In this document: in pieces, positions 1 to 64,000 of the stretch
How the letters are laid out: each line of letters begins with the position of its first letter
Position numbering within the stretch: the stretch's first letter is position 1
Origin: Halosolutus halophilus
GTDB taxonomy: Archaea; Halobacteriota; Halobacteria; Halobacteriales; Natrialbaceae
Length of the DNA: 64,000 nt
NCBI RefSeq assembly: GCF_022869805.1
Contig: NZ_CP094974.1
Span: 1,550,001 to 1,614,000 of the forward strand
Direction: 5' to 3'
Translations under genes and position numbers: made by a program
The notes under the pieces: model-generated
Told to the model about the DNA's origin: nothing
Database searches by the model: none
Seen by the model: the letters and a program-made list of their open reading frames with translations, nothing else

Positions 1-661
1 AGACGGCGGCCAGTTCGGCGACCTGCCCGGCCCACGGTCCCGCGGCGTTGACGACGAAATCGGCATCGAGTCGACCGTCGAGTGTCTCGACGCCCGTCAC
101 CCGCCCGTCGCGATCGGCACTGGCGCTGGTCCCGTCCTCGCGGTGGACGTCGATAACGGGCGTCCTCGTCCGAACGTCGACCCCCGCGTCGGCCGCCGCC
201 CGGGCGTAGGCCTGTAACGCGAGGTGCGGATCGGCGAACCCGTCCGTTTCCGAGTACGTCGCCGCGACGAACCGCTCCGGATCGATCCCGGAACAGTACT
301 CTCGGGCCGCGTCGGGATCGAGCACCTCGCTCGGGACGCCGCGATCGTTCTGCATTGCGACCGCGTCCTCGAACGCCGCGGCAGTCTCGTCGGACCGGGC
401 GAGAAAGAGATACCCCGTCTTCCGGTAGTCGATGTCGGTCCCGAACCGCTCCGTGAACTCGTTCCAGACGCGCATACTCTCGCGGGACAGGTCGACGTTG
501 ACCGGCGTCGAGAACTGCGCACGGATGCCGCCCAGCGCCCGTTCGGTGCTTCCGCCGCCGATCGACCCCTTCTCGCAGACGGTCACGTCGACGCCGCGGT
601 TTGCCAGTGCGTACGCGCTCGAGAGGCCGACGATGCCGCCGCCGACCACGATACCGTGCAT
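1..661 (-). CDS. FAD-dependent amine/amino-acid oxidoreductase (DAO family), 3' part outside window
   Basis: The gene reads leftward from an ATG at 661 and runs off the window, so only about the first 220 residues are seen. The protein opens with a dinucleotide-binding motif (MHGIVVGGGIVGLSSAYAL) followed by an acidic residue ending the second strand, as in the D-amino-acid oxidase/glycine oxidase (DAO) superfamily. A later NAAGPWA segment is the second FAD-contacting signature of this family. It would oxidise an amino acid or N-methyl amine with transfer of electrons to FAD. The substrate cannot be told from sequence. A second DAO gene follows at 740-1843 on the same strand, so the two may be paralogues acting on related substrates. 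Confidence 0.85.
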   Translation of the reverse strand, partial: MHGIVVGGGIVGLSSAYALANRGVDVTVCEKGSIGGGSTERALGGIRAQFSTPVNVDLSRESMRVWNEFTERFGTDIDYRKTGYLFLARSDETAAAFEDAVAMQNDRGVPSEVLDPDAAREYCSGIDPERFVAATYSETDGFADPHLALQAYARAAADAGVDVRTRTPVIDVHREDGTSASADRDGRVTGVETLDGRLDADFVVNAAGPWAGQVAELAAV

Positions 662-739
662 ACGATACCAATCGACACGGCCGGAGAAAAGGGTTCGTTC
701 GAGACCGCGATCGGACGGCGGAATCGATCTCTACAGGCG

Positions 740-1843
740 TCAGAACCGATCGGGTGAGAGTCGATCGTGGACGTCGGGATCGGGCCGGTCGTCGATCTCC
801 TCCTGGACGACCGCGGCGACGGCCGGCGCGAGCGTGATCCCCAGTCCAGTCATCCCACAGGCGACGACGAACCCGTCGACGGCCGTCTCGCCGACGATCG
901 GACGCCCGTCCGGCGTAACCGTCCGGAGACCGATCCACGCGTCGACGACCGACGCGTCCGCGAGCGCGGGGACGACGCTCGCCAGTTCGGGCGCCGAGTC
1001 GACGAACTCCTCCGAGACCGAGAGGTCGTCCGGGTCGTACCGTTGCCCCTCCACGTACGTCGTCAGGAACTCCCCGACCCACGCCCGCGTTCCGTCAGCG
1101 TCGACCGCGGGCCGTACGTACCGATTCGACTCGAAAATCGTGACCGGCGCGTCGATCGGTTCGACCGCCTCGAGTTCGACCATCGGCCCCTGCGTGTGAC
1201 AGAGCGGAAGCGAGACGCCGACCGCCTCGTTCAGGCGCGGTGCCCAGGGCCCCGCCGCGTTGACGACGACGTCCGCGTCCGCGCTTTCGTCGTCGGTCAC
1301 GACGCTCGAGACGGCCCCGTCGGTCGTTTCGACGTCCGTGACCGTGACCCCCGTTCGGACGTCGACGCCGTTTCGGCGTGCACGGTCGGCAAAGGCCGTC
1401 GCGATCGCTGCCGGATCGTCACAGACGGTATCGGCGGGCGTGGAGAGTGCACCGGCGAACCCCGCGGGTTCGACGCCGAATTCGGCCAGATCGGTCGCCT
1501 CGACGAACGACGCGTCGACGCCGTACTCCCGGAGCGTCGTCGCCGATCCGGCGAGTCGATCGGCGAAAACGGGCGTCTCGGCCACGTACAGCGCACCCAG
1601 TCGCTCCACGTCCAGCGACTCGGCCTCGAACAGATCCCGGTAGACCGATCGCGCTCGCGCTCGCATCCGCAGGTCGAACGGGTCCGGTTCGACCGCGGTC
1701 CGCATCACGATTCCCGCGGAGGCCGCCGTCGTTTCGCGGCCGATCTCCGATCGTTCGAGCAGGGTTACGTCGTGGCCGGTCTCGCCCAGCCGCGACGCGA
1801 TTGCGGTGCCGACGATCCCTCCCCCGACGATGACGACGTTCAT
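740..1843 (-). CDS. FAD-dependent oxidoreductase, DAO family (367 aa)
   Basis: The chosen ATG at 1843 places the GxGxxG motif (MNVVIVGGGIVGTAIASRLG) at the extreme N-terminus, normal for the family; a longer reading upstream adds only a basic non-conserved stretch. A VVNAAGPWAPRL segment near residue 195 and a C-terminal GMTGLGITLAPA segment are the usual second and third FAD-binding regions of glycine oxidase/sarcosine oxidase-like enzymes. Length is typical. The gene is divergent from an ornithine-cyclodeaminase-family gene with about 106 bases between them. That suggests shared control of amino-acid catabolism, but substrate identity is inference. Confidence 0.88.
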   Translation of the reverse strand: MNVVIVGGGIVGTAIASRLGETGHDVTLLERSEIGRETTAASAGIVMRTAVEPDPFDLRMRARARSVYRDLFEAESLDVERLGALYVAETPVFADRLAGSATTLREYGVDASFVEATDLAEFGVEPAGFAGALSTPADTVCDDPAAIATAFADRARRNGVDVRTGVTVTDVETTDGAVSSVVTDDESADADVVVNAAGPWAPRLNEAVGVSLPLCHTQGPMVELEAVEPIDAPVTIFESNRYVRPAVDADGTRAWVGEFLTTYVEGQRYDPDDLSVSEEFVDSAPELASVVPALADASVVDAWIGLRTVTPDGRPIVGETAVDGFVVACGMTGLGITLAPAVAAVVQEEIDDRPDPDVHDRLSPDRF

Positions 1844-1949
1844 GCGAGGGACTACCACGGCGGGAAGGAAAGAACCTCCTCCGGTTCCGTCGCGTGAGTT
1901 CGGCCGGCGGCGATACACACTGAAGTACCCGTCCGGCGACCGTCACGAT

Positions 1950-2933
1950 ATGGTACGCGTACTCTCCGACGAGGACGTAGCGTCCGTGCTCGATTTGCCG
2001 GCGCTGTTGCCCGTCGTCGCCGACGCGTTCGAAAAACAACGGACCGGTGCCATCGAACGACCGGAGCGGCCTCACTACCCGATCGGGGTCGGGCTCGATC
2101 CCGACGCGCCGGCCCAGCCGACTGGAACGGGACTGTGCATGCCGGCGTACGTCCACGGGGCCGACTACGCCGCGACGAAACTCGTCACCGTCTGCGAGGA
2201 CAACCCCGAACGCGGGCTGCCGACCGTCACCGCCCAGCTCTCTCTCGCCGACGCCCGGACCGGCCAGCCGGTCGGGTATCTCGCCGGGACGCGGGTCACG
2301 AACGCTCGAACAGGCTGCATCGGCGGTCTCGCCGCGCGCGAACTCGCCGTCGACGAGCCGATCGATCTCGCGCTGATCGGGGCCGGAACGCAGGCCCGCT
2401 GGCAGGCGCGGGCCATCGCCGCCGCGACCGACGACGTCGCGCGGATCCGCGTCTACTCCCCCAGCGAGTCGCGCGAGGAGTGCGCCGACGACCTCGCCGC
2501 CGAACTCGACGTCCCGGCAACTGCGGTCGAGAGCCCCCGGGAGGCGGTCCGGGACGCGACGGTCGTCGTCACGGCGACGACGAGCACCGAGCCGGTCTTC
2601 CCCGGGGAGGCGCTCGAGGACGGCACCCTCGTCGTCGCCGTCGGGGCCTACACCCCCGAGATGCGCGAACTGGACGCCGCGACGATCGATCGCGCAGCGA
2701 CGGTGATCGCCGACGTGCCGGCGGAAGCCGCCGAAACGGGCGACCTGCGCGACCGGCCCGCCCGCGAGATCCAGCCGCTCGCCGACGCGCTCGCCGGTCG
2801 TGGGGGTCGCGAATCGCCCGCGGATGTCGTGGTCGTCGCCAGCGTCGGGACCGCAGTGCTGGACGCTGCGACTGCCGAGTTCGTGTTCGATCGCGCCGCG
2901 GCCAACGACGTCGGCACGACGGTTTCGCTCTGA
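1950..2933 (+). CDS. Ornithine cyclodeaminase / mu-crystallin family NAD(P)-dependent enzyme (327 aa)
   Basis: The protein starts MVRVLSDEDVASVLDL and carries the family signature T-N-A-R-T-G-C-I-G-G-L-A near residue 115, followed by a Rossmann segment with GAGTQARWQARAI. Members of this family convert ornithine to proline, reduce ketimines, or act as alanine dehydrogenase in archaea, and the sequence alone does not separate these. ATG at 1950 was chosen because the upstream open frame is basic and non-conserved. It is divergent from the DAO oxidase at 740-1843, so a role in amino-acid or opine-type catabolism is a reasonable inference. Confidence 0.88.
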   Translation: MVRVLSDEDVASVLDLPALLPVVADAFEKQRTGAIERPERPHYPIGVGLDPDAPAQPTGTGLCMPAYVHGADYAATKLVTVCEDNPERGLPTVTAQLSLADARTGQPVGYLAGTRVTNARTGCIGGLAARELAVDEPIDLALIGAGTQARWQARAIAAATDDVARIRVYSPSESREECADDLAAELDVPATAVESPREAVRDATVVVTATTSTEPVFPGEALEDGTLVVAVGAYTPEMRELDAATIDRAATVIADVPAEAAETGDLRDRPAREIQPLADALAGRGGRESPADVVVVASVGTAVLDAATAEFVFDRAAANDVGTTVSL

Positions 2934-3071
2934 GGCGTCCGTTGGCCACGACACTGAAATACCGGCTTCGAGTAGTAGATTCTAACTGTCTCCAGCGATG
3001 ACTAGATCGGGAGTGGGATCTGGCTACCCAGGCGATCGGTCCGGTCGAGCGCGGCGCGGGGGTGACCAGCC

Positions 3072-4964
3072 GTGACGAAGCGATCGGTGCCGATCGTCGA
3101 CCGGGTCACCGACGCCTTCTTCGCACTCGACACGGACTTCCGGTTCACCTATCTCAACGACCGGGCCGAGGCGCTGCTCGAACGCTCTCGCGAGGAGTTA
3201 CTCGGGCGTGTCATGTGGGACGAGTTCCCGGAAACCGTCGAGACGCAGTTCCCCGACGGCTTCCACCGCGCGATGGACGAACAGGTTTCCGTCTCGTTCG
3301 ATATCTACCACGCACGGATCGAAACCTGGTTCGAGACCCGGGCTTACCCCTCTGAAACCGGGCTCTCGGTCTACATGCGCGACGTCACCGAACGGAAGCG
3401 CCAGGAGACGACGCTGGCCCAGCACGCAGCCGTCGTCGAGGCCGGCCACGACGGCGTCGTGACGCTCGACCGGAACCGCGAAATCGTCTCCGTCAACCGA
3501 TCGCTCGAGTCGTTGCTCGGGGCCGATCGATCCGAGATGATCGGCGAACACGTCGAAATCGTTCCGGAACTGGCCGGGATCGATCCGGTAGATACCCTCG
3601 AGATCGGCCGTGCGATCACCGACGTCGACGTCGGGAACGCCGACAGGCGCAACCTCGAGGTCGCCTTTACCGACGCCGGCGGCACCGATCGGATGGGCGA
3701 GTTCCGGATCGTCCCGATAGCGGACATTCGGGCGACCGTCGGAGTCATCATTCGGGACGTCACCGACCAGCACGAGCACGAGCGCGTCGTCACCTCGCTG
3801 CACGAGATCACCCGATGGCTGCTCGAATCCGACGATCCGGAGGAGATCTGTGCGATCGCCGTCCACGCGGGCAGCGATCTGCTCGAGTTCCCGATCAGCG
3901 GCATCTGGTTGCTCGACGACGAGCACGGCTACCTCGATCCCGTCGCCGGCACCGCGGGTGCCCACGAGGAGTTGGGCGGCCTGCCTCGCTTTTACTCCGG
4001 GGAAGGGCTCGTCTGGAACGTCTTCGAGTCCGGCGAGATCGAACGCTTCGACGACCTCCGTGCGGCCGAGGACCTCTACAACCCCGACTCGCCCATCCGA
4101 TCCGAGATCATCGCCCCGATCGGGACCCACGGCGTCCTCATGACCGGCTCGCTGGAGCCACACCAGTTCGACGAGACCGACGTCGACCTGCTCTCGACGC
4201 TCGTCGAGAACACCCGCGCCGCGCTCGACCGGGCCGATCGGGAGCGGGTGCTTCGCGAGCGAACGACGGAACTCGAACGCCAGACCGAGCGACTCGAGTC
4301 GATCGCAGAGATACTCTCGAACGACCTGAAAGACCAGCTCGAGAGCGTGTCGGAGGCGCTCGAAGACGACCCGGACGAGTGGGCGTTCGCGGTCGCGGAG
4401 GACTCCGTCGGGGCCACGCTCGACAGGGCAGAACAACTCGTCGACGACGTCCGGGAATTCGCCCGGAACGCGTCCGCCGTCGGGACCCGGAGCCGGATCG
4501 ACCTCGAATCGGCGATCGAGACGGCGATCGCTGCCTCTCGCCTCGACGACGACGCGGTCATCGTCGACCAGTCGGCGATGCTCCGGGCCGACGCCGATCG
4601 GTTCGTCCACCTGCTCGAGACGGCGTTCGACAACATCGCCGCCCGTGCCGAGACGGACGTGACGGTCCAGGTAGGACTCGTCGGCTTCGAGAACGCCGGC
4701 CGGTCCGATCGGTCGCGCGACTCGCGCGGATTCTTCCTGCTCGACGACGCCACCGAGATTCCGCCGACCGCCCACGAGCAGGTCCTCGACCCCTCCACCG
4801 ACGACGACACCGCGATCGACGGACTCGGGCTGGCCCTCGTGCGGGCGATCGCGGAGGCCCACGACTGGACGATCGCGGTCGACAACGGCGAGAACGGAGG
4901 GACGCGGATCGAGATCAGGGACGTGACGACGCTCGAAGTACAGGAGTCGCGGACCCGGCGGTGA
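3072..4964 (+). CDS. PAS-PAS-GAF sensor protein with degenerate histidine-kinase module (630 aa)
   Basis: A GTG at 3072 starts the protein. Residues about 5-110 and 115-235 are PAS domains (each ending in the DVTERK/DVTDQH type junction), about 240-385 a GAF domain, 390-415 a coiled coil, and 475-615 a HATPase_c-like fold. An N-box is present (ETAFDNI, Asn521) and a second glycine box (DGLGLALV). The phospho-acceptor box reads LSNDLKDQL around residue 417, with Asn where haloarchaeal kinases have His (LSHDLRNPL). The first glycine box reads DDATEIP instead of DxGPGIP. It may therefore be a pseudokinase or act through a partner. The HalX regulator at 5124-5711 is convergent and may be linked. 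Confidence 0.85.
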   Translation: MTKRSVPIVDRVTDAFFALDTDFRFTYLNDRAEALLERSREELLGRVMWDEFPETVETQFPDGFHRAMDEQVSVSFDIYHARIETWFETRAYPSETGLSVYMRDVTERKRQETTLAQHAAVVEAGHDGVVTLDRNREIVSVNRSLESLLGADRSEMIGEHVEIVPELAGIDPVDTLEIGRAITDVDVGNADRRNLEVAFTDAGGTDRMGEFRIVPIADIRATVGVIIRDVTDQHEHERVVTSLHEITRWLLESDDPEEICAIAVHAGSDLLEFPISGIWLLDDEHGYLDPVAGTAGAHEELGGLPRFYSGEGLVWNVFESGEIERFDDLRAAEDLYNPDSPIRSEIIAPIGTHGVLMTGSLEPHQFDETDVDLLSTLVENTRAALDRADRERVLRERTTELERQTERLESIAEILSNDLKDQLESVSEALEDDPDEWAFAVAEDSVGATLDRAEQLVDDVREFARNASAVGTRSRIDLESAIETAIAASRLDDDAVIVDQSAMLRADADRFVHLLETAFDNIAARAETDVTVQVGLVGFENAGRSDRSRDSRGFFLLDDATEIPPTAHEQVLDPSTDDDTAIDGLGLALVRAIAEAHDWTIAVDNGENGGTRIEIRDVTTLEVQESRTRR

Positions 4965-5123
4965 CGGGATCGTATCGTACTGTCACACCGATCCACACCG
5001 ATCGCGGTTCGCAGCCGTCCCCGTCGCGACGGCGCGCGAATCTATCGGGCGGCCGATGACCGTCTCGGACGGACGACGTCTATCTCAGTATCTCGGGCGG
5101 ACCGCGACTGTCGTGCGACAGTA

Positions 5124-5711
5124 TCAGTCCTCGAGAACCGACTCCCGCGTGATGTCCTGACAGATCCGGCGGTAGCCGTCCCCCTCGAGAAGGTCCTGCA
5201 TCGTGTCCGTGACGTCCGTCTTGAGCACGGCCAGCCGATCCTCGAGTTCGGCGTACTTCTGGCTCGTCTTGCGTTCGGCCTCGGTCTTCTGGGCGTCGAG
5301 GAGCGCTTTCTTCGAGGCGAGCGCGAAGAACTCCTGTAACTGTTCGTCGTACGTCGACCTGAGCATCAACTGGTCGATGATCGATTGCAGTTCGTCTTTC
5401 GAGACCGGCTTGACGAGATAGTCGTCGAACCCCATCCCGATGATGTCGAAGTCGGGTTCGACCGCGGTCACCATCGCGACGCGACAGTCGAGTTCGCGCT
5501 CCCGGATGGTATCGAGCACGGTGTCCCCGGACAGTCCCGGCATCCGTCGATCGAGCAGGACGACGTCGACGGTCTCGTCGGTGGCCTCGAGCGCCTCGTT
5601 CCCGTCGTAGGCCGTCTCAACGTCGCACTCCTCGTCGAGCCACGCGGCGTAGAGGTTCGCGAGATCTGGCTCGTCTTCGACGATCAGGACGGACGGGTGG
5701 TCAGGGGGCAT
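5124..5711 (-). CDS. HalX-domain response regulator (195 aa)
   Basis: A receiver domain (residues about 8-120) shows the acidic pocket (VEDEP), the phospho-acceptor Asp in VVLLDRRMPGLSG and the conserved Lys in VKPVSKDEL. The remaining 70 residues are the charged, helical HalX domain found after receivers in haloarchaea, containing a predicted coiled coil. No DNA-binding domain is visible, so output is probably protein-protein. Start at 5711 (MPPDHPSVLIVEDEP) puts the receiver at the N-terminus; a longer upstream reading is non-conserved. It is convergent with the PAS/GAF sensor gene at 3072-4964. Confidence 0.9.
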   Translation of the reverse strand: MPPDHPSVLIVEDEPDLANLYAAWLDEECDVETAYDGNEALEATDETVDVVLLDRRMPGLSGDTVLDTIRERELDCRVAMVTAVEPDFDIIGMGFDDYLVKPVSKDELQSIIDQLMLRSTYDEQLQEFFALASKKALLDAQKTEAERKTSQKYAELEDRLAVLKTDVTDTMQDLLEGDGYRRICQDITRESVLED

Positions 5712-5879
5712 CGACGTGGTCCTCCGGAACTGCGGTTCGTTGGAGGGGTTGTACCGAGAGTATATCAAAATACCGGGCGATCGACGGCGATCGACCCCTG
5801 AATCCCGGCCGGACACGGTCGTGACGTCCGGTTCGACTGCGATCCGGTTTTCAGGGCGTGCCTGGCCCGGTGGGCGGCG

Positions 5880-8036
5880 TCACTGGAGTTCGCGTTCGAT
5901 CGTCGCGCGCCGATCGCGAATCGCGGCCGCGTCGGTCGTGATCGACCGGCCGGCCTCGATCGTGAGTCGGCCGTCGGCCGTCGCCGATCCGAGTTCGTGG
6001 ACCGGCGCGACGCCGTCGAACGCCTCACGGACCGCGTCGGGCGATTCGGTCTGGACGAGTGCTCGGCCCGGCTGTTCGTGAAACAGCGCACCCGCCGGAT
6101 CCGCGCCCGGAATCGTCACCTTGAGCCCCGCGTCCTCGCCGACCATTTCGGCGAGTGCGACGGCCAGGCCACCGTGACTGACGTCGTGAACCGCGCGCGT
6201 CGCGTCGTGGTTCGCGACGCTCACGAGCGCCTCGACGACGGCTCCCGGGTCGTCCGGCAGGGTGGGGAACCGATCGCTGCCGTCGAACTGGGCGAGATAC
6301 TCCGACCCGCCGAGTCGGAGGTCACCGGTCTCGAGGCCGACGTCGCCGACGAGCAGCAGCGTTCCCTCCGGGACGACGGAAAGCGGCGGCGCGTCGTAGC
6401 CGTCTTTCGTCCCCACCATCGCGAGCGTCGGCGTCGGCGGGATCGGTCCGGCCACCGAATCGTTGTACAGCGAAACGTTCCCACCGACGACGGGCGTCGA
6501 GAGCGTCTCGCACATATCCGCGAGTCCGCCGACGATCCCCTCGAAGTCGCCGTAGACGTCCGGTTTCTCGGGGTTGCCGCCGTTCAGGCAGTCGACCGCA
6601 GCGAGCGGCGTCGCGCCTTTGGCCGCGATGTTCGTCGCGTTCTCGAGTGCGATCGCTCGCGCGCCCTCGTAGGGGGCGGCAGTGGTCCAGTTGGGCGCGC
6701 CACCGGACGAGATCGCGAGCCCCTGTTCGGCCTCTCGGACCGCAATAATTGCGGCATCGTCACCCGGCCCGACGCTCGTTCGGACGCCGACCTCGTGATC
6801 GTACTGGCGGTAGACCCACCGCTTCGAGGCGGTATTCGGACTGGAGACGACCGCGTCGAAGGCCGCTTCGAGATCCGCGTCCGGCAGCTCCGTCTCCGGC
6901 TCGTCGGGCACCTCGCTCTCGAGGTCGTTCATCGGCGCGCCTTCGCCGAGGAAGTACGCGTCGACGTCCACGACGGTCTCACACTCGAATTGGCACACGT
7001 AGTTGCCGTCGGTGACCTCGCCGATGACCGAACAGCCGAGATCGAACCGATCGGCGACCTCGCGGACGCGATCGACGTTCTCTGGGGCGACCTCGTAACA
7101 CATCCGCTCCTGGGATTCGGCCAGCAGGATCTCCAGTGCCGACATGTTCGGCTCCCGCTGGTGAACCCGTTCGAGTTCGATGCGGGCGCCGAGGCCGCCC
7201 TTGGCGACCAGTTCGCTCGAGGCACCGCCGAGGCCGGCCGCACCGAGGTCGCGCGCGGACTCGATCAGTCCCTCGTCGACGAGGATCTCGTTGGCCTCGA
7301 TGAGCAACTTCTCCGCGTAGGGGTCGCCGACCTGGACCGCGGGCCGGTCTTCGGTCTCGGCGTCCTCGGCGAGATCCTCGCTGGCGAAACTCGCACCGCC
7401 GAGGCCGTCGCGACCGGTCGCGTTCCCGACGAGTACCAGTTTGTTCCCGGGTTCCTGGGCTTCGGCCGTGACGAGTCGCTCCTCGCTCGTGAGGCCGACG
7501 CAGGCGACGTTTACCAGCGGGTTCCCCTCGTAATCGGGGTGAAAGTCGACGCTCCCGGCGACCGTCGGCACGCCGATACAGTTGCCGTAGTGGCTGATCC
7601 CCTCGACGACGCCCTCGAAGAGGTACTTCGAGTGTTCGCGATCGAACTCGCCGAAGTACAGCGAGTCCGCGAGCGCGATCGGGTACGCGCCCATCGAGAG
7701 GGTGTCCCGGACGATGCCGCCGACGCCCGTCGCCGCGCCGTCGAACGGGTCCACGTAGGAGGGGTGGTTGTGGCTCTCGATGCCCATGGTGATGTACGTC
7801 GAACCGTCCCCGTCGTCGTCGGCCTTCTCACCCGGAAGCGCGACGACTGCCGCGTCGTCGCCCGGCCCCACGACGACCTGCTCGCCCTCGCTCTCGAACG
7901 CCGACAGCAGCGGTCGGGAGGAGCGGTACGCGCAGTGTTCGCTCCACAGGTTCTCGAACAGCGCCGCCTCCGCCGGCGTCGGCTCCCGGTCCAACTCCGA
8001 GGCGACGAGTTCGCGGTCCGAATCGGCAAGACTCAT
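5880..8036 (-). CDS. purL: Phosphoribosylformylglycinamidine synthase subunit II (small-type PurL)
   Basis: The 718-residue protein is the stand-alone PurL of the PurLQS complex of archaea and Gram-positives. It uses ATP and PurQ-derived ammonia to convert FGAR to FGAM in de novo purine synthesis. Visible family features are the N-terminal [15 protein letters not shown] segment, [10 protein letters not shown], the [10 protein letters not shown] segment with its catalytic His, and a second half repeat ([21 protein letters not shown]). Length is typical of the small form. No purQ or purS is in the window. The start ATG at 8036 is directly followed by an [11 protein letters not shown] sequence usual for haloarchaeal PurL. 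Confidence 0.97.
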
Positions 8037-8295
8037 TCACCTAGGTGGTGAAAGTCGGGCGGTAAATGGGTTTCTATATGCACGATCGTGTATTGATATC
8101 CCCGCCAGGGATCGAGTGACGCGAATCGGGCCCGTCGATCACGGGATCTCGCACGATCGGCGGATCGAACTCCGGGCGAACGGCCGCCGCGCGGGGAATC
8201 GACCGTCGAGACAGCCCGGTCCGCCGACGGTCTTGTGGCGCACCCACCGTCCGCTTATCGGGGCGCTTTTGATCAATCGCGCAAAACGTCAACGT

Positions 8296-8982
8296 GTGCT
8301 GTCGGTCGAACTCCACACGCACTCGTCGCTGTCCTACGACGGCCGCGACCCGGTCGAACTCATCCTGGAGCAGGCCGAGGCCGTCGGTCTCGACGCGATC
8401 GCCGTGACGGACCACGACGAGATCGACGCGAGCCTCGACGCCGTCGAGCGCGCTCCCGAGTACGGACTGGTCGCCATCCCGGGGATCGAGATCTCCAGCA
8501 AGGCCGGTCACATCCTCGGCCTCGGCGTCGAGGAGGCCGTCCCGCCCGGTCTCTCCTACGAGTTGACGATCGAGGCGATCCACGAGCAGGGCGGCCTCGC
8601 GGTGATTCCCCATCCGTTTCAGGAGTCGCGCCACGGCGTCATGGCCCGGATCACGCGCGAGCAACTCGCACTCGGCGACGCGATCGAGATCTACAACTCG
8701 CGGCTGCTGACCGGCCGGGCGAACCGCCAGGCGGAACGCTTCGCGAGGAGCTACGACCTCCCGATGACGGCCGGCAGCGACGCCCACATCAGCGAGATGG
8801 TCGGCCAGGCCGTCACCCGCGTCGACGCCGACGAGCGGTCCGCCGACGCGATCCTCGATGCGATCCGCGAGGGGAGGACGTCCGTCGAGGGGAAACGAAC
8901 GCCGTGGCACATCAGCCTTCGACAGTTCGGCGGCGGCGTCACGCGGCGCATCAGGAACACCGTCGTGGGGCTGCTTGGATGA
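8296..8982 (+). CDS. PHP-domain metal-dependent phosphoesterase (228 aa)
   Basis: GTG at 8296 starts a protein opening (M)LSVELHTHSSLSYDG, the first metal-binding HxH of the PHP fold. A second motif AVTDHDEID and later IPHPF and SDAH motifs supply the rest of the trinuclear metal site. PHP proteins hydrolyse phosphoesters or nucleotides; this short form resembles the stand-alone archaeal PHP phosphoesterases, and its substrate is unknown. Its stop overlaps the start of the next gene by four bases (ATGA), indicating translational coupling with the asparagine-synthase-like protein. Confidence 0.9.
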   Translation: MLSVELHTHSSLSYDGRDPVELILEQAEAVGLDAIAVTDHDEIDASLDAVERAPEYGLVAIPGIEISSKAGHILGLGVEEAVPPGLSYELTIEAIHEQGGLAVIPHPFQESRHGVMARITREQLALGDAIEIYNSRLLTGRANRQAERFARSYDLPMTAGSDAHISEMVGQAVTRVDADERSADAILDAIREGRTSVEGKRTPWHISLRQFGGGVTRRIRNTVVGLLG

Positions 8983-10085
8983 CTCTTCGCGGCGCCGATC
9001 GGGCCCTCGTTCGCGACGCGCTCGCGTCCGGCGACCCGTTCCCGGGCACGACCGGCTTCGCGGGGGCGGTGGACGATCGACTCGTCCGCGACGTCCTCGG
9101 ACGGGTGCCGCTGTTCGTCGAGCACGGGGCCGACGACCCGACGGCGGACGACGCCTGGGCGTTCGAACCGGCCGCGCTCGACGATCCCGACCTCGTTCCC
9201 GCCGGCGCAGTCGTGGGGCCCGACGATCCCGCCCCCACGATCCGCTGGTCCCTCCCCGATCCCGACCCCGAGCCCGATCGTGATGCGGCACTCGATCGGC
9301 TCCGGGAAGCGATCGAGACGGCCGCGAGGGCGGCCAATTCCGGCGCAGGAGACGTCGCCGTCGCGTTCTCCGGCGGCGTCGACTCGGCACTCGTCGCGGA
9401 ACTACTCGACGCGCCGCTGTACGTCGTCGGGTTCCCGGACAGCCACGACGTCGAGGCGGCGCGGGCGGCTGCAGCCGCGATGGACCGCGACCTCACCGTC
9501 GTCGAACTCGAACCGGCCGATCTCGAGCGGGCGGTTCCCGAGGTCGCACGGGCGATCGGGCGCACGAACGCGATGGACGTCCAGATCGCGCTCCCGCTCT
9601 ACCTGGTCGGCGAGCGGGTCGCCGCCGACGGGTTCGACGCGCTCGCGCTCGGTCAGGGGGCCGACGAACTGTTCGGCGGCTACGAGAAGGTCGTCCGACT
9701 CGATCACCGCGTCGACGCCGACACGGTTCGCGGGGCGGTCCGGGAGGGGATCCGGAGTCTCCCCGATCAGCTTCCGCGGGACGCGCTCACCGTCGAATCG
9801 ACGGGGCTCCGACCGGTGACGCCGTTACTCCACGACGCCGTGGTCGACGCCGCCCTTCGCCTTCCCGACGAGTTGCTGGCCGACGAGGAGACGCGAAAAC
9901 GCGGCTTTCGGCTCGTCGCAGGCGAGCACCTGCCCGACGAGGTCGCCGTCCGGGAGAAGAAGGCCGTTCAGTACGGGAGTCTCGTCGCCCGCGAACTCGA
10001 TCGGCTCGCGAGACAGGCCGATTACAAACGCCGGATGGACGACCACGTCACGAAGTACGTCGAATCGCTGCTCGGAGACGGGTAG
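8979..10085 (+). CDS. Asparagine-synthase-like PP-loop ATPase without glutaminase domain (368 aa)
   Basis: The PP-loop SGGVDS lies at residues 131-136, followed by a conserved GQGADELFGGY segment typical of the asparagine synthetase C-terminal domain. The N-terminus lacks the Cys2 class-II glutaminase domain of AsnB. The enzyme adenylates a carboxylate, and amide nitrogen would have to come from free ammonia or another protein. An actual role in asparagine synthesis is uncertain. The gene is coupled to the PHP gene upstream through an ATGA overlap. The first 100 residues are acidic and low complexity (repeated PD dipeptides), as often in haloarchaeal linkers. Confidence 0.85.
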   Translation: MTLRGADRALVRDALASGDPFPGTTGFAGAVDDRLVRDVLGRVPLFVEHGADDPTADDAWAFEPAALDDPDLVPAGAVVGPDDPAPTIRWSLPDPDPEPDRDAALDRLREAIETAARAANSGAGDVAVAFSGGVDSALVAELLDAPLYVVGFPDSHDVEAARAAAAAMDRDLTVVELEPADLERAVPEVARAIGRTNAMDVQIALPLYLVGERVAADGFDALALGQGADELFGGYEKVVRLDHRVDADTVRGAVREGIRSLPDQLPRDALTVESTGLRPVTPLLHDAVVDAALRLPDELLADEETRKRGFRLVAGEHLPDEVAVREKKAVQYGSLVARELDRLARQADYKRRMDDHVTKYVESLLGDG

Positions 10086-10191
10086 CGGGCCCGTGATCCG
10101 TCGTCCATTTTCTGACGAATTTTCGATGAGAGGTGAGTCTGGGACGAGTAATACCGATCCTGAAGGCCCCAGCCACGACCGCACCCCCGCG

Positions 10192-11283
10192 TCAGTCTTC
10201 GGTCTCGGTCGGTAGCGTATTGTCCGGTTCGCCGCCCTTGTGTTCGGCGACCGTCCGGCGGTTGGTTTCGCCGACCCGATCGGCAGTCTCGGCGACGAAC
10301 TCCTCGAGGGTGTCCTGGACCGGGCTTCGGTCGTCCTTGACGAGCGCGCCTTCGCTGCCCTCGGCCCCGAAGTCGGGGTGGATCGGAATCTGGCCGAGCA
10401 GGGGAATGTCGTACTTGTCCACGATGGTCTGGGCACCCTCGGTTCCGAAGAGTCCGTGCTCGTCGTTACAGGACGGACAGATGAACGAACTCATGTTCTC
10501 GACGACGCCGAGGACGGGCGTGTTGTGCTTGTTGAACATCTGGATGCCTTTCCGGGTGTCGTCTAGCGCCATCTCCTGTGGCGTCGTGACGACGACGGCG
10601 CCGGTGACCGGCATCGACTGCAGGAGGTTCAGCGTCGCGTCACCGGTTCCCGGCGGGAGGTCGACGATGAGGTAGTCGAGGCGGCCCCACTCGACCCCCT
10701 CGAGGAACTTCAGCATGAACTTGTTGACCATCGGCCCGCGCAGGATGGCGGGGTCGTCCTCCTCTTCCATCATGAAGCCCATGCTGATGACCCGGACGCC
10801 GTCCGATCGCGGTGGGACGATGTCCTCGCTCGGGGTGACGCCGGGTTCGCTCTCGACCGGCAGGATTCGCGGGACGTTCGGGCCGTGAATGTCGGCGTCG
10901 AGCAGGCCGACCATCGCACCGCGTTTCTCGAGTCCGGCCGCGAGGTTGGCCGCGATCGTCGTCTTGCCGACGCCGCCTTTCCCGGAGGAGACGGCGATGA
11001 CGTTGCGCACCCGCGGGAGCACCTCGTCGTCGAACCCGTGTTCCGCGCCGGCCTGGGCACGGAGGTCGGCCTCGAGGCCGACTTCGTCGCAGAGTTCCCG
11101 GATTCGGTTCCCCAGTTCCATCTCCGAAGGTGCGTACGGCGCGTTCAACGCGAGCGAGATCCGCGCGGTCTCGTCGTCGATCGTGACGTCGTTGACCAGC
11201 CCCAGCGAGACGATGTCCTCGCCGATGTCGGGGTCTTCGATCTCCTCGAGTTTGATCTTGAGTTCGTGTTCTGTAATACTCAT
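10192..11283 (-). CDS. Mrp/NBP35 family P-loop Fe-S cluster carrier ATPase (363 aa)
   Basis: Residues 1-85 form an MIP18 (DUF59) domain (MSITEHELKIKLEEIEDPDIG). The P-loop domain follows with the deviant Walker A SSGKGGVGKTT and the LPPGTGD segment. A CxxC pair (FICPSCNDEH) binds the bridging Fe-S cluster. This is the archaeal ApbC/Mrp type, which delivers Fe-S clusters to apoproteins. ATG at 11283 was chosen because homologues begin with the DUF59 domain. Its neighbour is the multi-cluster Fe-S complex at 11516-15401, so a maturation link is possible but the gene is also a general housekeeping factor. Confidence 0.93.
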   Translation of the reverse strand: MSITEHELKIKLEEIEDPDIGEDIVSLGLVNDVTIDDETARISLALNAPYAPSEMELGNRIRELCDEVGLEADLRAQAGAEHGFDDEVLPRVRNVIAVSSGKGGVGKTTIAANLAAGLEKRGAMVGLLDADIHGPNVPRILPVESEPGVTPSEDIVPPRSDGVRVISMGFMMEEEDDPAILRGPMVNKFMLKFLEGVEWGRLDYLIVDLPPGTGDATLNLLQSMPVTGAVVVTTPQEMALDDTRKGIQMFNKHNTPVLGVVENMSSFICPSCNDEHGLFGTEGAQTIVDKYDIPLLGQIPIHPDFGAEGSEGALVKDDRSPVQDTLEEFVAETADRVGETNRRTVAEHKGGEPDNTLPTETED

Positions 11284-11515
11284 GGTGCGTCGATGGACGT
11301 TACCGAACGTAGGGGCTCGAAACGGGATACGTGTGATGGTTTGGAACCCGAATCCGCGCCTCCGCGGACGCACCATCCGTGGTTCGGGGGATCACGCGAT
11401 CCGTGATCCGACGACGTGACTCGGCGAATCGCACCAACGCGTCAGTTAGACTCGTGAGTCGGGATGAGTCCCGACGGCGACGGTCGGAGATTGCGACGCC
11501 GATCGGCTGGCGTCG

Positions 11516-11854
11516 TTACGGGCCGACCGGTCCGATCGGTTCGGGCATCCCGCCGTAGAAGACGATCGCGATGAGCATCGTCAGGATGAACATCCCGATC
11601 CACATCTGGGCCGTGATCCCGACCAGGTACGAGACGCCGAGCAATCCGGTCCTCGTGTTCCGTGGCGCACCGAGAAACCACGCCGCGACCATGATGTACA
11701 CCGGAACCAGGATGACCCCGAAAATGAGGTACGTGCCCGTATTCGGGAACCCGGTGAGTCCCTCCGTCCCGCCGTAGCCGTGGTAGAGGACGGCAGTGAC
11801 GAGTGTGTTGATCACACGCGTACCCCTACCGGGAACCTTGTTGTCATTTGGCAT
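11516..11854 (-). CDS. Small three-helix membrane protein, copy 2 of a tandem pair (112 aa)
   Basis: The protein has an N-terminal VLYHGYGGTEGLTGFPN segment, then three hydrophobic stretches (LIFGVILVPVYIMVAAWF, LLGVSYLVGITAQMWIG, MFILTMLIAIVFYGG) and the end PEPIGPVGP. It is a close paralogue of the protein encoded at 11972-12280: from the LYHGY motif on only about 13 positions differ, and 75 bases are identical at the DNA level. It is separated from that gene by 117 bases that include an extended N-terminus of ten residues absent from copy 1. It is probably an accessory membrane subunit of the NrfD/Fe-S complex encoded upstream. No known family name is recognised. Confidence 0.75.
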   Translation of the reverse strand: MPNDNKVPGRGTRVINTLVTAVLYHGYGGTEGLTGFPNTGTYLIFGVILVPVYIMVAAWFLGAPRNTRTGLLGVSYLVGITAQMWIGMFILTMLIAIVFYGGMPEPIGPVGP

Positions 11855-11971
11855 GCGATTGCATGGTCATTGTCGTCCCCGGTGCAAACTGCTCGAACGT
11901 ATCGACGTTTCGGATCGCAACGCTGGTGACGAGTACGCGAACGGCAAAAAGCAGTGTACAGCGCGAGGGGA

Positions 11972-12280
11972 CTACGGCCCCACACCGCCGATCGGTTCGG
12001 GCATCCCGCCGTAGAAGACGATTCCGATGAGCATCGTCAGGATGAACATCCCGATCCACATCTGGGCCGTGATCCCGACCAGGTACGAGACGCCGAGCAG
12101 CGCCGACTTCGTGTCGCGTGGCTCGCCGATGAACCACGCCGCGACCATGGCGTACACCGGGACCAGGATGACCGCGAAGATCAGCCAGGTACCGATGTTC
12201 GGGAAGCCGGTGAGGCCCTCGGTCCCGTCGTAGCCGTGGTACAGCACCCACGAGAGCGCGGTCGCGAGCGTCGCCGTCAT
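11972..12280 (-). CDS. Small three-helix membrane protein, copy 1 of a tandem pair (102 aa)
   Basis: Starts MTATLATALSWVLYHGYDG at 12280, overlapping the stop of the NrfD gene by four bases, so it is the third gene of the operon. It has three predicted membrane helices and the same YGGMPEPIG end as its paralogue at 11516-11854. The overlap indicates that it is translated with, and is probably a subunit of, the Fe-S/NrfD membrane complex. The nearly invariant block between the two copies (LLGVSYLVGITAQMWIGMF) is likely to be the part that contacts NrfD or quinone; that is inference. Confidence 0.8.
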   Translation of the reverse strand: MTATLATALSWVLYHGYDGTEGLTGFPNIGTWLIFAVILVPVYAMVAAWFIGEPRDTKSALLGVSYLVGITAQMWIGMFILTMLIGIVFYGGMPEPIGGVGP

Positions 12281-13632
12281 GCTTCCACCTCCGGCTCGGC
12301 GGCCTGTTCGTGTTCGTGGCCGTGATCCTCGTTCAGGTGCTCGATCGCGTGGAGTTCGACCACCGGAACGACCTTGGAGACGGAGAGGAAGATGAGCACC
12401 ACCATCCCGATAGTGCCAGCCAGCGACAGCCACTCGATCGCACTCGGGAAGTACTCGCCGGGAGTCGCCTCGTAGATCATGAACACCGGGTGGAGGAAGC
12501 CCTCGATGACGAACAGGAGCTTTTCGGTGAACGTCGCGGCGAGCACTGCCACGCTGACGACGAGCGCGCGCTTCTTGCTGAACAGCGCGGGTCGAATGAT
12601 CGTCGCGAAGATGTACGCGAGCGACAGGCCGATCATACCGATCGCGGTCCTGTAGATGGGACTCGCGACCTTCGCTTCGGTCGCGTGGGCCCGGGCGAGC
12701 GGGGCCTTGAACAGCCCGTTGACGCCGAACTGCAGCTGGAACCACAGGAACAGCATGCAGAAGAACCCGAGCCACAGCAGCAGCCCGCGGAAGATGTCGT
12801 CAGTGATGATGTGATCCCAGCCGTACGCGCGGCGGAACCCGTACGCGACGAGGGTGACCCCGCTGATCGCGGACATGAGAGCGATCGAGAGGAACGTCGG
12901 CCCCTGGATACCGCCTTCCCAGCCGGGCATCGCCGGCAGCAGGGCGAACAGCCACGGGATCACGCCGCCGTGGAGCAGGAGCGGGGCCATGATGATGACT
13001 GCGAGTGCGAGCCACCAGACCATCCGCTCGACGACTTCGTCCTCTTCCTCGGTGTAGCCGAGGGTCATGACCTTGTAGATCGGTTCGAAACGGTCGGGCA
13101 ACTGGTCACGCAGTCGCGTGATGTCGTAGCGAAGCGTCAGCGCGAGGTAGGTCGCCGTCAGCACGAAGTAGGCCGTGATGACGGTCACGTCCCACACCAG
13201 CGGCGAGTTGTTGACGGTGATGTGGTAGTGGCCGAGCACGCTGGTGACCATCCGATCGGGGCGGCCCATGTGGACGAGAATGTAGAATCCCGCCGCGGAG
13301 AGGCCGGCGATCGTCAACAGTTCGGCGAGACGGGCGACCGGCATGTACCGCTCCATCCCGAGCAGTCTGACCGATGCCGAGAGGATGATGCCGCCGTGAG
13401 CGATGCCGACCCACCAGATGAACGCGCCGATGTACAACCCCCAGGTCACGCCGCCGCCGGAGCCCCAGTCGCCGAGGCCGGTGACGACGAGCCCCTGTTG
13501 CAGCTGGTAGGCCCAGGCCACGAGGAAGGCCCCGAGTGCCAGGGCACAGACGGCGAACAGCGCGATGTATCCCCTCGTGAGCGAGTTGATCGGTCGGAGG
13601 ATGTCTGCCTCCGTCGGCGTTTTCGTGCTCAT
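12277..13632 (-). CDS. nrfD: NrfD/PsrC-type quinone-interacting membrane subunit (451 aa)
   Basis: A polytopic protein with about ten hydrophobic segments and the N-terminal W-G-L-Y-I-G-A-F-I-W-W-V-G-I-A-H-G-G segment characteristic of the NrfD/PsrC/ActC family, which oxidises or reduces quinones in the membrane. The C-terminal tail is His-rich (LNEDHGHEHEQ) and may bind metal. It overlaps the Fe-S gene by four bases upstream and the small subunit by four bases downstream, giving a tightly coupled operon. No molybdopterin subunit follows, so this is not a complete polysulfide or DMSO reductase; the set resembles a reduced alternative complex III core. Confidence 0.9.
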   Translation of the reverse strand: MSTKTPTEADILRPINSLTRGYIALFAVCALALGAFLVAWAYQLQQGLVVTGLGDWGSGGGVTWGLYIGAFIWWVGIAHGGIILSASVRLLGMERYMPVARLAELLTIAGLSAAGFYILVHMGRPDRMVTSVLGHYHITVNNSPLVWDVTVITAYFVLTATYLALTLRYDITRLRDQLPDRFEPIYKVMTLGYTEEEDEVVERMVWWLALAVIIMAPLLLHGGVIPWLFALLPAMPGWEGGIQGPTFLSIALMSAISGVTLVAYGFRRAYGWDHIITDDIFRGLLLWLGFFCMLFLWFQLQFGVNGLFKAPLARAHATEAKVASPIYRTAIGMIGLSLAYIFATIIRPALFSKKRALVVSVAVLAATFTEKLLFVIEGFLHPVFMIYEATPGEYFPSAIEWLSLAGTIGMVVLIFLSVSKVVPVVELHAIEHLNEDHGHEHEQAAEPEVEA

Positions 13633-15401
13633 CCGATCCTCACCCCTGCGTCACCGACGGTCTCCTCATCAAGGACTTCCTTGCGGTTGTCCGTCAGGCC
13701 GACGTCTTCGTAGGCGACCGGCCCCTCGACCTGTTCGGCCTCCGGACCGGGTTCGTTGCCGATGTAGGTGACGTTCGGGTGGGTCCCCATGTCCTCGAGC
13801 AGTTTGAACGTCGACGCGTCGCCGCCGACGTAGCTCTCGAGGACGTCCCGGGCGGTATCCTCGTCGGTGATTCCGGCTTCGGTGACCCACGGCTCCTCTT
13901 CGCCGTCGAGGATCTCCAGCGACTCCTGGACCTCGGCCGGCGTGATCTCGCGGGACTCGTAGCGATCGACGACGCCCTGGACGCTCTCTTCGGCGTTCGT
14001 GACGACGGCGTCCATCGCGTCGTTGGCGCGATCGAGGTCGTCCTGATCGGCATCGCCCTCGCCGAGGAGGGCGTCGACGATGGTCGCGAGTTCGTCCTCG
14101 GAGCGTTCGTCGCCGAACTCCTCCTCGAGGACGCTGGTGAGGGCCTCTCGGAGGTCCTCCTCCTCGAGCGAGAGTTCGTCGTCGCTGACCTCGCCCTGGA
14201 CGTACAGCGCGGCCTCGATCTCGTCGAAGTCCCAGTCGCTCTCGCTGTAGTTCATCTCGAGAAGCCCGATGTTTCCGTCGAGGAACGCGTAGGCCTCGCT
14301 GACGTCGTCCTTGTTGGGGCTCTTGCCCTCGACCTTGTTTCGGGCGCGGCCCTGGACGACGTTCGCGAGGTACTGCTGTGGGGTACTCTCGGGATCGTTC
14401 ATGTCGCCGAAGTTGATCGCCTGGGGCGGACAGGCGTCCTCGCAGGCGGTCGTTCCGACCTTTTCCTCGCCCTTGTGGCCGTCTTGGCGGCTCGGACACA
14501 TCGTACACTTGCTCATGACGCCTCGCGGGGCGCGGCTGTCGACCCAGCGACCCCGATCGTCGGTCATGTGGTCGCCTTCTTCGCCGGGTTCGGTGTCGTG
14601 CATATCCGCGATCTCCTCGGTCGAGACGTCCGGTTCGTCCCACTGGAAGTAGTTGACGCCGTACGGACAGGCCACCTGACAGTACCGACAGCCGATACAG
14701 ATGTCGTAGTCGGTCAGGACGAGGCCGTCCGAATCCCGCGTGTGCCGCGCCGTCGTCGGGCACACCTTCTCACAGGGCGCGTCGGTACAGTGCTGACACG
14801 GTCGGATGAGGCGGTTGCGTCCGCCGGGCGTCGAGTCCTCGTAGTCGAGAATGTACATCCAGTTGACGCCCTGATCGAGCTGGTTCTCTTCCTTGCAGGC
14901 GGTGACACAGGAGAGACAACCGTCACAGCGCTCGAGGTCGAGCACCATCCCCCACTGGGTACCCTCGTCTTCGCCGCCGCCGTGGCCGTCTTCTTCGGCC
15001 GCGCCGACGCTCGGTTGCTGACCGTTTTCGGCGGTCCCCCAGGCACCGAGTCCGACGGCCGCTGCGCCGGCGCCCATCTTCTTCATGACGTTCCGGCGAC
15101 TGTCCTCGCCGTCACCCTCGAACTTCTCGAGCATCCGGGTGACGGTGCCCTTCCGTTCCTCCTGGGCCCGGTCGTAGGCCTCCTCGGTCGGGCGATCGTC
15201 GACGCCGAACTCTTCCATCACGTCCTCGTGATACTTCTCGTGGAATTCGGCTTCCGAGAGTTCGCCCTTGGTGACGGCCATCGCGTCCTGGGCCATCTGC
15301 ATCCCGAGATCGCTGTCGTACTCGGTCTCGTCGAGCATCCCCTCGAGTTCGTCTTCCCACTCCTCGCCGAGCGGGTGGAACGAGTCGTCGTCCGCGCTCA
15401 T
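13629..15401 (-). CDS. Four-cluster [4Fe-4S] protein, PsrB/NrfC/HybA-like, with long N-terminal extension and large insertion (590 aa)
   Basis: Sixteen Cys in four groups (from residue 159 RCDGCLSCVTAC, 202 CQHC..C...CP, 235 CIGCRYCQVACP, 299 CTMC with 320 CEDACPP) match the four cubane clusters of PsrB/NrfC. A twin-arginine motif (SRRNVMKKMGAGAAAVGLGA) begins at residue 101, after an unusual acidic 100-residue leader. Family members usually have the Tat motif at the extreme N-terminus. After the last cluster, residues about 340-530 form an acidic helical insertion before the family's closing motif (LLEDMGTHPNVTYIGNEP). First gene of the operon with nrfD and the small subunits. It probably carries electrons between menaquinol via NrfD and an external acceptor such as a cupredoxin. 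Confidence 0.9.
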   Translation of the reverse strand: MSADDDSFHPLGEEWEDELEGMLDETEYDSDLGMQMAQDAMAVTKGELSEAEFHEKYHEDVMEEFGVDDRPTEEAYDRAQEERKGTVTRMLEKFEGDGEDSRRNVMKKMGAGAAAVGLGAWGTAENGQQPSVGAAEEDGHGGGEDEGTQWGMVLDLERCDGCLSCVTACKEENQLDQGVNWMYILDYEDSTPGGRNRLIRPCQHCTDAPCEKVCPTTARHTRDSDGLVLTDYDICIGCRYCQVACPYGVNYFQWDEPDVSTEEIADMHDTEPGEEGDHMTDDRGRWVDSRAPRGVMSKCTMCPSRQDGHKGEEKVGTTACEDACPPQAINFGDMNDPESTPQQYLANVVQGRARNKVEGKSPNKDDVSEAYAFLDGNIGLLEMNYSESDWDFDEIEAALYVQGEVSDDELSLEEEDLREALTSVLEEEFGDERSEDELATIVDALLGEGDADQDDLDRANDAMDAVVTNAEESVQGVVDRYESREITPAEVQESLEILDGEEEPWVTEAGITDEDTARDVLESYVGGDASTFKLLEDMGTHPNVTYIGNEPGPEAEQVEGPVAYEDVGLTDNRKEVLDEETVGDAGVRIG

Positions 15402-15980
15402 TTACCCAGAACACCTCTGGCAATGTTCACGTCGATCCGATATAATTGCATGCCGGCACGTAGTTGAATACATGTCTCTGTACTCTACCCGCGATTCATA
15501 ACTAGACCCGGATGAAGTATAGAGCCGATTTCCAGCGCGTGAGAATCGATACGAACAAGTTCGGTTATATAAATAAGGTATTAGTAGCTGGTGCTTGCGT
15601 ACTCTGGGGAATGGCACCAATTGTCGTTAACAGTACCACCGAAGTTGCGGTCACGCGACGGACCGTCGTGCCGACCGGAGAATCACCGACCTGGGCCCGT
15701 AATCGCCCATATATCCTGCTTCCGGAGCCGTCAGATCGGCCGTAATAATCGCCACTCTCGCCGTCGAAACGATCCGTCGATCGCAACACATCCGCCCGAA
15801 TATATTCGCACCGATCGCCATTCGGGAGCCACGCCGACGTCCGTGTGTACGACTGGCCACGCACTCGACGTCGGTTCGACGGCCGTAGGGATGCTCGAAG
15901 CACTCGAACGCACGCTCCACGCACAGGTATTCGACGGAGAATCGTCGACGATCCGTCTCGCACTCGACGCGGAGGACCGA
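15402..15980. other. Intergenic promoter region upstream of the Fe-S/NrfD operon
   Basis: No supportable gene is seen in these 579 bases. The stretch is AT-richer than its surroundings. On the minus strand a TATA-like box (read as aattatatc) at about 15437-15446 sits about 35-45 bases upstream of the Fe-S gene start, implying a short leader. On the plus strand a strong TATA-like box (ttatataaataag) lies near 15563-15576 with no convincing downstream gene. A short 44-codon open frame from an ATG at 15611 has no recognisable features. The region also holds one CGAA-N4-TTCG palindrome, listed separately. Confidence 0.5.
15797..15808. promoter_or_regulatory. CGAA-N4-TTCG palindrome (NarO/DmsR-type site)
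   Basis: CGAATATATTCG is an exact inverted repeat matching the CGAA-N4-TTCG motif reported for the haloarchaeal regulators NarO and DmsR. It is in the non-coding stretch between the HTH_10 gene and the Fe-S/NrfD operon, about 390 bases from the latter's start, so its target is not obvious. Confidence 0.5.
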
Positions 15981-16658
15981 TCAATCGCTGGCGAGTTGTT
16001 CTTCGAGACCGTCCGTCTCCTCGGCGACGCCCGGTACGTCCTCCACGAACCGCTTGACGATCGCCTCCTCGGCACGATGGAGCGTCTCGCTGCAGGTCGA
16101 CTTCGCGATGTCGAGACGGCCGGCCAGTTCCGTTAGCGAACAACACCGCGGCGTATCGTAGTAGCCTTCCTCGACGGCGGCGACGACGACCTCGAGCTGT
16201 CGTTCCGACAGGAGTTGGCTCTCGTGGAGCCGTTCCCTGACGTGTTCGATCCGGTACTGCAGGCCGAACCGTTCGAACTGTTCGGCGAGTTCGGCCAGCC
16301 GTTCGCGCGACCCGGTTACTTCGATCGTCGCCTCGCCGTCCCGGATCTCGACCGGCAACTCGATCGGCATCCCGGACTCCCGCGAGGAGAACTGCAACAG
16401 CGGGGTCGTCGTTTCGAAGTGGACGGTCGCCTCGTTGTCGCTCCACTGGGCGAGGGTCAGTTCGGTGATCTGTGGATGCTCGTCCATGTCGTCGAGCACC
16501 TCGGCCACGTCCGGACCGGTGATCCGGACGAGCGCGAACCCGGAGTCCGAGCCAGGAACGGCCGCGAGCACCCGGAACGACGCCTCCGGGTGGGCCGTCG
16601 AGACCTGCTGAATCCAGATCTGCTCGGGCATCGTGAGCGTGAGTGTTGCCTGTGCCAT
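15981..16658 (-). CDS. HTH_10 (bacterioopsin-activator/DmsR/NarO-type) transcription regulator (225 aa)
   Basis: The C-terminal 55 residues are the HTH_10 domain (LLSERQLEVVVAAVEEGYYDTPRC, then a helix-turn-helix with LAGRLDIAKSTCSETLHRAEE). The N-terminal 155 residues are the BAT-like sensing region. NarO-type proteins are described as having an N-terminal Cys cluster that could bind Fe-S; here the only Cys residues are in and next to the HTH, so redox sensing would need another mechanism. It is divergent from a DUF2249 gene, and the shared 133-base promoter contains two exact and one near CGAA-N4-TTCG palindromes. That suggests autoregulation and control of the nitrite/NO genes around it. 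Confidence 0.88.
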   Translation of the reverse strand: MAQATLTLTMPEQIWIQQVSTAHPEASFRVLAAVPGSDSGFALVRITGPDVAEVLDDMDEHPQITELTLAQWSDNEATVHFETTTPLLQFSSRESGMPIELPVEIRDGEATIEVTGSRERLAELAEQFERFGLQYRIEHVRERLHESQLLSERQLEVVVAAVEEGYYDTPRCCSLTELAGRLDIAKSTCSETLHRAEEAIVKRFVEDVPGVAEETDGLEEQLASD

Positions 16659-16659
16659 A

Positions 16660-16671
16660 CGAACGTGTTCC
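16660..16671. promoter_or_regulatory. Near-consensus CGAA-N4-TTC site at the regulator start
   Basis: CGAACGTGTTCC matches the palindrome at seven of eight fixed positions and lies directly against the ATG of the HTH_10 gene (start 16658). Bound protein there would block transcription start or early elongation, so this may be a repressor position. Confidence 0.4.
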
Positions 16672-16696
16672 GTTCGGACCTACGTACCCGTGGCTC

Positions 16697-16708
16697 CGAA
16701 TATATTCG
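16697..16708. promoter_or_regulatory. CGAA-N4-TTCG palindrome in the regulator/DUF2249 divergent promoter
   Basis: CGAATATATTCG, extended by one base on each side to a perfect 14-base palindrome (CCGAATATATTCGG), is identical in core to the site at 15797. It lies 38 bases upstream of the HTH_10 gene start and 83 bases upstream of the DUF2249 start. Confidence 0.6.
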
Positions 16709-16740
16709 GTCGAATTCCCGGTGCGTGAGAATACGCCGCT

Positions 16741-16752
16741 CGAACACGTTCG
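16741..16752. promoter_or_regulatory. CGAA-N4-TTCG palindrome upstream of DUF2249 gene
   Basis: CGAACACGTTCG matches all eight fixed positions and lies 39 bases before the ATG of the DUF2249 gene at 16792. Two other genes have such sites at nearly the same distance (17069 before 17121; 29976 before copA), consistent with a fixed activator position upstream of BRE/TATA. Confidence 0.6.
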
Positions 16753-16791
16753 CCTGAACAGCCAACCGCCGTCGACCCGAACGATCGGTCG

Positions 16792-17025
16792 ATGACGACG
16801 AATCCAGCACCCGCCGAACGGACGCTCGACGTCCGCGAGATCGACGGGGAACCGTTCGACGACATCGTGGCCGCCCTCGAGTCGCTCGGGGAGAACGATC
16901 GGCTTCGACTGATCGCACCGTTCGAGCCCGTACCGCTCTTCGAGGTTCTCGAGGCACGCGGCTTCACACACGAGAGCAACCGGCAGGAGGACGACCTCTG
17001 GCACGTCCTGATCGAGCACGCGTAG
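16792..17025 (+). CDS. DUF2249 domain protein (77 aa)
   Basis: A compact protein with the DUF2249/TusA-like pattern: LDVREIDGEPFDDIVAALES (helix after the first strand), then RLRLIAPFEPVPLFEVLEARG, ending WHVLIEHA. DUF2249 proteins are frequent next to nitrite, nitric oxide and nitrous oxide reductase genes and NO-responsive regulators, but their biochemical role is not established. This one is preceded by a CGAA-N4-TTCG palindrome and followed by a second DUF2249 gene after 95 bases. No Cys is present, so a sulfur-carrier role like TusA is unlikely for this copy. Confidence 0.85.
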   Translation: MTTNPAPAERTLDVREIDGEPFDDIVAALESLGENDRLRLIAPFEPVPLFEVLEARGFTHESNRQEDDLWHVLIEHA

Positions 17026-17068
17026 GCGACGCACGACGCCGTCCACCGTCCGCACGAGACGCGCTGTG

Positions 17069-17080
17069 CGAACTTGTTCG
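17069..17080. promoter_or_regulatory. CGAA-N4-TTCG palindrome upstream of second DUF2249 gene
   Basis: CGAACTTGTTCG matches all fixed positions and ends 40 bases before the ATG at 17121. It indicates that the second DUF2249 gene has its own promoter under the same regulator rather than relying on read-through. Confidence 0.6.
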
Positions 17081-17120
17081 GGCAAATATCGAAAGGAGTG
17101 CGACGCCGACCACCGACTGC

Positions 17121-17354
17121 ATGACACGACTCGACGTCAGGGACGTGCCGCCGGTGAACCGTCATCCGAAGATCCACGAGCAGTTCGAGGACTTAGAGCC
17201 CGGTGAGACGCTAACGATCGTCAACGACCACGAACCCAAGCCGCTGTTCTACGAGTTCCAGGCGGAAGTAGAGGAGTTCGACGCCGACGGGTACGAGGTC
17301 GAACAGGTCGCCCCGGACGAGTTCGTCGCCCGGTTCCCGAAGGTAGAGGCGTAA
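17121..17354 (+). CDS. DUF2249 domain protein (77 aa)
   Basis: Starts MTRLDVRDVPPVNRHPKI and contains the DUF2249 core H-E-Q-F-E-D-L-E-P-G-E-T-L and HEPKPLFYEFQAE. This variant carries the HPKIHEQFEDL pattern seen in DUF2249 domains fused to hemerythrin-like proteins in other organisms, with His residues that could bind a metal. It follows another DUF2249 gene of the same length but with low identity. Context (regulator, nirK, heme-copper NO reductase candidate) suggests a role in NO or nitrite metabolism; no direct function can be stated. Confidence 0.85.
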   Translation: MTRLDVRDVPPVNRHPKIHEQFEDLEPGETLTIVNDHEPKPLFYEFQAEVEEFDADGYEVEQVAPDEFVARFPKVEA

Positions 17355-17529
17355 CTCACGATCGACGGACGATGCTCCGTCCAACTGGGCTGATCTGCAC
17401 AGCCATCGAACGCGACGCGGACGGCGCGATCGCCACCCGCGGGGTGACGTCGCTCGAGGCCACGACGCGAGTCCCCGCGAATCACGAACTGACGGCGGCT
17501 CCGACCGGCGCGATTACGATCGAGACGAG

Positions 17530-18996
17530 ATGATCGACGCACTCAACCGACGACGGTTCGCGGACTTGCTCGCGGGAACGACGATCGCGGCGTACGTCCT
17601 CGTCGCGCTCGGGACCGCCGTCTCGACGACCGACGGCGCAGCGACGTGTACGACCTGGCCGGCCTGTTCGACCGATCCGACGCTCGGCTCGCTCTCCGGC
17701 GACCGCCTCCTCTTCTGGGGCCACCGCGCGGCAGCCCTCGTGACCGGCCTCCTCGTCGCCGCGTCTGGACTCGCCACTCGGCGGGTCGATGTCGATCGCC
17801 GGGTCGCCGGCCTCGTCGGCAGCGCGGTCGTCCTCTTTCCCGTACAGGTCGTCCTCGGTGCTGCGATCGTCGTCGGTGGCCCCGCCGTCGCGAACCGACT
17901 CCACCTCGCGCTCGCGATGGTCATCTTCGCCAGCCTCCTCGTCGCACTCGTGGTGACGCTCGAGGACAGTGCGCGCGGGGCGTCGACCGGTTCGAGATCA
18001 CCCGAGCAAGGCGGTTCGAGAACCCCCGAGCGAGCGACGACCGGTTCGGAAACGAGCGCCGATGCCGGAACCGGAGACGGTCCGATCGCGACCGATCGGC
18101 CGAGCGACGGAATCGCCCGTCTGCGGCGAACGGTCGGCGCGTACCTGACCCTCACCAAACCGAAGTTGATGTGGCTGCTCTGTCTCGTCGCGCTCGCGGG
18201 GATGGGGCTGGCGACGCTCACCGGCGCGGCGCTGGACCCGACGACGGCGGTCGCGACGCTCGCCGGGGGCGTCCTCGCGATCGGCGCGAGCGGGACGTTC
18301 AACCACGTCTACGAGCGCGACCGCGATCGGCGGATGAACCGGACGGCCGACCGGCCGCTGGTCCACGACCGCGTCCCGGCCCGGAACGCCCTGGCCTTCG
18401 GCGTCGCGCTGGTCGTCGCGTCGATGACCGTCCTCGTGTGGTGGGTCAACGCGCTGGCTGCGGTACTGACGCTCGCCGCGATCGGCTACTACGCCGTCCT
18501 CTACACCGTGGTGTTGAAGCCGAACACGGCCTGGAACACGGTACTCGGCGGCGGTGCTGGGGCGCTCCCCGCGCTCATCGGATGGGCGGCCGTCACCGGA
18601 AGCGTCGGCGCGCCCGCGATTGCCCTCGCCGGGGTGATCTTTCTGTGGACGCCCGCCCACTTCTACAGCCTCGCGATCGCCTTTCGTGACGATTACGCGC
18701 GCGGCGGCTTCCCGATGTATCCCGTCGTCGAAGGAGTGCTCGCCGCGCGTCGACACGTCGCGTTCTACCTCGGCGCGACGCTGCTGGCCACGAGCGTCCT
18801 CGGCTGGCTGGCCGGCCTCGGCTGGGTCTACGCGACGACCTCCGTCGCCCTCGGTGCCGTCTTCCTCCGGTCGGTGATCCGTCAGTACCGCGTTCCGACC
18901 GACGAGGTCGCGCTGCGCTCGTTCTACGCCTCGAACTACTACCTCGGCGCGATCCTCCTCGCGATCGTCCTCGAAACGCTCGTGATAGCCGCGTAG
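17530..18996 (+). CDS. ctaB: Fused half-size heme A synthase (CtaA/COX15) and protoheme IX farnesyltransferase (CtaB) (488 aa)
   Basis: Residues 1-140 hold four membrane helices with a Cys pair (CTTWPAC) and His residues (WGHRAAA, LHLALAM) typical of one half of COX15/CtaA; compact half-size heme A synthases are known in archaea. A 60-residue charged linker leads to a UbiA-type prenyltransferase (about 205-488) with the Asp-rich motif NHVYERDRDRRMNRT and the second motif FRDDYARGGFPM of CtaB. The protein would make heme O, and perhaps heme A, for the heme-copper enzyme at 23223-25667. It sits between the DUF2249 genes and nirK, tying heme synthesis to this respiratory cluster. Confidence 0.9.
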   Translation: MIDALNRRRFADLLAGTTIAAYVLVALGTAVSTTDGAATCTTWPACSTDPTLGSLSGDRLLFWGHRAAALVTGLLVAASGLATRRVDVDRRVAGLVGSAVVLFPVQVVLGAAIVVGGPAVANRLHLALAMVIFASLLVALVVTLEDSARGASTGSRSPEQGGSRTPERATTGSETSADAGTGDGPIATDRPSDGIARLRRTVGAYLTLTKPKLMWLLCLVALAGMGLATLTGAALDPTTAVATLAGGVLAIGASGTFNHVYERDRDRRMNRTADRPLVHDRVPARNALAFGVALVVASMTVLVWWVNALAAVLTLAAIGYYAVLYTVVLKPNTAWNTVLGGGAGALPALIGWAAVTGSVGAPAIALAGVIFLWTPAHFYSLAIAFRDDYARGGFPMYPVVEGVLAARRHVAFYLGATLLATSVLGWLAGLGWVYATTSVALGAVFLRSVIRQYRVPTDEVALRSFYASNYYLGAILLAIVLETLVIAA

Positions 18997-19070
18997 CCGG
19001 ACCGCGAGCGTCATTTCGTCTCCGACCGTCGACGGTGACCGGTACGGGGTACTTAATTGACCACGATATG

Positions 19071-19114
19071 GTGGGAATCGGCGATTCGATTGCTATCGTG
19101 TGGGAACCGGCGAT
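19071..19114. promoter_or_regulatory. Paired direct/inverted repeats upstream of nirK1
   Basis: Two 15-base copies, GTGGGAATCGGCGAT at 19071 and GTGGGAACCGGCGAT at 19100, are separated by 29 bases start to start with one mismatch. Each is part of a small inverted repeat (GAATCG-G-CGATTC and AACCG-6-CGGTT). They lie 33-76 bases before the nirK1 start and look like a two-site operator. A weak GAACATATGTC sequence follows at 19121. Confidence 0.45.
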
Positions 19115-19146
19115 ACGGTTGAACATATGTCTACCCCTATACCCAA

Positions 19147-20244
19147 ATGAAGATCATGATTCCAACCGATACCAACCGACGGCGGTTCCTGCAAGCGATG
19201 GGCGCGGCCGGTGCGGTCGCAGTTGCCGGCTGTACGGGTACCAGCGAGCCGGCCGACACGAGCAGCGACGACGAAGAGGACGCAGACGAGGGGCTACCGC
19301 CGGCGAAGGACGTCGACGTCGACCGGATCGCTCGCGATCCGACCGACATTCCGGACCCGGTCGACTGGGACGAGCCCCGCGAACACGACATCACGATCCA
19401 GACCGAGCGCGTGGTCGCCGAAATCGAGCCCGGCGTCACCTTCGAGTACATGACCTTCGAGGGGCAGGTGCCGGGACCGATGATCCGGGTCCGCCGGGGC
19501 GATCGGGTCAATCTCACGTTCGACGTCCCCGACGACCTGAACGTCGCCATGCACAACATGGACTTCCACGCGGTCTACGGCCCCGGCGGCGGCGCGGACG
19601 CCACGACGATCGCGCCGGGTGACGATCCCACCGAGATAAGCTTCACGGCCGACTACGCGGGCGTGTTCATCTACCACTGTGCGGTCCCGAACATGGACCA
19701 GCACATCAGCGCCGGCATGTTCGGCTCGATCCTCGTCGAGCCCGAAGACGGTCTCCCCGAGGTCGACAACGAGTTCTACCTCGGCCAGCACGAGATCTAC
19801 ACCGACGGCGAGGTCGGCCAGGAGGGCCACCACGGCTTCGACTTCGACGCGATGCAGAACGAAGAGCCGACGTACGTGGTGTTCAACGGCCAGGCCTACG
19901 GCTTCACCGAGGACGGCGTCGGGCCGATGGAAGCCAACACGGGCGAGACCGCGAGGGTCTACTTCGCCAACGGCGGCCCGAACCTCCTGAGTTCCTGGCA
20001 CCCGATCGGCAACGTCTGGAGCAACTTCTACCGCGACGGGGACCTGCTCTCCGAACCCGACCAGAACATCGAGACGGCCCCGGTCGCCCCCGGGACGACC
20101 TCGGCCGGCGAGATGGAGTTCCCCGTCCCCGGCCCGGTCAAGATCGTCGACCACGCGCTCAGTCGCGTCGTCCACAAGGGCGCGCTCGCCGTCGTCGACG
20201 TCGCCGGCGAGGAGAACCCCGAAATCTACGACGAGGATCCGTAA
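19147..20244 (+). CDS. nirK: Copper-containing nitrite reductase NirK, copy 1 (365 aa)
   Basis: Reduces nitrite to NO outside the cytoplasmic membrane. A Tat motif (NRRRFLQAMG) and lipobox Cys29 mark it as a Tat-exported lipoprotein. Two cupredoxin domains follow. Type 1 Cu ligands are His136, Cys178, His186, Met191. Type 2 ligands are His141, His177, His336. Catalytic Asp139 and His285 are in place, so it should be active. It is followed by a cupredoxin gene that may donate electrons and by SCO1. It has a close paralogue at 34922-36007 with blocks of identical DNA. A low-complexity acidic linker (residues 38-50) joins the lipid anchor to the first domain. Confidence 0.95.
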   Translation: MKIMIPTDTNRRRFLQAMGAAGAVAVAGCTGTSEPADTSSDDEEDADEGLPPAKDVDVDRIARDPTDIPDPVDWDEPREHDITIQTERVVAEIEPGVTFEYMTFEGQVPGPMIRVRRGDRVNLTFDVPDDLNVAMHNMDFHAVYGPGGGADATTIAPGDDPTEISFTADYAGVFIYHCAVPNMDQHISAGMFGSILVEPEDGLPEVDNEFYLGQHEIYTDGEVGQEGHHGFDFDAMQNEEPTYVVFNGQAYGFTEDGVGPMEANTGETARVYFANGGPNLLSSWHPIGNVWSNFYRDGDLLSEPDQNIETAPVAPGTTSAGEMEFPVPGPVKIVDHALSRVVHKGALAVVDVAGEENPEIYDEDP

Positions 20245-20307
20245 GGGGTCCCCGTCGGTCCCACCGGCACGGGTAACCCACGATCCCGCCACACCACCAC
20301 TCCCACC

Positions 20308-20895
20308 ATGACACTCACGTCCCGCCGTACCGTGCTTCGATCGTCCGCGCTCGCGATCGGGGTCGCCCTCGGGGGCTGTCTCGAGGACGCTGCCGACCGG
20401 TCGAGCGGCGGCGGCGAGCAACCACCCGAGAACGCCGGCGAACTGGGAACCCCCGCCGAACGGATCACGGTCACGGCGAATTCCCAGCCGTACCCCGAGT
20501 TCGAACCGCAGATCGTCCACGTGGCTCCCGGCGGGACCGTCGAATGGCTCGTCGAGACGGGCCGCCACGACGTCACCGCCTATCACGAGGACGGCCACGG
20601 CCCCCATCGGACGCCCGACGGCGTCGAGCCCTGGGGCAGCGATCGGATGACCGGCGTCGGATCGGAGTACGAGCGCACCTTCGATCGCGAGGGCGTCTAC
20701 GACTACGTCGACACCCAGCAGGTCTGCACCTCCCACGAGATCGCCGGCAATATCGGCCGCGTCGTGGTCGGCTGGCCCGACCCCGACGACGAACCCGCGA
20801 TGGCCGACCCCCAGCCGGAACTCCCCTCGCAGGCCGCCCGGGCGATCGAAATGTTCAACGAGGAGACCCGGCCGGTCCTCCAGGACGGGCCGTGA
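20308..20895 (+). CDS. Halocyanin-like blue copper lipoprotein with Asn at the axial-ligand position (195 aa)
   Basis: A Tat motif (SRRTVLR) and lipobox Cys24 precede a single cupredoxin domain. Copper ligands visible are His87 (GRHDV), Cys140 and His143 (VCTSHE). The residue eight after Cys140, where plastocyanin and pseudoazurin have the axial Met, is Asn148. The site may therefore be a modified type 1 centre of altered potential, or may not bind copper stably. It lies directly after nirK1 and before SCO1. It could shuttle electrons from the quinol-oxidising complex to NirK or the heme-copper enzyme. A 35-residue C-terminal tail after the domain is not family-typical. Confidence 0.85.
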   Translation: MTLTSRRTVLRSSALAIGVALGGCLEDAADRSSGGGEQPPENAGELGTPAERITVTANSQPYPEFEPQIVHVAPGGTVEWLVETGRHDVTAYHEDGHGPHRTPDGVEPWGSDRMTGVGSEYERTFDREGVYDYVDTQQVCTSHEIAGNIGRVVVGWPDPDDEPAMADPQPELPSQAARAIEMFNEETRPVLQDGP

Positions 20896-20987
20896 CGTTC
20901 ACGTCCCGGGCACATGACCGACACGTCGATCCCGCGACGATCGCGGTTCGGACCGGACGATCGCCGCTACGATCGACGGAACTCGAC

Positions 20988-20999
20988 CGAACATATTCA
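20988..20999. promoter_or_regulatory. Near-consensus CGAA-N4-TTC site upstream of SCO1 gene
   Basis: CGAACATATTCA matches seven of eight fixed positions of the NarO-type palindrome and lies 70 bases before the ATG of the SCO1-like gene at 21069. Confidence 0.45.
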
Positions 21000-21068
21000 C
21001 CCCTTTCTAAAGACGCGGGAATCCAGACGGTGCTTTAGCACATCGAACGCCGATTTACAATCGAGACC

Positions 21069-21878
21069 ATGACCCCCACATCCACACCCGTCGACAGGCG
21101 AACGTTCCTGCGCGCGGCGGGCGCGACGGCGATCGGCGCGTCCCTCGCTGGCTGTTCGCAACTGACCAGTTCCGGCAAAGCTGAGGACGGCCTCGTCCTC
21201 GCCCCGCCGGAGAACCACGACCGGATCGAGAACGCGGACCTCCCGCACCCGATCTACGGGGATGCGATCCCGGAGGCGACCGTTCCGGCCCCGCTGCACG
21301 ATCGGGCGGTCACGACCACGGAGTTCACCGGTGAGCGTCACCTGATGCTGACGTTCATCTACACTAGCTGTACGACCGTCTGCCCCGGCCTGACCGCGGC
21401 CCTGCGGCGCGTCCAGGACGATGCCCACGAGGAGGGATACGAGGACGAAATCGCGTTCCTCCCGATCACCTTCGACCCCGAGTACGATACGGCCGAGGTC
21501 CTCGAGTCCTACGGCGAGGACCACGGGGTGGACTTCGACGCCGGCAACTGGTACTTCCTGCGGCCGGAGTCGCCCGAGGACGCCAAGGCGGTCGTCGAAG
21601 ACACGTTCGGCGTGGCGTTCGAACGGGGCGAAATGGAAGACGACGAGACGGAAGACGGCGACGAGATGGACGGCGACGACGAGATGGACGGCGACGACGA
21701 GATGGACGGCGACGACGAGATGAGCGACGATCACGGCGATCACGCTCGCCACTTCGTCCACGCGTCGCTGATCCTGCTCGTGAACAAGGATGGCTTCGTC
21801 GAACGGGCCTACACGGGCGGTTCTCCGGGCGGCAACGAGATCGTCGAGAGCGCCCGCGCCGTCGTCGAGGGGTGGTGA
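21069..21878 (+). CDS. SCO1/SenC-type copper chaperone lipoprotein (269 aa)
   Basis: Tat motif (DRRTFLRAAG) and lipobox Cys29 show export and lipid anchoring. The thioredoxin-fold domain has the SCO copper motif C-T-T-V-C-P (Cys101, Cys105) and a distal His in HFVHASLILLVNKDG. SCO proteins insert copper into the CuA site of heme-copper enzymes, here presumably the subunit at 23377-23916. Between the conserved strand and the distal His there is a low-complexity acidic insertion of repeated DEMDGD units and His residues (DDHGDHARH), probably a copper-buffering loop. The gene is followed by thioredoxin-like and CcdA genes that could keep its Cys pair reduced. Confidence 0.9.
   Translation: MTPTSTPVDRRTFLRAAGATAIGASLAGCSQLTSSGKAEDGLVLAPPENHDRIENADLPHPIYGDAIPEATVPAPLHDRAVTTTEFTGERHLMLTFIYTSCTTVCPGLTAALRRVQDDAHEEGYEDEIAFLPITFDPEYDTAEVLESYGEDHGVDFDAGNWYFLRPESPEDAKAVVEDTFGVAFERGEMEDDETEDGDEMDGDDEMDGDDEMDGDDEMSDDHGDHARHFVHASLILLVNKDGFVERAYTGGSPGGNEIVESARAVVEGW
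21657..21725 (+). repeat. In-frame 18-base tandem repeat in the SCO1 gene
   Basis: About three and a half copies of an 18-base unit (gacgacgagatggacggc) encode the repeated acidic-Met hexapeptide DDEMDG. It is in frame and therefore open to copy-number change without destroying the protein. Confidence 0.8.
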
Positions 21879-21881
21879 ATC

Positions 21882-22412
21882 GTGCGCCGTCGCGAGGTCC
21901 TCGCGGGAGCCGCTGGCCTCGCCGCCCTCGGCGGCGGCGCGATCGCCGTCGGCGAGTGGAACCCCCTCGACGACGGCGCGGCCGTCGACCCGATCGAACT
22001 CGAGACGATCGACGCGCCGGGGAGCGAGGCCGGCACCGCGACCGTGCCCGAACGCGGCCGGGTGACGTTCGTCGAACTGTTCGCCACCTGGTGTACCGTC
22101 TGCGAGGGGATGATGGAGCCCCTCGGACGGGTTCACGAGGACGTCGATGAGGACGTGCAGTTCGTCTCGGCGACCAACGAGCCGATCGGCAACACCGTCA
22201 CCCGCGAGGACGTCGCGGACTGGTGGCGCGAGCACGACGGCAACTGGCCGGTCGCCATCGATCCCGATCTCGAACTGACGGAAGCGCTCGACGGCTCCGG
22301 GGTGCCGTACGCGTTCGTCCTGGACGCGGACAACGTCGTGACCTGGTCCGGACGGGGGCAAAAGTCGGCCGACGAGATCCGATCGGCCATCGACGACGCC
22401 GGAGGTGAGTGA
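21882..22412 (+). CDS. TlpA/ResA-like membrane-anchored thioredoxin (176 aa)
   Basis: GTG at 21882 starts a protein with an RRREVLAGAAGLAALGG export signal and one thioredoxin domain with active site W-C-T-V-C (ATWCTVCEGMM). TlpA-type proteins reduce the Cys of SCO1 and of the CuA site during oxidase assembly. It starts three bases after SCO1 and its end overlaps the ccdA reading frame, so the three are one operon: copper chaperone, its reductant and the membrane electron supplier. Confidence 0.88.
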   Translation: MRRREVLAGAAGLAALGGGAIAVGEWNPLDDGAAVDPIELETIDAPGSEAGTATVPERGRVTFVELFATWCTVCEGMMEPLGRVHEDVDEDVQFVSATNEPIGNTVTREDVADWWREHDGNWPVAIDPDLELTEALDGSGVPYAFVLDADNVVTWSGRGQKSADEIRSAIDDAGGE

Positions 22413-23076
22413 CGTGGCGGGCGGCGAACTCCTCGGGACGATGCTGTTCGCCCTCGGCATCGGCGTGGCCACGTTCTTCTCGCCGTGTGCGTACGCGCTG
22501 TTGCCCGGCTACGTCGGCTACTACGTCGCCGCGACCGGCGAGGAGACGACCCCGCCGCTGTCCGGCACGCTCGCTCGCGGGGTCGCGGCCGCCGTCGGCG
22601 CGGTGAGCGTCCTCGGCACACTCTCGATCGCCGCGGTCGTCGCCGGCGAGACGGTCGGACGGGCGTTGCCCCTGCTCGAATACGGCGTCGGCGTCGCGTT
22701 GATCGCGCTCGGCCTGTGGGTGCTGTACGGCGGGAGCGGGGCCGTTCACGTCCTCCTGCCCGAGCGCCGATCGACCGTCCTCGGATTCGCGCTCTTCGGC
22801 GCGATGTACGCCCTCGCGGCGACGGCCTGCGTCCTTCCGCTGTTCCTGGGACTGGCGTTTCGCTCGCTCACCATGCCCCCGCTCGAGACGGCGCTGGTGC
22901 TCGGAACGTACGCCGTCGGGTTCGGTGCGCTCACGGTCGCGGTCACGGTCGCGACGGCGTTCGGGTACGCCCTCGGGGCCGGTCGCATCGCCGGCTACGT
23001 CGATCAGGTAATCCGCGTCGCGGGGGTCGTCCTGGTGATCGCCGGCGCCGGTCAACTGTACGTCGCCGCGGTCTGA
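22405..23076 (+). CDS. ccdA: CcdA-type thiol-disulfide interchange membrane protein (223 aa)
   Basis: Six predicted membrane helices with the two conserved Cys in FFSPCAYALLPGY and ATACVLPLFLG, the redox pair of CcdA/DsbD-beta. It carries reducing equivalents from cytoplasmic thioredoxin to the external TlpA-like protein encoded just upstream. GTG at 22405 overlaps the preceding gene by eight bases; an alternative GTG at 22414 is also possible. Its place between tlpA and the heme-copper enzyme genes supports a role in CuA or cupredoxin assembly. Confidence 0.88.
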   Translation: MSDVAGGELLGTMLFALGIGVATFFSPCAYALLPGYVGYYVAATGEETTPPLSGTLARGVAAAVGAVSVLGTLSIAAVVAGETVGRALPLLEYGVGVALIALGLWVLYGGSGAVHVLLPERRSTVLGFALFGAMYALAATACVLPLFLGLAFRSLTMPPLETALVLGTYAVGFGALTVAVTVATAFGYALGAGRIAGYVDQVIRVAGVVLVIAGAGQLYVAAV

Positions 23077-23222
23077 CGCCGAACTGACCAGTCCCGTTTT
23101 CGCCCGATCGTAACGCCGAGTCGAATCGCCGCGTTCGGCCCGGCATCGAACCCGGTTCCAGGGGAATATGTACGGGACAATGGATATGCAGGTACCGCGA
23201 CGAATCCCGGCCGAATAGCACT

Positions 23223-23372
23223 ATGCCTCCGTCACACTCGAGTGAATCGGCACCGGTGATGCAACGACTCTACGATCGGATTTGGCTACTCGCGGCAGCA
23301 GCGCTCGCGTTCTTCGCACTCTCGTACGTCGCGTGGGGCTGGATCGACGTGTTTTCCGTTCCGATGGGGTGA
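23223..23372 (+). CDS. 49-residue single-helix membrane protein at the head of the heme-copper operon
   Basis: ATG at 23223 begins a short frame with a polar N-terminus (PPSHSSESAPVMQRLYDRI) and one membrane helix (WLLAAAALAFFALSYVAWGW). It ends four bases before the subunit II gene. B-type heme-copper enzymes of Thermus and of Natronomonas (cbaD) have such one-helix small subunits, so this is probably the equivalent subunit IIa. Codon use is strongly biased to G/C at third positions, which supports coding. The 146 bases upstream hold the likely operon promoter with a GAATATGTAC element at 23165. Confidence 0.75.
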   Translation: MPPSHSSESAPVMQRLYDRIWLLAAAALAFFALSYVAWGWIDVFSVPMG

Positions 23373-23376
23373 TTCG

Positions 23377-23916
23377 ATGACGTCACCGATCAAACCCCCG
23401 GACGGCAACTGGTGGAATCAACCGATCGACAGACGGGAGTCCATCTGGCTCGGACTGGGCGTCGGCTGGTCGCTCATCCTCTTCGGCTGGATGAGCGCCT
23501 GGACGCGCGTCGGCGACCAGAACCCCATCGGCGAGACGTTCCGCGTCGAGAGCGACGAGTACCGCGAGAAGATGGACGCCTACAAGGAGGAAGCCACCGA
23601 GACCGAGGACGGTCTCGTCCCGCCGGGCACCGACGTCTACATCAACGCGATGCGCTTCCAGTGGGACGGTGCGCCGGTCGTGCTCGAGGCCGGAACCGAG
23701 TACGATATCCACCTCAGTTCCATGGACGTCCAGCACGGCTTTTCCCTCCGACCGGAGGAGGCGCTCAGCAAACAGATCAACCTGCAGGTGCTGCCGGGCT
23801 ACGAGTGGGTCGTCCCGATGACGTTCGATGAACCCGGGACCTACCACATCATCTGTAACGAGTTCTGCGGCCAGGGCCACAGGACGATGCACGGAACGAT
23901 CGTGGTGGAGGAGTGA
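23377..23916 (+). CDS. Heme-copper enzyme subunit II with CuA centre (179 aa)
   Basis: One N-terminal membrane helix (residues 24-43) anchors an external cupredoxin domain with a complete CuA site: His120, Cys160, Glu162 (backbone), Cys164, His168 and Met171. It therefore accepts electrons from a soluble or lipid-anchored donor, probably a halocyanin-like protein, and passes them to subunit I encoded next. Short single-helix subunit II proteins are usual for B-family enzymes. It overlaps no gene but follows the 49-residue protein by four bases. Confidence 0.93.
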   Translation: MTSPIKPPDGNWWNQPIDRRESIWLGLGVGWSLILFGWMSAWTRVGDQNPIGETFRVESDEYREKMDAYKEEATETEDGLVPPGTDVYINAMRFQWDGAPVVLEAGTEYDIHLSSMDVQHGFSLRPEEALSKQINLQVLPGYEWVVPMTFDEPGTYHIICNEFCGQGHRTMHGTIVVEE

Positions 23917-23921
23917 TACCG

Positions 23922-25667
23922 ATGGCACACACACTCGACGTTCTCGGCCTGTTCGACAACGAGTATCGAGACGACGGCTTCCGGACCTGTTCGGTGACCG
24001 GTCTCGAGGTGCACCGCTCCGTCGAAAACCACGTCAAACTGTTCGGTCTCACGGCGGTCGTCGCCCTCCTGTACGGGGGCATCTTCGCGTTCACCGTCGC
24101 GATGACCCGCTGGGAAGTGATCGGCCTGCTCGAGCCCGACGCGTTCTACACGCACCTCAGCCTGCACGCGTGGAACCTGCTCATCTTCTGGATGGTATTC
24201 ACGGAGATCGCCATCCTCTACGTCGGCGGCCCGATGGTACTCGGCAGACGGCTGCCGCTCACGAGGGTCGCGAAGGCCGGATGGCTCGTCATGGTCGGCG
24301 GGGCGGTCCTGGTCAACTACGCCATCTGGACCACCGAAGCACCCAACGAGGCACCGCTTCTGACCGCTTACGTCCCGATGCCGGTTTCGCCGCTGTTCTA
24401 CGCCGGGGCGTGCGTCTTCATCCTGGGTACCGTGGTCGCGGCGCTCCCGTTCTTCGCGACGATGTGGTACGAGAAGCGGGAGAATCCGGGGAAGACGCTC
24501 CCGCTCGTCAGTTTCGCCGCGTTCGTCACGTCGATCATCGCCGTCGAGGCGCTGGTCGGCGGCCTGCTGGCGTTCGGTCCCGCCCTGCTGTGGCGGCTCG
24601 AGTTGATCCAGTGGTGGGACGCCGCCTGGTACCGCCAGATGTACTGGATCATCGGGCACGGAACCCAGCAGATCAACCTCGTCGCGATGATCGCGGTCTG
24701 GTACTTCCTGACCCACGTCGTCGCCGGCGCGGAGGTCGTCAGCGAGAAGGTCTCGCGGACGGCGTTCATCCTCTACCTGTTCTTCATCAACCTCGGGGCG
24801 GCACACCACCTGCTGTCGGATCCCGCGGTCTCGACCGGCTGGCGCATCTGGAACACGTCCTACGCGTTCTACGGCGCGACGTTCGCGAGCCTCATCCACG
24901 CGTTCGCCATCCCGGCCGGGATCGAGGCCGGTCGCCGCAAGCGCGGGAAAGGCGGCGGCCTCTTCGGCTGGCTGACGTCGGCCCCGTGGACGAACCCGGT
25001 GTTCTCGTCGACGATCTTCTCGATCATCCTCTTCGGCTTCCTCGGCGGGATCACGGGCGTCATGATGGGACAGCTCCAGCTCAACATGACCTGGCACAAC
25101 ACGTTCGCGACGGTGGGCCACTTCCACGGAACGGTCGTCCTCGGGACTACGGTCGCGTTCATGGGCCTGATCTTCTTCGTGATCCGGACCATGTTCATGC
25201 GCCAGTACGTCTCCGAACGGCTCGCGTCGATCCAGCCGTTCTTCTACTCGGCCGCGATGGGCGTTGCCGTCCTGATGATGATGTACGTCGGCATCCTCTA
25301 CGGCATCCCGCGCCGGACCGCCGAGGTCGTCGAGAACATCCCCGGCACCGAGTTCAGCCTCTCGGCCGCCTCGCCGCTGTTCGCGATTTTCGGGATCTTC
25401 GCGCTGCTGGCTATCGCGGGCGGCGTCCTCTTCGTCCTCGTCTCGGTCGGCTCGCTGGTCTTCGGCGATCGCGTCGAGAACGGGGACGACAACGCCGATC
25501 TCGTCGCGGACGGCGGCCTCGGGATGGCACAGGACCCCGACGACCCCGTCCACGCCTACGAGATGCGCGGCACGTTCGTCCTCTGTCTGATCTTCCTCGC
25601 CGCGTTCGTGATCACCTACCTGCTGAACTGGTACCTGCTGACCCAGCTCTGGTCGATCGGCGCCTGA
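23922..25667 (+). CDS. Heme-copper enzyme subunit I, probable CuA-type nitric oxide reductase (eNOR-like) (581 aa)
   Basis: About 13 membrane helices. Low-spin heme ligands His82 (SLHAWN) and His402, high-spin heme ligand His400 (GHFHG), and CuB ligands His246, His295 and His296 (AAHHLL) are all present. The CuB helix reads G-H-G-T-Q-Q instead of the G-H-P-x-V-Y of B-type oxygen reductases, so Gln250 replaces the cross-linked catalytic Tyr. That Tyr is needed for O2 cleavage, while NO-reducing members lack it. With a CuA subunit II and nirK next door, NO reduction to N2O is the best reading; a divergent ba3 oxidase is the alternative. ATG at 23922 is favoured over GTG 23913 by the GGAGGAG at 23907-23913. 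Confidence 0.85.
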   Translation: MAHTLDVLGLFDNEYRDDGFRTCSVTGLEVHRSVENHVKLFGLTAVVALLYGGIFAFTVAMTRWEVIGLLEPDAFYTHLSLHAWNLLIFWMVFTEIAILYVGGPMVLGRRLPLTRVAKAGWLVMVGGAVLVNYAIWTTEAPNEAPLLTAYVPMPVSPLFYAGACVFILGTVVAALPFFATMWYEKRENPGKTLPLVSFAAFVTSIIAVEALVGGLLAFGPALLWRLELIQWWDAAWYRQMYWIIGHGTQQINLVAMIAVWYFLTHVVAGAEVVSEKVSRTAFILYLFFINLGAAHHLLSDPAVSTGWRIWNTSYAFYGATFASLIHAFAIPAGIEAGRRKRGKGGGLFGWLTSAPWTNPVFSSTIFSIILFGFLGGITGVMMGQLQLNMTWHNTFATVGHFHGTVVLGTTVAFMGLIFFVIRTMFMRQYVSERLASIQPFFYSAAMGVAVLMMMYVGILYGIPRRTAEVVENIPGTEFSLSAASPLFAIFGIFALLAIAGGVLFVLVSVGSLVFGDRVENGDDNADLVADGGLGMAQDPDDPVHAYEMRGTFVLCLIFLAAFVITYLLNWYLLTQLWSIGA

Positions 25668-25727
25668 TCGACCGGACGAACCGTTCCCGATCGATCCCGC
25701 GATCCGTTTCGTACGATCCACACACCC

Positions 25728-26447
25728 ATGACACACTCCGACGCCGACGCGACCGCATCGCCCCTCGAGTTCGTCAGCCGAATCCTCGGCCAGGCCTGGC
25801 GGGACTTGCTGAGCGTTTACTACGCGAACACGCCGATCTGGCGGCTGCTCAAGAGCGTCGGGTTGCTCTTTTTCGGCTTCTTCTGCTGGTCGGCGTCGAA
25901 CCTCGTGCTCTCCTACGGGATCGACTGGACGATCCTCCGATACACTCGCTCATACGGATTCGTCCTCATCCTCTGGGGGCCGCTGACCCACGCCGTGATC
26001 GTCCCGCTCGTGATCCGCCTCCGGCGGAGCGCCCAGACCCCGACCCTGCGGACGATCGCCCGCCAGGGTTCGAAGATCAACATTTCGATCTTCCTGGCGA
26101 TCGTCCTCGTGCTCGGGACGTTCCCCGTCGGGCCGATGACGCTCGACTTCCAGACGACCCTCCAGGGCGGGTCGGGATCGGACGTGAATCCCGACCTGCT
26201 GTGTACCCGCTCGGACGGGGAGATCCACTGCCACCTCTCCGAGTCCGAGGGGATCGACCACGTCGTCGTGACGAGCGGCGACCGCGAGGTCGAACGAGTC
26301 GACGAACCGCCGTTCGAGTTCACGATACGGGAGGACAACCTCGAGGAGGTGGTCGGCCAGCAGGAGTTCGTCGTCGAGTTGCAGGACGAGGGCGGCGACA
26401 CGATCCGCCGATACCGTCGGTACGTGTCGTCGATCCCCGAGACCTAG
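25728..26447 (+). CDS. Conserved membrane protein with external domain, linked to heme-copper operon (239 aa)
   Basis: Three hydrophobic segments lie at about residues 38-65, 75-95 and 110-135. An external C-terminal domain of about 100 residues contains a Cys pair (LLCTRSDGEIHCHL) and a beta-rich pattern. It follows subunit I after 60 bases on the same strand. It is not a recognised heme-copper core subunit. It could be an assembly factor or an extra subunit (position of cbaE in Natronomonas-type operons), but homology to CbaE cannot be shown by eye. Function unknown. Confidence 0.7.
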   Translation: MTHSDADATASPLEFVSRILGQAWRDLLSVYYANTPIWRLLKSVGLLFFGFFCWSASNLVLSYGIDWTILRYTRSYGFVLILWGPLTHAVIVPLVIRLRRSAQTPTLRTIARQGSKINISIFLAIVLVLGTFPVGPMTLDFQTTLQGGSGSDVNPDLLCTRSDGEIHCHLSESEGIDHVVVTSGDREVERVDEPPFEFTIREDNLEEVVGQQEFVVELQDEGGDTIRRYRRYVSSIPET

Positions 26448-26540
26448 CCGCCGGATCGGCGGTGCCGCAAAGCAGCGCCACGTTCGTCGAGTAGCGGCTC
26501 TGCACGGCTCGAACTCGCGTCTCGACGTGCGATTCTCCGA

Positions 26541-27356
26541 CTACGTCGATCCGGGTTCGATTCCGAACTCCCGGTCGAGCAACTCGTCCCATTCGTCCGC
26601 GCCGATCGATCGCTCGCATCGCAGGCGGCCCTCGGTGCGGATCACCGCGTCGGGGCGCAGTTTGACGTGCCCGCGGTCGGTCGCCATCGATACGACGGGA
26701 TCGCCGGTGAACGGCGATTCCGGTGCCGCGACGAGGTGGTCGGGGGTCGCCGCGAAGTAGCTCGAATCGCGGGGCGTCGTCGCGAAGACGTAGCGATCGG
26801 TCCACGCCTCGTCGCCCGGCTCCCGGTACTGGGTCGCGAAGTCCGCGTCCGGTCGATCGCGCTCGACGACGCGCCACTCGACGCCCGCCTCGTCGACGCG
26901 TCCCTCCCGGTCCCCGGAAAGCGCGATCGGCCGACGCATCGTCGGGGTTCCCATCCCGACGTCGACGACGTATCGACGCCCGTCCGATAGGGTGACGAGC
27001 GTGCTCCGGTGGGCGGCGGGAAGTCCAGGCTCCCCGTCGCTGACGACCCGCGCGGCGACCGCATCGACGTCGAAGCCGAGTCCGTCGAGCAGCCAGGCGA
27101 AGAGGCTGTTGAGTTCGTAGCAAAACCCGCCGCGTCGGCGCTCGACGATCTTCTCGTAGAGCGGGTCGATCTGCACGGAGATTCCGTCGCCCTCGAACCG
27201 ATCGAACGGATCGCCGGCGACGGCCAGCGTCTCGAACGGGACCGACGTCACGTGCGCCCGCTGCAAGCGCTCGAGGGCAGCTCCGTCACGATCGGGGCGT
27301 CGATCCGGGTCGAGACCGATGCGATCGAGGTATCGGGCGTGCGTCCGCGAAACCAT
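26541..27356 (-). CDS. Arylamine N-acetyltransferase family protein (271 aa)
   Basis: The catalytic triad is readable: Cys in RRGGFCYELN (about residue 83), His in AAHRSTLV and Asp in VVDVGMGTP. The N-terminal DRIGLDP and the RAHVTSVPFETL segment are also family-typical. These enzymes transfer an acetyl or related acyl group from CoA to arylamines or hydrazines. ATG at 27356 is preferred because the upstream open frame is not conserved. It lies between the heme-copper operon and copA without apparent functional tie. Confidence 0.88.
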   Translation of the reverse strand: MVSRTHARYLDRIGLDPDRRPDRDGAALERLQRAHVTSVPFETLAVAGDPFDRFEGDGISVQIDPLYEKIVERRRGGFCYELNSLFAWLLDGLGFDVDAVAARVVSDGEPGLPAAHRSTLVTLSDGRRYVVDVGMGTPTMRRPIALSGDREGRVDEAGVEWRVVERDRPDADFATQYREPGDEAWTDRYVFATTPRDSSYFAATPDHLVAAPESPFTGDPVVSMATDRGHVKLRPDAVIRTEGRLRCERSIGADEWDELLDREFGIEPGST

Positions 27357-27455
27357 GTTCGTCCACGAAACGTGATTCTCGCGACGCTTAGGTTCTCGCT
27401 GAAGCGCATTCACGTAAGTATCCCGACACTACCCGGGGCCTCGATCGATCTGGCC

Positions 27456-29933
27456 TCACCGATCGTCGTCAAGCACCGACCGCGAGGAGTTGGCGACGAC
27501 GATCGCGCTGCTGGTCGCCATCGCGACGGCCGCGAAGAGCGGGTTGATCAGGCCCGCCGCGGCCAGCGGGATCGCGACGGCGTTGTACAGCAGCGCCCAG
27601 CCGACGTTCTCGCGGATGCGCCGTCGGGTGGCCGCGGCGAGATCGAAAACGGAGCGGACGGCGCGGAGGTCGCTCGCGGTCACGACCGCGTCGGCGGCGT
27701 CGGTCGCGCGGGCCGTCCCGCTCCCGAGCGCGATCCCGACGTCGGCCGCGGCCAGCGCCGGGGCGTCGTTCGTCCCGTCGCCGACCATCGCCGTCACCCC
27801 TTCCCGGGAGAGGCGCCGGACGGTCTCGACCTTTCCGTCGGGCGGGACGCCCGCGAAGACGCGATCGACCGCCGGATGCTCGCGGAAGGTCGCCGTCGCG
27901 GCCTCGTCGTCGCCGGTCAGTACGACCACCTCGCGATCGGAAACGGACTCGAGGACCGATCGCCACTCCGATCGCGTCCGATCGCCGACGACGGCGACGG
28001 CCCGCGCTCGTCCGCCGTATCCGATCGCGACGGGGAGTCGGCCCCGGGACCGAGCATCCGCAACGGCCGATTCGAGGTCGTCCGGCAACGGCCCGACGAG
28101 CCGCTCGACGAGTGCGGACGTCCCGACGACGACGCGATCGCCGTCGCGGGGTTCGTCGCCGCCGCTGTACCACGCCCCCTCGATCGTCGCGCTCACGCCC
28201 TCGCCAGGGTGGCGTTCGAAGTCGGTCACCTCGAGGGTGCACTCGCCTGCGGTTCCCCCGTCGTCGGCCGAGGGTTCGAGACGGCCGCCGTCGGCAGTGA
28301 TTCGATCTCCGTTCGCGTCGTAGGCCGCCGCGTGCGCCACGATCGCGTCGGCGACGGGGTGTTCGGATCGGCGCTCGACGGCCGCGGCGGGTTCGATCGC
28401 GGCGGCGTCCCCGTGGACCTCGAGCACCGTCATCTCGCCCGCCGTCAGCGTGCCGGTCTTGTCGAAGACGATCGTCTCGACGGCCGGCGCCGACTCGAAC
28501 AGGGTTGCGTTCGCGACGACGATTCCGCGCTCCAGGGCGTCGCGAAGGCCGGAGGCGACCGCCAGCGGCGTCGCCAGCCCCATCGCGCAGGGACAGGAGA
28601 CGACGAGCACCGTCAGCCCGGTCAGCACCGCGTCCGCGACCGGCGTCCCCGTCGCGAGTCGCCAGCCCGTGACGACGACCGCGAGCGCCAGGACGAACGG
28701 GACGAAGATCGTCGCGAGGCGGTCCGCCAGCCGCTGGACCCCCGGCGTCGCGCTCTGGATCTCCCACATGAGCGTCGCGATGCGATCGAGCGTGCTCTCG
28801 GCGTCCTCGCCGACCGCGACGACGAGCGCGCTGTCGGTCACGATCGACCCGCCGACGACGCTATCGCCCGGCCGCTTCGTGACCGGCAGGGATTCCCCGG
28901 TGAGCACGGACTCGTCGACGGCCGCCGCCCCGTCGAGTACCGTGCCGTCGACGGGAATCCGCTCGCCGGGCCTGACGAGGACCTCGTCGCCCGGCGCGAG
29001 CCGATCGACCGGCACCGTCTCGGTCCCGGTCCCGTCGGCGTTTCGGCGGGTCGCCTCGCGGACCTGCGCGGCGGTCACGTCCGCGAGCAGGTCGGTCGCC
29101 CGGCGCTTGATCCGGCGCTCGTAGTAGGTACCGAGGCTGACGATCATGATCACGGCGACGGTGACGTCGTAGTAGAGGTGGGTACTGCCCGTCACCAGCG
29201 CGACCGTGCTGTAGGCGTAGGCCGACGTCGCCGCGATCGCGATCAGGAGATCCATGTTCGGCTGGCCGACCCGCAGGCTCACGTACGCGCCGCGGAGGAC
29301 GGGATAGCCGGTGTAGAACAGCACGCCGCCGGCGAACAGCCCGATCATCGCGAACGGGAGGGTGGTTCCGAGCGGCGAGGTCGCGTCGACCGAGAGAATA
29401 CCCGTCTCGATCCCGACGTAGCTCGGGTAGAGGTAGAACAGGTACCACGGCATGACGAGCATCGCCAGGAACCCGCCGACCAGCAGCCGCTGGACGAGGT
29501 CCTCGTCGGCACGCGCGTCGTGTCCGTCGCCGTCGCGGACCCGTGCCTCGTAGCCGTAGCCCGAGATGACGGCCGGAAGGTCGGGCTCCGCCAGCCGATC
29601 GGGATCGTAGACGACGCGAGCGGTGTCCGTCGCGTAGCTCGCCTCGACGGTCTCGATTCCGTCTTCACCCTCGCCCAGCAGGGAGACGAACCCCTCGCAG
29701 GTCGAACAGTGCATCCCGTCGACCGCGAGGAACGCCTCCGCTTTCCCGTCGGGTACCTCCCGATCGGCGGTCTCCGCCGCCCGATCGACGACGCGCTCGC
29801 GATCGACGTCGTCGACCGTCTCCAGCGTCGCGCTCACCTCGAGACAGCCCCGACAGCAGAAACTCCCCTCGACGTCCGCCGCGGTCACCGGCGACTCCGG
29901 CGTCGGGAGGCCACAGAGCGAGCAGGAACTCAT
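27456..29933 (-). CDS. copA: Copper-exporting P1B-type ATPase, FixI/CcoI/CopA-like (825 aa)
   Basis: An N-terminal Cys-rich region (CxxC at 4-7, CCxxC at 26-30) is followed by one heavy-metal domain with GMHCSTC (73-79). Eight helices surround the core. TGES is at 345-348, the transport motif CPC at 447-449, phosphorylation DKTGTLT at 491-497, SEHP near 523 and GDGTNDAP toward the end. The combination of a zinc-ribbon-like N-terminus and a single HMA matches the FixI/CcoI subgroup that supplies exported copper for heme-copper enzyme assembly. A near-consensus NarO-type palindrome 43 bases before the start supports co-regulation with nirK and the CuA enzyme. Confidence 0.93.
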
Positions 29934-29975
29934 TCCACGGTGGGTACTCGTCGACGCGCCGGGTAGCCGTGGTGC

Positions 29976-29987
29976 CGAACACGTTCA
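29976..29987. promoter_or_regulatory. Near-consensus CGAA-N4-TTC site upstream of copA
   Basis: CGAACACGTTCA differs at one fixed base from the NarO-type palindrome and shares its core with the exact site at 16741. It begins 43 bases upstream of the copA ATG at 29933. Confidence 0.5.
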
Positions 29988-30024
29988 CCCCGACCGACGA
30001 CCGACCGCTCGAATCGATCGCGCG

Positions 30025-30468
30025 TCACGGTCGACCCCGCCGTCCGCGGAGGCCGCGGGTCACTGCGAGGCGCCACGGGACGACGAACCAGAGCCCGAGG
30101 GCGGCGTTGACGAGCAGGAACTCCGGAGGCGCACCGCCGGGGAAAACGGACGACGAGCGGATCGCGCCGCCGAGCAGCGACGCGACGATCCACGTGAGGC
30201 CGACGATGGCCACCGTCCGTCGGGCCGAGCCGAGTACCCGGCCGCGATACGCACCGAAGAGCGCGGCGACGATTCCCCACCCGATCAGGAACGGGATCGC
30301 GGTACGGAGGGTGTGGACCGGGAACTCCCAGGGGGCCATGCCGTGGCTGTACAGGCCGGTGCCGACGAACGCCGTGACGACGAGTGTATCGGCGACGGCG
30401 AGGGTAACGACCAGCGGTACGGAAGCGACTCGACCGACCGACTCCGGACGCGAGTGAGATTCGACCAT
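30025..30468 (-). CDS. DUF3054 family membrane protein (147 aa)
   Basis: Four hydrophobic segments with the family's ADTLVVTAFVG start and the central TAIPFLIGWGIVAALFGAYRG segment. DUF3054 proteins are small actinobacterial and haloarchaeal membrane proteins of unknown role. ATG at 30468 puts the first helix close to the N-terminus. The gene is upstream of copA on the same strand with 91 bases between, in which the copA promoter lies. Confidence 0.8.
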   Translation of the reverse strand: MVESHSRPESVGRVASVPLVVTLAVADTLVVTAFVGTGLYSHGMAPWEFPVHTLRTAIPFLIGWGIVAALFGAYRGRVLGSARRTVAIVGLTWIVASLLGGAIRSSSVFPGGAPPEFLLVNAALGLWFVVPWRLAVTRGLRGRRGRP

Positions 30469-30813
30469 GGTTCTCGGGACTCGGTCACCGCGCGTCGTGT
30501 CCGACCGAGGGACAGGAGACCGATCGACGGGACGGGAGACGCGATGAAGCGCGCCTCGGCGCCGGCGCCCCACGGTGACGTTCGGTCGAGTGGACGCGCG
30601 CCACGTATGCGGATTTGCTCCCGAACGAGTTCGGCGGACTCCCGGTCCGACCGTTCACTCCGGATTCGTAGCCGGGGAGTCACCGAAACGTCGACAACTG
30701 ACGGCGATCGCTGGCCGTGTCCGAGCCTCTCTTGGCTACTGTCTTAGCTATCGGGATCCGTCCCGAACACGTCCGGGACGAGACACAGGCCGTCCGAACC
30801 CGTACTAATACGT
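30469..30813. other. Intergenic region before the third DUF2249 gene, with two NarO-type sites
   Basis: No gene is supportable in these 345 bases. An exact palindrome CGAACGAGTTCG lies at 30622-30633, and CGAACACGTCCG, one base off consensus, at 30764-30775. The latter begins 50 bases before the DUF2249 ATG, similar to the other DUF2249 promoters. Confidence 0.5.
30764..30775. promoter_or_regulatory. Near-consensus CGAA-N4-TTCG site before third DUF2249 gene
   Basis: CGAACACGTCCG sits inside a longer imperfect dyad (CCCGAACACGTCCGGG) 39-50 bases upstream of the ATG at 30814. Confidence 0.4.
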
Positions 30814-31095
30814 ATGCAGTCACCCTCGTCCGTCATCGACCGCACCGACGCACCGTCCGATCGCCCGCCCGAGGTGATCGACGTCCGCACGCTCGGGCCG
30901 CCGGAACCGCTGAAGGAGACGCTCGAGACGCTCGCCGACCTCGACGCCGAGACGGTCCTGGTCCAGCGCAACGATCGCGCGCCGCAGTTCCTCTACCCGA
31001 AACTCGACGACCGCGGCTACGCCTACGAGACCGTCGACCTGGACGACGAAGTCGTGACTGTCATCTGGCAGGAGGACTTCGAGGAGACCCGCTGA
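30814..31095 (+). CDS. DUF2249 domain protein (93 aa)
   Basis: After a 20-residue leader the DUF2249 pattern appears: VIDVRTLGPPEPLKETLETLADL, then VLVQRNDRAPQFLYPKLDDRGY, ending VVTVIWQEDF. No Cys is present. It is the third such gene in 14 kb, and like the others it stands near a copper or nitrite gene and has a NarO-type site upstream. DUF2249 proteins accumulate around denitrification genes, and their molecular role is not known. Confidence 0.82.
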   Translation: MQSPSSVIDRTDAPSDRPPEVIDVRTLGPPEPLKETLETLADLDAETVLVQRNDRAPQFLYPKLDDRGYAYETVDLDDEVVTVIWQEDFEETR

Positions 31096-31259
31096 ACAGC
31101 GTAGTACACCCGATCGGATTCGCAAGCGAGAGTGTCGCTCCCCGCGCCCGGTACTGGTGTTCTCCGCCACGGTAGCTGCTGCGCTACCGTCATCATTCAT
31201 CGAGGACCGTCGGCCAGATACGCGAGCTAATTGAATGGGAAAGACCTTAGATACTATAT

Positions 31260-31284
31260 CTGTCTACTAGTCTAGTAGAGACAG
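31260..31284. promoter_or_regulatory. 25-base imperfect palindrome overlapping the ABC operon start
   Basis: The arms ctgtctactag (31260-31270) and ctagtagagacag (31272-31284) are inverted with a two-base insertion in the right arm. A TATA-like tract (ttagatactata) ends just before it, so the palindrome would cover the transcription start, and it ends four bases before the ATG at 31289. This is the usual position of a repressor operator in archaea. Confidence 0.6.
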
Positions 31285-31288
31285 ACTT

Positions 31289-32245
31289 ATGCCCTCCATC
31301 CAGACGAACGGATTGACGAAACGATTCGGCAACGACGTCGTCGCCGTCGACGACCTCGATCTCACCATCGAAGCCGGTGAGATCTTCGGCTTTCTCGGGC
31401 CCAATGGCGCCGGGAAGTCGACGACGATCAATATGTTGCTCGATTTCATCAGGCCGACGGCGGGCTCAGCTCGGGTCCTCGGGATGGACGCCCAGACGGA
31501 AGCCGCCACGATCCGGGAGCGCATCGGCGTCCTACCGGAAGGATACGCGTTCGACGACTATCTGACCGGCCGCGAGTACGTCGAGTGGGCTATCGAAACG
31601 AAGGCTGCCGACGACGATCCCGACGAGATACTCGAGACCGTCGGGATCCGCGAGGACGCGGACCGGACGGCTGCCAGCTATTCCACGGGAATGCAACAGC
31701 GTCTCGCCTTCGGGATGGCCCTGATCGACGATCCCGACCTCCTCGTCCTCGACGAACCGTCGGCAGGACTCGATCCCAACGGCATCCAGCGCATGCGATC
31801 GATAATCCGTGATCGGGCCGACGACGGGACGACCGTCTTCTTTTCGAGTCACCTCCTCTCCGAGGTCGAGGCCGTCTGCGATCGAGTCGGCGTCATGAGC
31901 GAGGGCGAACTCGTCGCTATGGATACGATCTCGGATCTGCGGGAGAAGGCGGGCGGCCGCGCGAGCATCGAACTCGAGTGTGCGGTGGCACCGGCGGCAG
32001 AGGGTGTCGAGGCGATCGACGGCGTCGCCGAGGTGGTCGTCGAGGAGACGACGCTGACCGCATACTGTACGGATCCAGCGGCCAAGGCCGACGTGGTTCG
32101 ATGCGTCGACGAGCGAGCCGACGTCGTGGACATCTTCGTCGACGAGACGTCGCTCGAAGACCTGTTCAACCAGTATACCGGCGGTGGGCGCGACGGGATG
32201 GCCGACGGGGAGGTAGACGGTCGCTCTCAGGAGGTGTCGGTATGA
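31289..32245 (+). CDS. ABC-2 type transporter ATP-binding protein (318 aa)
   Basis: Walker A (GPNGAGKSTT), the ABC signature (YSTGMQQRLAFG) and Walker B (LLVLDEP) are intact, and the C-terminal 80 residues form the acidic tail common to drug or NosF-like ATPases. It powers the permease encoded next, with which it overlaps by four bases. Substrate is unknown. NosF-like function in nitrous oxide reductase maturation is conceivable from the setting, but no nosZ is in the window and generic export is equally likely. Codon use is slightly less GC-biased than in the flanks. Confidence 0.9.
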   Translation: MPSIQTNGLTKRFGNDVVAVDDLDLTIEAGEIFGFLGPNGAGKSTTINMLLDFIRPTAGSARVLGMDAQTEAATIRERIGVLPEGYAFDDYLTGREYVEWAIETKAADDDPDEILETVGIREDADRTAASYSTGMQQRLAFGMALIDDPDLLVLDEPSAGLDPNGIQRMRSIIRDRADDGTTVFFSSHLLSEVEAVCDRVGVMSEGELVAMDTISDLREKAGGRASIELECAVAPAAEGVEAIDGVAEVVVEETTLTAYCTDPAAKADVVRCVDERADVVDIFVDETSLEDLFNQYTGGGRDGMADGEVDGRSQEVSV

Positions 32246-33138
32246 GCCTGCGCACTGTCGCGAAGAAGGATTTTACTGGGGCACGGCGGTCGCGAACGCT
32301 CTGGACTGCGGCAACCCTGCTCGGATTGATCGCCGTGTTACTGGCTTACGTCAACCAGGGCCACAGGCAAACCGATGCAGAAGCCGTCCAGGGGCTGTTT
32401 CAGATGATAACACAGGTGCTGGCAGTATTGCTCCCCATCGTCGCGCTGACTGGGAGTTACCTCGCCATCGCCGGGGAACGAGAAAGTGGCGGGATCAAGT
32501 TCCTGCTCTCCTTGCCGAATACGAGACGTGACGTTTTCGCTGGAAAGCTCCTGAGCCGTATCGGCATCGTCGCTTCGGGTGTCGTCTTCATGTTTATCGC
32601 CGCCAGCAGTGTGTCACTGACGAAACACGGTGCCTTCCCCGTCGGCGTCGTCTTGGGCACGCTCCTGATGACGATCGTCTACGGCTCGGTGTTCGTCAGC
32701 ATCGCCGTCTCGATGTCGGCCGCAGCAGCCTCTCGAAGCCGCGCGATCGCCGGAGCGCTCGCGTCGTATTTCGTTCTCGTCATTCTCTACGTATTCCCCG
32801 TGATCCAGGTCAAAACCATCGTTCGAGGGATTCACGCGTCTATCCTCGGCATGGAGAGCAACCCCGATCTCTACAACGCCGTCCAGTACACGAGTCCATA
32901 CCTCGCGTATCGAAAAGCGATAAATCTCGTGGTCCCCGACGGGCTGGAACAGCGGTTGTTCCGGGACAGCGCGAGAAACGTCGACGCCGCCGCGAACGTG
33001 GGGAGAGGCGCTACCGAGGTCGACCTCGACCTCCCGTTCTACCTGACCGACGAGTTCTCACTCGTCATTCTGGCGCTCTGGCTCGTCGTCCCGTTGCTCG
33101 TGGGGTACTGGGCGTTCGAGCGAGCTGATCTGGAGTGA
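32242..33138 (+). CDS. ABC-2 type transporter permease (298 aa)
   Basis: ATG at 32242 overlaps the ATPase stop (ATGA). About six membrane helices are readable, and the N-terminal MSLRTVAKKDFTGARRSRTLW and the ESGGIKFLLSLPNTRRDVFAGK segment are typical of the NosY/ABC-2 permease family of haloarchaea. A large external loop lies between the last two helices. It forms the transport pore for the ATPase encoded upstream. Confidence 0.88.
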   Translation: MSLRTVAKKDFTGARRSRTLWTAATLLGLIAVLLAYVNQGHRQTDAEAVQGLFQMITQVLAVLLPIVALTGSYLAIAGERESGGIKFLLSLPNTRRDVFAGKLLSRIGIVASGVVFMFIAASSVSLTKHGAFPVGVVLGTLLMTIVYGSVFVSIAVSMSAAAASRSRAIAGALASYFVLVILYVFPVIQVKTIVRGIHASILGMESNPDLYNAVQYTSPYLAYRKAINLVVPDGLEQRLFRDSARNVDAAANVGRGATEVDLDLPFYLTDEFSLVILALWLVVPLLVGYWAFERADLE

Positions 33139-33143
33139 TTCCG

Positions 33144-33716
33144 ATGATCCGACGCAACCAACTCGGTACGGCACTGGTCGTCCTCGCACTCCTCCTCTTT
33201 ACCGTCCCGGCTCTCTTCCCGGTACAGGCGGAGTTGAGTCACGACACCACGGCTGTCACCTTCGACGGCCGCGAACAACTCGAAGAGCAAGGGATCGAGA
33301 TCATCCACTACGGGAATCTCTCCGATCGGGGACAGGAACTGTACGTCGAAACGCTCGAAACCGGTGGCGAGTACCGCGTCCCGCCATCACAGGGCGCACC
33401 AGAATTCGACTATCTGACCGGTGCAGAACGTCAACAGGTCAGGGAAGAGGATCCAGAGGGGCGCCACGGCGTCGTTGCTATCGAACGCCCCGAGGATGCC
33501 GACATCCCGCCGGCGGACGAACCGTTCGACCGGGTCCCGGAGGAGAACGATGAAGAGGCCGAACCGCACCGCGAACAGGTGAAGCGATACGATCTCATGG
33601 AGATTTCGAAGGGGCCGCCACCGCTCGGTGCGACGCCGCAGTTAGTCCGTCTCGTCGCGGCGCTACTCGCGGTCCTCTCGTTCGGTATCGGTGGGTACCT
33701 GCTGTCCTCGAAGTGA
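33144..33716 (+). CDS. Membrane-anchored hypothetical protein in ABC operon (190 aa)
   Basis: One N-terminal helix (ALVVLALLLFTVPALF) and one C-terminal helix (LVAALLAVLSFGIGGYLL) bracket an acidic external domain of about 120 residues without Cys or recognised motifs. ATG at 33144 is six bases after the permease stop and is preceded by GGAG; a GTG at 33135 overlapping the permease is possible. By position it is an accessory external part of the ABC transporter. Function unknown. Confidence 0.75.
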   Translation: MIRRNQLGTALVVLALLLFTVPALFPVQAELSHDTTAVTFDGREQLEEQGIEIIHYGNLSDRGQELYVETLETGGEYRVPPSQGAPEFDYLTGAERQQVREEDPEGRHGVVAIERPEDADIPPADEPFDRVPEENDEEAEPHREQVKRYDLMEISKGPPPLGATPQLVRLVAALLAVLSFGIGGYLLSSK

Positions 33717-33847
33717 CCGTCATTTGCAGGAGATCACGCAGAATCTCCTTGCCTGTTTTACAGCGACGAGTCGGTTTCAGATCGCGGTTTGGCTCGTGAC
33801 ATCCGGTTCTGATTCGATGGGACGACTCGTGGCGATCACCGGGCGCG

Positions 33848-34759
33848 TCAGTTCGTCTCGTCCAAGTGCGCGACGAGCAGTTCGGTCAGCCGTTCCGGCC
33901 GTTCGTGCTGGACCCAGTGGCTCGTCTGGGGCAGGAGTTCGAGGCGACCGTCGTCACAGTATCGGTGGCCCTCGACGGCCAGTTCCGGAACGAGTGCGGT
34001 GTCGTCTTCGCCCCAGACGACGAGCGTCGGCGCTGTGACGCGCTCCCGTAACGGACGCGGCGGGTACCGGGCGGCGGCCCGGTACCAGTTGAGCATTCCG
34101 GTGAGCGCACCGTCCTGACCCCAGGCTCGACGGTAGTGAGCTAGCACCTCGTCGGGGAACGTCCCTGGCGCGGACGTCTCGCGGAGTGCCCGTTCGAGAA
34201 CGGCGAAATCGGCCACTCGACAGGCGAATTCCGGCAGTACGGGAAGCTGGAAGGCCATCGCGTACCAGCTTCGCCGCAACTGCTCCGGGTTCGATCGCAG
34301 TTGCTCGCGGTAGGCCGCCGGATGCGGCGCGTTGACGATCGCGAGTCGATCGACGACGTCCGGAGAGCGAAGCCCGAGATCCCAGGCGACGGCACCGCCC
34401 CAGTCGTGGCCGACGACATGGGCCGACTCGTGCCCCTCGGTGTCGACGAGTTCGACGACGTCTCGCGCGACGGTACGTTGCTGGTACGCCCGGACGGATC
34501 CCGGTTTCTCGCTCAGGTTGTATCCCCGCTGGTCGGGGACGAGGACGCGGAAGCCGGCCTCGACCAGCGGTTCGATCTGGGTTCGCCAGCCGTACCAGAA
34601 CTCGGGGAACCCGTGGAGCAAGACGACGAGCGGATCGTCCTCGTCGCCGGCCGCCACGACGTGGAGTCGAACGCCGTTGACGGTTCGGTACGTCGACTCG
34701 ACGTCGAGCGCCGACAGCAACGACGCGTCGGTCCCAGCCGAAAGGGGCGTCGAACCCAT
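33848..34759 (-). CDS. Alpha/beta-hydrolase, epoxide-hydrolase-like (303 aa)
   Basis: Oxyanion segment HGFPEFWYGW, nucleophile elbow G-H-D-W-G-G with Asp as nucleophile, and a C-terminal SHWVQHE His are the epoxide hydrolase/haloalkane dehalogenase pattern. The proton-donor Tyr of the cap domain may be one of those in the WYRAAARYP segment. The substrate cannot be told. It is divergent from nirK2 with 162 bases between. Confidence 0.88.
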   Translation of the reverse strand: MGSTPLSAGTDASLLSALDVESTYRTVNGVRLHVVAAGDEDDPLVVLLHGFPEFWYGWRTQIEPLVEAGFRVLVPDQRGYNLSEKPGSVRAYQQRTVARDVVELVDTEGHESAHVVGHDWGGAVAWDLGLRSPDVVDRLAIVNAPHPAAYREQLRSNPEQLRRSWYAMAFQLPVLPEFACRVADFAVLERALRETSAPGTFPDEVLAHYRRAWGQDGALTGMLNWYRAAARYPPRPLRERVTAPTLVVWGEDDTALVPELAVEGHRYCDDGRLELLPQTSHWVQHERPERLTELLVAHLDETN

Positions 34760-34832
34760 ACGGAGGTATTGCACGCGACGCGATTTCAATACCGGGCAGC
34801 GTTCGCACCGCCTCTCACCGTAGCTCCGCCGC

Positions 34833-34844
34833 CGAACATGTTCC
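34833..34844. promoter_or_regulatory. Near-consensus CGAA-N4-TTC site upstream of nirK2
   Basis: CGAACATGTTCC contains a perfect ten-base palindrome GAACATGTTC and differs from CGAA-N4-TTCG at one base. It begins 89 bases before the nirK2 ATG. Confidence 0.5.
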
Positions 34845-34921
34845 GGGGTTTTCTTTCTCCGAGGGAATCGCCGAGGGGACTGAACGGGTACAGGGAATAG
34901 ATAGAACCGAGGAGAAGTACA

Positions 34922-36007
34922 ATGACCCAGACCACAGCAAGTCGACGGCGGTTCATACAGGCGATCGGCGCAACCGGCACAGTCGCGATCGCCGGGTGTG
35001 TCGGCAGTGACGTCGGCGCGTCGGAGAACAGCACCGAGACCGAGGACGAGGAGGGACTGCCCGCGGCGAAGACTGTGGACGTCGACCGGATCGCTCGCGA
35101 TCCGACCGACATTCCGGACCCGGTCGACTGGGACGAGCCCCGCGAACACGACGTCACCATCCGGGCCCAGGACGTAACCGCCGAGATCGAACCCGGCGTC
35201 ACGTTCGACTTCATGACCTTCGAGGGGCAGGTCCCCGGTCCGATGATCCGGGTCCGCCAGGGCGATCGGGTCACCCTCCGGTTCGAGGTTCCGGAGGACT
35301 CCAACATGGCCATGCACAACATGGACTTCCACGCGGTCTACGGCCCCGGCGGCGGGGCAGAGGCGACGACGATCGCACCAGGAGACGACGCCGCGGAGAT
35401 CGCCTTCACGGCCGAGTACGCCGGCGCGTTCATCTACCACTGTGCGGTCCCGAACATGGACCAGCACATCAGCGCCGGCATGTTCGGCTCGATCCTCGTC
35501 GAGCCCGAAGACGGACTCCCCGAGGTCGACAACGAGTTCTACCTCGGCCAGCACGAGATCTACACCGACGGCGAGGTCGGCGAGGAAGGACACCACAGCT
35601 TCGACTTCGACGCGGTGATGGAGGAAAACCCCACCTACGTGGTGTTCAACGGCCAGGCCTACGGCTTCACCGAGGACGGCGTCGGGCCGATGGAAGCCGA
35701 GGTCGGCGAAACTGCGCGGGTGTACTTCGCCAACGGCGGTCCGAACCTCCTGAGTTCGCTCCACCCGATCGGCAACGTCTGGAGCAACTACTACCGTGAC
35801 GGGGACCTGCTCTCCGAACCCGACCAGAACATCGAGACGGCCCCGGTGGCACCTGGAACGACCACGGCCGGCGAGATGGAGTTCCCCGTCCCCGGCCCGG
35901 TCAAAATCGTCGACCACGCGCTCAGTCGCGTCGTCCACAAGGGCGCGCTCGCCGTCGTCGACGTCGCCGGCGAGGAGAATCCCGACGTCTACGACGAGGA
36001 ACCGTAA
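34922..36007 (+). CDS. nirK: Copper-containing nitrite reductase NirK, copy 2 (361 aa)
   Basis: Tat motif (SRRRFIQAIG) and lipobox Cys26 lead into two cupredoxin domains. Type 1 Cu ligands His132, Cys174, His182 and Met187, type 2 ligands His137, His173 and His332, and catalytic Asp135 and His281 are all present. It differs from copy 1 (19147-20244) mainly in the first 50 residues and at scattered positions, while several stretches are identical in DNA, pointing to recent duplication or gene conversion. It has its own promoter with a NarO-type site and no neighbouring cupredoxin gene, so the two copies may be used under different conditions. Confidence 0.95.
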   Translation: MTQTTASRRRFIQAIGATGTVAIAGCVGSDVGASENSTETEDEEGLPAAKTVDVDRIARDPTDIPDPVDWDEPREHDVTIRAQDVTAEIEPGVTFDFMTFEGQVPGPMIRVRQGDRVTLRFEVPEDSNMAMHNMDFHAVYGPGGGAEATTIAPGDDAAEIAFTAEYAGAFIYHCAVPNMDQHISAGMFGSILVEPEDGLPEVDNEFYLGQHEIYTDGEVGEEGHHSFDFDAVMEENPTYVVFNGQAYGFTEDGVGPMEAEVGETARVYFANGGPNLLSSLHPIGNVWSNYYRDGDLLSEPDQNIETAPVAPGTTTAGEMEFPVPGPVKIVDHALSRVVHKGALAVVDVAGEENPDVYDEEP

Positions 36008-36107
36008 CGCGATCGGCGTCTCCCGGCGCGGTTTCGCCGACCGTCGCCGGAGTCGGACGGTTGACCGTCGTGAGGTGACCTGGCCGCTTCAGTTGGGCGG
36101 CTCTCGA

Positions 36108-36233
36108 CTACGTCCAGACCCGGAGGCAGTCGGTCGAACAGAAGTGCAGATCGATCTGCTCCTCACCGTCGGCATCGACGTGGGTCGTGAGCGTGTACGC
36201 GACCTCGTCCGCTCGACAGTTATCGCAGTTCAT
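36108..36233 (-). CDS. Small haloarchaeal zinc-finger protein (41 aa)
   Basis: The frame starts MNCDNCRADEVAY at 36233 and ends LHFCSTDCLRVWT. CxxC and CxxxC pairs 26 residues apart would bind one zinc in a treble-clef-like finger. Such 40-60 residue proteins are common in haloarchaea and are often missed. It is downstream of nirK2, convergent with it. Role unknown; nucleic-acid or protein binding is likely. Confidence 0.75.
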   Translation of the reverse strand: MNCDNCRADEVAYTLTTHVDADGEEQIDLHFCSTDCLRVWT

Positions 36234-36357
36234 ACTCGCTCACCCCACGTCGAAGGGTTTGACTATGCACCCATTAGCTCGCTGCTGGTGCAGTAAGTGT
36301 CGGATTAGAACGGACACGGGAGGCCGTTAAAACGGCCGATTCCGGCAGGAACGTCTC

Positions 36358-37335
36358 TCAGGCGGGTGTGCCTTCTTCGGCTTCGAGCAGTTCGTGATAA
36401 CGATTGCGGATGGTAACCTCCGAAATGCTCGCGACCTCGCTGACGTCGTTCTGGGTGACCTTCTCGTTCGTCAGGAGAGCCCCGGCGTAGACCGCCGCGG
36501 CGGCGAGGCCGACCGGTGACTTCCCCGAGTGAACGCCGTTCTCCTTGGCCGTCTGCAGGAGCCCTCGTGCGCGTCGCTCGGTCTCGTCGGAGAGGTCGAG
36601 ATCGCTCGCGAAGCGGGGGACGTAGCTCTCGGGATCGGCCGGCTTGACCTCGAGTCCGAGTTCGCGGATCACGTATCGGTACGTGCGGGCGACCTCGTCT
36701 TTCTCGACGCGGCTAACGGCCGAAATTTCGTCGAGGCTCCGGGGCGTGCCGGCCTGCCGAGCGGCGGCGTACAGCGATGCGGTGGCGACGCCCTCGATCG
36801 ATCGGCCCGGCAGCAGGTCCTCCTTGAGCGCGCGGCGATAGATGACACTGGCGGTCTCGCGGACGTTCTCGGGGAGGCCGAGCGCGCTGGCCATCCGATC
36901 GATCTCGCCGAGGGCCTGCTTGAGGTTGCGCTCCTTGGAGTCGCGGGTGCGGAACCGCTCGTTCCAGGTGCGCAGGCGCTGCATCTTCTGGCGCTGGCGG
37001 GAACTCAGCGACTTCCCGTAGGCGTCTTTGTCCTGCCAGCCGATGTTCGTCGAGAGCCCCTGGTCGTGCATCATGTTCGTCGTCGGGGCCCCGACGCGGG
37101 ACTTCTCGTCCTTCTCGGCGGCGTCGAACGCGCGCCACTCCGGCCCGCGGTCGATCTCACCTTCGTCGACGACGAGACCACAGTCTTCACAGACGGTTTC
37201 GGCGTGTTCGGCGTCCGAGACGAGTCGGCCACCACACTCCGGACACTGCTCCTGCTCGTCGACCTGCTCGCGCGCCGGTTCGGTCTCACCCTGGCGTCGC
37301 TCATCGCTCCGCGTTCGGGTGGTGGAATCTGTCAT
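36358..37335 (-). CDS. tfb: Transcription initiation factor IIB (TFB), 325 aa
   Basis: An N-terminal zinc ribbon (CPECGGRL ... CEDCGLVV) is followed by the B-finger region (RGPEWRAFDAAEKDEKSRVG) and two cyclin-like repeats, the second with the BRE-contacting helix (VTQNDVSEVASISEVTIRNRYHEL). TFB recruits RNA polymerase to TBP-bound promoters. Haloarchaea encode several TFBs, and this window shows one. The N-terminal 35 residues are a charged low-complexity extension. It is divergent from gatC. Confidence 0.95.
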   Translation of the reverse strand: MTDSTTRTRSDERRQGETEPAREQVDEQEQCPECGGRLVSDAEHAETVCEDCGLVVDEGEIDRGPEWRAFDAAEKDEKSRVGAPTTNMMHDQGLSTNIGWQDKDAYGKSLSSRQRQKMQRLRTWNERFRTRDSKERNLKQALGEIDRMASALGLPENVRETASVIYRRALKEDLLPGRSIEGVATASLYAAARQAGTPRSLDEISAVSRVEKDEVARTYRYVIRELGLEVKPADPESYVPRFASDLDLSDETERRARGLLQTAKENGVHSGKSPVGLAAAAVYAGALLTNEKVTQNDVSEVASISEVTIRNRYHELLEAEEGTPA

Positions 37336-37533
37336 TGTGTTGGGGAACCAGTCGGAACGCTCGATGGAAAACGCTCTAGCGTGAGAACGAGTAATGACTC
37401 GTCAGCACTTAAATACTTCGATCGTACGGACGGATGAATGACACACTGTGATCGCCAACGGCGGCCGGTTCGGGGGCAGTCCCGTCCCGACGGTATCGAA
37501 ACCCTTACTCTCCGGAGGCCGGTGGGATTGGGT

Positions 37534-37812
37534 ATGAGCGACGACGCCGTCAGTGCCGAGGAGGTCCGCCACGTCGCGGAACTCGCCCGCGTCGACCTCA
37601 CGGACGCGGAGGTCGACCAGTTCACGGGGCAGTTCGCGGCCATCCTCGAGTACTTCGAAACGCTAGACGAGGTGCCGGAGGTCGATCGCGAGGCGACGCT
37701 TTCGAACGTGATGCGGCCGGACGAGGAGCGCGACTCGCTGGACAGGGAGGACGCGCTCCGGAACGCGCCCGAGACGGAGGACGGCTACTTCAAGGGGCCG
37801 AACGTTTCCTGA
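37534..37812 (+). CDS. gatC: Asp-tRNA(Asn)/Glu-tRNA(Gln) amidotransferase subunit C
   Basis: The 92-residue protein has the GatC pattern S-A-E-E-V-R-H-V-A-E-L-A-R-V, the FETLDEVPEVD segment and the conserved R-P-D-E-E-R and Y-F-K-G-P end. It stabilises GatA and links it to GatB. In archaea GatCAB makes Asn-tRNA by transamidation. ATG at 37534 is three bases after the GGATTGGGT leader, and gatA begins two bases after its stop. Confidence 0.95.
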   Translation: MSDDAVSAEEVRHVAELARVDLTDAEVDQFTGQFAAILEYFETLDEVPEVDREATLSNVMRPDEERDSLDREDALRNAPETEDGYFKGPNVS

Positions 37813-37814
37813 TC

Positions 37815-39089
37815 ATGTCGGCGAACATCTTCATCACCGAGGAGCGAATCGAGGGCGACGACGACGGCCCGCTGGCCGGGAAGACCGTCGCCGTCAAGGA
37901 CAACATATCGACCAAAGGCGTCCGGACCACCTGTGGCTCGAAGATGCTCGAGGAGTACGTCCCGCCCTACGACGCCACGGTCGTCGAGCGGGTGAAAGCC
38001 GCCGGCGGGACGATCGTCGGGAAGGCGAACATGGACGAGTTCGGGATGGGATCGACCACCGAGACGTCGTATTTCGGATCGACGGAGAATCCGGCCGCCC
38101 CGGGCCGCGTCCCGGGGGGATCCTCCGGCGGTTCGGCGGCCGCCGTCGCCGCCGGCGAGGCCGACCTCGCGCTCGGCTCTGACACGGGTGGCTCGGTTCG
38201 CTGTCCCGCCGCCTTCTGCGGCGTCGTGGGCATCAAACCGACCTACGGACTGGTTTCGCGGTACGGGCTCGTCGCCTACGGAAACAGCTTAGAGCAGATC
38301 GGCCCCTTCGCGACCAGCGTCGAGGACGCCGCCGCGCTGCTCGACGTGATCGCCGGGAGCGACGATCGGGACGCGACGACTCGCGAGTCCCCGCTCGAGA
38401 CAAACGAAACTTACGCCGACGCCGCCACCGGCGACGTCGACGGCCTGCAGATCGGCGTGCCGACCGAACTGCTCGACGGCGCCCACGAGGGCGTCGTCGA
38501 GACGTTCTGGGACGCGATCGCCGACCTCGAGGACCGCGGGGCCGACTACCACGAGGTCAGCCTCCCGTCGATCGAACACGCCGTGGAGGCCTACTACGTG
38601 ATCGCGATGTCGGAAGCGTCCTCGAACCTCGCCCGGTTCGACGGCGTCCGGTACGGCCACGACGCCGACGCCGACGGCAACTGGAACGAGGCGTTCTCGC
38701 AGGCGCGCAAGGAAGGGTTCGGCGACGAGGTCAAGCGCCGCATCCTCCTTGGCACCTACGCCCTCTCGGCCGGCTACCACGACAAGTACTACAAGAAGGC
38801 CCAGGACGCCCGCGCGTGGGTCAAGCAGGACTTCGACGAGGCGCTCTCCGACGCCGACGTCCTCGCGTCGCCGACGATGCCGGTGCCGCCGTTCGAACTC
38901 GGGGAGAGCCTCGACGATCCGCTGCAGATGTACCTCGCAGACGCGAACACGGTTCCGGTCAACCTCGCCGATCTGCCCGCGATCTCGGTCCCTGCGGGCG
39001 AGACCGACGGCCTCCCCGTCGGGTTGCAACTCGTCGGCCCCGCGTTCGGTGAACAACGCCTGATCCGGGCGGCCAGCGCGGTGGCCTGA
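37815..39089 (+). CDS. gatA: Asp-tRNA(Asn)/Glu-tRNA(Gln) amidotransferase subunit A
   Basis: Amidase-signature glutaminase that supplies ammonia to GatB. The Ser-Ser-Lys triad is readable: Lys in GKTVAVKDNI, the cis-Ser in GSDTGGSVRCP and the nucleophile Ser in the same segment, with GGSSGGSAAAVAAG just before. The 424-residue length is usual for haloarchaea. It is cotranscribed with gatC. gatB is not in the window, as is common in archaea. Confidence 0.96.
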   Translation: MSANIFITEERIEGDDDGPLAGKTVAVKDNISTKGVRTTCGSKMLEEYVPPYDATVVERVKAAGGTIVGKANMDEFGMGSTTETSYFGSTENPAAPGRVPGGSSGGSAAAVAAGEADLALGSDTGGSVRCPAAFCGVVGIKPTYGLVSRYGLVAYGNSLEQIGPFATSVEDAAALLDVIAGSDDRDATTRESPLETNETYADAATGDVDGLQIGVPTELLDGAHEGVVETFWDAIADLEDRGADYHEVSLPSIEHAVEAYYVIAMSEASSNLARFDGVRYGHDADADGNWNEAFSQARKEGFGDEVKRRILLGTYALSAGYHDKYYKKAQDARAWVKQDFDEALSDADVLASPTMPVPPFELGESLDDPLQMYLADANTVPVNLADLPAISVPAGETDGLPVGLQLVGPAFGEQRLIRAASAVA

Positions 39090-39548
39090 TCCGGGCGGCC
39101 AGGACAGTGCCTGACCGGAGACCGGTCGTCGCACCGGACCGGCCCGATCGGAGACGGTGTTCTGACACCGGTGCGACCGATTTCCACGGCGGACGCCCCA
39201 CTGGAGAGGGCGTTCGCGAAGATCGGACGGAAGGACGAACGTGCGCGGTCTGCACCATCCGATCCCGACGAGGAACGTGCTGCTCGAAAGGTCCACAGGC
39301 GACTGATCGAGGTCATCGACGGCGACGGTTTCTACTACAACCGGGATCGGGAGTCGCTCGTTCTGATCGAGCGATTCGCCCCCACGCAGCGACATCGACG
39401 ACCGTCCATCACCGGAACTCGCTTTCTGAGTCCGGACACCGCGATCGATTCGTCACCGCATCGTTCTCTCGCGCCCGATGTGAGTGAGGAGGGATCGTTC
39501 GAGAGCACCGCCGCTCGGCGTCGTGGGCATCGGAGCCACGGCGTATTC
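39090..39548. other. Region between gatA and the FNT gene, possible gene remnant
   Basis: A frame open from a GTG at 39171 runs without stop into the FNT gene. Its part at about 39200-39375 has coding-like codon use and a plausible protein (RKVHRRLIEVIDGDGFYYN, then RESLVLIERF). After that the translation becomes Arg/Ser-rich and non-protein-like. This may be a decayed gene or chance; no family is recognised. A TATA-like tract (agtataatt) at 39574 lies inside the annotated FNT start region. Confidence 0.3.
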
Positions 39549-40382
39549 ATGTCCCGCGCTTATCTGTCAGCGAAGTATAATTGTTCCGTGCCCGTCGCAC
39601 CAGATCCTGCCGAGATATTCGACCGAACGGTCGACGAAGGTGAACGGCGACTCAACCAGTCACTGCTCGAACTCGCGGCGACCAGTTTCATCGCGGGCTT
39701 CACGATCGTCTTCGGCATCGCCGCGCTCGGGGCCGTCGACGCAATGGTCGAGCCACAGTTCGGTGACGTCGCGCATATCGCGGCCGCACTCACGTTCGGT
39801 ATCGGCGTCGTCTTCCTGGTCGTCGGTCGAACGGAGCTGTTCAACGAGAATTTCGTCGCTCCGGCCGCGAAGGCGGTCGATCAGTCCGGATCGTGGATGC
39901 TCTCGTCGCTCGTTCGCCTGTGGACCGTCACTCTCGTATTCAACCTCGTCGGCGGGTTCCTCTTCGCACTCGTCTTCGCTGTCGATGGCGTCCTTCCCTC
40001 GGGGTCGGCACACGCGCTGGGGGAGACCGCCGAGGTGATCGTCAACCGGCCGATGCGAGCAATGTTCGGGAGTGCCATCGTGGGGGGCGCGCTCGTGAGT
40101 TTACTGTCCTACCTTCTGGAGGCCGTCAATAGCGTCCGGAGTCGCATCACGTTGGCCTACACCGTCGGATTTCTGTTGGCCCTCGGACCGTTCGATCACG
40201 TCATCGTCACTGCGATCCACGTCTTTTTCGGACTTCTCTTCGATGCCGAGATCGGCTACGGAGCGCTGTCCGAGACGATCGTCGTCTCGACTGCGGGAAA
40301 TTTCGTCGGCGGACTCGGTCTGATCACGTTCACCCACGTCGCCCAGGTACACGGGGCGCGAACCTCGGACGAAACACGATAG
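39549..40382 (+). CDS. Formate/nitrite transporter (FNT) family channel (277 aa)
   Basis: Six membrane helices in the FNT arrangement: SLLELAATSFIAGFTIVFG, RTELFNENFVAPAAK (the conserved broken-helix segment) and the VSTAGNFVGGLGLITF end. FNT proteins carry nitrite, formate or hydrosulfide. In an organism with two nirK genes nitrite transport is plausible but unproven. The start is uncertain: ATG 39549 gives a 13-residue leader; GTG 39588, beginning (M)PVAPDPAEIFDRTV, fits family N-termini better, and a TATA-like tract lies just before it. Confidence 0.85.
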   Translation: MSRAYLSAKYNCSVPVAPDPAEIFDRTVDEGERRLNQSLLELAATSFIAGFTIVFGIAALGAVDAMVEPQFGDVAHIAAALTFGIGVVFLVVGRTELFNENFVAPAAKAVDQSGSWMLSSLVRLWTVTLVFNLVGGFLFALVFAVDGVLPSGSAHALGETAEVIVNRPMRAMFGSAIVGGALVSLLSYLLEAVNSVRSRITLAYTVGFLLALGPFDHVIVTAIHVFFGLLFDAEIGYGALSETIVVSTAGNFVGGLGLITFTHVAQVHGARTSDETR

Positions 40383-40528
40383 CGGAGCGACCGATCGACC
40401 GACCGTGAACGCACTGTCCGGCGGACGGTCCGCCGGTCCGCCCCGATCGATCGAACGGGTGGCGAACGGAACGGATCAGCGAAAAGCGGTCGCTCGAGAA
40501 CGTTCGGTCGGCCGCTCGCGACGAGCCG

Positions 40529-40879
40529 TTACTCCTCGTACGCGAGGTTCATGATCCACTGGGAGAAGGCGTCGCTGTTCGGATCGACCTCCTCCTCGCC
40601 GATGAACGGCGAGAGCATGTCACCGGCCATCAGGAGGGTGAAATCGAGGTCGCGGGCGGTCGGCGTGATGTAGTAGGTGTTGTGCCCGTCGTAAACCGTC
40701 TCCTCCCGATCGACGAGTTCCTTCTCGACGAGCGATTCGACGATCCGACTCCCCTTGCGCGAGGAGACGTCCAGTTCCTTCCAGAAGTCACTCTGGTGAA
40801 TGCCACCGGTCTCGCGGACCAGTTCGAGTCCCGCTCGCTCGTCCGCGGAGAGTTCCGCTTCGATCGCAGAGACGCTCAC
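40529..40879 (-). CDS. Winged helix-turn-helix DNA-binding protein (116 aa)
   Basis: Residues 12-80 form a winged helix (GLELVRETGGIHQSDFWKEL, then RKGSRIVESLVEKELVDREE and a wing DGHNTYYITPT). The C-terminal 35 residues contain an acidic helix. The type resembles haloarchaeal MarR/Lrp-like regulators and TFIIE-like winged helices. No ligand domain is visible. It is single, between the FNT gene (convergent) and the NRDE gene. Confidence 0.8.
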   Translation of the reverse strand: MSVSAIEAELSADERAGLELVRETGGIHQSDFWKELDVSSRKGSRIVESLVEKELVDREETVYDGHNTYYITPTARDLDFTLLMAGDMLSPFIGEEEVDPNSDAFSQWIMNLAYEE

Positions 40880-40951
40880 GGTGACCCCCCCTCCGTGTTC
40901 GTCGCGACAGGCAGGAATCCGTCCATGTGTGTTTAAGATGGATCGAACCGC

Positions 40952-41722
40952 TTAAATGTGCCCTTCGCCGTCGACAGTGCCGGCGTCGTGCTCGGTAGCG
41001 ACCCGCTCGTACTCGGTCTCGCACGGCGGGCCAGGCGCGTACAGGTACCGGGTGTTCTCGCCGATCGCGATCAGGGAGGACGATCGGGTCCCGTACCCGT
41101 TCTCGTGCACGCAGACGCCGTACTCGTGGTCGCCGAGCACGTCTCCGGCGCGATCGAGCCACTCCGCCGCGGTCTCGTCGGGTTCGACCGTGAGTTCCCG
41201 TCGGACCGCACGGGCGCTGGCTGCCTGCTGGCGCGACAGGTCCTGCCTGATCGGGGGAATCTCCGCGTCGTCGTCGACAGCGACGTTGACGACCACGTGG
41301 ACGCCGGGTTCGAAGGTCCTCCGAACGAGATCGCCGTCCCACTTGAACCAGATCGCGTCCGACGCGTCGGCGGCGACGAGGTAGAAACCCTCGTACTCGT
41401 ACTCCGCCGTCGTCTCCTCGACGACGGCTGCAGCCTCGGCCGCGGAGTCGGCCGCGAGGACGTCGGCGACGAGCAGGCCTCGCGAGCGGTCACCGGCGAG
41501 ATCGGCGTCGTTCCAGCGGTTCGTGACGCCGGCGAAGACGCCGTGCTCGTTGTAGCCGATCCACGTGCCGCCGGCTTCGGCGTCACGCGGCGCGATCGCG
41601 AGCGGGTCTTCACTGTAGACGCCGGGCGGGATCGACTCCCGGTCGAGCGCTTCGTCCCGGTTCGCGGCGACCGTCACCGGCGCCTCGTCGAAGACCTGCC
41701 AGGCGAGGGTGAGTGTACACAC
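40952..41722 (-). CDS. NRDE family (TANGO2-like) protein (256 aa)
   Basis: GTG at 41722 begins (M)CTLTLAWQVF, with Cys2 as possible N-terminal nucleophile after processing, and the family motif A-N-R-D-E appears at residue 22. NRDE/DUF833 proteins belong to the Ntn-hydrolase-like fold; TANGO2 homologues have been linked to heme and lipid handling in eukaryotes. The prokaryotic role is unknown. Length and the GGTWIGYNEHGVFAGVTNR segment are typical. It directly follows menE in orientation with 79 bases between. Confidence 0.88.
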   Translation of the reverse strand: MCTLTLAWQVFDEAPVTVAANRDEALDRESIPPGVYSEDPLAIAPRDAEAGGTWIGYNEHGVFAGVTNRWNDADLAGDRSRGLLVADVLAADSAAEAAAVVEETTAEYEYEGFYLVAADASDAIWFKWDGDLVRRTFEPGVHVVVNVAVDDDAEIPPIRQDLSRQQAASARAVRRELTVEPDETAAEWLDRAGDVLGDHEYGVCVHENGYGTRSSSLIAIGENTRYLYAPGPPCETEYERVATEHDAGTVDGEGHI

Positions 41723-41801
41723 GGGTCGGATATTGGAACGGGATCGTCTTAACTCTCGTTCCGGCCGGGAAACGAACCCGGATCGGCTTCGGAGACCCGA
41801 G

Positions 41802-43415
41802 TCACTCGCCTTCGGCCACGTCGATCCCGTCCTCGCGAAGCCGGTCCCGGACGGCCCAACGATCGACGGTCCCCGAGGCGGTGCGGGGCAACGAGTCCAC
41901 GACTGCGATCGTCTTCGGCCGTTTGAACCCCGCGAGCCGATCGGCACAGTGGTCCAGCAGGCCCGATGGGGCGACGTCTCGCGGCGAGTCTTCGTCGGAC
42001 CGCTCGTCGGTGCCGTCTCCCGCAGGGACGACGAGCGCCGCCACTCGCTCACCCCATTCCGGGTCGTCGAGGCCGACGACGGCAGCCTCCGCCACGGCCG
42101 GGGCCTTCCGGAGCGCCGCGACGACCTCTCCGGGATCGACGTTCTCACCGCCCGTCACGATTCGATCGCTTCGGCGGTTGAGCACCCAGAGACGGCCGTC
42201 TTCGTCACGGTAGCCGACGTCGCCCGTGTGGAGTCCGCGATCGCCGAACGCCGTCGCAGTCACGTCGTCGTCGAGGTAGCCGGGCGTCACGGTCGGACCG
42301 GAAACGACGATCTCGCCGGCTTCGCCCGGTTCGAGCCGTCTTCCGTCGTCGTCGACGATCGCGACGTCGGTACAGACCAGCGGCTGGCCCGCGGTCCCCC
42401 CGTGGACGCGCGTCTCGTCCGGCGTCGCGGTCGCGATCTGTGAAGCCGTCTCGGTCATCCCGTAGGTCGGGTAAACCGGGACACCCGCGTCGAGTGCGCG
42501 TTCGAGTAACTCGGCCCTCGCGGGTGCGCCCCCGAGGAGCACGAACCGGAGCCCGTCGTGGGGACGCCAGCCCTCGTCGAGCAGTCGCTTGCACATCGTC
42601 GGCACCAGCGAGACGCCCGTGCAGTCGGACGCCGCGAGGACGCGTGCCGTCTCGGACGACTCGAACGATCGCTGGAGGACGACCGTCGTCCCGTACAGCA
42701 CCGATCGGACCACCGGTGCGAGCCCGCCCATGTGGTACATCGGGAGACAGCACAGCCACCTGTCGTCGGGGTCGACGCCGAGTCGGAACGCCGAGGCGGT
42801 CGCGCTGGCGACGAGGTTGCCGATCGTCAGTCGGACCCCTTTCGGCTCGCCCGAAGTTCCCGACGTGAACATGACGAGCGCCGTTTCGTCGGGTGCGAGC
42901 GAGACGGGCTCGATCGACGCCGACGGATCGTCGGCCGTCGGTCCGCCGGCCCCGACGTCGCTGGCCTGCTCCAGCAGCGGCGTCGTTCGTTCGTCGATCG
43001 GGTCGTCCACCGACAGTACCGTCGCGTCGTCCGGCGCGATCTCGCTGGCAGTCGATTCGGTCGCTCGCTCGCAGACGATAGCTCCGGGTGCCGTGCGTTC
43101 GACCTTCGACGCGAGTTCCCCCGCCGTCTCGCGGACGTTCAGGGGGACGACGGTCGATCCCGTCCGCATCGCTGCGAAGAAGACGGGCGCGAATGCCGGC
43201 CTGGTGTTCATCAGCACGCCGATCCGCTCGCCGTCCGCGGCGAGCGGAGCGAACCTGCTCGCGACCCGATCGGCGCGACGATCGAACTCGCGAAACGACC
43301 ACGCCTCGTCCGTTTCGTCGTCGATCAGGCCGGGTCGCTGCGGCGTGGTCGACGCGCGGTGCGAGAGGAGGTCCCGCGTCGGCCACTCGATCGGCCCGCC
43401 GATCACTCCTCCCAC
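41802..43415 (-). CDS. menE: o-Succinylbenzoate-CoA ligase
   Basis: An AMP-binding enzyme of 537 residues with the P-loop-like motif FTSGTSGEPKGVRL, the YPTYGMTETASQ segment and a C-terminal domain closing LPRTASGTVDRWAV. It activates o-succinylbenzoate as its CoA ester in menaquinone synthesis. The start overlaps the menC stop by 13 bases, giving a coupled menB-A-C-E run. The assignment as menE rather than another acyl-CoA ligase rests on the operon. Confidence 0.92.
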   Translation of the reverse strand: MGGVIGGPIEWPTRDLLSHRASTTPQRPGLIDDETDEAWSFREFDRRADRVASRFAPLAADGERIGVLMNTRPAFAPVFFAAMRTGSTVVPLNVRETAGELASKVERTAPGAIVCERATESTASEIAPDDATVLSVDDPIDERTTPLLEQASDVGAGGPTADDPSASIEPVSLAPDETALVMFTSGTSGEPKGVRLTIGNLVASATASAFRLGVDPDDRWLCCLPMYHMGGLAPVVRSVLYGTTVVLQRSFESSETARVLAASDCTGVSLVPTMCKRLLDEGWRPHDGLRFVLLGGAPARAELLERALDAGVPVYPTYGMTETASQIATATPDETRVHGGTAGQPLVCTDVAIVDDDGRRLEPGEAGEIVVSGPTVTPGYLDDDVTATAFGDRGLHTGDVGYRDEDGRLWVLNRRSDRIVTGGENVDPGEVVAALRKAPAVAEAAVVGLDDPEWGERVAALVVPAGDGTDERSDEDSPRDVAPSGLLDHCADRLAGFKRPKTIAVVDSLPRTASGTVDRWAVRDRLREDGIDVAEGE

Positions 43416-44461
43416 ACCCCCTCGACGCCGAGGCCTTTCGCCTGCGGGACGACCGCCGACCCGTTCTCGAGGAGGACGGGATCGTGACCGAGGTCCGCGG
43501 CGAGCAACTCGGCCGTCGCGAGCCCGCAGGCGGGGACGTCGGGGATCGCCGCGGCGAGGTGGACGGCCCCCGTCCGGGCGACGACGGCGTCGATCGTCGT
43601 CGTCACTAGCGGCGTGATCTCGACTTCGGCTACCCAGGCCGCGACCTGGCGTGCGACGTCGATGCCGCCCAGCGCCATAGGCTTGAGAACGACCGCGTCC
43701 GCTGCCTCGGCCCCGCAGATCGCGTCCACGCCGTGTTCGAGTATCCCTTCGTCCAGCGCGATCGCGACGCCGTCCCCCCGGAGGGCGGCGTGTCCTTCGA
43801 GGGCACCGGCCGGGAGCGGCTGTTCGAGGATCGACACGCCGAGTTCGGCGAAGGCCCCGATCGCGGTCTCGGCTTCCTCGAAGGTCCAGGCCTCGTTCGC
43901 GTCCGCGCGGAGGTCGACCGCCGACCCGACCGCCTCGCGAACCCGCCGGATTCGCTCGATATCCTCGTCGACGCTCCGCCGACCGACTTTCACTTTGCAG
44001 ACGTCGAAGCCGCGATCGACGGCGTCGCGCGCTCGTGCTGCCGTCTCCGCCGGGTCGCCGTCGCCGATCGTCGCGTTCACCGGAACCCGGCCGACGAGCG
44101 GCCCCTCGCTGAGATAGCGGTAGAGCGGCGTCGACTCCTGAGTCGCCTTCAGGTCGGCGATCGCGAGCGTGACCGCGTGCCGGGCCGCGGACGTGCGGTC
44201 GACCGCCTCGAGTGCGTCGCGTTCGTCCCCGTTCCGGAACGCATCGCGCGCCCGATCGAGGGCTGCCTCACAGTCGGCGTGCGATTCAGTCCAGCCCGGC
44301 AGCGGCGACGCTTCGCCGTAGCCGACGGTCCCGTCGGCGTCGGTGAGTCGGACGAGGAATCCGTCGCGAGTGTCGATCGACCCGTTCGCGGTCGCCAGCG
44401 GCCGATCGAGTGCGAGCGAGAACGATCGACACTCGAGTGCGAGGTCCTCGGTCCGGCTCAT
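43403..44461 (-). CDS. menC: o-Succinylbenzoate synthase
   Basis: Enolase-superfamily protein of 352 residues. The catalytic Lys pair is in KVKVG (KxK), metal ligands are in LRADANEAW, EQPL and ALDEG, and the second Lys in VLKPMALGG. It dehydrates SHCHC to o-succinylbenzoate. ATG at 44461 overlaps the menA stop by four bases. Confidence 0.93.
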   Translation of the reverse strand: MSRTEDLALECRSFSLALDRPLATANGSIDTRDGFLVRLTDADGTVGYGEASPLPGWTESHADCEAALDRARDAFRNGDERDALEAVDRTSAARHAVTLAIADLKATQESTPLYRYLSEGPLVGRVPVNATIGDGDPAETAARARDAVDRGFDVCKVKVGRRSVDEDIERIRRVREAVGSAVDLRADANEAWTFEEAETAIGAFAELGVSILEQPLPAGALEGHAALRGDGVAIALDEGILEHGVDAICGAEAADAVVLKPMALGGIDVARQVAAWVAEVEITPLVTTTIDAVVARTGAVHLAAAIPDVPACGLATAELLAADLGHDPVLLENGSAVVPQAKGLGVEGVWEE

Positions 44462-45402
44462 ACGATCACCAGTCCGGTCGCGAACAGCACGGCGTACAGC
44501 GCGAGGAGCTTTCCCGTCCGTTCGAGGGCGGGGTTGAGCGCCGCACCGTCGGTCCGGGTACAGATCGTCCGCGCGATCAGCGCGGCGTAGGGCAGCGACA
44601 CCAGCGGGAGCAGGATTTCCGGGCCGAACCCCGCGGCGAGCCAGAACCACAGCGGCGTGACGTAGGCCAGCGCGAGCAACCCGACGTACTCGACGCGGCT
44701 CCAGAAGTACCCGAACCGCACGGCGAGCGTTCGCTTGCCAGCCTCGGCGTCCGTCTCTCTGTCCCGAACGTTGTTCACCACCAGAATCATCGTCGAGAGG
44801 CTCGCGATCGGAAGGCTGGCGGCGATCGCTTCCCGGGTGATCGTCCCCTCGGGGATCGTCGTCGCGAGCGGCTCCGCGAGGACCGCCGCGGCCTGCACGT
44901 AGTACGTACCAGTCACGGCGACAATCCCGAAGAAGACGAACACGAAGGGATCACCGAGGCCGTGGTAGCCGAGCGGGTACGGACCGCCCGTGTACGCCCA
45001 GCCACACAGCACGCTCACGAGTCCGATCACGAGGATCGGGAGCCCCCCGCGGTAGACGAGGTAGGTCCCCGCGAGGATCGCCAGCCCGAACGTGACGATC
45101 GTCGCGAGTTTGACCCGTTCGGGTGGAATGAGTCCGGACTGGGTGACCCGAGTGAACCCCTCGCGATCGTCCGTGTCGGCTCCCTTGATCGCGTCGTAGT
45201 AGTCGTTCGCGAAGTTCGTCCCGATCTGGATCAGTGCCGCACCGACGAACGCCAGTAGTGCGGGCAGCGGCGCAAAGACGCCCTCGTGAATCGCGAGTCC
45301 CGTCCCGACGATCACGGGCGCTGCCGCCGCCGGCAGCGTCTGGGGACGTGCGGCCATCAGCCACGCCTTCGTCCGCGAGATTTCGACCTCCGCCGTGCTC
45401 AT
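44458..45402 (-). CDS. menA: 1,4-Dihydroxy-2-naphthoate polyprenyltransferase
   Basis: UbiA-family membrane enzyme of 314 residues with eight or nine helices. The Asp-rich motif N-D-Y-Y-D-A-I-K-G-A-D-T-D is at about residue 66, and the second motif in NNVRDRETDAEAGKRTLAV. It attaches the isoprenoid tail to DHNA to give demethylmenaquinone. It overlaps menC by four bases and follows menB by 96 bases. Confidence 0.95.
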   Translation of the reverse strand: MSTAEVEISRTKAWLMAARPQTLPAAAAPVIVGTGLAIHEGVFAPLPALLAFVGAALIQIGTNFANDYYDAIKGADTDDREGFTRVTQSGLIPPERVKLATIVTFGLAILAGTYLVYRGGLPILVIGLVSVLCGWAYTGGPYPLGYHGLGDPFVFVFFGIVAVTGTYYVQAAAVLAEPLATTIPEGTITREAIAASLPIASLSTMILVVNNVRDRETDAEAGKRTLAVRFGYFWSRVEYVGLLALAYVTPLWFWLAAGFGPEILLPLVSLPYAALIARTICTRTDGAALNPALERTGKLLALYAVLFATGLVIV

Positions 45403-45498
45403 TTGGTCGGGTATCCCACTCGAGAGAGTGTCAACGTTGGCATTGCGGTCGACCGATCGGACTCCCCTCGAGCGCCTGCGTCGATCGCGCGACCGGAA

Positions 45499-46386
45499 TC
45501 AGTAGTGCCACGGGAAGTCGTCGAAGTCCGGGTCCCGGCCCTCGACGAACGCGTCCCGGCCTTCCTTCGCTTCGTCGGTCATGTATCCGAGCCGTGTCGC
45601 CTCGCCGGCGAACACCTGCTGGCCGACCATGCCGTCGTCGGCCATGTTGAACGCATACTTGAGCATCCGCATCGCCGTCGGACTCTTCGAGTTGATCCGC
45701 TCGCCCCACTCGAGGGCCGTCTCCTCGAGTTCGTCGTGGGGAACGACCTCGTTGACCATTCCCATTTCTTCGGCCTCCGCTGCTGAATAGGTCTTCCCGA
45801 GGAAGAACACCTCCCGGGCCTTCTTCTGGCCGATCTGTCGGGCGAGGTAGGCGGAACCGAAGCCGGCGTCGTAGCTGGCAACGTCGGGATCTGTCTGGAG
45901 GAACTTCGCGTGCTCCTCGCTGGCCAACGTCATGTCACAGACGACGTGCAGGGAGTGGCCGCCGCCGACTGCCCACCCGGGTACGACGCAGACGACGACC
46001 TTCGGAACGTGGCGGATGAGACGCTGGACCTCGAGGATGTGGAGCCGACCCTGCTCCGAGGCTCGTTCTTCGTCCCCCTCGTACTGGTAGCCGTCCTCGC
46101 CGCGGATGGTCTGATCGCCGCCGGAACAGAACGCCCAGCCGCCGTCCTTCGGCGAGGGACCGTTCCCAGTCAGGAGGATACAGCCGACGTCCGTCTGCCG
46201 TTTGGCGTGATCCAGCGCGTCGTAGAGTTCGTCCACCGTTCCCGGTCGGAAGGCGTTTCGGACCGCGGGTCGATCGAACGCGATCCGGACCGTCCCGGAG
46301 TCGACCGCCCGGTGATAGGTCAGGTCCTGAAAGTCGAAATCGTCGATCGGTTCCCACCGATCCGCGTCGAAGAGTTCCGAAACCAT
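45499..46386 (-). CDS. menB: 1,4-Dihydroxy-2-naphthoyl-CoA synthase
   Basis: Crotonase-fold enzyme of 295 residues with the MenB-specific DGGWAFCSGGDQ, VPGWAVGGGHSLHVVCD and the closing segment RDPDFDDFPWHY. It cyclises o-succinylbenzoyl-CoA. ATG at 46386 (MVSELFDADRWEP) is preferred because the further upstream frame is not conserved. In pathway operons it follows menD; here menD is 12.5 kb away on the same strand, with other genes between. Confidence 0.96.
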   Translation of the reverse strand: MVSELFDADRWEPIDDFDFQDLTYHRAVDSGTVRIAFDRPAVRNAFRPGTVDELYDALDHAKRQTDVGCILLTGNGPSPKDGGWAFCSGGDQTIRGEDGYQYEGDEERASEQGRLHILEVQRLIRHVPKVVVCVVPGWAVGGGHSLHVVCDMTLASEEHAKFLQTDPDVASYDAGFGSAYLARQIGQKKAREVFFLGKTYSAAEAEEMGMVNEVVPHDELEETALEWGERINSKSPTAMRMLKYAFNMADDGMVGQQVFAGEATRLGYMTDEAKEGRDAFVEGRDPDFDDFPWHY

Positions 46387-46594
46387 TGCCTCCAGTTTGG
46401 TCAGCAGGGCCTGAAATAGATTCGCGTCCACGCCGACCCCCAGAGAGTTCGATACTGTGACGGTATCTTCGTCCCCGGCGTCGTGGTGGTCGCCGACGCC
46501 GTCTGCATCGCCGATGCCGTCTTCGGGACCGTCGCCGTGGACGCCGACCAGTCGTGACAACAGTCATGTACCATCGTCGGAAACCGCCACACGA

Positions 46595-47452
46595 ATGGAC
46601 CAGCCCGATCGAACGGGGCCGGGATCGTACTACGACGAGTACGGCGAGCGCGAGTGGGAGCGACTCGACCGGGACTTCTTCCACCGACTCGAGTGGGAGG
46701 GAACGATAGAGCAACTCGAGACGCACCTGCCGCCCGCAACAGAATCCGACGCGCCGCACGTCCTCGACGTCGGGGGCGGCGCCGGCCGGTACAGTATCTG
46801 GCTCGCACGACAGGGCTACGCGGTGACCCTCGCGGAACCGAGCGAGACTCAGCGGGCGATCGCCCGCGAGAAGATCCGGGATCACGACGTGGCGGACGCC
46901 GTCACGATCGTGGACGGCGACGTCCGCGACCTCGCGTTCGACGACGCGACCGTCGACGCGACGTGCTGTCTCGGCGGCCCGCTCTCGCACGTCCTCGACG
47001 CGGCCGACCGACGGCGGGCCGCCCGCGAACTGGAACGCGTGACGGTCCCCGACGGCCCCGTCTTCGTCTCCGTCATGGGACTGCTCGGGATCGTGCTGAT
47101 CGCCGTCCAGTACGCCGGCAGAGGCGAGGAAGCCCTCGATCCGTCGCTGTTACCCGCACTCGTCCGCGAGCAGGATCACACGGCCGAACTCGCCCGCCGT
47201 CACGGGGTGGAGCCAGCCCTCTTCGACTGTCACTTCTTCCGGCGGGCCGAACTCGAAGATCTGCTCTCGACGGCCGGACTCACCGTCGAGACGATCGCCG
47301 CACTCGAAGGCGTCGCCGCGACCCGCCGATCGCACTTCGACGACCTGACCGCCGCCGATCGCGACGCGATCCGCGAGGTGAACGACCTGCTCCGGACGGA
47401 TCGATCGATCGCGGATCTCTCGCCGCGCATGCTCGCCATCTGCCGGGCGTGA
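46595..47452 (+). CDS. SAM-dependent methyltransferase (285 aa)
   Basis: Class I methyltransferase with motif I V-L-D-V-G-G-G-A-G-R-Y, motif II after TLAEPS, and GDVRDLAF. The substrate is unknown. A role as MenG (demethylmenaquinone methyltransferase) is suggested only by its position beside menB; its sequence does not show UbiE signatures. It is divergent from menB across a 208-base promoter region. Two and a half copies of a 24-base repeat follow its stop. Confidence 0.82.
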   Translation: MDQPDRTGPGSYYDEYGEREWERLDRDFFHRLEWEGTIEQLETHLPPATESDAPHVLDVGGGAGRYSIWLARQGYAVTLAEPSETQRAIAREKIRDHDVADAVTIVDGDVRDLAFDDATVDATCCLGGPLSHVLDAADRRRAARELERVTVPDGPVFVSVMGLLGIVLIAVQYAGRGEEALDPSLLPALVREQDHTAELARRHGVEPALFDCHFFRRAELEDLLSTAGLTVETIAALEGVAATRRSHFDDLTAADRDAIREVNDLLRTDRSIADLSPRMLAICRA

Positions 47453-47469
47453 CGCGATCGCCGGGCTGG

Positions 47470-47528
47470 CGCGTTCGATCGGTCTGGCACGTCCGCGTTC
47501 GATCGGTCTGGCACGTCCGCGTTCGATC
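47470..47528. repeat. 24-base tandem repeat, about 2.5 copies
   Basis: Unit cgcgttcgatcggtctggca followed by cgtc, with copies at 47470-47493 and 47494-47517 and a partial copy to 47528. All observed copies are identical. It lies in the 140 bases between the methyltransferase stop and the convergent membrane-protein gene. It may reflect replication slippage or a terminator zone. Confidence 0.85.
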
Positions 47529-47592
47529 CATCCCGCGAACGGATTCGTCCGTCGTGCCCGGTCCTCCGGAGAGAACGGCGTCTGTAAGGCGT

Positions 47593-48231
47593 CTAGCGAT
47601 GCTCTCGTCTCATCCGGCGGTATCCCTCGAAAAGTGCGGGCAGTCCGAGTGGGAGTGCCAGGATCCCGAACGCGACGAGCGCCGCGGACGCTCGGCTATC
47701 GCGTCGGATGGCGAGTGCGGTCGCGCCGATGCCGATCAGTGCGATCCCATACGCGATATTGCTCCAGACGACGTCGTACGTAGAGCAGTAAAACCAGCAC
47801 GCGAACGTGTACGAGGGAGCGTTCCAGGTGGGTGGCTGGAGTTTCGGCCAGAAGAACCGGCAGTAGGTCGTCCACCCGAGCATCGCGAGCGTCGGCAACC
47901 CCGCGAGCCACAGTTCGGCTCCGAAACCGGACCGCGACCCGTACCGACGATACCCTGCCAGAAACAGGGCCGGAAAGCTGCCGATCCACAGCCAGATCCC
48001 GATCGTATATGTGACCGGCCAGTGTTCGATCCGTGGTTGCCGAATCGGGAGCCGAATCGACGACGGGAGCGTCATCCACGAGAACGACGGATCGGGGATC
48101 GGATTCGTTACGAGTGCGACGAGACAGAGCCCCGTTCCGGCCACGAGCGCGTAGAGTCCGCCCGTCGTATACCGATCGAGCCAGCCCGGGAACGGGTCTG
48201 TCACGCGAACCTGTCCGCGAGTTCCAGTCAT
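47593..48231 (-). CDS. Five-helix membrane protein, unknown family (212 aa)
   Basis: Hydrophobic segments lie at about residues 24-42, 72-95, 107-125, 150-172 and 180-200. A Trp/Cys-rich external loop (PSYTFACWFYCSTYDVVW) stands out. No motif of a known transporter or enzyme is recognised. It is convergent with the methyltransferase gene and upstream of nothing obvious on its strand except the SHOCT gene 30 bases before its start, so the two may be cotranscribed. Confidence 0.65.
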   Translation of the reverse strand: MTGTRGQVRVTDPFPGWLDRYTTGGLYALVAGTGLCLVALVTNPIPDPSFSWMTLPSSIRLPIRQPRIEHWPVTYTIGIWLWIGSFPALFLAGYRRYGSRSGFGAELWLAGLPTLAMLGWTTYCRFFWPKLQPPTWNAPSYTFACWFYCSTYDVVWSNIAYGIALIGIGATALAIRRDSRASAALVAFGILALPLGLPALFEGYRRMRREHR

Positions 48232-48261
48232 CGGTCGGGTCGATCGGTCGGGACGTGTCGT

Positions 48262-48627
48262 TCAGGCATCTCGCTCGAGCGCGTCACGCCGCTGTTCGTA
48301 CTCCTCGTCGCTTAGATCACCACGGGCGTACGCGAGGCGGAGTTCGTCGAGTGCTCGATCGGAGCCCCTGTCCGGTCCGGCAACCGCCCGATAGAGCAGG
48401 TAGCCCGCACCGACGATCGCGGCGAGGAACAGGAGCTGCATCAGAACGCCAGCGAGCAGCATCCAGCCGGGTACCGTTCCATCGCCCCACATGTGGCTCC
48501 AGCCACCCATCACCGGGCCGAATCCCATCATACCGACTCCCATGAAGACCCCCGGGAGGACGACGAGAGCGCCGATGATAGCGAGGACGATCGCGACGGG
48601 TCGTGTGTCGGACGTGGTTTCTGGCAT
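48262..48627 (-). CDS. SHOCT-domain membrane protein (121 aa)
   Basis: Two membrane helices (AIVLAIIGALVVLPGVFMG and WMLLAGVLMQLLFLAAIVGAGYLL) flank a Met/Gly-rich external loop with His (GGWSHMWGDG). They are followed by a C-terminal SHOCT motif (ALDELRLAYARGDLSDEEYEQRRDAL cut here to its core LRLAYARGDLSDEEYEQR). SHOCT is a short oligomerisation motif of unknown role. The Met/His loop could bind copper. A decayed homologue lies at 54755-55105. ATG at 48627 follows a CACGGAGGATC ribosome-binding sequence. Confidence 0.82.
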   Translation of the reverse strand: MPETTSDTRPVAIVLAIIGALVVLPGVFMGVGMMGFGPVMGGWSHMWGDGTVPGWMLLAGVLMQLLFLAAIVGAGYLLYRAVAGPDRGSDRALDELRLAYARGDLSDEEYEQRRDALERDA

Positions 48628-49058
48628 ACGTGATCCTCCGTGAGGTTCGTCGCTATCGTAGGTTACACGCCGACCGTTCATTGCGATTGTCCTTTCTATC
48701 GTTTTGTTTTTCCGACCACATTCTCCCGATATCCTCGCCTAGATGCGGATCCAATTTTCGTATCCAAACCCTGCTGGCCTGTCCGCGGTATCTACCGCTC
48801 GATCACGGACCCGGCCGAGGGGATAACCTCCTCGTCCGAGAATAGCGACGCAGTGCTCGAGAAGACTGTTCGTCGTCCGGCTTGCCGCTGGTCGCCCGAA
48901 ACCGAAGACAATGATCCTCGACGTGACATCGGCGGAGAGGAGGGGTGTCGCCGGTTTCGAAGGTTATCCAACAGTGCAGTGAATCGGCACGACGTATCGG
49001 TTCACATGAACAGACCGACCGATCGAGAAAGCGTCCACGAGGGCGCACAGGCGTTCCG

Positions 49059-49796
49059 ATGAGACTCGCTCTCTTCGGGGCCACGGGTGGGACCGGGCGC
49101 CGACTGACGGCCCAGGCTATCGCGGCCGGTCACGAGATTCGGGCACTCGCCCGATCTCCGGCAAAACTCCCGACGGGGGATCGGATCACGACCATCGAGG
49201 GGAACGTCCTCGACCCCGAGCCAGTCGCCAGGACGATCGAAGAGACCGATGCAGTCGTCTGTCTGCTCGGCCGGACGCCGAACAATCCGCGCGACGTTCT
49301 CTCTCGTGGGACCGGCCACGTCATCGGTGCGATGGACGAGCGGGCAGTCGATCGTCTCGTCGTGCTGACGTCGATGGGGCTCGGTTCGAGTGTGCGCACC
49401 GTCCCGTGGTACGTACGTATCGCGAACGTGACCGTGCTTCAGGGGCTGATGGCAGACAAAGCCCGCCAGGAAGAACTCGTGATGCAGAGCGACCTCGACT
49501 GGACGATCGTTCGGCCCGGTGGGCTAACCGACGGTCCGCGAACCGGGGAGTACATTCACGCTGTCGACGTCGATGCGCGTGCGCGACCGATCTCCCGGGC
49601 CGACGTCGCGGAGTTCCTGCTCCAGGTCCTCGAACGCGACTCGTATATTCGTGGGGCTCCGATCGTCACGACGCAACAGGACGTCGACGTCGGCTTCCTC
49701 TGGGATCAGACGACGGCGATCGTTCGTCGGCTTTGCCGTTCCAGGCAACTGTCCACCATCCGACCGGATATCGTACAGCGAATTCGAAGACCATGA
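49059..49796 (+). CDS. NAD(P)H-binding atypical SDR (NmrA-like) protein (245 aa)
   Basis: The Rossmann motif GATGGTGRRL is at residue 7 and the fold continues as in atypical short-chain reductases (VVCLLGRTP, LVVLTSMG, WTIVRPGGLTDGP). These act as NADP sensors or flavin/quinone reductases. The substrate is unknown. ATG at 49059; its stop overlaps the next gene's ATG, so it is coupled to the ICMT-like membrane methyltransferase. Confidence 0.87.
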   Translation: MRLALFGATGGTGRRLTAQAIAAGHEIRALARSPAKLPTGDRITTIEGNVLDPEPVARTIEETDAVVCLLGRTPNNPRDVLSRGTGHVIGAMDERAVDRLVVLTSMGLGSSVRTVPWYVRIANVTVLQGLMADKARQEELVMQSDLDWTIVRPGGLTDGPRTGEYIHAVDVDARARPISRADVAEFLLQVLERDSYIRGAPIVTTQQDVDVGFLWDQTTAIVRRLCRSRQLSTIRPDIVQRIRRP

Positions 49797-50389
49797 CCGG
49801 GGTGGAAACGGGTTCCCCCGTCTGGATCGTCTTCGGCGCTGGGCTCGTGAGTGCAGGAATTCTCCTCGTCGGTCTTGGTGTGAGTATCGCGGGCTCGGCG
49901 TATCGATTCTGGCCGCATGGCGATCGCAACTGGACGTTCTGGATCGGATGGCTGTGTTGGAGTGTCTACACCGGGTGTCTCGTGGGCGTCGCATATCTCG
50001 ACGCAGGGAGCGTCTTTACACCCGGCAGGATCGCGTTCGGTGTCGGAGTCGTCCTCGTTATCACGGGAACCCTACTCAGTATCGTCGCAGCGCTACAGCT
50101 CGATCTTCGGACGAGTAGTGGCCTGACCACGGAACTGTACACCGATGGCGTGTATCGATACTCCCGGAATCCCCAGTACGTCGGGTTCGTTGTCGCAATC
50201 GGTGGCCTCATCGTCTGCTCTGGATCCCTCTACGCGTTCCTTCTCGGCTCGCTCGGCGTCGTCTGGTTCCTCGCAGCACCGCTCGCCGAAGAGCCCTGGC
50301 TACGGGAGCAGTACGGAGACGAGTACGACAGCTATCGCGAGCGGACGCCACGGTTCGTCGGCCTCCCCCGGCGCGATCTCGTTCCCTAG
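49793..50389 (+). CDS. Isoprenylcysteine carboxyl-methyltransferase/PEMT-family membrane protein (198 aa)
   Basis: Five helices, with the C-terminal SAM-binding signature of the ICMT/NnrU-like superfamily: G-V-Y-R-Y-S-R-N-P-Q-Y-V-G-F (about 118-131) and the end EEPWLREQYGDEYDSYRERTPRF. Prokaryotic members methylate lipids or isoprenoids; the substrate is unknown. Coupled by an ATGA overlap to the SDR gene. Confidence 0.87.
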   Translation: MTGVETGSPVWIVFGAGLVSAGILLVGLGVSIAGSAYRFWPHGDRNWTFWIGWLCWSVYTGCLVGVAYLDAGSVFTPGRIAFGVGVVLVITGTLLSIVAALQLDLRTSSGLTTELYTDGVYRYSRNPQYVGFVVAIGGLIVCSGSLYAFLLGSLGVVWFLAAPLAEEPWLREQYGDEYDSYRERTPRFVGLPRRDLVP

Positions 50390-50604
50390 ACAGTCTCTCC
50401 GTCGTCCGGATCGGTCGAATCGACGAACGTTGCGAACAGGACCAGACAGTGCCGCGTCCCGATCCCGTCCTGCGTCACCGTGTACTCGTCGGAATCGTGG
50501 ACAACCCTCTTCGCGTAGTGATCCTGATTGATGACGACAATCGACTGGCATCGGTCAGGTCGAAGACGAAGGCTACAAGCCGCAAGCGAGTTGGCTGGAG
50601 TCGT
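50386..50604 (-). pseudogene. Gene remnant: C-terminal coding fragment without start
   Basis: Reading leftward from about 50545 to the stop at 50386 gives a protein-like sequence (SIVVINQDHYAKRVVHDSDE, ending CLVLFATFVDSTDPDDGETV) with coding-type codon use. Upstream the frame turns into unlikely residues and meets a stop at 50605-50607, and no ATG or TTG and only one internal late GTG is available. This looks like the 3' end of a haloarchaeal gene whose 5' part was lost. It overlaps the convergent ICMT-like stop by four bases. The family is not recognised. Confidence 0.45.
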
Positions 50605-50887
50605 TCACTGCCAGTACGTGGGAACCCAGTGTGGGTACTTACTGTCCGAGGTGGACGTTCGGGTAATGGACGACACCATCCCGACCGACGGGAAATCCGG
50701 AACGGACAGGGCCGCGGTCGACATGATCGTCATGGCGACCCCGGGGCTGAGCCGGCGTCGACGAGCACTTTGTCGGAGTCTGTCCTCACGGGTCGTCCGG
50801 CGGCCGATCGGTCCCATCCTGACGAACGGCTAGCGTGAGCGTCCAGGGACTTTGCCAGATCTGCGAGGCCGCCACCGCTGAACACCG

Positions 50888-51034
50888 ATGCCGACGGTGC
50901 AGGGCGTTGATCTGACGGCAGGTGTCGCGGTCGTCCTGCTAGTGATCGGTCTCGCGATGTTGCTCACGCTAGTGGTGTTCGTCGGCTACGAGCTACGCCG
51001 CGGTCATCAATGCCGGACAGGACAGAATGCTTGA
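50888..51034 (+). CDS. 48-residue single-helix membrane protein
   Basis: ATG at 50888 starts MPTVQGVDLTAG, followed by one long helix (VAVVLLVIGLAMLLTLVVFVGY) and a basic tail (ELRRGHQCRTGQNA). It overlaps the next tiny frame by eight bases. The hydrophobic design, positive-inside tail and coupling suggest a real membrane micropeptide, perhaps an accessory subunit, but no family is known. Confidence 0.5.
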   Translation: MPTVQGVDLTAGVAVVLLVIGLAMLLTLVVFVGYELRRGHQCRTGQNA

Positions 51035-51113
51035 AGACCGCCGATTCTTCGTCGGATTCGGCATCCTGCTGGTCGCCGGACCGTTCGCACTCCTACTCGT
51101 CCCACACCTCTGA
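51027..51113 (+). CDS. 28-residue membrane micropeptide overlapping the previous gene
   Basis: MLEDRRFFVGFGILLVAGPF continues as a hydrophobic tail and ends LVPHL. A charged N-terminus and one helix fill the whole frame. It begins inside the 3' end of the 48-residue gene in another frame and ends 44 bases before uspA. Small size makes the call tentative; the paired arrangement is what supports it. Confidence 0.4.
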   Translation: MLEDRRFFVGFGILLVAGPFALLLVPHL

Positions 51114-51157
51114 ACGACACGCCGCCAAATAATGCCGACGAACCCGTACACGAGACC

Positions 51158-51580
51158 ATGACAGTTCACATCCTCGTTCCGATGGATGGTTCGCCGATGG
51201 CGAAACAGACACTCGAACACGCCCTCTCGATGCATCCCGACGCCCGGTTTACGATCCTGTACGTCATCGACTACATCGAGGAAAGCTATAGCGCTCGGGC
51301 GTTAGTCGGGGCCGACAAGCTTCAGGAGCGAGCCGAGGAGCGCGCCGAAGAACTATTCGAGGAGGCGGAGGAGATTGCCAGGGAGCACAGCGAGGAGATC
51401 GAGACCCGGACCACCGTTGGCGACCCGTCGCGCGAGATCGTCGCCTACGCCGAGGAACACGACGTCGATCAGATCGTCATCGGTAGCCACGGCCGGTCAC
51501 CGATGTCGCGTATCTTGCTCGGCAGCGTTGCCGAAGACGTTACTCGACGGGCTCCAGTACCGGTCACTGTAGTCCGCTAG
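51158..51580 (+). CDS. Universal stress protein (UspA) domain protein (140 aa)
   Basis: Single Usp domain with the N-terminal VPMDGSPMAKQTLEHAL and the ATP-binding loop G-S-H-G-R-S-P-M-S-R-I-L-L-G-S-V. ATP-binding type Usp proteins act in stress adaptation by unknown partners. It follows the two membrane micropeptides closely and may be part of the same transcript. Confidence 0.92.
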   Translation: MTVHILVPMDGSPMAKQTLEHALSMHPDARFTILYVIDYIEESYSARALVGADKLQERAEERAEELFEEAEEIAREHSEEIETRTTVGDPSREIVAYAEEHDVDQIVIGSHGRSPMSRILLGSVAEDVTRRAPVPVTVVR

Positions 51581-52155
51581 ACCTGGGCCAGGACGCAGAC
51601 CGGTATCCACGGCTTCCGAGCGTTGTACGTATCCGGATTCGTTCCCGAACTACGAAATCGCCGCACGGTCGAACTGGCTACTCGCTACAAACGTAATTCC
51701 CGCCAGAGATTCGACTGGACACGCTCTGCCGTCGCCCCCTCGCTGGTCGAACTTCGAAGCGTGCTGAATACGCGCCTCGGGCCGTGTTTGGACACGGACA
51801 TTCGATAGCCACAGAGCCTCAAATGCCTGAGTGGATCCAGGTGACTCGGACATGGATCTGTCGTACAGGAGTACGGCTCGACCACATCGTCGTCTCAGCC
51901 GTTCTATCGAGGATATAGAACCATCGTCGCTTCGGGCAGCGGTCAACACTCTCAATGATGACGCGCCGATCTGACCTGAGACAAGCTGTAGAGCGGTTTC
52001 ACGATCATCTAAACAAGGCTGTCCCCCTGTATCGAAGGCCACATTCTTTTTCAAAATATCGGAGCGGTATAATTCACATTCCGAGTTGAGAGTGCGATAT
52101 AGATCGAACTTTGCGAAGGAGAACTGCAATAGTCGAGTCGGACGACGATGTAACT
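51581..52155. other. 575-base gene-free, AT-richer region within the accessory island
   Basis: No frame in this stretch has haloarchaeal codon use or recognisable motifs. Composition is visibly lower in GC than the rest of the window, especially from 51900 on (for example tctttttcaaaatatc at 52037-52052). It may be decayed mobile DNA, but no terminal repeats or transposase motifs were found. The right end holds the permease promoter with the element listed at 52062. Confidence 0.4.
52062..52073 (+). promoter_or_regulatory. GAGCGGTATAAT promoter element before the YHS permease
   Basis: The same 12 bases occur at 55970-55981 before the secreted-protein gene at 56079. TATAA in it resembles an archaeal TATA box, and the preceding GAGCGG would cover BRE. 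The gap to the ATG at 52156 is 82 bases. Confidence 0.4.
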
Positions 52156-53547
52156 ATGCAAGCGGCGGGTATCGATGGGGTGATCGAATCGCTCCGCATC
52201 GGCGTCGGCTTCCTCTGGACGGCAGCCTGGGCGATCGTCATGGGGCTCACGATCACGAGTCTCGTGCAGGTGTACGTCTCCAAGGAGCGGATGGCCCGGG
52301 TCCTCGGCGACGGCGACCTCGCCGGGCTCGCGAGGGCGACGCTGTTCGGGGCGGTGAGCAGCGGCTGTAGCTTCGGCGCCGTCGCTATCGGCAAGGGGCT
52401 TTTCAAGAAAGGCGCTCACGCGGTGAACTTCCTCGCGTTCATGTTCGCCTCGACGAACCTCATCGTCGAACTCGGGTTGATGATCCTGATCCTCCTCGGC
52501 TGGGAGTTCCTCCTCGCGGAGCTGCTCGGCGGACTCGTCCTCATCGCAGTCATGGCGCTACTCGTCCATCTCACGCTCCCAGAAACGCTGTTCGACGAGG
52601 TGCGAACGGAACTCGACCAGCACGACCACGACCACGGCATCACGGAAGATCCGACCTGTGGAATGGAAGGGAAAGACGAGTATTCGATCGTGACTGACGG
52701 GGGAGAGACCCTGAAATTCTGTTCCGAGGGGTGCTTGGAGACCTACCGGCAAGCGGCAGCGAGTCGGGGAGGCTGGCGAGACGAACTTCGTTCGTGGGGC
52801 GGCTGGTACAAACTCGGCAACCAGTATCGCAAGGAGTGGTCGATGATCTGGACGGACGTCGTCGCGGGATTTCTCATCTCGGGATTCGTCATCGTGTTCG
52901 TCCCACAGCGGGTCTGGAACACGCTCTTCCTCCAGGGCGATAGTCTGCTGGTGACCGCCGAGAACGCGACTATGGGCGTCGCGATCGCCGTCGTCAGCTT
53001 CGTCGGGAGCATGGGTAACGTTCCGTTCGCGGTCGCCCTCTGGGGCGGCGGTATCAGCTTCGCCGGCGTCATCGCGTTCGTCTACGCGGACCTCATCACG
53101 ATCCCCGTGTTGAACGTCTATCGGAAGTACTACGGCTGGAAGGTCATGCTGTACATCCTCGGCGTCTTCTTCGTCACGATGGCGTTCACCGGGTTCGTCA
53201 TGGAACTGCTCTTCGACGCCCTCGGAATCGTCCCGAACCTGGCGGCCGGTGAGACCGCGACCGAGCAGACGTACTTCGAACTCGACTACACGTTCTACCT
53301 CAATCTCGTCGCGTTCGCCCTCTCCGGGTTCCTGCTGTACGTGTATCGACGGGGGCTCGGTGCCCCCGGCCAGTACCGGGACCCCGTCTGTGGGATGCGG
53401 ACCGACGACGACGACGGGCCGAGTGCAATCTACGACGGCGAACCGTACTACTTCTGCTCGAACACCTGCAAACGATCGTTCGAAGCCGATCCGGCGGCGT
53501 TCGCACACGGAGGCCCCCGCGTCACAGACGCCGACCGCGACCACTGA
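52156..53547 (+). CDS. Permease (COG0701/ArsP-like) with two YHS metal-binding domains (463 aa)
   Basis: Two blocks of four membrane helices have the conserved Cys of the family (SSGCSFGAVAIGKGLF). Between them, residues 165-198 form a YHS domain (DPTCGMEGKDEY, then FCSEGCLETY), and residues 408-450 a second (DPVCGMR, then YYFCSNTCKRSF). YHS domains accompany copper and other heavy-metal transporters, and the permease family includes arsenic exporters, so metal efflux or delivery is likely. The helix pair in each half includes the Asn/Gly motifs NFLAFMFASTN and GNVPFAVALWGGG. ATG at 52156 fits the first helix. Confidence 0.88.
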   Translation: MQAAGIDGVIESLRIGVGFLWTAAWAIVMGLTITSLVQVYVSKERMARVLGDGDLAGLARATLFGAVSSGCSFGAVAIGKGLFKKGAHAVNFLAFMFASTNLIVELGLMILILLGWEFLLAELLGGLVLIAVMALLVHLTLPETLFDEVRTELDQHDHDHGITEDPTCGMEGKDEYSIVTDGGETLKFCSEGCLETYRQAAASRGGWRDELRSWGGWYKLGNQYRKEWSMIWTDVVAGFLISGFVIVFVPQRVWNTLFLQGDSLLVTAENATMGVAIAVVSFVGSMGNVPFAVALWGGGISFAGVIAFVYADLITIPVLNVYRKYYGWKVMLYILGVFFVTMAFTGFVMELLFDALGIVPNLAAGETATEQTYFELDYTFYLNLVAFALSGFLLYVYRRGLGAPGQYRDPVCGMRTDDDDGPSAIYDGEPYYFCSNTCKRSFEADPAAFAHGGPRVTDADRDH

Positions 53548-53676
53548 AATTGCTGAATCGGATTCGCCCGGTGCAGTCGGCTACGCTGTGGACCCGCAGG
53601 AGAATCAAAACTGGTTCGCCGATCGCTCTCGAAGGACGACTATGACCGGACTGGACGATCGCGCGAGGTGGGTCAA

Positions 53677-54276
53677 ATGAACCTGCGTCGAACGGATGCT
53701 GGAGTCGCACTTCTCGTCGCGGCCGTTCTACTCGGCGGCGGAGCACTCAGTTGGCAAGCGTACCAGCGGCGTCGTGCCGTCGATCAGATGACGGGCCCGA
53801 TGATGGACGGTTCGATGGGATCGATGCACGGACCGAACCCGCTCTGGTACGTGTTCGGAACGCTTCTCGTTGCGGCCGTCATCGGAGGGGTGTATCTGAT
53901 CGTTCGTGAGGATCGTTGGACCAGGGACGTACCCATCCAGTCGGAGACCGACGGCTCCAGTTCGGGACGGCCCGACGCTATCGATCCGCCAGCGGAGACA
54001 CCGCGGGCAGACAGGTCGATCGATCCAGAGGCACACCCACGGGATCGTGTTCTCGACCTGTTACCCGACGACGAACGACGAGTTCTCGAACCAGTCCTCA
54101 CCTCACCCGGGATCACGCAGATCGAACTGCGCGATCGGTCCGGATTCTCGAAAAGCAAGGTGAGCCAGACTGTGAGTGCACTCGAAAAGCGCGGGTTGTT
54201 GTACCGAGAACGGCAGGGCCGGACGTTTCGTATCTATCCGAGCGACGAACTCCAGCAACGGCAGCCGGAGAGGTAG
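53677..54276 (+). CDS. Membrane-anchored winged-HTH regulator (199 aa)
   Basis: Two N-terminal helices (VALLVAAVLLGGGALSW and WYVFGTLLVAAVIGGVYLIV) flank a Met/Gly/His loop (MTGPMMDGSMGSMHG). After a linker, residues about 130-190 form a MarR-like winged helix (PGITQIELRDRSGFSKSKVS, LEKRGLLYRERQGRTF). It resembles haloarchaeal membrane-bound regulators. The Met-rich loop could sense copper at the outer face. ATG at 53677 is preferred to GTG 53668 because of the GAGGTGGG before it. Probably cotranscribed with the permease. Confidence 0.82.
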   Translation: MNLRRTDAGVALLVAAVLLGGGALSWQAYQRRRAVDQMTGPMMDGSMGSMHGPNPLWYVFGTLLVAAVIGGVYLIVREDRWTRDVPIQSETDGSSSGRPDAIDPPAETPRADRSIDPEAHPRDRVLDLLPDDERRVLEPVLTSPGITQIELRDRSGFSKSKVSQTVSALEKRGLLYRERQGRTFRIYPSDELQQRQPER

Positions 54277-54448
54277 CAGGCCACTTCGACTCCCCGTCAC
54301 TACTGCTCGAATTCGGCGGACATGAACGAACCTGGGTGGAAGAAACGATTAGAGTAGCCTACAAACGTTCTCGGACGTTTTCCTTCGTGTGTTCACACCC
54401 GCGGGGATAACCCCGGAGTCCCCCTACGAGTAACCGAGGTGAAGGAAA

Positions 54449-54700
54449 ATGACCACTGCCAAACTCGGACGCTGGCTGCTCGTCGGCCTCGCGATCGTCG
54501 GACTCGTGTTCGCAGGCCCCGTGGCCAGTGCACACGGAACCGAAACGGCTACTGACGATGCACCGCCGACCGAAGGGGACACAGCGGAGTGGGCGGCCTG
54601 GATGGAGTCGCACATGGGTGGGGCTGTCGACGAGATGGGCCAGCACATGGCTGACGGCAACCACGCCGACCACGGGATGGACGGTCAGGGTCACTGCTGA
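54449..54700 (+). CDS. Secreted His/Met-rich peptide (83 aa)
   Basis: A Sec signal peptide (LGRWLLVGLAIVGLVFAGPVASA, cleavage after ASA) is followed by an acidic domain rich in His and Met (MESHMGGAVDEMGQHMADGN, then HADHGMDGQGHC). This composition suggests copper or silver binding outside the cell. It lies downstream of the YHS permease and Met-loop regulator, consistent with metal handling. The AAGGAAAAT leader sits just before the ATG. Confidence 0.75.
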   Translation: MTTAKLGRWLLVGLAIVGLVFAGPVASAHGTETATDDAPPTEGDTAEWAAWMESHMGGAVDEMGQHMADGNHADHGMDGQGHC

Positions 54701-54754
54701 CGTCCCTGGCCGCCCGTCGGTACGCCGACCAGAGCCCGTTCCACTCCTCGAATA

Positions 54755-55105
54755 CCCTCGAGATTCGAATCCCTGCAACAGATCGCCCGTCGTCTGACAC
54801 GTATCGCTAGACGAACGACGTTGTTCGCCATCCCCCTACTCGCGGGTGCAAGCGGCACCGCGGTCACACACGGTGGTGGGACGATGGAGGGTGGAACTGA
54901 TAATTTCGAAACGTTCGGTGGCGGGATGTTCGTCTGATCGCTCTTCCTGGTCGTGCTCGCGCTCCGGACATACTACGTCGCTGCAGATCGGCGATCGCGC
55001 GCCGACGTCTGACGAAGCCCTTGCGTCGCCCCACGATCGCTGTGCCCGGGGCAATCTCACGGACGTAGCGTTCGAACGGCGAAGACAGACGCTACGGGAA
55101 GGCGG
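54755..55105 (+). pseudogene. Decayed SHOCT-domain membrane protein
   Basis: The translation LQQIARRLTRIARRTTLFAI, with signal or helix and a THGGGTMEGG loop, runs into TGA at 54935-54937, where a Trp codon (TGG) would fit, then continues as a helix (SLFLVVLALRTYYVAADRR). At about 55005 the frame must shift by one base to recover the SHOCT motif (TSDEALASPHDRCARGN, then FERRRQTLREG). In the shifted frame the motif aligns with the intact SHOCT protein at 48262-48627. There is also no start codon. One stop plus one frameshift make this a pseudogene. Confidence 0.75.
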
Positions 55106-55263
55106 AACGTCTGCGAGGACAACCCATCTCGATCGGTTCCCTGGTGAATGTCGAACGAAGACGGGCGGTTGTGAGATCACTACTGGTTTCTCGTTATTAC
55201 TGCCGAACGCGATCGGCCACCCACCCGCGAGCCCGACACCCGTATACGACGAGCAGGTATCGA

Positions 55264-55560
55264 TTACTCGTCTTTCGAGACGCGTCTCGTGTGGCGGCCG
55301 TACAGCGAATACAGAATGACGAGCATTCCACTCGCGGCGATCACCGTCTGGATCGTACTGGCGAGGAAGATGTCTAGATCAGCGAGTTCGAAAAGGAGGC
55401 CTTCGATGACCGTTCCGACGCTAATGAGTGCAAACCCGATCGCGAGGTACACCATTGCGGTTCTCCCGTACCGACGGTAACCCTGAAACGCCATCGCCGA
55501 GACGAGCAATCCGAGAGTCAGGACGGCGAGTTTGGCGACGACAAGTGGGACGTGCATCAT
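55264..55560 (-). CDS. Three-helix membrane protein paired with an HTH gene, DUF7521-like (98 aa)
   Basis: Helices at about residues 4-22, 34-56 and 64-86, a GYRRYGRTAMVYLAIGFALIS middle (shown to 20 residues: YRRYGRTAMVYLAIGFALIS) and a short charged tail. Such proteins are regularly encoded after a winged-helix gene in haloarchaea, and here the start overlaps the HTH stop. The pair may form a membrane-controlled regulator; function unknown. Confidence 0.75.
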   Translation of the reverse strand: MMHVPLVVAKLAVLTLGLLVSAMAFQGYRRYGRTAMVYLAIGFALISVGTVIEGLLFELADLDIFLASTIQTVIAASGMLVILYSLYGRHTRRVSKDE

Positions 55561-55898
55561 CGATCACCTCGCATGTCTTCCCAGAGCCGAACGAATCGGT
55601 CGACTCCGTCTTCTCGGTGCTCGACGTGGACGTCGATCGTTTCGTTTTCGAGTCTCGCCTCGACGCGTTTGATCGCTGTCCGGTAGATGTGATAGTGATC
55701 CCCCTGACGGTCGAGTTGCAACCGTTCGATCAGGAGCCCCGCGTCGACGAGTCGTTCGATCCGCCGACGCACGGTCGACTCGGAGGCGTCGACGAGTTCC
55801 GCGAGTTCGTCCGCGGATCGCTCTCGCTCGGTCGTGTGTGTCAGGATGGTAGCCGCGACCTCGTCCGCAAGTGCTTCGAAGATAATATGATCTTTCAC
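55557..55898 (-). CDS. ArsR-like winged-helix regulator (113 aa)
   Basis: MKDHIIFEALADEVAATILT begins an ArsR/HTH_20-type winged helix, with recognition helix in DASESTVRRRIERLVDAGLL. No Cys is present, so it does not sense metal by thiol ligands. It overlaps the membrane-protein gene by four bases. A TATA-like box (atataaaaaa on the minus strand, 55931-55940) lies about 35 bases before its start. Confidence 0.85.
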   Translation of the reverse strand: MKDHIIFEALADEVAATILTHTTERERSADELAELVDASESTVRRRIERLVDAGLLIERLQLDRQGDHYHIYRTAIKRVEARLENETIDVHVEHREDGVDRFVRLWEDMRGDR

Positions 55899-55969
55899 TG
55901 GCCACTGATCTCAGTTTGAACCCATTCAGGTTTTTTATATCCCAAATTCCCACCGCACGAGAACCAGGA

Positions 55970-55981
55970 GAGCGGTATAAT
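55970..55981 (+). promoter_or_regulatory. GAGCGGTATAAT promoter element before the PGF-CTERM protein gene
   Basis: Identical to the element at 52062-52073. It lies 97 bases before the ATG at 56079. A second TATA-like tract (acttaataac) lies at 56002-56011. Confidence 0.4.
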
Positions 55982-56078
55982 CAACAAGTACGGGTGAGAT
56001 ACTTAATAACTCGCCGCGGTTGCGACGGTTGCGGGTGCGCTGTAGTGCTTCGTTATTGGGGCTTCGATCTTCACCTGC

Positions 56079-56732
56079 ATGTCGCACCGCAAACCACTGC
56101 TCGCGATCGGACTCGTCGCTGTGCTCCTCGTCGGTAGCATCAGCCCGGTTACGGCGCACAGCTGGCAAACGGAGGTCGAACAGGGAGATCTGAAACTCGG
56201 CGTGAGTAGCACGCCTGCAGAGCCGATTGCGGGAATGGAAACGGAGTTCAGCGGGGCTATCACGGATACCGAGGCCGAAGCGGGTGTCACCGGTGCGGAG
56301 GCTGAAGTGCACATCAACGGTCCCGGAGACGTCCACGACCACGTAACGGTTCACGTCCCGGACGACGATCCACACTTCCATTTCGCGTATACGTTCCCTG
56401 ACGAAGGCACGTACACGATAACCGTCGTCACGGAGATCGACGGCCAGGAGTACGCCTTCGAGTTCCAGCGGGACGTGGGACTCATCCCGGCGGAGGCGAC
56501 CGGTGAACGGATGGATCAGATCGACGAGGACGTTTCGGAATTGCAACAGTCGATCGACGAACTCCAGAAACAGAACGAGAACCTCCAGACGCAGCTAGAG
56601 AACCACGAGGAGGCGACTGCTAACAGCGGTGATCAGGCGCAATCGAGCGAGGCCTTGCCAGGCTTCGGAGTCGCGGCCGGGACCGCGTCGATAGTCGGTC
56701 TCGTCGCGTTCCTTGCAGGGAAACGCAACTGA
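56079..56732 (+). CDS. Secreted, PGF-CTERM-anchored protein with beta domain and coiled coil (217 aa)
   Basis: Sec signal (LLAIGLVAVLLVGSISPVTA), then a His-containing beta domain (HDHVTVHVPDDDPHFHFAYT) of Ig/YtkA-like pattern and a coiled coil (DEDVSELQQSIDELQKQNEN). It ends in P-G-F-G-V-A-A-G plus a helix and KR. The end matches the PGF-CTERM sorting signal cut by archaeosortase, which lipid-anchors surface proteins. YtkA-like domains and His clusters fit a copper-related role beside the cupredoxin encoded next, 26 bases downstream. Confidence 0.8.
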   Translation: MSHRKPLLAIGLVAVLLVGSISPVTAHSWQTEVEQGDLKLGVSSTPAEPIAGMETEFSGAITDTEAEAGVTGAEAEVHINGPGDVHDHVTVHVPDDDPHFHFAYTFPDEGTYTITVVTEIDGQEYAFEFQRDVGLIPAEATGERMDQIDEDVSELQQSIDELQKQNENLQTQLENHEEATANSGDQAQSSEALPGFGVAAGTASIVGLVAFLAGKRN

Positions 56733-56758
56733 CGACGACAATAATCCTTTCTTTACCA

Positions 56759-57382
56759 ATGAAGTCGATACGAACCAAGCGGCGGCAGTTCCTGACGGTC
56801 GCTGGAAGCGTCGTGCTAGCCGGCTGCGCCGGCGAAGGCAGCGAATCCTCCGCTTCGTCGGGCGGACAGTCGGAGTCGTCAACGCAACCGGCGAACGAAG
56901 ACGACGCGGACGGTACCCGGACGGACGGGGACGACAGCGATGGCAACTCGGCAGATCGGGAGGACGTGAGGGTCGTAGAGATGATCACGGACGACAACGG
57001 GGTGTACTTCGATCCGAACGGACTCCTCGTCGAACCGGAAACGACCGTCCGCTTCGTCACGACCTCCGGGAGCCATACGGCGACCGCCTATCATCCGGAC
57101 AACGACGATCAGCCGCTCCGGATCCCGGAAGGCGCCGATCCGTGGGATTCGGGAACTCTCGGCGAAGCCGACGATCCCGTCGAGGTGACGTTCACGATCG
57201 AGGGCGTCTACGACTACTACTGTACCCCCCACGAAGTGATGGGGCAAGTTGGACGGATCGTGGTCGGTGAACCGCGGGATGGCCCGGGCACTACCCCTCC
57301 AGATGAACTCCCTCCCGCTGCTCGGGAAGAACTCCCGGCCATCGAGACGATCCTCGACAACGAAACCGTCAGCGGTCAGTGA
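56759..57382 (+). CDS. Halocyanin-like blue copper lipoprotein with Gln at the axial position (207 aa)
   Basis: Tat motif (KRRQFLTVAG) and lipobox Cys23, a 45-residue acidic linker, then one cupredoxin domain with ligands His106 (GSHTATAYH), Cys155 and His158 (YYCTPHE). Position Cys+8 is Gln163, not Met; a Met161 is at +6. Gln axial ligation as in stellacyanin would lower the potential. It is in one operon with the PGF-CTERM protein. It may accept electrons from the quinol side of the chain. It is related to the cupredoxin at 20308 in layout. Confidence 0.87.
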   Translation: MKSIRTKRRQFLTVAGSVVLAGCAGEGSESSASSGGQSESSTQPANEDDADGTRTDGDDSDGNSADREDVRVVEMITDDNGVYFDPNGLLVEPETTVRFVTTSGSHTATAYHPDNDDQPLRIPEGADPWDSGTLGEADDPVEVTFTIEGVYDYYCTPHEVMGQVGRIVVGEPRDGPGTTPPDELPPAAREELPAIETILDNETVSGQ

Positions 57383-57906
57383 CGGTTCGAATCACCAGTC
57401 GTGATTGTCTCGAAAACCGTCTCCTCGACCGATCGGTAACTGGCGGTCGAACCAGAGCGGATGGGGGACAGTCCAAAGCGGACCGGCCGCCTCTCCGCTC
57501 GTGATCGGACTGCCGACCGGCCGAACGAGAGAATCTTCCCTTTCAGCGTGGTCGCCGCCGGGGTGAACGCTCCATCTCGCGCCTGGCGTTTCCAGACGCC
57601 GAATCGGCCCAGAGTCGGCCTCGACTGTTAGTCTCTACCGAGCCTGTGGATGTTATCGAGCACCCGATTTGATATAGCGCTATTCGGTTTATTTGTCGGA
57701 CGCTCACCGGAATGTTAGCGGTCTAATATGTTCGATAATTCGGTCGACTGCCGGAACGTCGGATGTGCGATCGACTGGTTTCGATCGGCTGAACGGCTCC
57801 GATCACCCGACCGCTCGTCCGGAACGCGGATTCAACCGGACACACCGAGTGACAGTCAGCTAATCAGAGTGGTTTTTGCTCCTGAGAACCTACACGAAAG
57901 CAATCG
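57383..57906. other. 524-base gene-free region between cupredoxin and DnaJ genes
   Basis: No supportable gene is seen. AT content rises from 57660, where a ten-base palindrome (atagcgctat, 57674-57683) precedes the tract ggtttatttgtcgg. A short frame from ATG 57728 is Arg/Ser-rich and not protein-like. The right part probably holds the dnaJ-like promoter. Confidence 0.4.
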
Positions 57907-58890
57907 ATGGGCGAGACGTACTACGACGTCCTCGGGGTCGACCGGGAGGCGTCGCAGGACGAAATCCGGTCGGCGTACCGCGATCGCGTCCTCGAGACCC
58001 ATCCGGATCACAACGACGATCCGGACGCCGCCGACCAGTTCCGGCGCGTCTCGACGGCCGAGTCGGTACTCACCGACGAGACGGAACGTGCACGGTACGA
58101 TCGGCTCGGCCACGAGTCGTACGTGAAACTCGGCCAGCACAGCGCAGACGCCGACGACTCGGCCGCGGACGACTCGACCGCAGAGGAATCGGCCGATCGG
58201 TCCGGATCGACGACCTCCACCGGCGCGGAGCGGACGTCCTCGCGAACGACGAACCGTCGACAGCGCACGCGCGAGCGCCGTTCCTGGCGCAGTGACGGCC
58301 GGTCGGACGCGGAGAGCGATCGAACCAGCGGTCGCAGTCACCACGCCAGACAGCGCTCCAGGCGGCAGCGGCGCACGGCGGCACAGCGATCGAGCGACGA
58401 GTGGCCGTTCGATACCGACCGCGACCGGACGTCCGGTCGGGGTGCCGCTGGAACGGCGACGGCGACGACAACGGCATCGACCGCCGAGCGATCGGACCAA
58501 CGCAGCGAGACCGAGTTCAGCTACGCCGTCCACGGCTGGAACGACGAGATCGATCTGGACACGGGTGACCGCCGACTCGATCAGCCGACGATCGTCGGTC
58601 TCGGAACGGTCTCGGTGCTGTACCCGCTGTTCGTCTACGCGTCGCTCTCGCCGACGTTTTCGTTCCCGACGAATCTCGTCGTCACCACCTGTACGCTGCT
58701 CCTGGTCGGCTACATGCTCACGTTCCCCCGGGTCGCGGTCGTCGCGTTCGGGGGCTGGAGCGTCCTCCTCCCGATCGGGCTGTTCGCCGGTCCGGCCGAC
58801 CCGGTATCGCTGCTCGGACTCCTGGCGATCGCGTTCTGCTGGATTCCGTTCGGCTACGCGATGGCCGTCCGGTGGGCGCTACGCCTCTGA
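57907..58890 (+). CDS. J-domain (DnaJ-like) membrane protein (327 aa)
   Basis: Residues 1-70 are a complete J domain (GETYYDVLGVDREASQDEIR, with the HPD motif in ETHPDHNDD) that would stimulate an Hsp70. A long Ser/Arg/Thr-rich low-complexity linker (about 75-205) follows, then three or four C-terminal helices. It lacks the zinc and substrate domains of true DnaJ. Such J-domain membrane proteins are common in haloarchaea. Its 3' end overlaps the convergent menD by 12 bases. Confidence 0.88.
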   Translation: MGETYYDVLGVDREASQDEIRSAYRDRVLETHPDHNDDPDAADQFRRVSTAESVLTDETERARYDRLGHESYVKLGQHSADADDSAADDSTAEESADRSGSTTSTGAERTSSRTTNRRQRTRERRSWRSDGRSDAESDRTSGRSHHARQRSRRQRRTAAQRSSDEWPFDTDRDRTSGRGAAGTATATTTASTAERSDQRSETEFSYAVHGWNDEIDLDTGDRRLDQPTIVGLGTVSVLYPLFVYASLSPTFSFPTNLVVTTCTLLLVGYMLTFPRVAVVAFGGWSVLLPIGLFAGPADPVSLLGLLAIAFCWIPFGYAMAVRWALRL

Positions 58891-60711
58891 CTCCCCGTTC
58901 CGGTCCGTCTCGATCGCGTCGACGACCGTTTTCCGGATGGCATCTCGACGGCGGTGACTCCGTTCGGCGTCGAACTCGACCGCGAGCACCTGCGTCCCGT
59001 CCGCGTCGAGCGATCGCCTGTAGGCGGCCCCGAATTCGGCCGGTCCGACGCGTTCGAATTCGAGGTCGTAGAGGTCCCCGAGCGACTCGAACTCGAGGCC
59101 GTGGGGCGTCTTGAACTGGTCGGTAAAGGGTGGATCGAAGTCCTCGATCGGAAGTTTGTGGAAGATGCCGCCGCCGTCGTTGTCCAGCAGGACGATCGTG
59201 GCGTCGACGCCACAGCGATCGATCGCGAGCAGCCCGTTCGAATCGTGATAGAAGGCGAGATCCCCCGTCACGAGCACGAGCGGTTCGTCGACGGTACTTC
59301 CGGCACCCAGCGCAGTGCTCGTGATCCCGTCGATACCGCTCGCCCCGCGGTTCGCGAGCACCGTCAGGTCGGCCGGTCGTGGCCGCCCGAAGCGGTCCGC
59401 GTCCCGGATCGGCATGCTGTTTGAGACGAAGACGGTCGCCGGGTCCGGCGCGTGCTCGAACACCGACGCGAGGACCGCTCCCTCGAAGGGATCGGCCGCA
59501 AGCGCTTCCGGCGTCACCGCGTCGTTCCGGATCTCCCAGTGCCGGTTCTCCGCCCGCCTGAACTGGGCTACCCAGTCCGCGTCGGTCGTCGATCCCGGAT
59601 CGGCGTCGGTGCCGGCGTCGGTAGCCACGTCGTCGCTCTCGAGTCGATCGAGCAGCGCCTCGACGATCGACCCGGGTGTGGCAGCGAGCAGGTCGGTCGC
59701 CGTGAAGGTCGCCTCGCGCCACCGGCCCGCGGGGTCGATCAGGTACTGGATCGCCCCGGAATCGCGCAACGCGTGGCTCAGCGGCTTCGACGTCGGCGAT
59801 GCGCCGAACCGGAGGACGACGTCCGGGGCCGGCATCGCGTCGATATAGCCGTCGTAGCCGCCGAGTATCGGCCCGTCGTCGACGTGGAGGCCGAACCGGA
59901 CTCCCGAGAGCGGATCCGCCAGCACGGGTGCATCGAGTCGCGCCGCGAGTTCGCTCACGGCCCCTGGATCGAGATCGACCAGGTCCGCCGGATCCGCCGG
60001 CCCGGCGACGATCAGCGGTCGATCGGCGCCCGCGAGCGCCTCGAGCACCGGGTCGAGTTCGTCGTCGTGGAGTCGCGGGCGGCCGCTGTCGACGTCGACG
60101 AACGCGCCGTCTCGACCCCGGCCGGCCAGCGTGTCCGCGAACGCGTCCGGAACGTCGCCCGGCACTGCGATCGGTTCGAGCGGCTTGCGGAACGGACAGT
60201 TGAGGTGGACCGGTCCCGGCGGGTTGCCGGTCGTCTCGGCGAGTGCGCGGGCGGCGGTCGTGCGAAGGCTCCGAACTTTCCGTTCGTCGGCCTCGGGTTC
60301 CGGTAAATCGGTATCCCACCGGAGCGCGTCGCCGTAGAGGTCGCGCTGGTCGATCGTCTGGTTCGCACCGCTGTCGCGAAGTTCCGGCGGCCGATCCGCG
60401 GTCACCACGAGCAGCGGGACGCGGGCCTGGTGCGCCTCGATCACGGCGGGGTGGAAGTTCGCCGCCGCCGTGCCGGAGGTACAGACCAGGGCCGTCGGTT
60501 CCCCCGTCCGTCTCGCGCGCCCGAGTGCGAAGTACGAGGCGGAGCGCTCGTCCAGGTGTGAGTAGACCTCGACGTCCGGATGCTCGGCGAACGCGACGGT
60601 CAGCGGCGTCGATCGACTTCCGGGAGCGATACAGACCGCCTCGAGCCCGCCTTTCGCGAGTTCGTCCACGAGAACGCGGCCCCACAGCGTCGCGCGATTG
60701 GGTGCAGTCAT
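58879..60711 (-). CDS. menD: 2-Succinyl-5-enolpyruvyl-6-hydroxy-3-cyclohexene-1-carboxylate synthase
   Basis: ThDP enzyme of 610 residues. The N-terminal CIAPGSRSTPL and LDERSASYFALG segments (catalytic Glu), a central domain, and the ThDP motif GDLAFYHD with NDGGGIF are all MenD-specific. It joins 2-oxoglutarate-derived succinic semialdehyde to isochorismate. ATG at 60711 is five bases after the menF stop, so they are one operon. Downstream on the strand one would expect menB; instead the accessory island follows. Confidence 0.95.
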   Translation of the reverse strand: MTAPNRATLWGRVLVDELAKGGLEAVCIAPGSRSTPLTVAFAEHPDVEVYSHLDERSASYFALGRARRTGEPTALVCTSGTAAANFHPAVIEAHQARVPLLVVTADRPPELRDSGANQTIDQRDLYGDALRWDTDLPEPEADERKVRSLRTTAARALAETTGNPPGPVHLNCPFRKPLEPIAVPGDVPDAFADTLAGRGRDGAFVDVDSGRPRLHDDELDPVLEALAGADRPLIVAGPADPADLVDLDPGAVSELAARLDAPVLADPLSGVRFGLHVDDGPILGGYDGYIDAMPAPDVVLRFGASPTSKPLSHALRDSGAIQYLIDPAGRWREATFTATDLLAATPGSIVEALLDRLESDDVATDAGTDADPGSTTDADWVAQFRRAENRHWEIRNDAVTPEALAADPFEGAVLASVFEHAPDPATVFVSNSMPIRDADRFGRPRPADLTVLANRGASGIDGITSTALGAGSTVDEPLVLVTGDLAFYHDSNGLLAIDRCGVDATIVLLDNDGGGIFHKLPIEDFDPPFTDQFKTPHGLEFESLGDLYDLEFERVGPAEFGAAYRRSLDADGTQVLAVEFDAERSHRRRDAIRKTVVDAIETDRNGESEA

Positions 60712-60716
60712 CGTCC

Positions 60717-62069
60717 TTATCGTAACTCGTCGAGGATCGGCCGGAACTTCAGCTGTACTTCGTCCCACTCGTCGGCCGGATCGCTGTCCGCGACGATCCC
60801 GTTGCCGGCGAAGAGGGTGACCGTCTCGCCGGTCGCGAGACCCGATCGGATCCCCACGGCGAACTCGCCGTCGCCGTCGGCGTCGAACCAGCCGACCGGC
60901 GCGGCGTACCAGCCCCGGTCGAACGTCTCCGTCTGACGGATCGTCTCCCAGGCCGCCGTCGGCGGGACGCCGCCAACGGCCGGCGTCGGATGCAGCGCAT
61001 CGACGAGTTCGAGGACGTGGTGGTCGTCCGCGAGCGTGGCCGCGATCGGCGTCTGGAGGTGCTGGATCGTCGCCAGCCGTCGGATCGTCTGCTCCTCGAC
61101 GTCCAGGTCGCGTGCGAGCGGTTCGAGCTGGTCGCGGATCGAGTCGACGACGAGCCCGTGCTCGCGCTGGAACTTCTCGTCGTCGAGCATCCGATCGACG
61201 TACTCCTCGTCTTCCTCGGGCGTTTCACCCCGGGGAACCGACCCCGCGAGGGCCTCGGTTTCGACTCGGGGCCCCCGCTTCGAGACCAGCCGCTCCGGTG
61301 GCGTCCCGAAGAACGTGCCGCCGACCTCGTTGTTCACGAGGAATCGATAACAGTTGGGATACTGGCGGCGCAGCCGTTCGAGCGTCGCCGGCACGTCGAT
61401 CGGTTCCTCGAGGTCGACCTCGAGGGCCTGTGCGAGCACCACTTTCGTCAGTCGACCGTCCGCGATCCGATCGAGCGCGGTCTCGACCTGCGCGGTCCAG
61501 GCCGCGGACGAGGTGGTCCGTCGCGTCGCGACGACGCCCGGCCCCGTACCGCTCGGGCGCATCGGCGGCAATTCGGCCAGTCGCCGTACCCAGTGCTCGA
61601 GTCGATCGACGGCCGTCCCGTCGTCCTGCGCGACCGTCGTCAGCCACGTGCTGTCGTCGCTACGGGTGACGAGTAGCCGGGGAACGACGAACGAGGCGGC
61701 GTCGAACCCCGTCCAGGGCGGCGTCGCCTCGTGGCCGTCGTGAAACGAAACTCCGCCGAACGCCCGCGGCCGGGCGACCGGGGGCCCGTCGTGATCGAGC
61801 GCGGCGAAGGTCCGGGCCGCGCGCCGTCGAACGTGGTCGATACGATCCGCGCCGCTGGCCGTGAAGCGGACTGCGACGCCGCGGCCGACGATCTCGAGGC
61901 CGTCCGGGGTCGCCCACTGGATCCGCGCCTCCTCGGCGGGATTGGCGATCGCACCGAACGAGACGTCTTCGAGTTCGCGGCTGCGGCTCACCAGTTCGAG
62001 GTCCTCTGCGAGGCCGGCCTCTGGTCCCGGCTCACCCGCCAGCCGTCTCTCACCCGACGCTCGGTCCAT
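60717..62069 (-). CDS. menF: Isochorismate synthase
   Basis: Chorismate-utilising enzyme of 450 residues with the conserved C-terminal segments RLTKVVLAQALE, F-F-G-T-P-P-E-R-L-V, EALAGSVPRGET, LHPTPAVGGVP and GWFDADGDGEFAV. It converts chorismate to isochorismate for menaquinone. First gene of the visible men operon. The N-terminal 100 residues are less conserved, as usual. Confidence 0.94.
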   Translation of the reverse strand: MDRASGERRLAGEPGPEAGLAEDLELVSRSRELEDVSFGAIANPAEEARIQWATPDGLEIVGRGVAVRFTASGADRIDHVRRRAARTFAALDHDGPPVARPRAFGGVSFHDGHEATPPWTGFDAASFVVPRLLVTRSDDSTWLTTVAQDDGTAVDRLEHWVRRLAELPPMRPSGTGPGVVATRRTTSSAAWTAQVETALDRIADGRLTKVVLAQALEVDLEEPIDVPATLERLRRQYPNCYRFLVNNEVGGTFFGTPPERLVSKRGPRVETEALAGSVPRGETPEEDEEYVDRMLDDEKFQREHGLVVDSIRDQLEPLARDLDVEEQTIRRLATIQHLQTPIAATLADDHHVLELVDALHPTPAVGGVPPTAAWETIRQTETFDRGWYAAPVGWFDADGDGEFAVGIRSGLATGETVTLFAGNGIVADSDPADEWDEVQLKFRPILDELR

Positions 62070-62133
62070 CGAACGCAGTTCAGGACTGCCGTGCCTTCAG
62101 CCTAACTATTCGTCCCACCGATTCGTGCCACCG

Positions 62134-62724
62134 CTAGCTGTACCGTTCCTCTCGCCACGGATTCGCCGTTTGCGAGTAGCCGCGCTTCTCCCAGTAGCCG
62201 CGTTCGGGCTCCGTGAGAAACTCGATCCCGTCGACCCACTTCGCGCCCTTGTAGGCGTACCGGTGCGGCGTCACGGCGCGAAGCGGGCCGCCGTGGTCGG
62301 CGGGTAAGGGCTCGCCGTCGTACGCCCACGCGAGGAGGAGTTCCTCGCGGAGACAGTCGTCGAGCGGCAGATCCGTAGTGTACCCGTCCAGCCCGGAGAA
62401 CATGACGTGGACGGCGTCCGGGGAAACGCCGGCCCGATCCGCGAGTTCGGGGACGGGAACGCCCGTGAACTCGCAGTCGAACTTGCTCCAGCCGGTCACG
62501 CAGTGAAAGTCCTGGCGCTGGGTTTCGCTCGGGAGGTCGCGAAACTCGTCCCACGAGAACGTCAGTTCCGTCTCGACGGCGCCGGTAACGGTGAACTCCC
62601 AGGTTTCAGGGTCCCAGTCCGGCGTTCCGCTCTTCGAGAGGACGGGAAACTCGCTCGTCTCGCGTTGCCCCGGCGGGAGGCGTTCCTCGCCGAACTCTCG
62701 GTAGAGGTCCGTGACGTCCTTCAT
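62134..62724 (-). CDS. Sulfite-oxidase-fold molybdopterin-binding protein, YedY/MsrP-like (196 aa)
   Basis: The molybdopterin domain has the Mo-ligating Cys in DFHCVTGWSKFDCEF, and conserved WDEFRDLP and GGPLRAVTPHRYAYKGAKWV. No dimerisation domain and no signal peptide are seen at the chosen ATG 62724; a longer frame upstream adds an Arg-rich segment that is not a normal Tat signal. Cytoplasmic short forms like this are common in haloarchaea. Substrate is unknown: sulfite, S-oxides or other oxyanions. Confidence 0.88.
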   Translation of the reverse strand: MKDVTDLYREFGEERLPPGQRETSEFPVLSKSGTPDWDPETWEFTVTGAVETELTFSWDEFRDLPSETQRQDFHCVTGWSKFDCEFTGVPVPELADRAGVSPDAVHVMFSGLDGYTTDLPLDDCLREELLLAWAYDGEPLPADHGGPLRAVTPHRYAYKGAKWVDGIEFLTEPERGYWEKRGYSQTANPWREERYS

Positions 62725-63010
62725 GGAGGGCGCTACCGGCCTCGGGGACGTAACGTTGGCGTTTCGTGCGCTGGCATTTCGTCTGCGATCGGCGTTCGAT
62801 CGTGACGGTGGACCGACCACCGTCGTCACGAGACCTGATATTGTGATGTGCTAACGTGGCAGGAGTGCGTCGCCGGCTGGAAACGGGAAATTTCCACACC
62901 GGAGACGGGGACGAAACGAGCTGTAACGGTCCGTCCGGAGCCACAACTCGGGGGTTTCTCTCGAAACCCTCGTCATCCCTTAGTAGCGTCTCGTCCTCCG
63001 TCTCTTTCGT

Positions 63011-63310
63011 ATGGCTACAAGACAGCAGATGACGGAGCGAGAAATCTCCGGAGACGAAGCGGAAGCGGTCGGGGAACAGGCCATGGGGCCTGCAGCCCTC
63101 GCATCGGCAGCGTCCGTCGGTCTCGCGTGGTATTACTTCTTCCTGCGCGGAGACCGGGAGCGCGGACTTTTCGTCGGCCTCTGGCCGCCGACCATCCTCG
63201 CGTTCGCGAGTTACTTCAACCAGCGAAAGATGCGCCAGCAGCTCAACTCGATCACCCAGCCCGGCACGACGCTACGGAACGCGCTCGACTCGATGATGGG
63301 CAACAAGTAG
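63011..63310 (+). CDS. Small membrane protein, unknown family (99 aa)
   Basis: An acidic N-terminus (QQMTEREISGDEAEAVGEQA) is followed by two short hydrophobic segments (AALASAASVGLAWYYFFL and LFVGLWPPTILAFASYF) and a basic end (NQRKMRQQLNSI). This layout is seen in conserved haloarchaeal proteins of unknown role. It is preceded by 286 bases without a gene, in which cttagtagcg lies close to the start. Confidence 0.7.
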   Translation: MATRQQMTEREISGDEAEAVGEQAMGPAALASAASVGLAWYYFFLRGDRERGLFVGLWPPTILAFASYFNQRKMRQQLNSITQPGTTLRNALDSMMGNK

Positions 63311-63487
63311 GGCCTACTACCGTTCCGAACCGACCGCGAGACAGTCGCGTCCAGAGCGATCGCGTAGCCCGAACGCGGACAGTTCCCGGATCGGGAACCG
63401 AGACTCCCGAACCGGAAAAATTCTCTCCAACGTCGGTGCAGAATCCCCCGTCAGAGCTAAATACCCCCTCGCCGAAAGCCGAATCAG

Positions 63488-63709
63488 ATGCCGAAAGTAG
63501 AGATCACCATTCCGGAGCACCTCGAGATGCAGATCGCGCAGATGGTTGAGCGCGGTGAGTTCGTCAACCGCGAGGAAGCGATCGAGGACCTCCTCTCGAC
63601 GGGGATCAAAGCCTACAAGACCAGTGGACCGATGGACGAGGAAGAGGGAACGGGAACCGGACTCGAAGACGACGGGATGATGGGCCACGACGACGAGTAC
63701 GTCTTCTAA
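63488..63709 (+). CDS. Ribbon-helix-helix (CopG-like) DNA-binding protein (73 aa)
   Basis: MPKVEITIPEHLEMQIAQMV forms the ribbon strand and first helix, and GEFVNREEAIEDLLSTGIKAY the second helix (quoted core: GEFVNREEAIEDLLSTGIKA). The C-terminal 25 residues are acidic with Met (DDGMMGHDDEYVF). RHH proteins bind DNA as dimers through the ribbon. Short haloarchaeal members are probable local regulators. Convergent with the 62-residue membrane protein. Confidence 0.85.
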   Translation: MPKVEITIPEHLEMQIAQMVERGEFVNREEAIEDLLSTGIKAYKTSGPMDEEEGTGTGLEDDGMMGHDDEYVF

Positions 63710-63715
63710 CCGCCG

Positions 63716-63904
63716 TTATAGTGGTAGCGCCAGGAGCGGAATTCCGAAGGCGATGGCGACGCCGAGGAGCATCACGACGACGCCGACGCCGACGTCACGG
63801 GCGGAGTACTCGCTCATCGGTGCGGTCGTCCGTTCCGCTGCAAGGTCGTGACCCACGTCGGCCGCCGAGTCGTGGTCCTCCGCAGGTGCTGTGTCGTCTG
63901 CCAT
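63716..63904 (-). CDS. Single-helix membrane protein (62 aa)
   Basis: An acidic N-terminal half (DDTAPAEDHDSAADVGHDLA) leads to one C-terminal helix (VGVGVVVMLLGVAIAFGIPL). An internal ATG would give a 33-residue form starting MSEYSARDVGVG, which could be the true start. Conserved haloarchaeal type; function unknown. Confidence 0.65.
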   Translation of the reverse strand: MADDTAPAEDHDSAADVGHDLAAERTTAPMSEYSARDVGVGVVVMLLGVAIAFGIPLLALPL

Positions 63905-64000
63905 ATCCCCATGTTTCCCACTCGGGACCTTAAATACATCTACAGCGACTCGAACGGGTCCGGGAGCTAGCGGGTCCGAACGCTCACGTCGATCGGCGCC

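Follow-up and report, generated by a model that had tools for sequence, protein, structure and literature searches.

A nirK-linked haem-copper enzyme of Halosolutus halophilus with glutamine at the site of the cross-linked tyrosine: a probable eNOR-type nitric oxide reductase

The locus and its neighbourhood

The window analysed here is a stretch of 64,000 nucleotides from the haloarchaeon Halosolutus halophilus. Three co-directional genes at 23223-25667 encode, in this order, a 49-aa peptide, a CuA-bearing subunit II and a haem-copper subunit I, with gaps of 4 bp between the first two and 5 bp between subunit II and subunit I. The coordinates of the locus and its genes held on re-examination, as did the presence of a copper nitrite reductase gene beside it: nirK lies 3.7 kb upstream of subunit I, with halocyanin-, SCO-, thioredoxin- and CcdA-like genes between the two. 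The features considered are as follows.

17530-18996, + strand: CtaA-CtaB fusion, haem o synthase
19147-20244, + strand: nirK, copper nitrite reductase (above the TIGR02376 cut-off), putative source of NO
20308-20895, + strand: halocyanin-like blue copper protein, candidate electron donor
21069-21878, + strand: SCO1/SenC-like protein, putative CuA assembly factor
21882-22412, + strand: TlpA/ResA-like thioredoxin
22405-23076, + strand: CcdA/DsbD-like membrane protein, named by inspection (no Pfam match)
23223-23372, + strand: small membrane subunit, 49 aa, single-helix; directly precedes subunit II in haloarchaeal and bacterial loci of this type
23377-23916, + strand: subunit II, CuA cupredoxin, 179 aa, with H120, C160, C164, H168, M171 and E21
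23922-25667, + strand: subunit I, probable eNOR type, 581 aa, Pfam COX1 match; start ATG at 23922
24666-24671, + strand: codons for Gln249-Gln250 within the GHGTQQ motif, read from the sequence
25728-26447, + strand: conserved partner protein, 239 aa, with a helical membrane part and an outer Ig/FN3-like domain, C159 and C168
27456-29933, - strand: copper P-type ATPase, which adjoins most haloarchaeal loci of this type
30814-31095, downstream of subunit I: DUF2249 protein
34922-36007, + strand: second nirK
39171-40382, downstream of subunit I: formate/nitrite transporter

With the second nirK, the formate/nitrite transporter and the DUF2249 protein, the region resembles a nitrogen-oxide island.

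Bacterial loci encoding the same kind of enzyme, hereafter called Gln-type after the residue discussed below, repeat the order of small peptide, subunit II and subunit I, the peptide being recorded there as an unnamed hypothetical CDS. On Thermus plasmids the neighbours of the locus include nirS, a multicopper-oxidase/cupredoxin protein, an Rrf2-type regulator and DUF542, and in the Defluviimonas and Thermomicrobium loci a haem o synthase gene follows, accompanied in Defluviimonas by SCO and a hemerythrin-family protein.

The host genome (contig C1) encodes seven full-length haem-copper enzymes: two A-type, two ba3-type, two Gln-type and one qNOR with a NorB cytochrome c-like domain. It thus holds four Tyr-type oxygen reductases, alongside two nirK and a nosZ over cut-off; a search of this genome for bacterial-type narG (TIGR01580) gave no match over cut-off. 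Upstream of the second Gln-type copy, L011:9087-10439 encodes a membrane protein of 450 aa that matches COX1 weakly and has HxH pairs and no CuB His pair, and a similar protein may lie near 6000 in another locus (L015).

The active site and the Gln clade

Subunit I matches the Pfam COX1 family (PF00115) at 175 bits, its sole Pfam domain shown, and falls far below the cut-off of the NCBIfam oxidase equivalog CtaD/CoxA; Pfam and NCBIfam are unable to separate eNORs from oxidases. That automatic annotation would call such proteins cytochrome oxidase was borne out for the bacterial relatives, whose records read 'b(o/a)3-type' or 'cbb3-type cytochrome c oxidase subunit I'.

The original prediction counted six haem and CuB histidines and a full CuA site, and the alignment agrees on both: subunit I has low-spin haem ligands H82 and H402, high-spin haem ligand H400 and CuB ligands H246, H295 and H296, and subunit II has H120, C160, C164, H168 and M171. 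The CuB helix reads H246-G247-T248-Q249-Q250, in which Gln250, at His+4 as first described, corresponds to Tyr237 of ba3, the site of the cross-linked Tyr that helps to split O2. Our scan of named genomes found 31 haloarchaeal relatives with 68-95% identity (from Natrinema, Halovivax, Halobiforma, Halorubrum, Halopenitus, Natronomonas and others), every one of which reads GHG[TS]QQ. The second copy in the host genome (C1:3436297-3438018) is 74% identical with the motif HSTQQ, and relatives encoded on plasmids of Thermus thermophilus, Thermomicrobium roseum and Defluviimonas, at 38-41% identity, carry H-[GS]-[AS]-Q-Q. Taken together, the 36 listed relatives all have Gln where the Tyr would be (H-[GS]-[TSA]-Q-Q), and the 12 B- and A-type comparators all have Tyr there. 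Q250 is invariant across the 14 haloarchaeal and four bacterial Gln-type sequences of the alignment, and the Q249-Q250 pair stands where every B-type oxidase compared, including the host's two ba3 enzymes and the Thermus ba3, has V-Y. Gln250 is, on this distribution, a family trait and not a chance difference.

The best relative among the solved structures is the B-family ba3 of Thermus thermophilus (phmmer E about 1e-33), which shares with our enzyme the six His and a CuA subunit II. Glu21 of subunit II aligns with the proton-entry Glu15 of ba3 and is kept in 22/22 subunit II sequences, in which the CuA ligands are conserved as well; the other K-channel positions conserved by alignment are S274, S323 and Y261, the last two being the equivalents of ba3 Ser309 and Tyr248. 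Unlike in ba3, Tyr237 is replaced by Gln250, Val236 by Gln249, Tyr244 by Ile257 and Thr312 by His326. The last of these is invariant in the Gln clade and belongs to a set of positions (E95, N252, Y285, N311, Y314 and H326) that are fixed there and differ from the B-type oxidases.

At the position aligned with H402, the proteins of the Thermus thermophilus plasmids pTF24b (L050) and pHB5018d (L061) have Lys (GHFK), all others reading GHFH, which suggests altered haem ligation in both Thermus Gln-type proteins.

We looked for a Tyr that might stand in for the missing one by alignment alone, because the AlphaFold model of subunit I, made from 25 close relatives, is too poor for distances (mean pLDDT 62, with the CuB and K-channel helices and residues 262-354 below 50). 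The alignment has no Tyr at His+4 of helix VI. Nor does it have one at what we take to be the position of the C-family (cbb3) helix-VII Tyr, six residues ahead of the CuB histidine pair, where our enzyme has Ile289. The Gln clade has two invariant Tyr of its own: Y285 on helix VII, a helical turn more distant from the histidine pair than that presumed cbb3 position, and Y314 on helix VIII. The CuA subunit also sets the enzyme apart from the C-type (cbb3) oxygen reductases, which have no CuA.

In 2024 Murali and colleagues reportedly characterised a NO-reducing eNOR from Rhodothermus marinus. Our subunit I tree (30 sequences, LG+C20, IQ-TREE) comprises 18 Gln-type proteins, 11 Tyr-bearing B-type enzymes and a single A-type outgroup, and contains no bNOR, sNOR, gNOR, nNOR or verified eNOR reference, that of R. 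marinus included. Haloarchaeal Gln-type proteins and those of Thermus, Thermomicrobium and Defluviimonas fall together in a single clade (support 100/99; recovered in 100% of bootstrap trees), and the 11 Tyr-bearing B-type enzymes, including the solved Thermus ba3, form a separate group (94/93); a placement among proven O2 reductases, which would have spoken against the original prediction, was thus not found. The single A-type outgroup is attached by a long root branch, so we make no claim about the order of the Gln and Tyr groups.

Co-occurrence with nirK and a constant partner gene

We surveyed 292 haloarchaeal genomes of at least 90% completeness, drawn evenly from the class. The Gln-type enzyme occurs in 53 of them (55 copies), nirK over cut-off in 156 and qNOR in 163. 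Nearly all Gln-type genomes carry nirK (50/53, three lacking one over cut-off), as against 106/239 of the others (odds ratio 21, Fisher p 1.5e-12, kinship ignored). Since related genomes are not independent, the comparison was repeated within two genera. In genus g2, which includes a genome matching Natrinema altunense, nirK is found in 9/9 genomes with the Gln type and 0/7 without it (p 9e-5); the corresponding figures for genus g28 are 5/5 and 5/30 (p 8e-4). At least 17 of the 55 copies have nirK inside 15 kb. Furthermore, 16 genomes combine nirK and the Gln type with no qNOR match, leaving the Gln type as the only haem-copper NOR found there. The qNOR has been named as the only haloarchaeal NOR (PMC8400030), a view with which these 16 genomes disagree.

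The gene for the 239-aa protein was found in 54/292 genomes and lies just downstream of 54/55 haloarchaeal Gln-type copies, the exception being a copy cut by a contig end (G034). Outside Gln-type genomes we found only two fragments of it (G036 C2:672537-672878 and G281 C1:2742477-2742854), which are probably left over from an operon since lost. Neither the bacterial loci examined, which represent three lineages, nor the plasmid collection contains the gene. Some 1.1 kb separates it from subunit I in about ten genomes (G023, G042 and G127 among them), room for another gene. The protein has no match in Pfam or NCBIfam. Its AlphaFold model (mean pLDDT 85) shows helices in the membrane part and seven strands in the outer domain; C159 and C168 are invariant. 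Foldseek returned weak Ig/FN3-like matches to the outer domain (best E 1e-3, query TM 0.27), and because these are weak we claim no family for it. The simplest reading is that it serves as a haloarchaea-specific eNOR subunit or assembly factor. No description of it turned up in the literature covered, which does not extend to the primary eNOR paper (PNAS 2024) and its supplement.

A probable eNOR and the alternatives

The eNORs are E-family haem-copper NO reductases (Hemp and Gennis 2008; PMC8756737; Murali et al. 2024), defined, according to PMC8756737, by Gln at the Tyr site and a CuA subunit encoded upstream. According to the same source they were reported in Natronomonas and then across other Halobacteria, and are often mislabelled cytochrome c oxidase. 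An eNOR has been biochemically characterised, according to a passage of PMC11388526 that cites Murali et al. (PNAS 2024), and in Ardenticatena an eNOR shares an operon with nirK (PMC4653789). Our locus resembles these systems in its Gln for the cross-linked Tyr, in the CuA gene immediately upstream and in its link to nirK. It differs from the Gln-type loci of the three bacterial lineages examined in having the 239-aa partner gene, and the 49-aa subunit goes unmentioned in the portions of the eNOR descriptions consulted.

We therefore regard the locus as a well supported member of the known eNOR family, and it very probably encodes a CuA-bearing, membrane-bound nitric oxide reductase of the eNOR type, much as the original prediction had it. 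This reading rests on sequence features, the clade, synteny and co-occurrence, from which we infer the activity, the donor, the proton uptake and the role of the partner. NO reduction in particular is supported by the published Gln diagnostic, by linkage to and co-occurrence with nirK and by the 16 genomes in which the Gln type is the only NOR found. The assignment as such is not new, because eNORs in Halobacteria were already reported (PMC8756737); our additions are the co-occurrence statistics for haloarchaea, the genomes that lack a qNOR match, the conservation of the small peptide and the ever-present partner gene.

In the mechanism that we propose, the nearby NirK would supply NO, and electrons would pass from the halocyanin, the candidate donor, to CuA of subunit II, on to the low-spin haem and then to the haem/CuB site of subunit I, where two NO would be converted to N2O and water. 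The enzyme would be specialised for NO because the invariant pair Q249-Q250 replaces the cross-linked Tyr. An eNOR is predicted to have one K-type proton channel. Protons would probably come from the cytoplasm through a modified B-family K-channel, in which Glu21 of subunit II, Ser323 and Tyr261 are kept, the invariant His326 takes the place of ba3 Thr312 and Gln250 that of the Tyr at the channel end. The SCO, thioredoxin-like, CcdA-like, copper ATPase and haem o synthase genes may serve to build the metal centres.

Other readings have to be weighed against this one. The enzyme could be a divergent B-type O2 reductase in which Y285 or Y314 serves as the radical Tyr, like the helix-VII Tyr of cbb3. 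We consider this very improbable: the place that the cbb3 Tyr presumably takes is held by Ile289, with Y285 a turn further out, the host already has its four Tyr-type oxygen reductases, and an oxidase would not readily account for the linkage to nirK. It is true that both residues are fixed in the Gln clade and are not Tyr in the B-type oxidases, and that C-family oxygen reductases do carry their cross-linked Tyr on helix VII and not on helix VI (PMC3084760), but the characterised eNOR reduces NO (PMC11388526). Assignment to bNOR (CuANOR), sNOR or gNOR, likewise CuA- or cupredoxin-bearing relatives of the B-type, is hardly credible, as these have Asn (sNOR, and CuANOR such as that of Bacillus azotoformans) or Asp (gNOR) at the site according to PMC8756737, whereas all relatives of our enzyme have Gln.

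Somewhat unlikely, yet the more serious contender, is a bifunctional or detoxifying enzyme that removes NO, and perhaps O2, under micro-oxic conditions and does not serve denitrifying growth. The slow reduction of NO by B-type ba3 oxidases (PMC8780969) would fit it, as would the statement in PMC11388526 that eNOR reduces NO under micro-oxic conditions, and the host's possession of a qNOR plus two Gln-type copies. The two nirK and nosZ of the host, however, fit respiratory denitrification. This alternative differs from an eNOR of denitrification in its physiology and posits the same catalytic activity.

The qNOR (NorZ), the NOR usually named for haloarchaea, shares the superfamily and NO reduction with the eNOR and differs in being a single chain with a NorB cytochrome c-like N-terminal domain and no CuA subunit. 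It is encoded elsewhere in the host genome, so that the Gln-type enzyme is not the host's only NOR. In general, cNOR and qNOR have an active-site Glu, with a NorB cytochrome c-like domain or a NorC partner; that identity was ruled out for the window protein, which has Gln at the site and only the Pfam COX1 domain.

A further proposal joins two statements: that the haloarchaeal eNOR is a four-subunit variant, in which the 239-aa protein is an obligate subunit or a factor in assembly (it might, for instance, bring halocyanin or NirK to the CuA domain), and that eNOR is the sole respiratory NOR in a sizeable minority of denitrifying haloarchaea. For the two held jointly, we find the scales evenly balanced.

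Since 16 of the 156 nirK-bearing genomes have the Gln type and no qNOR, surveys based on qNOR alone (PMC8400030) would overlook the step that forms N2O in these organisms and take it for aerobic respiration. As a constant companion, the partner gene offers a marker for the haloarchaeal eNOR and a new candidate subunit. Finally, the Gln clade represents a natural Tyr-to-Gln change on a B-type scaffold, which may prove useful for probing the role of the cross-linked Tyr.
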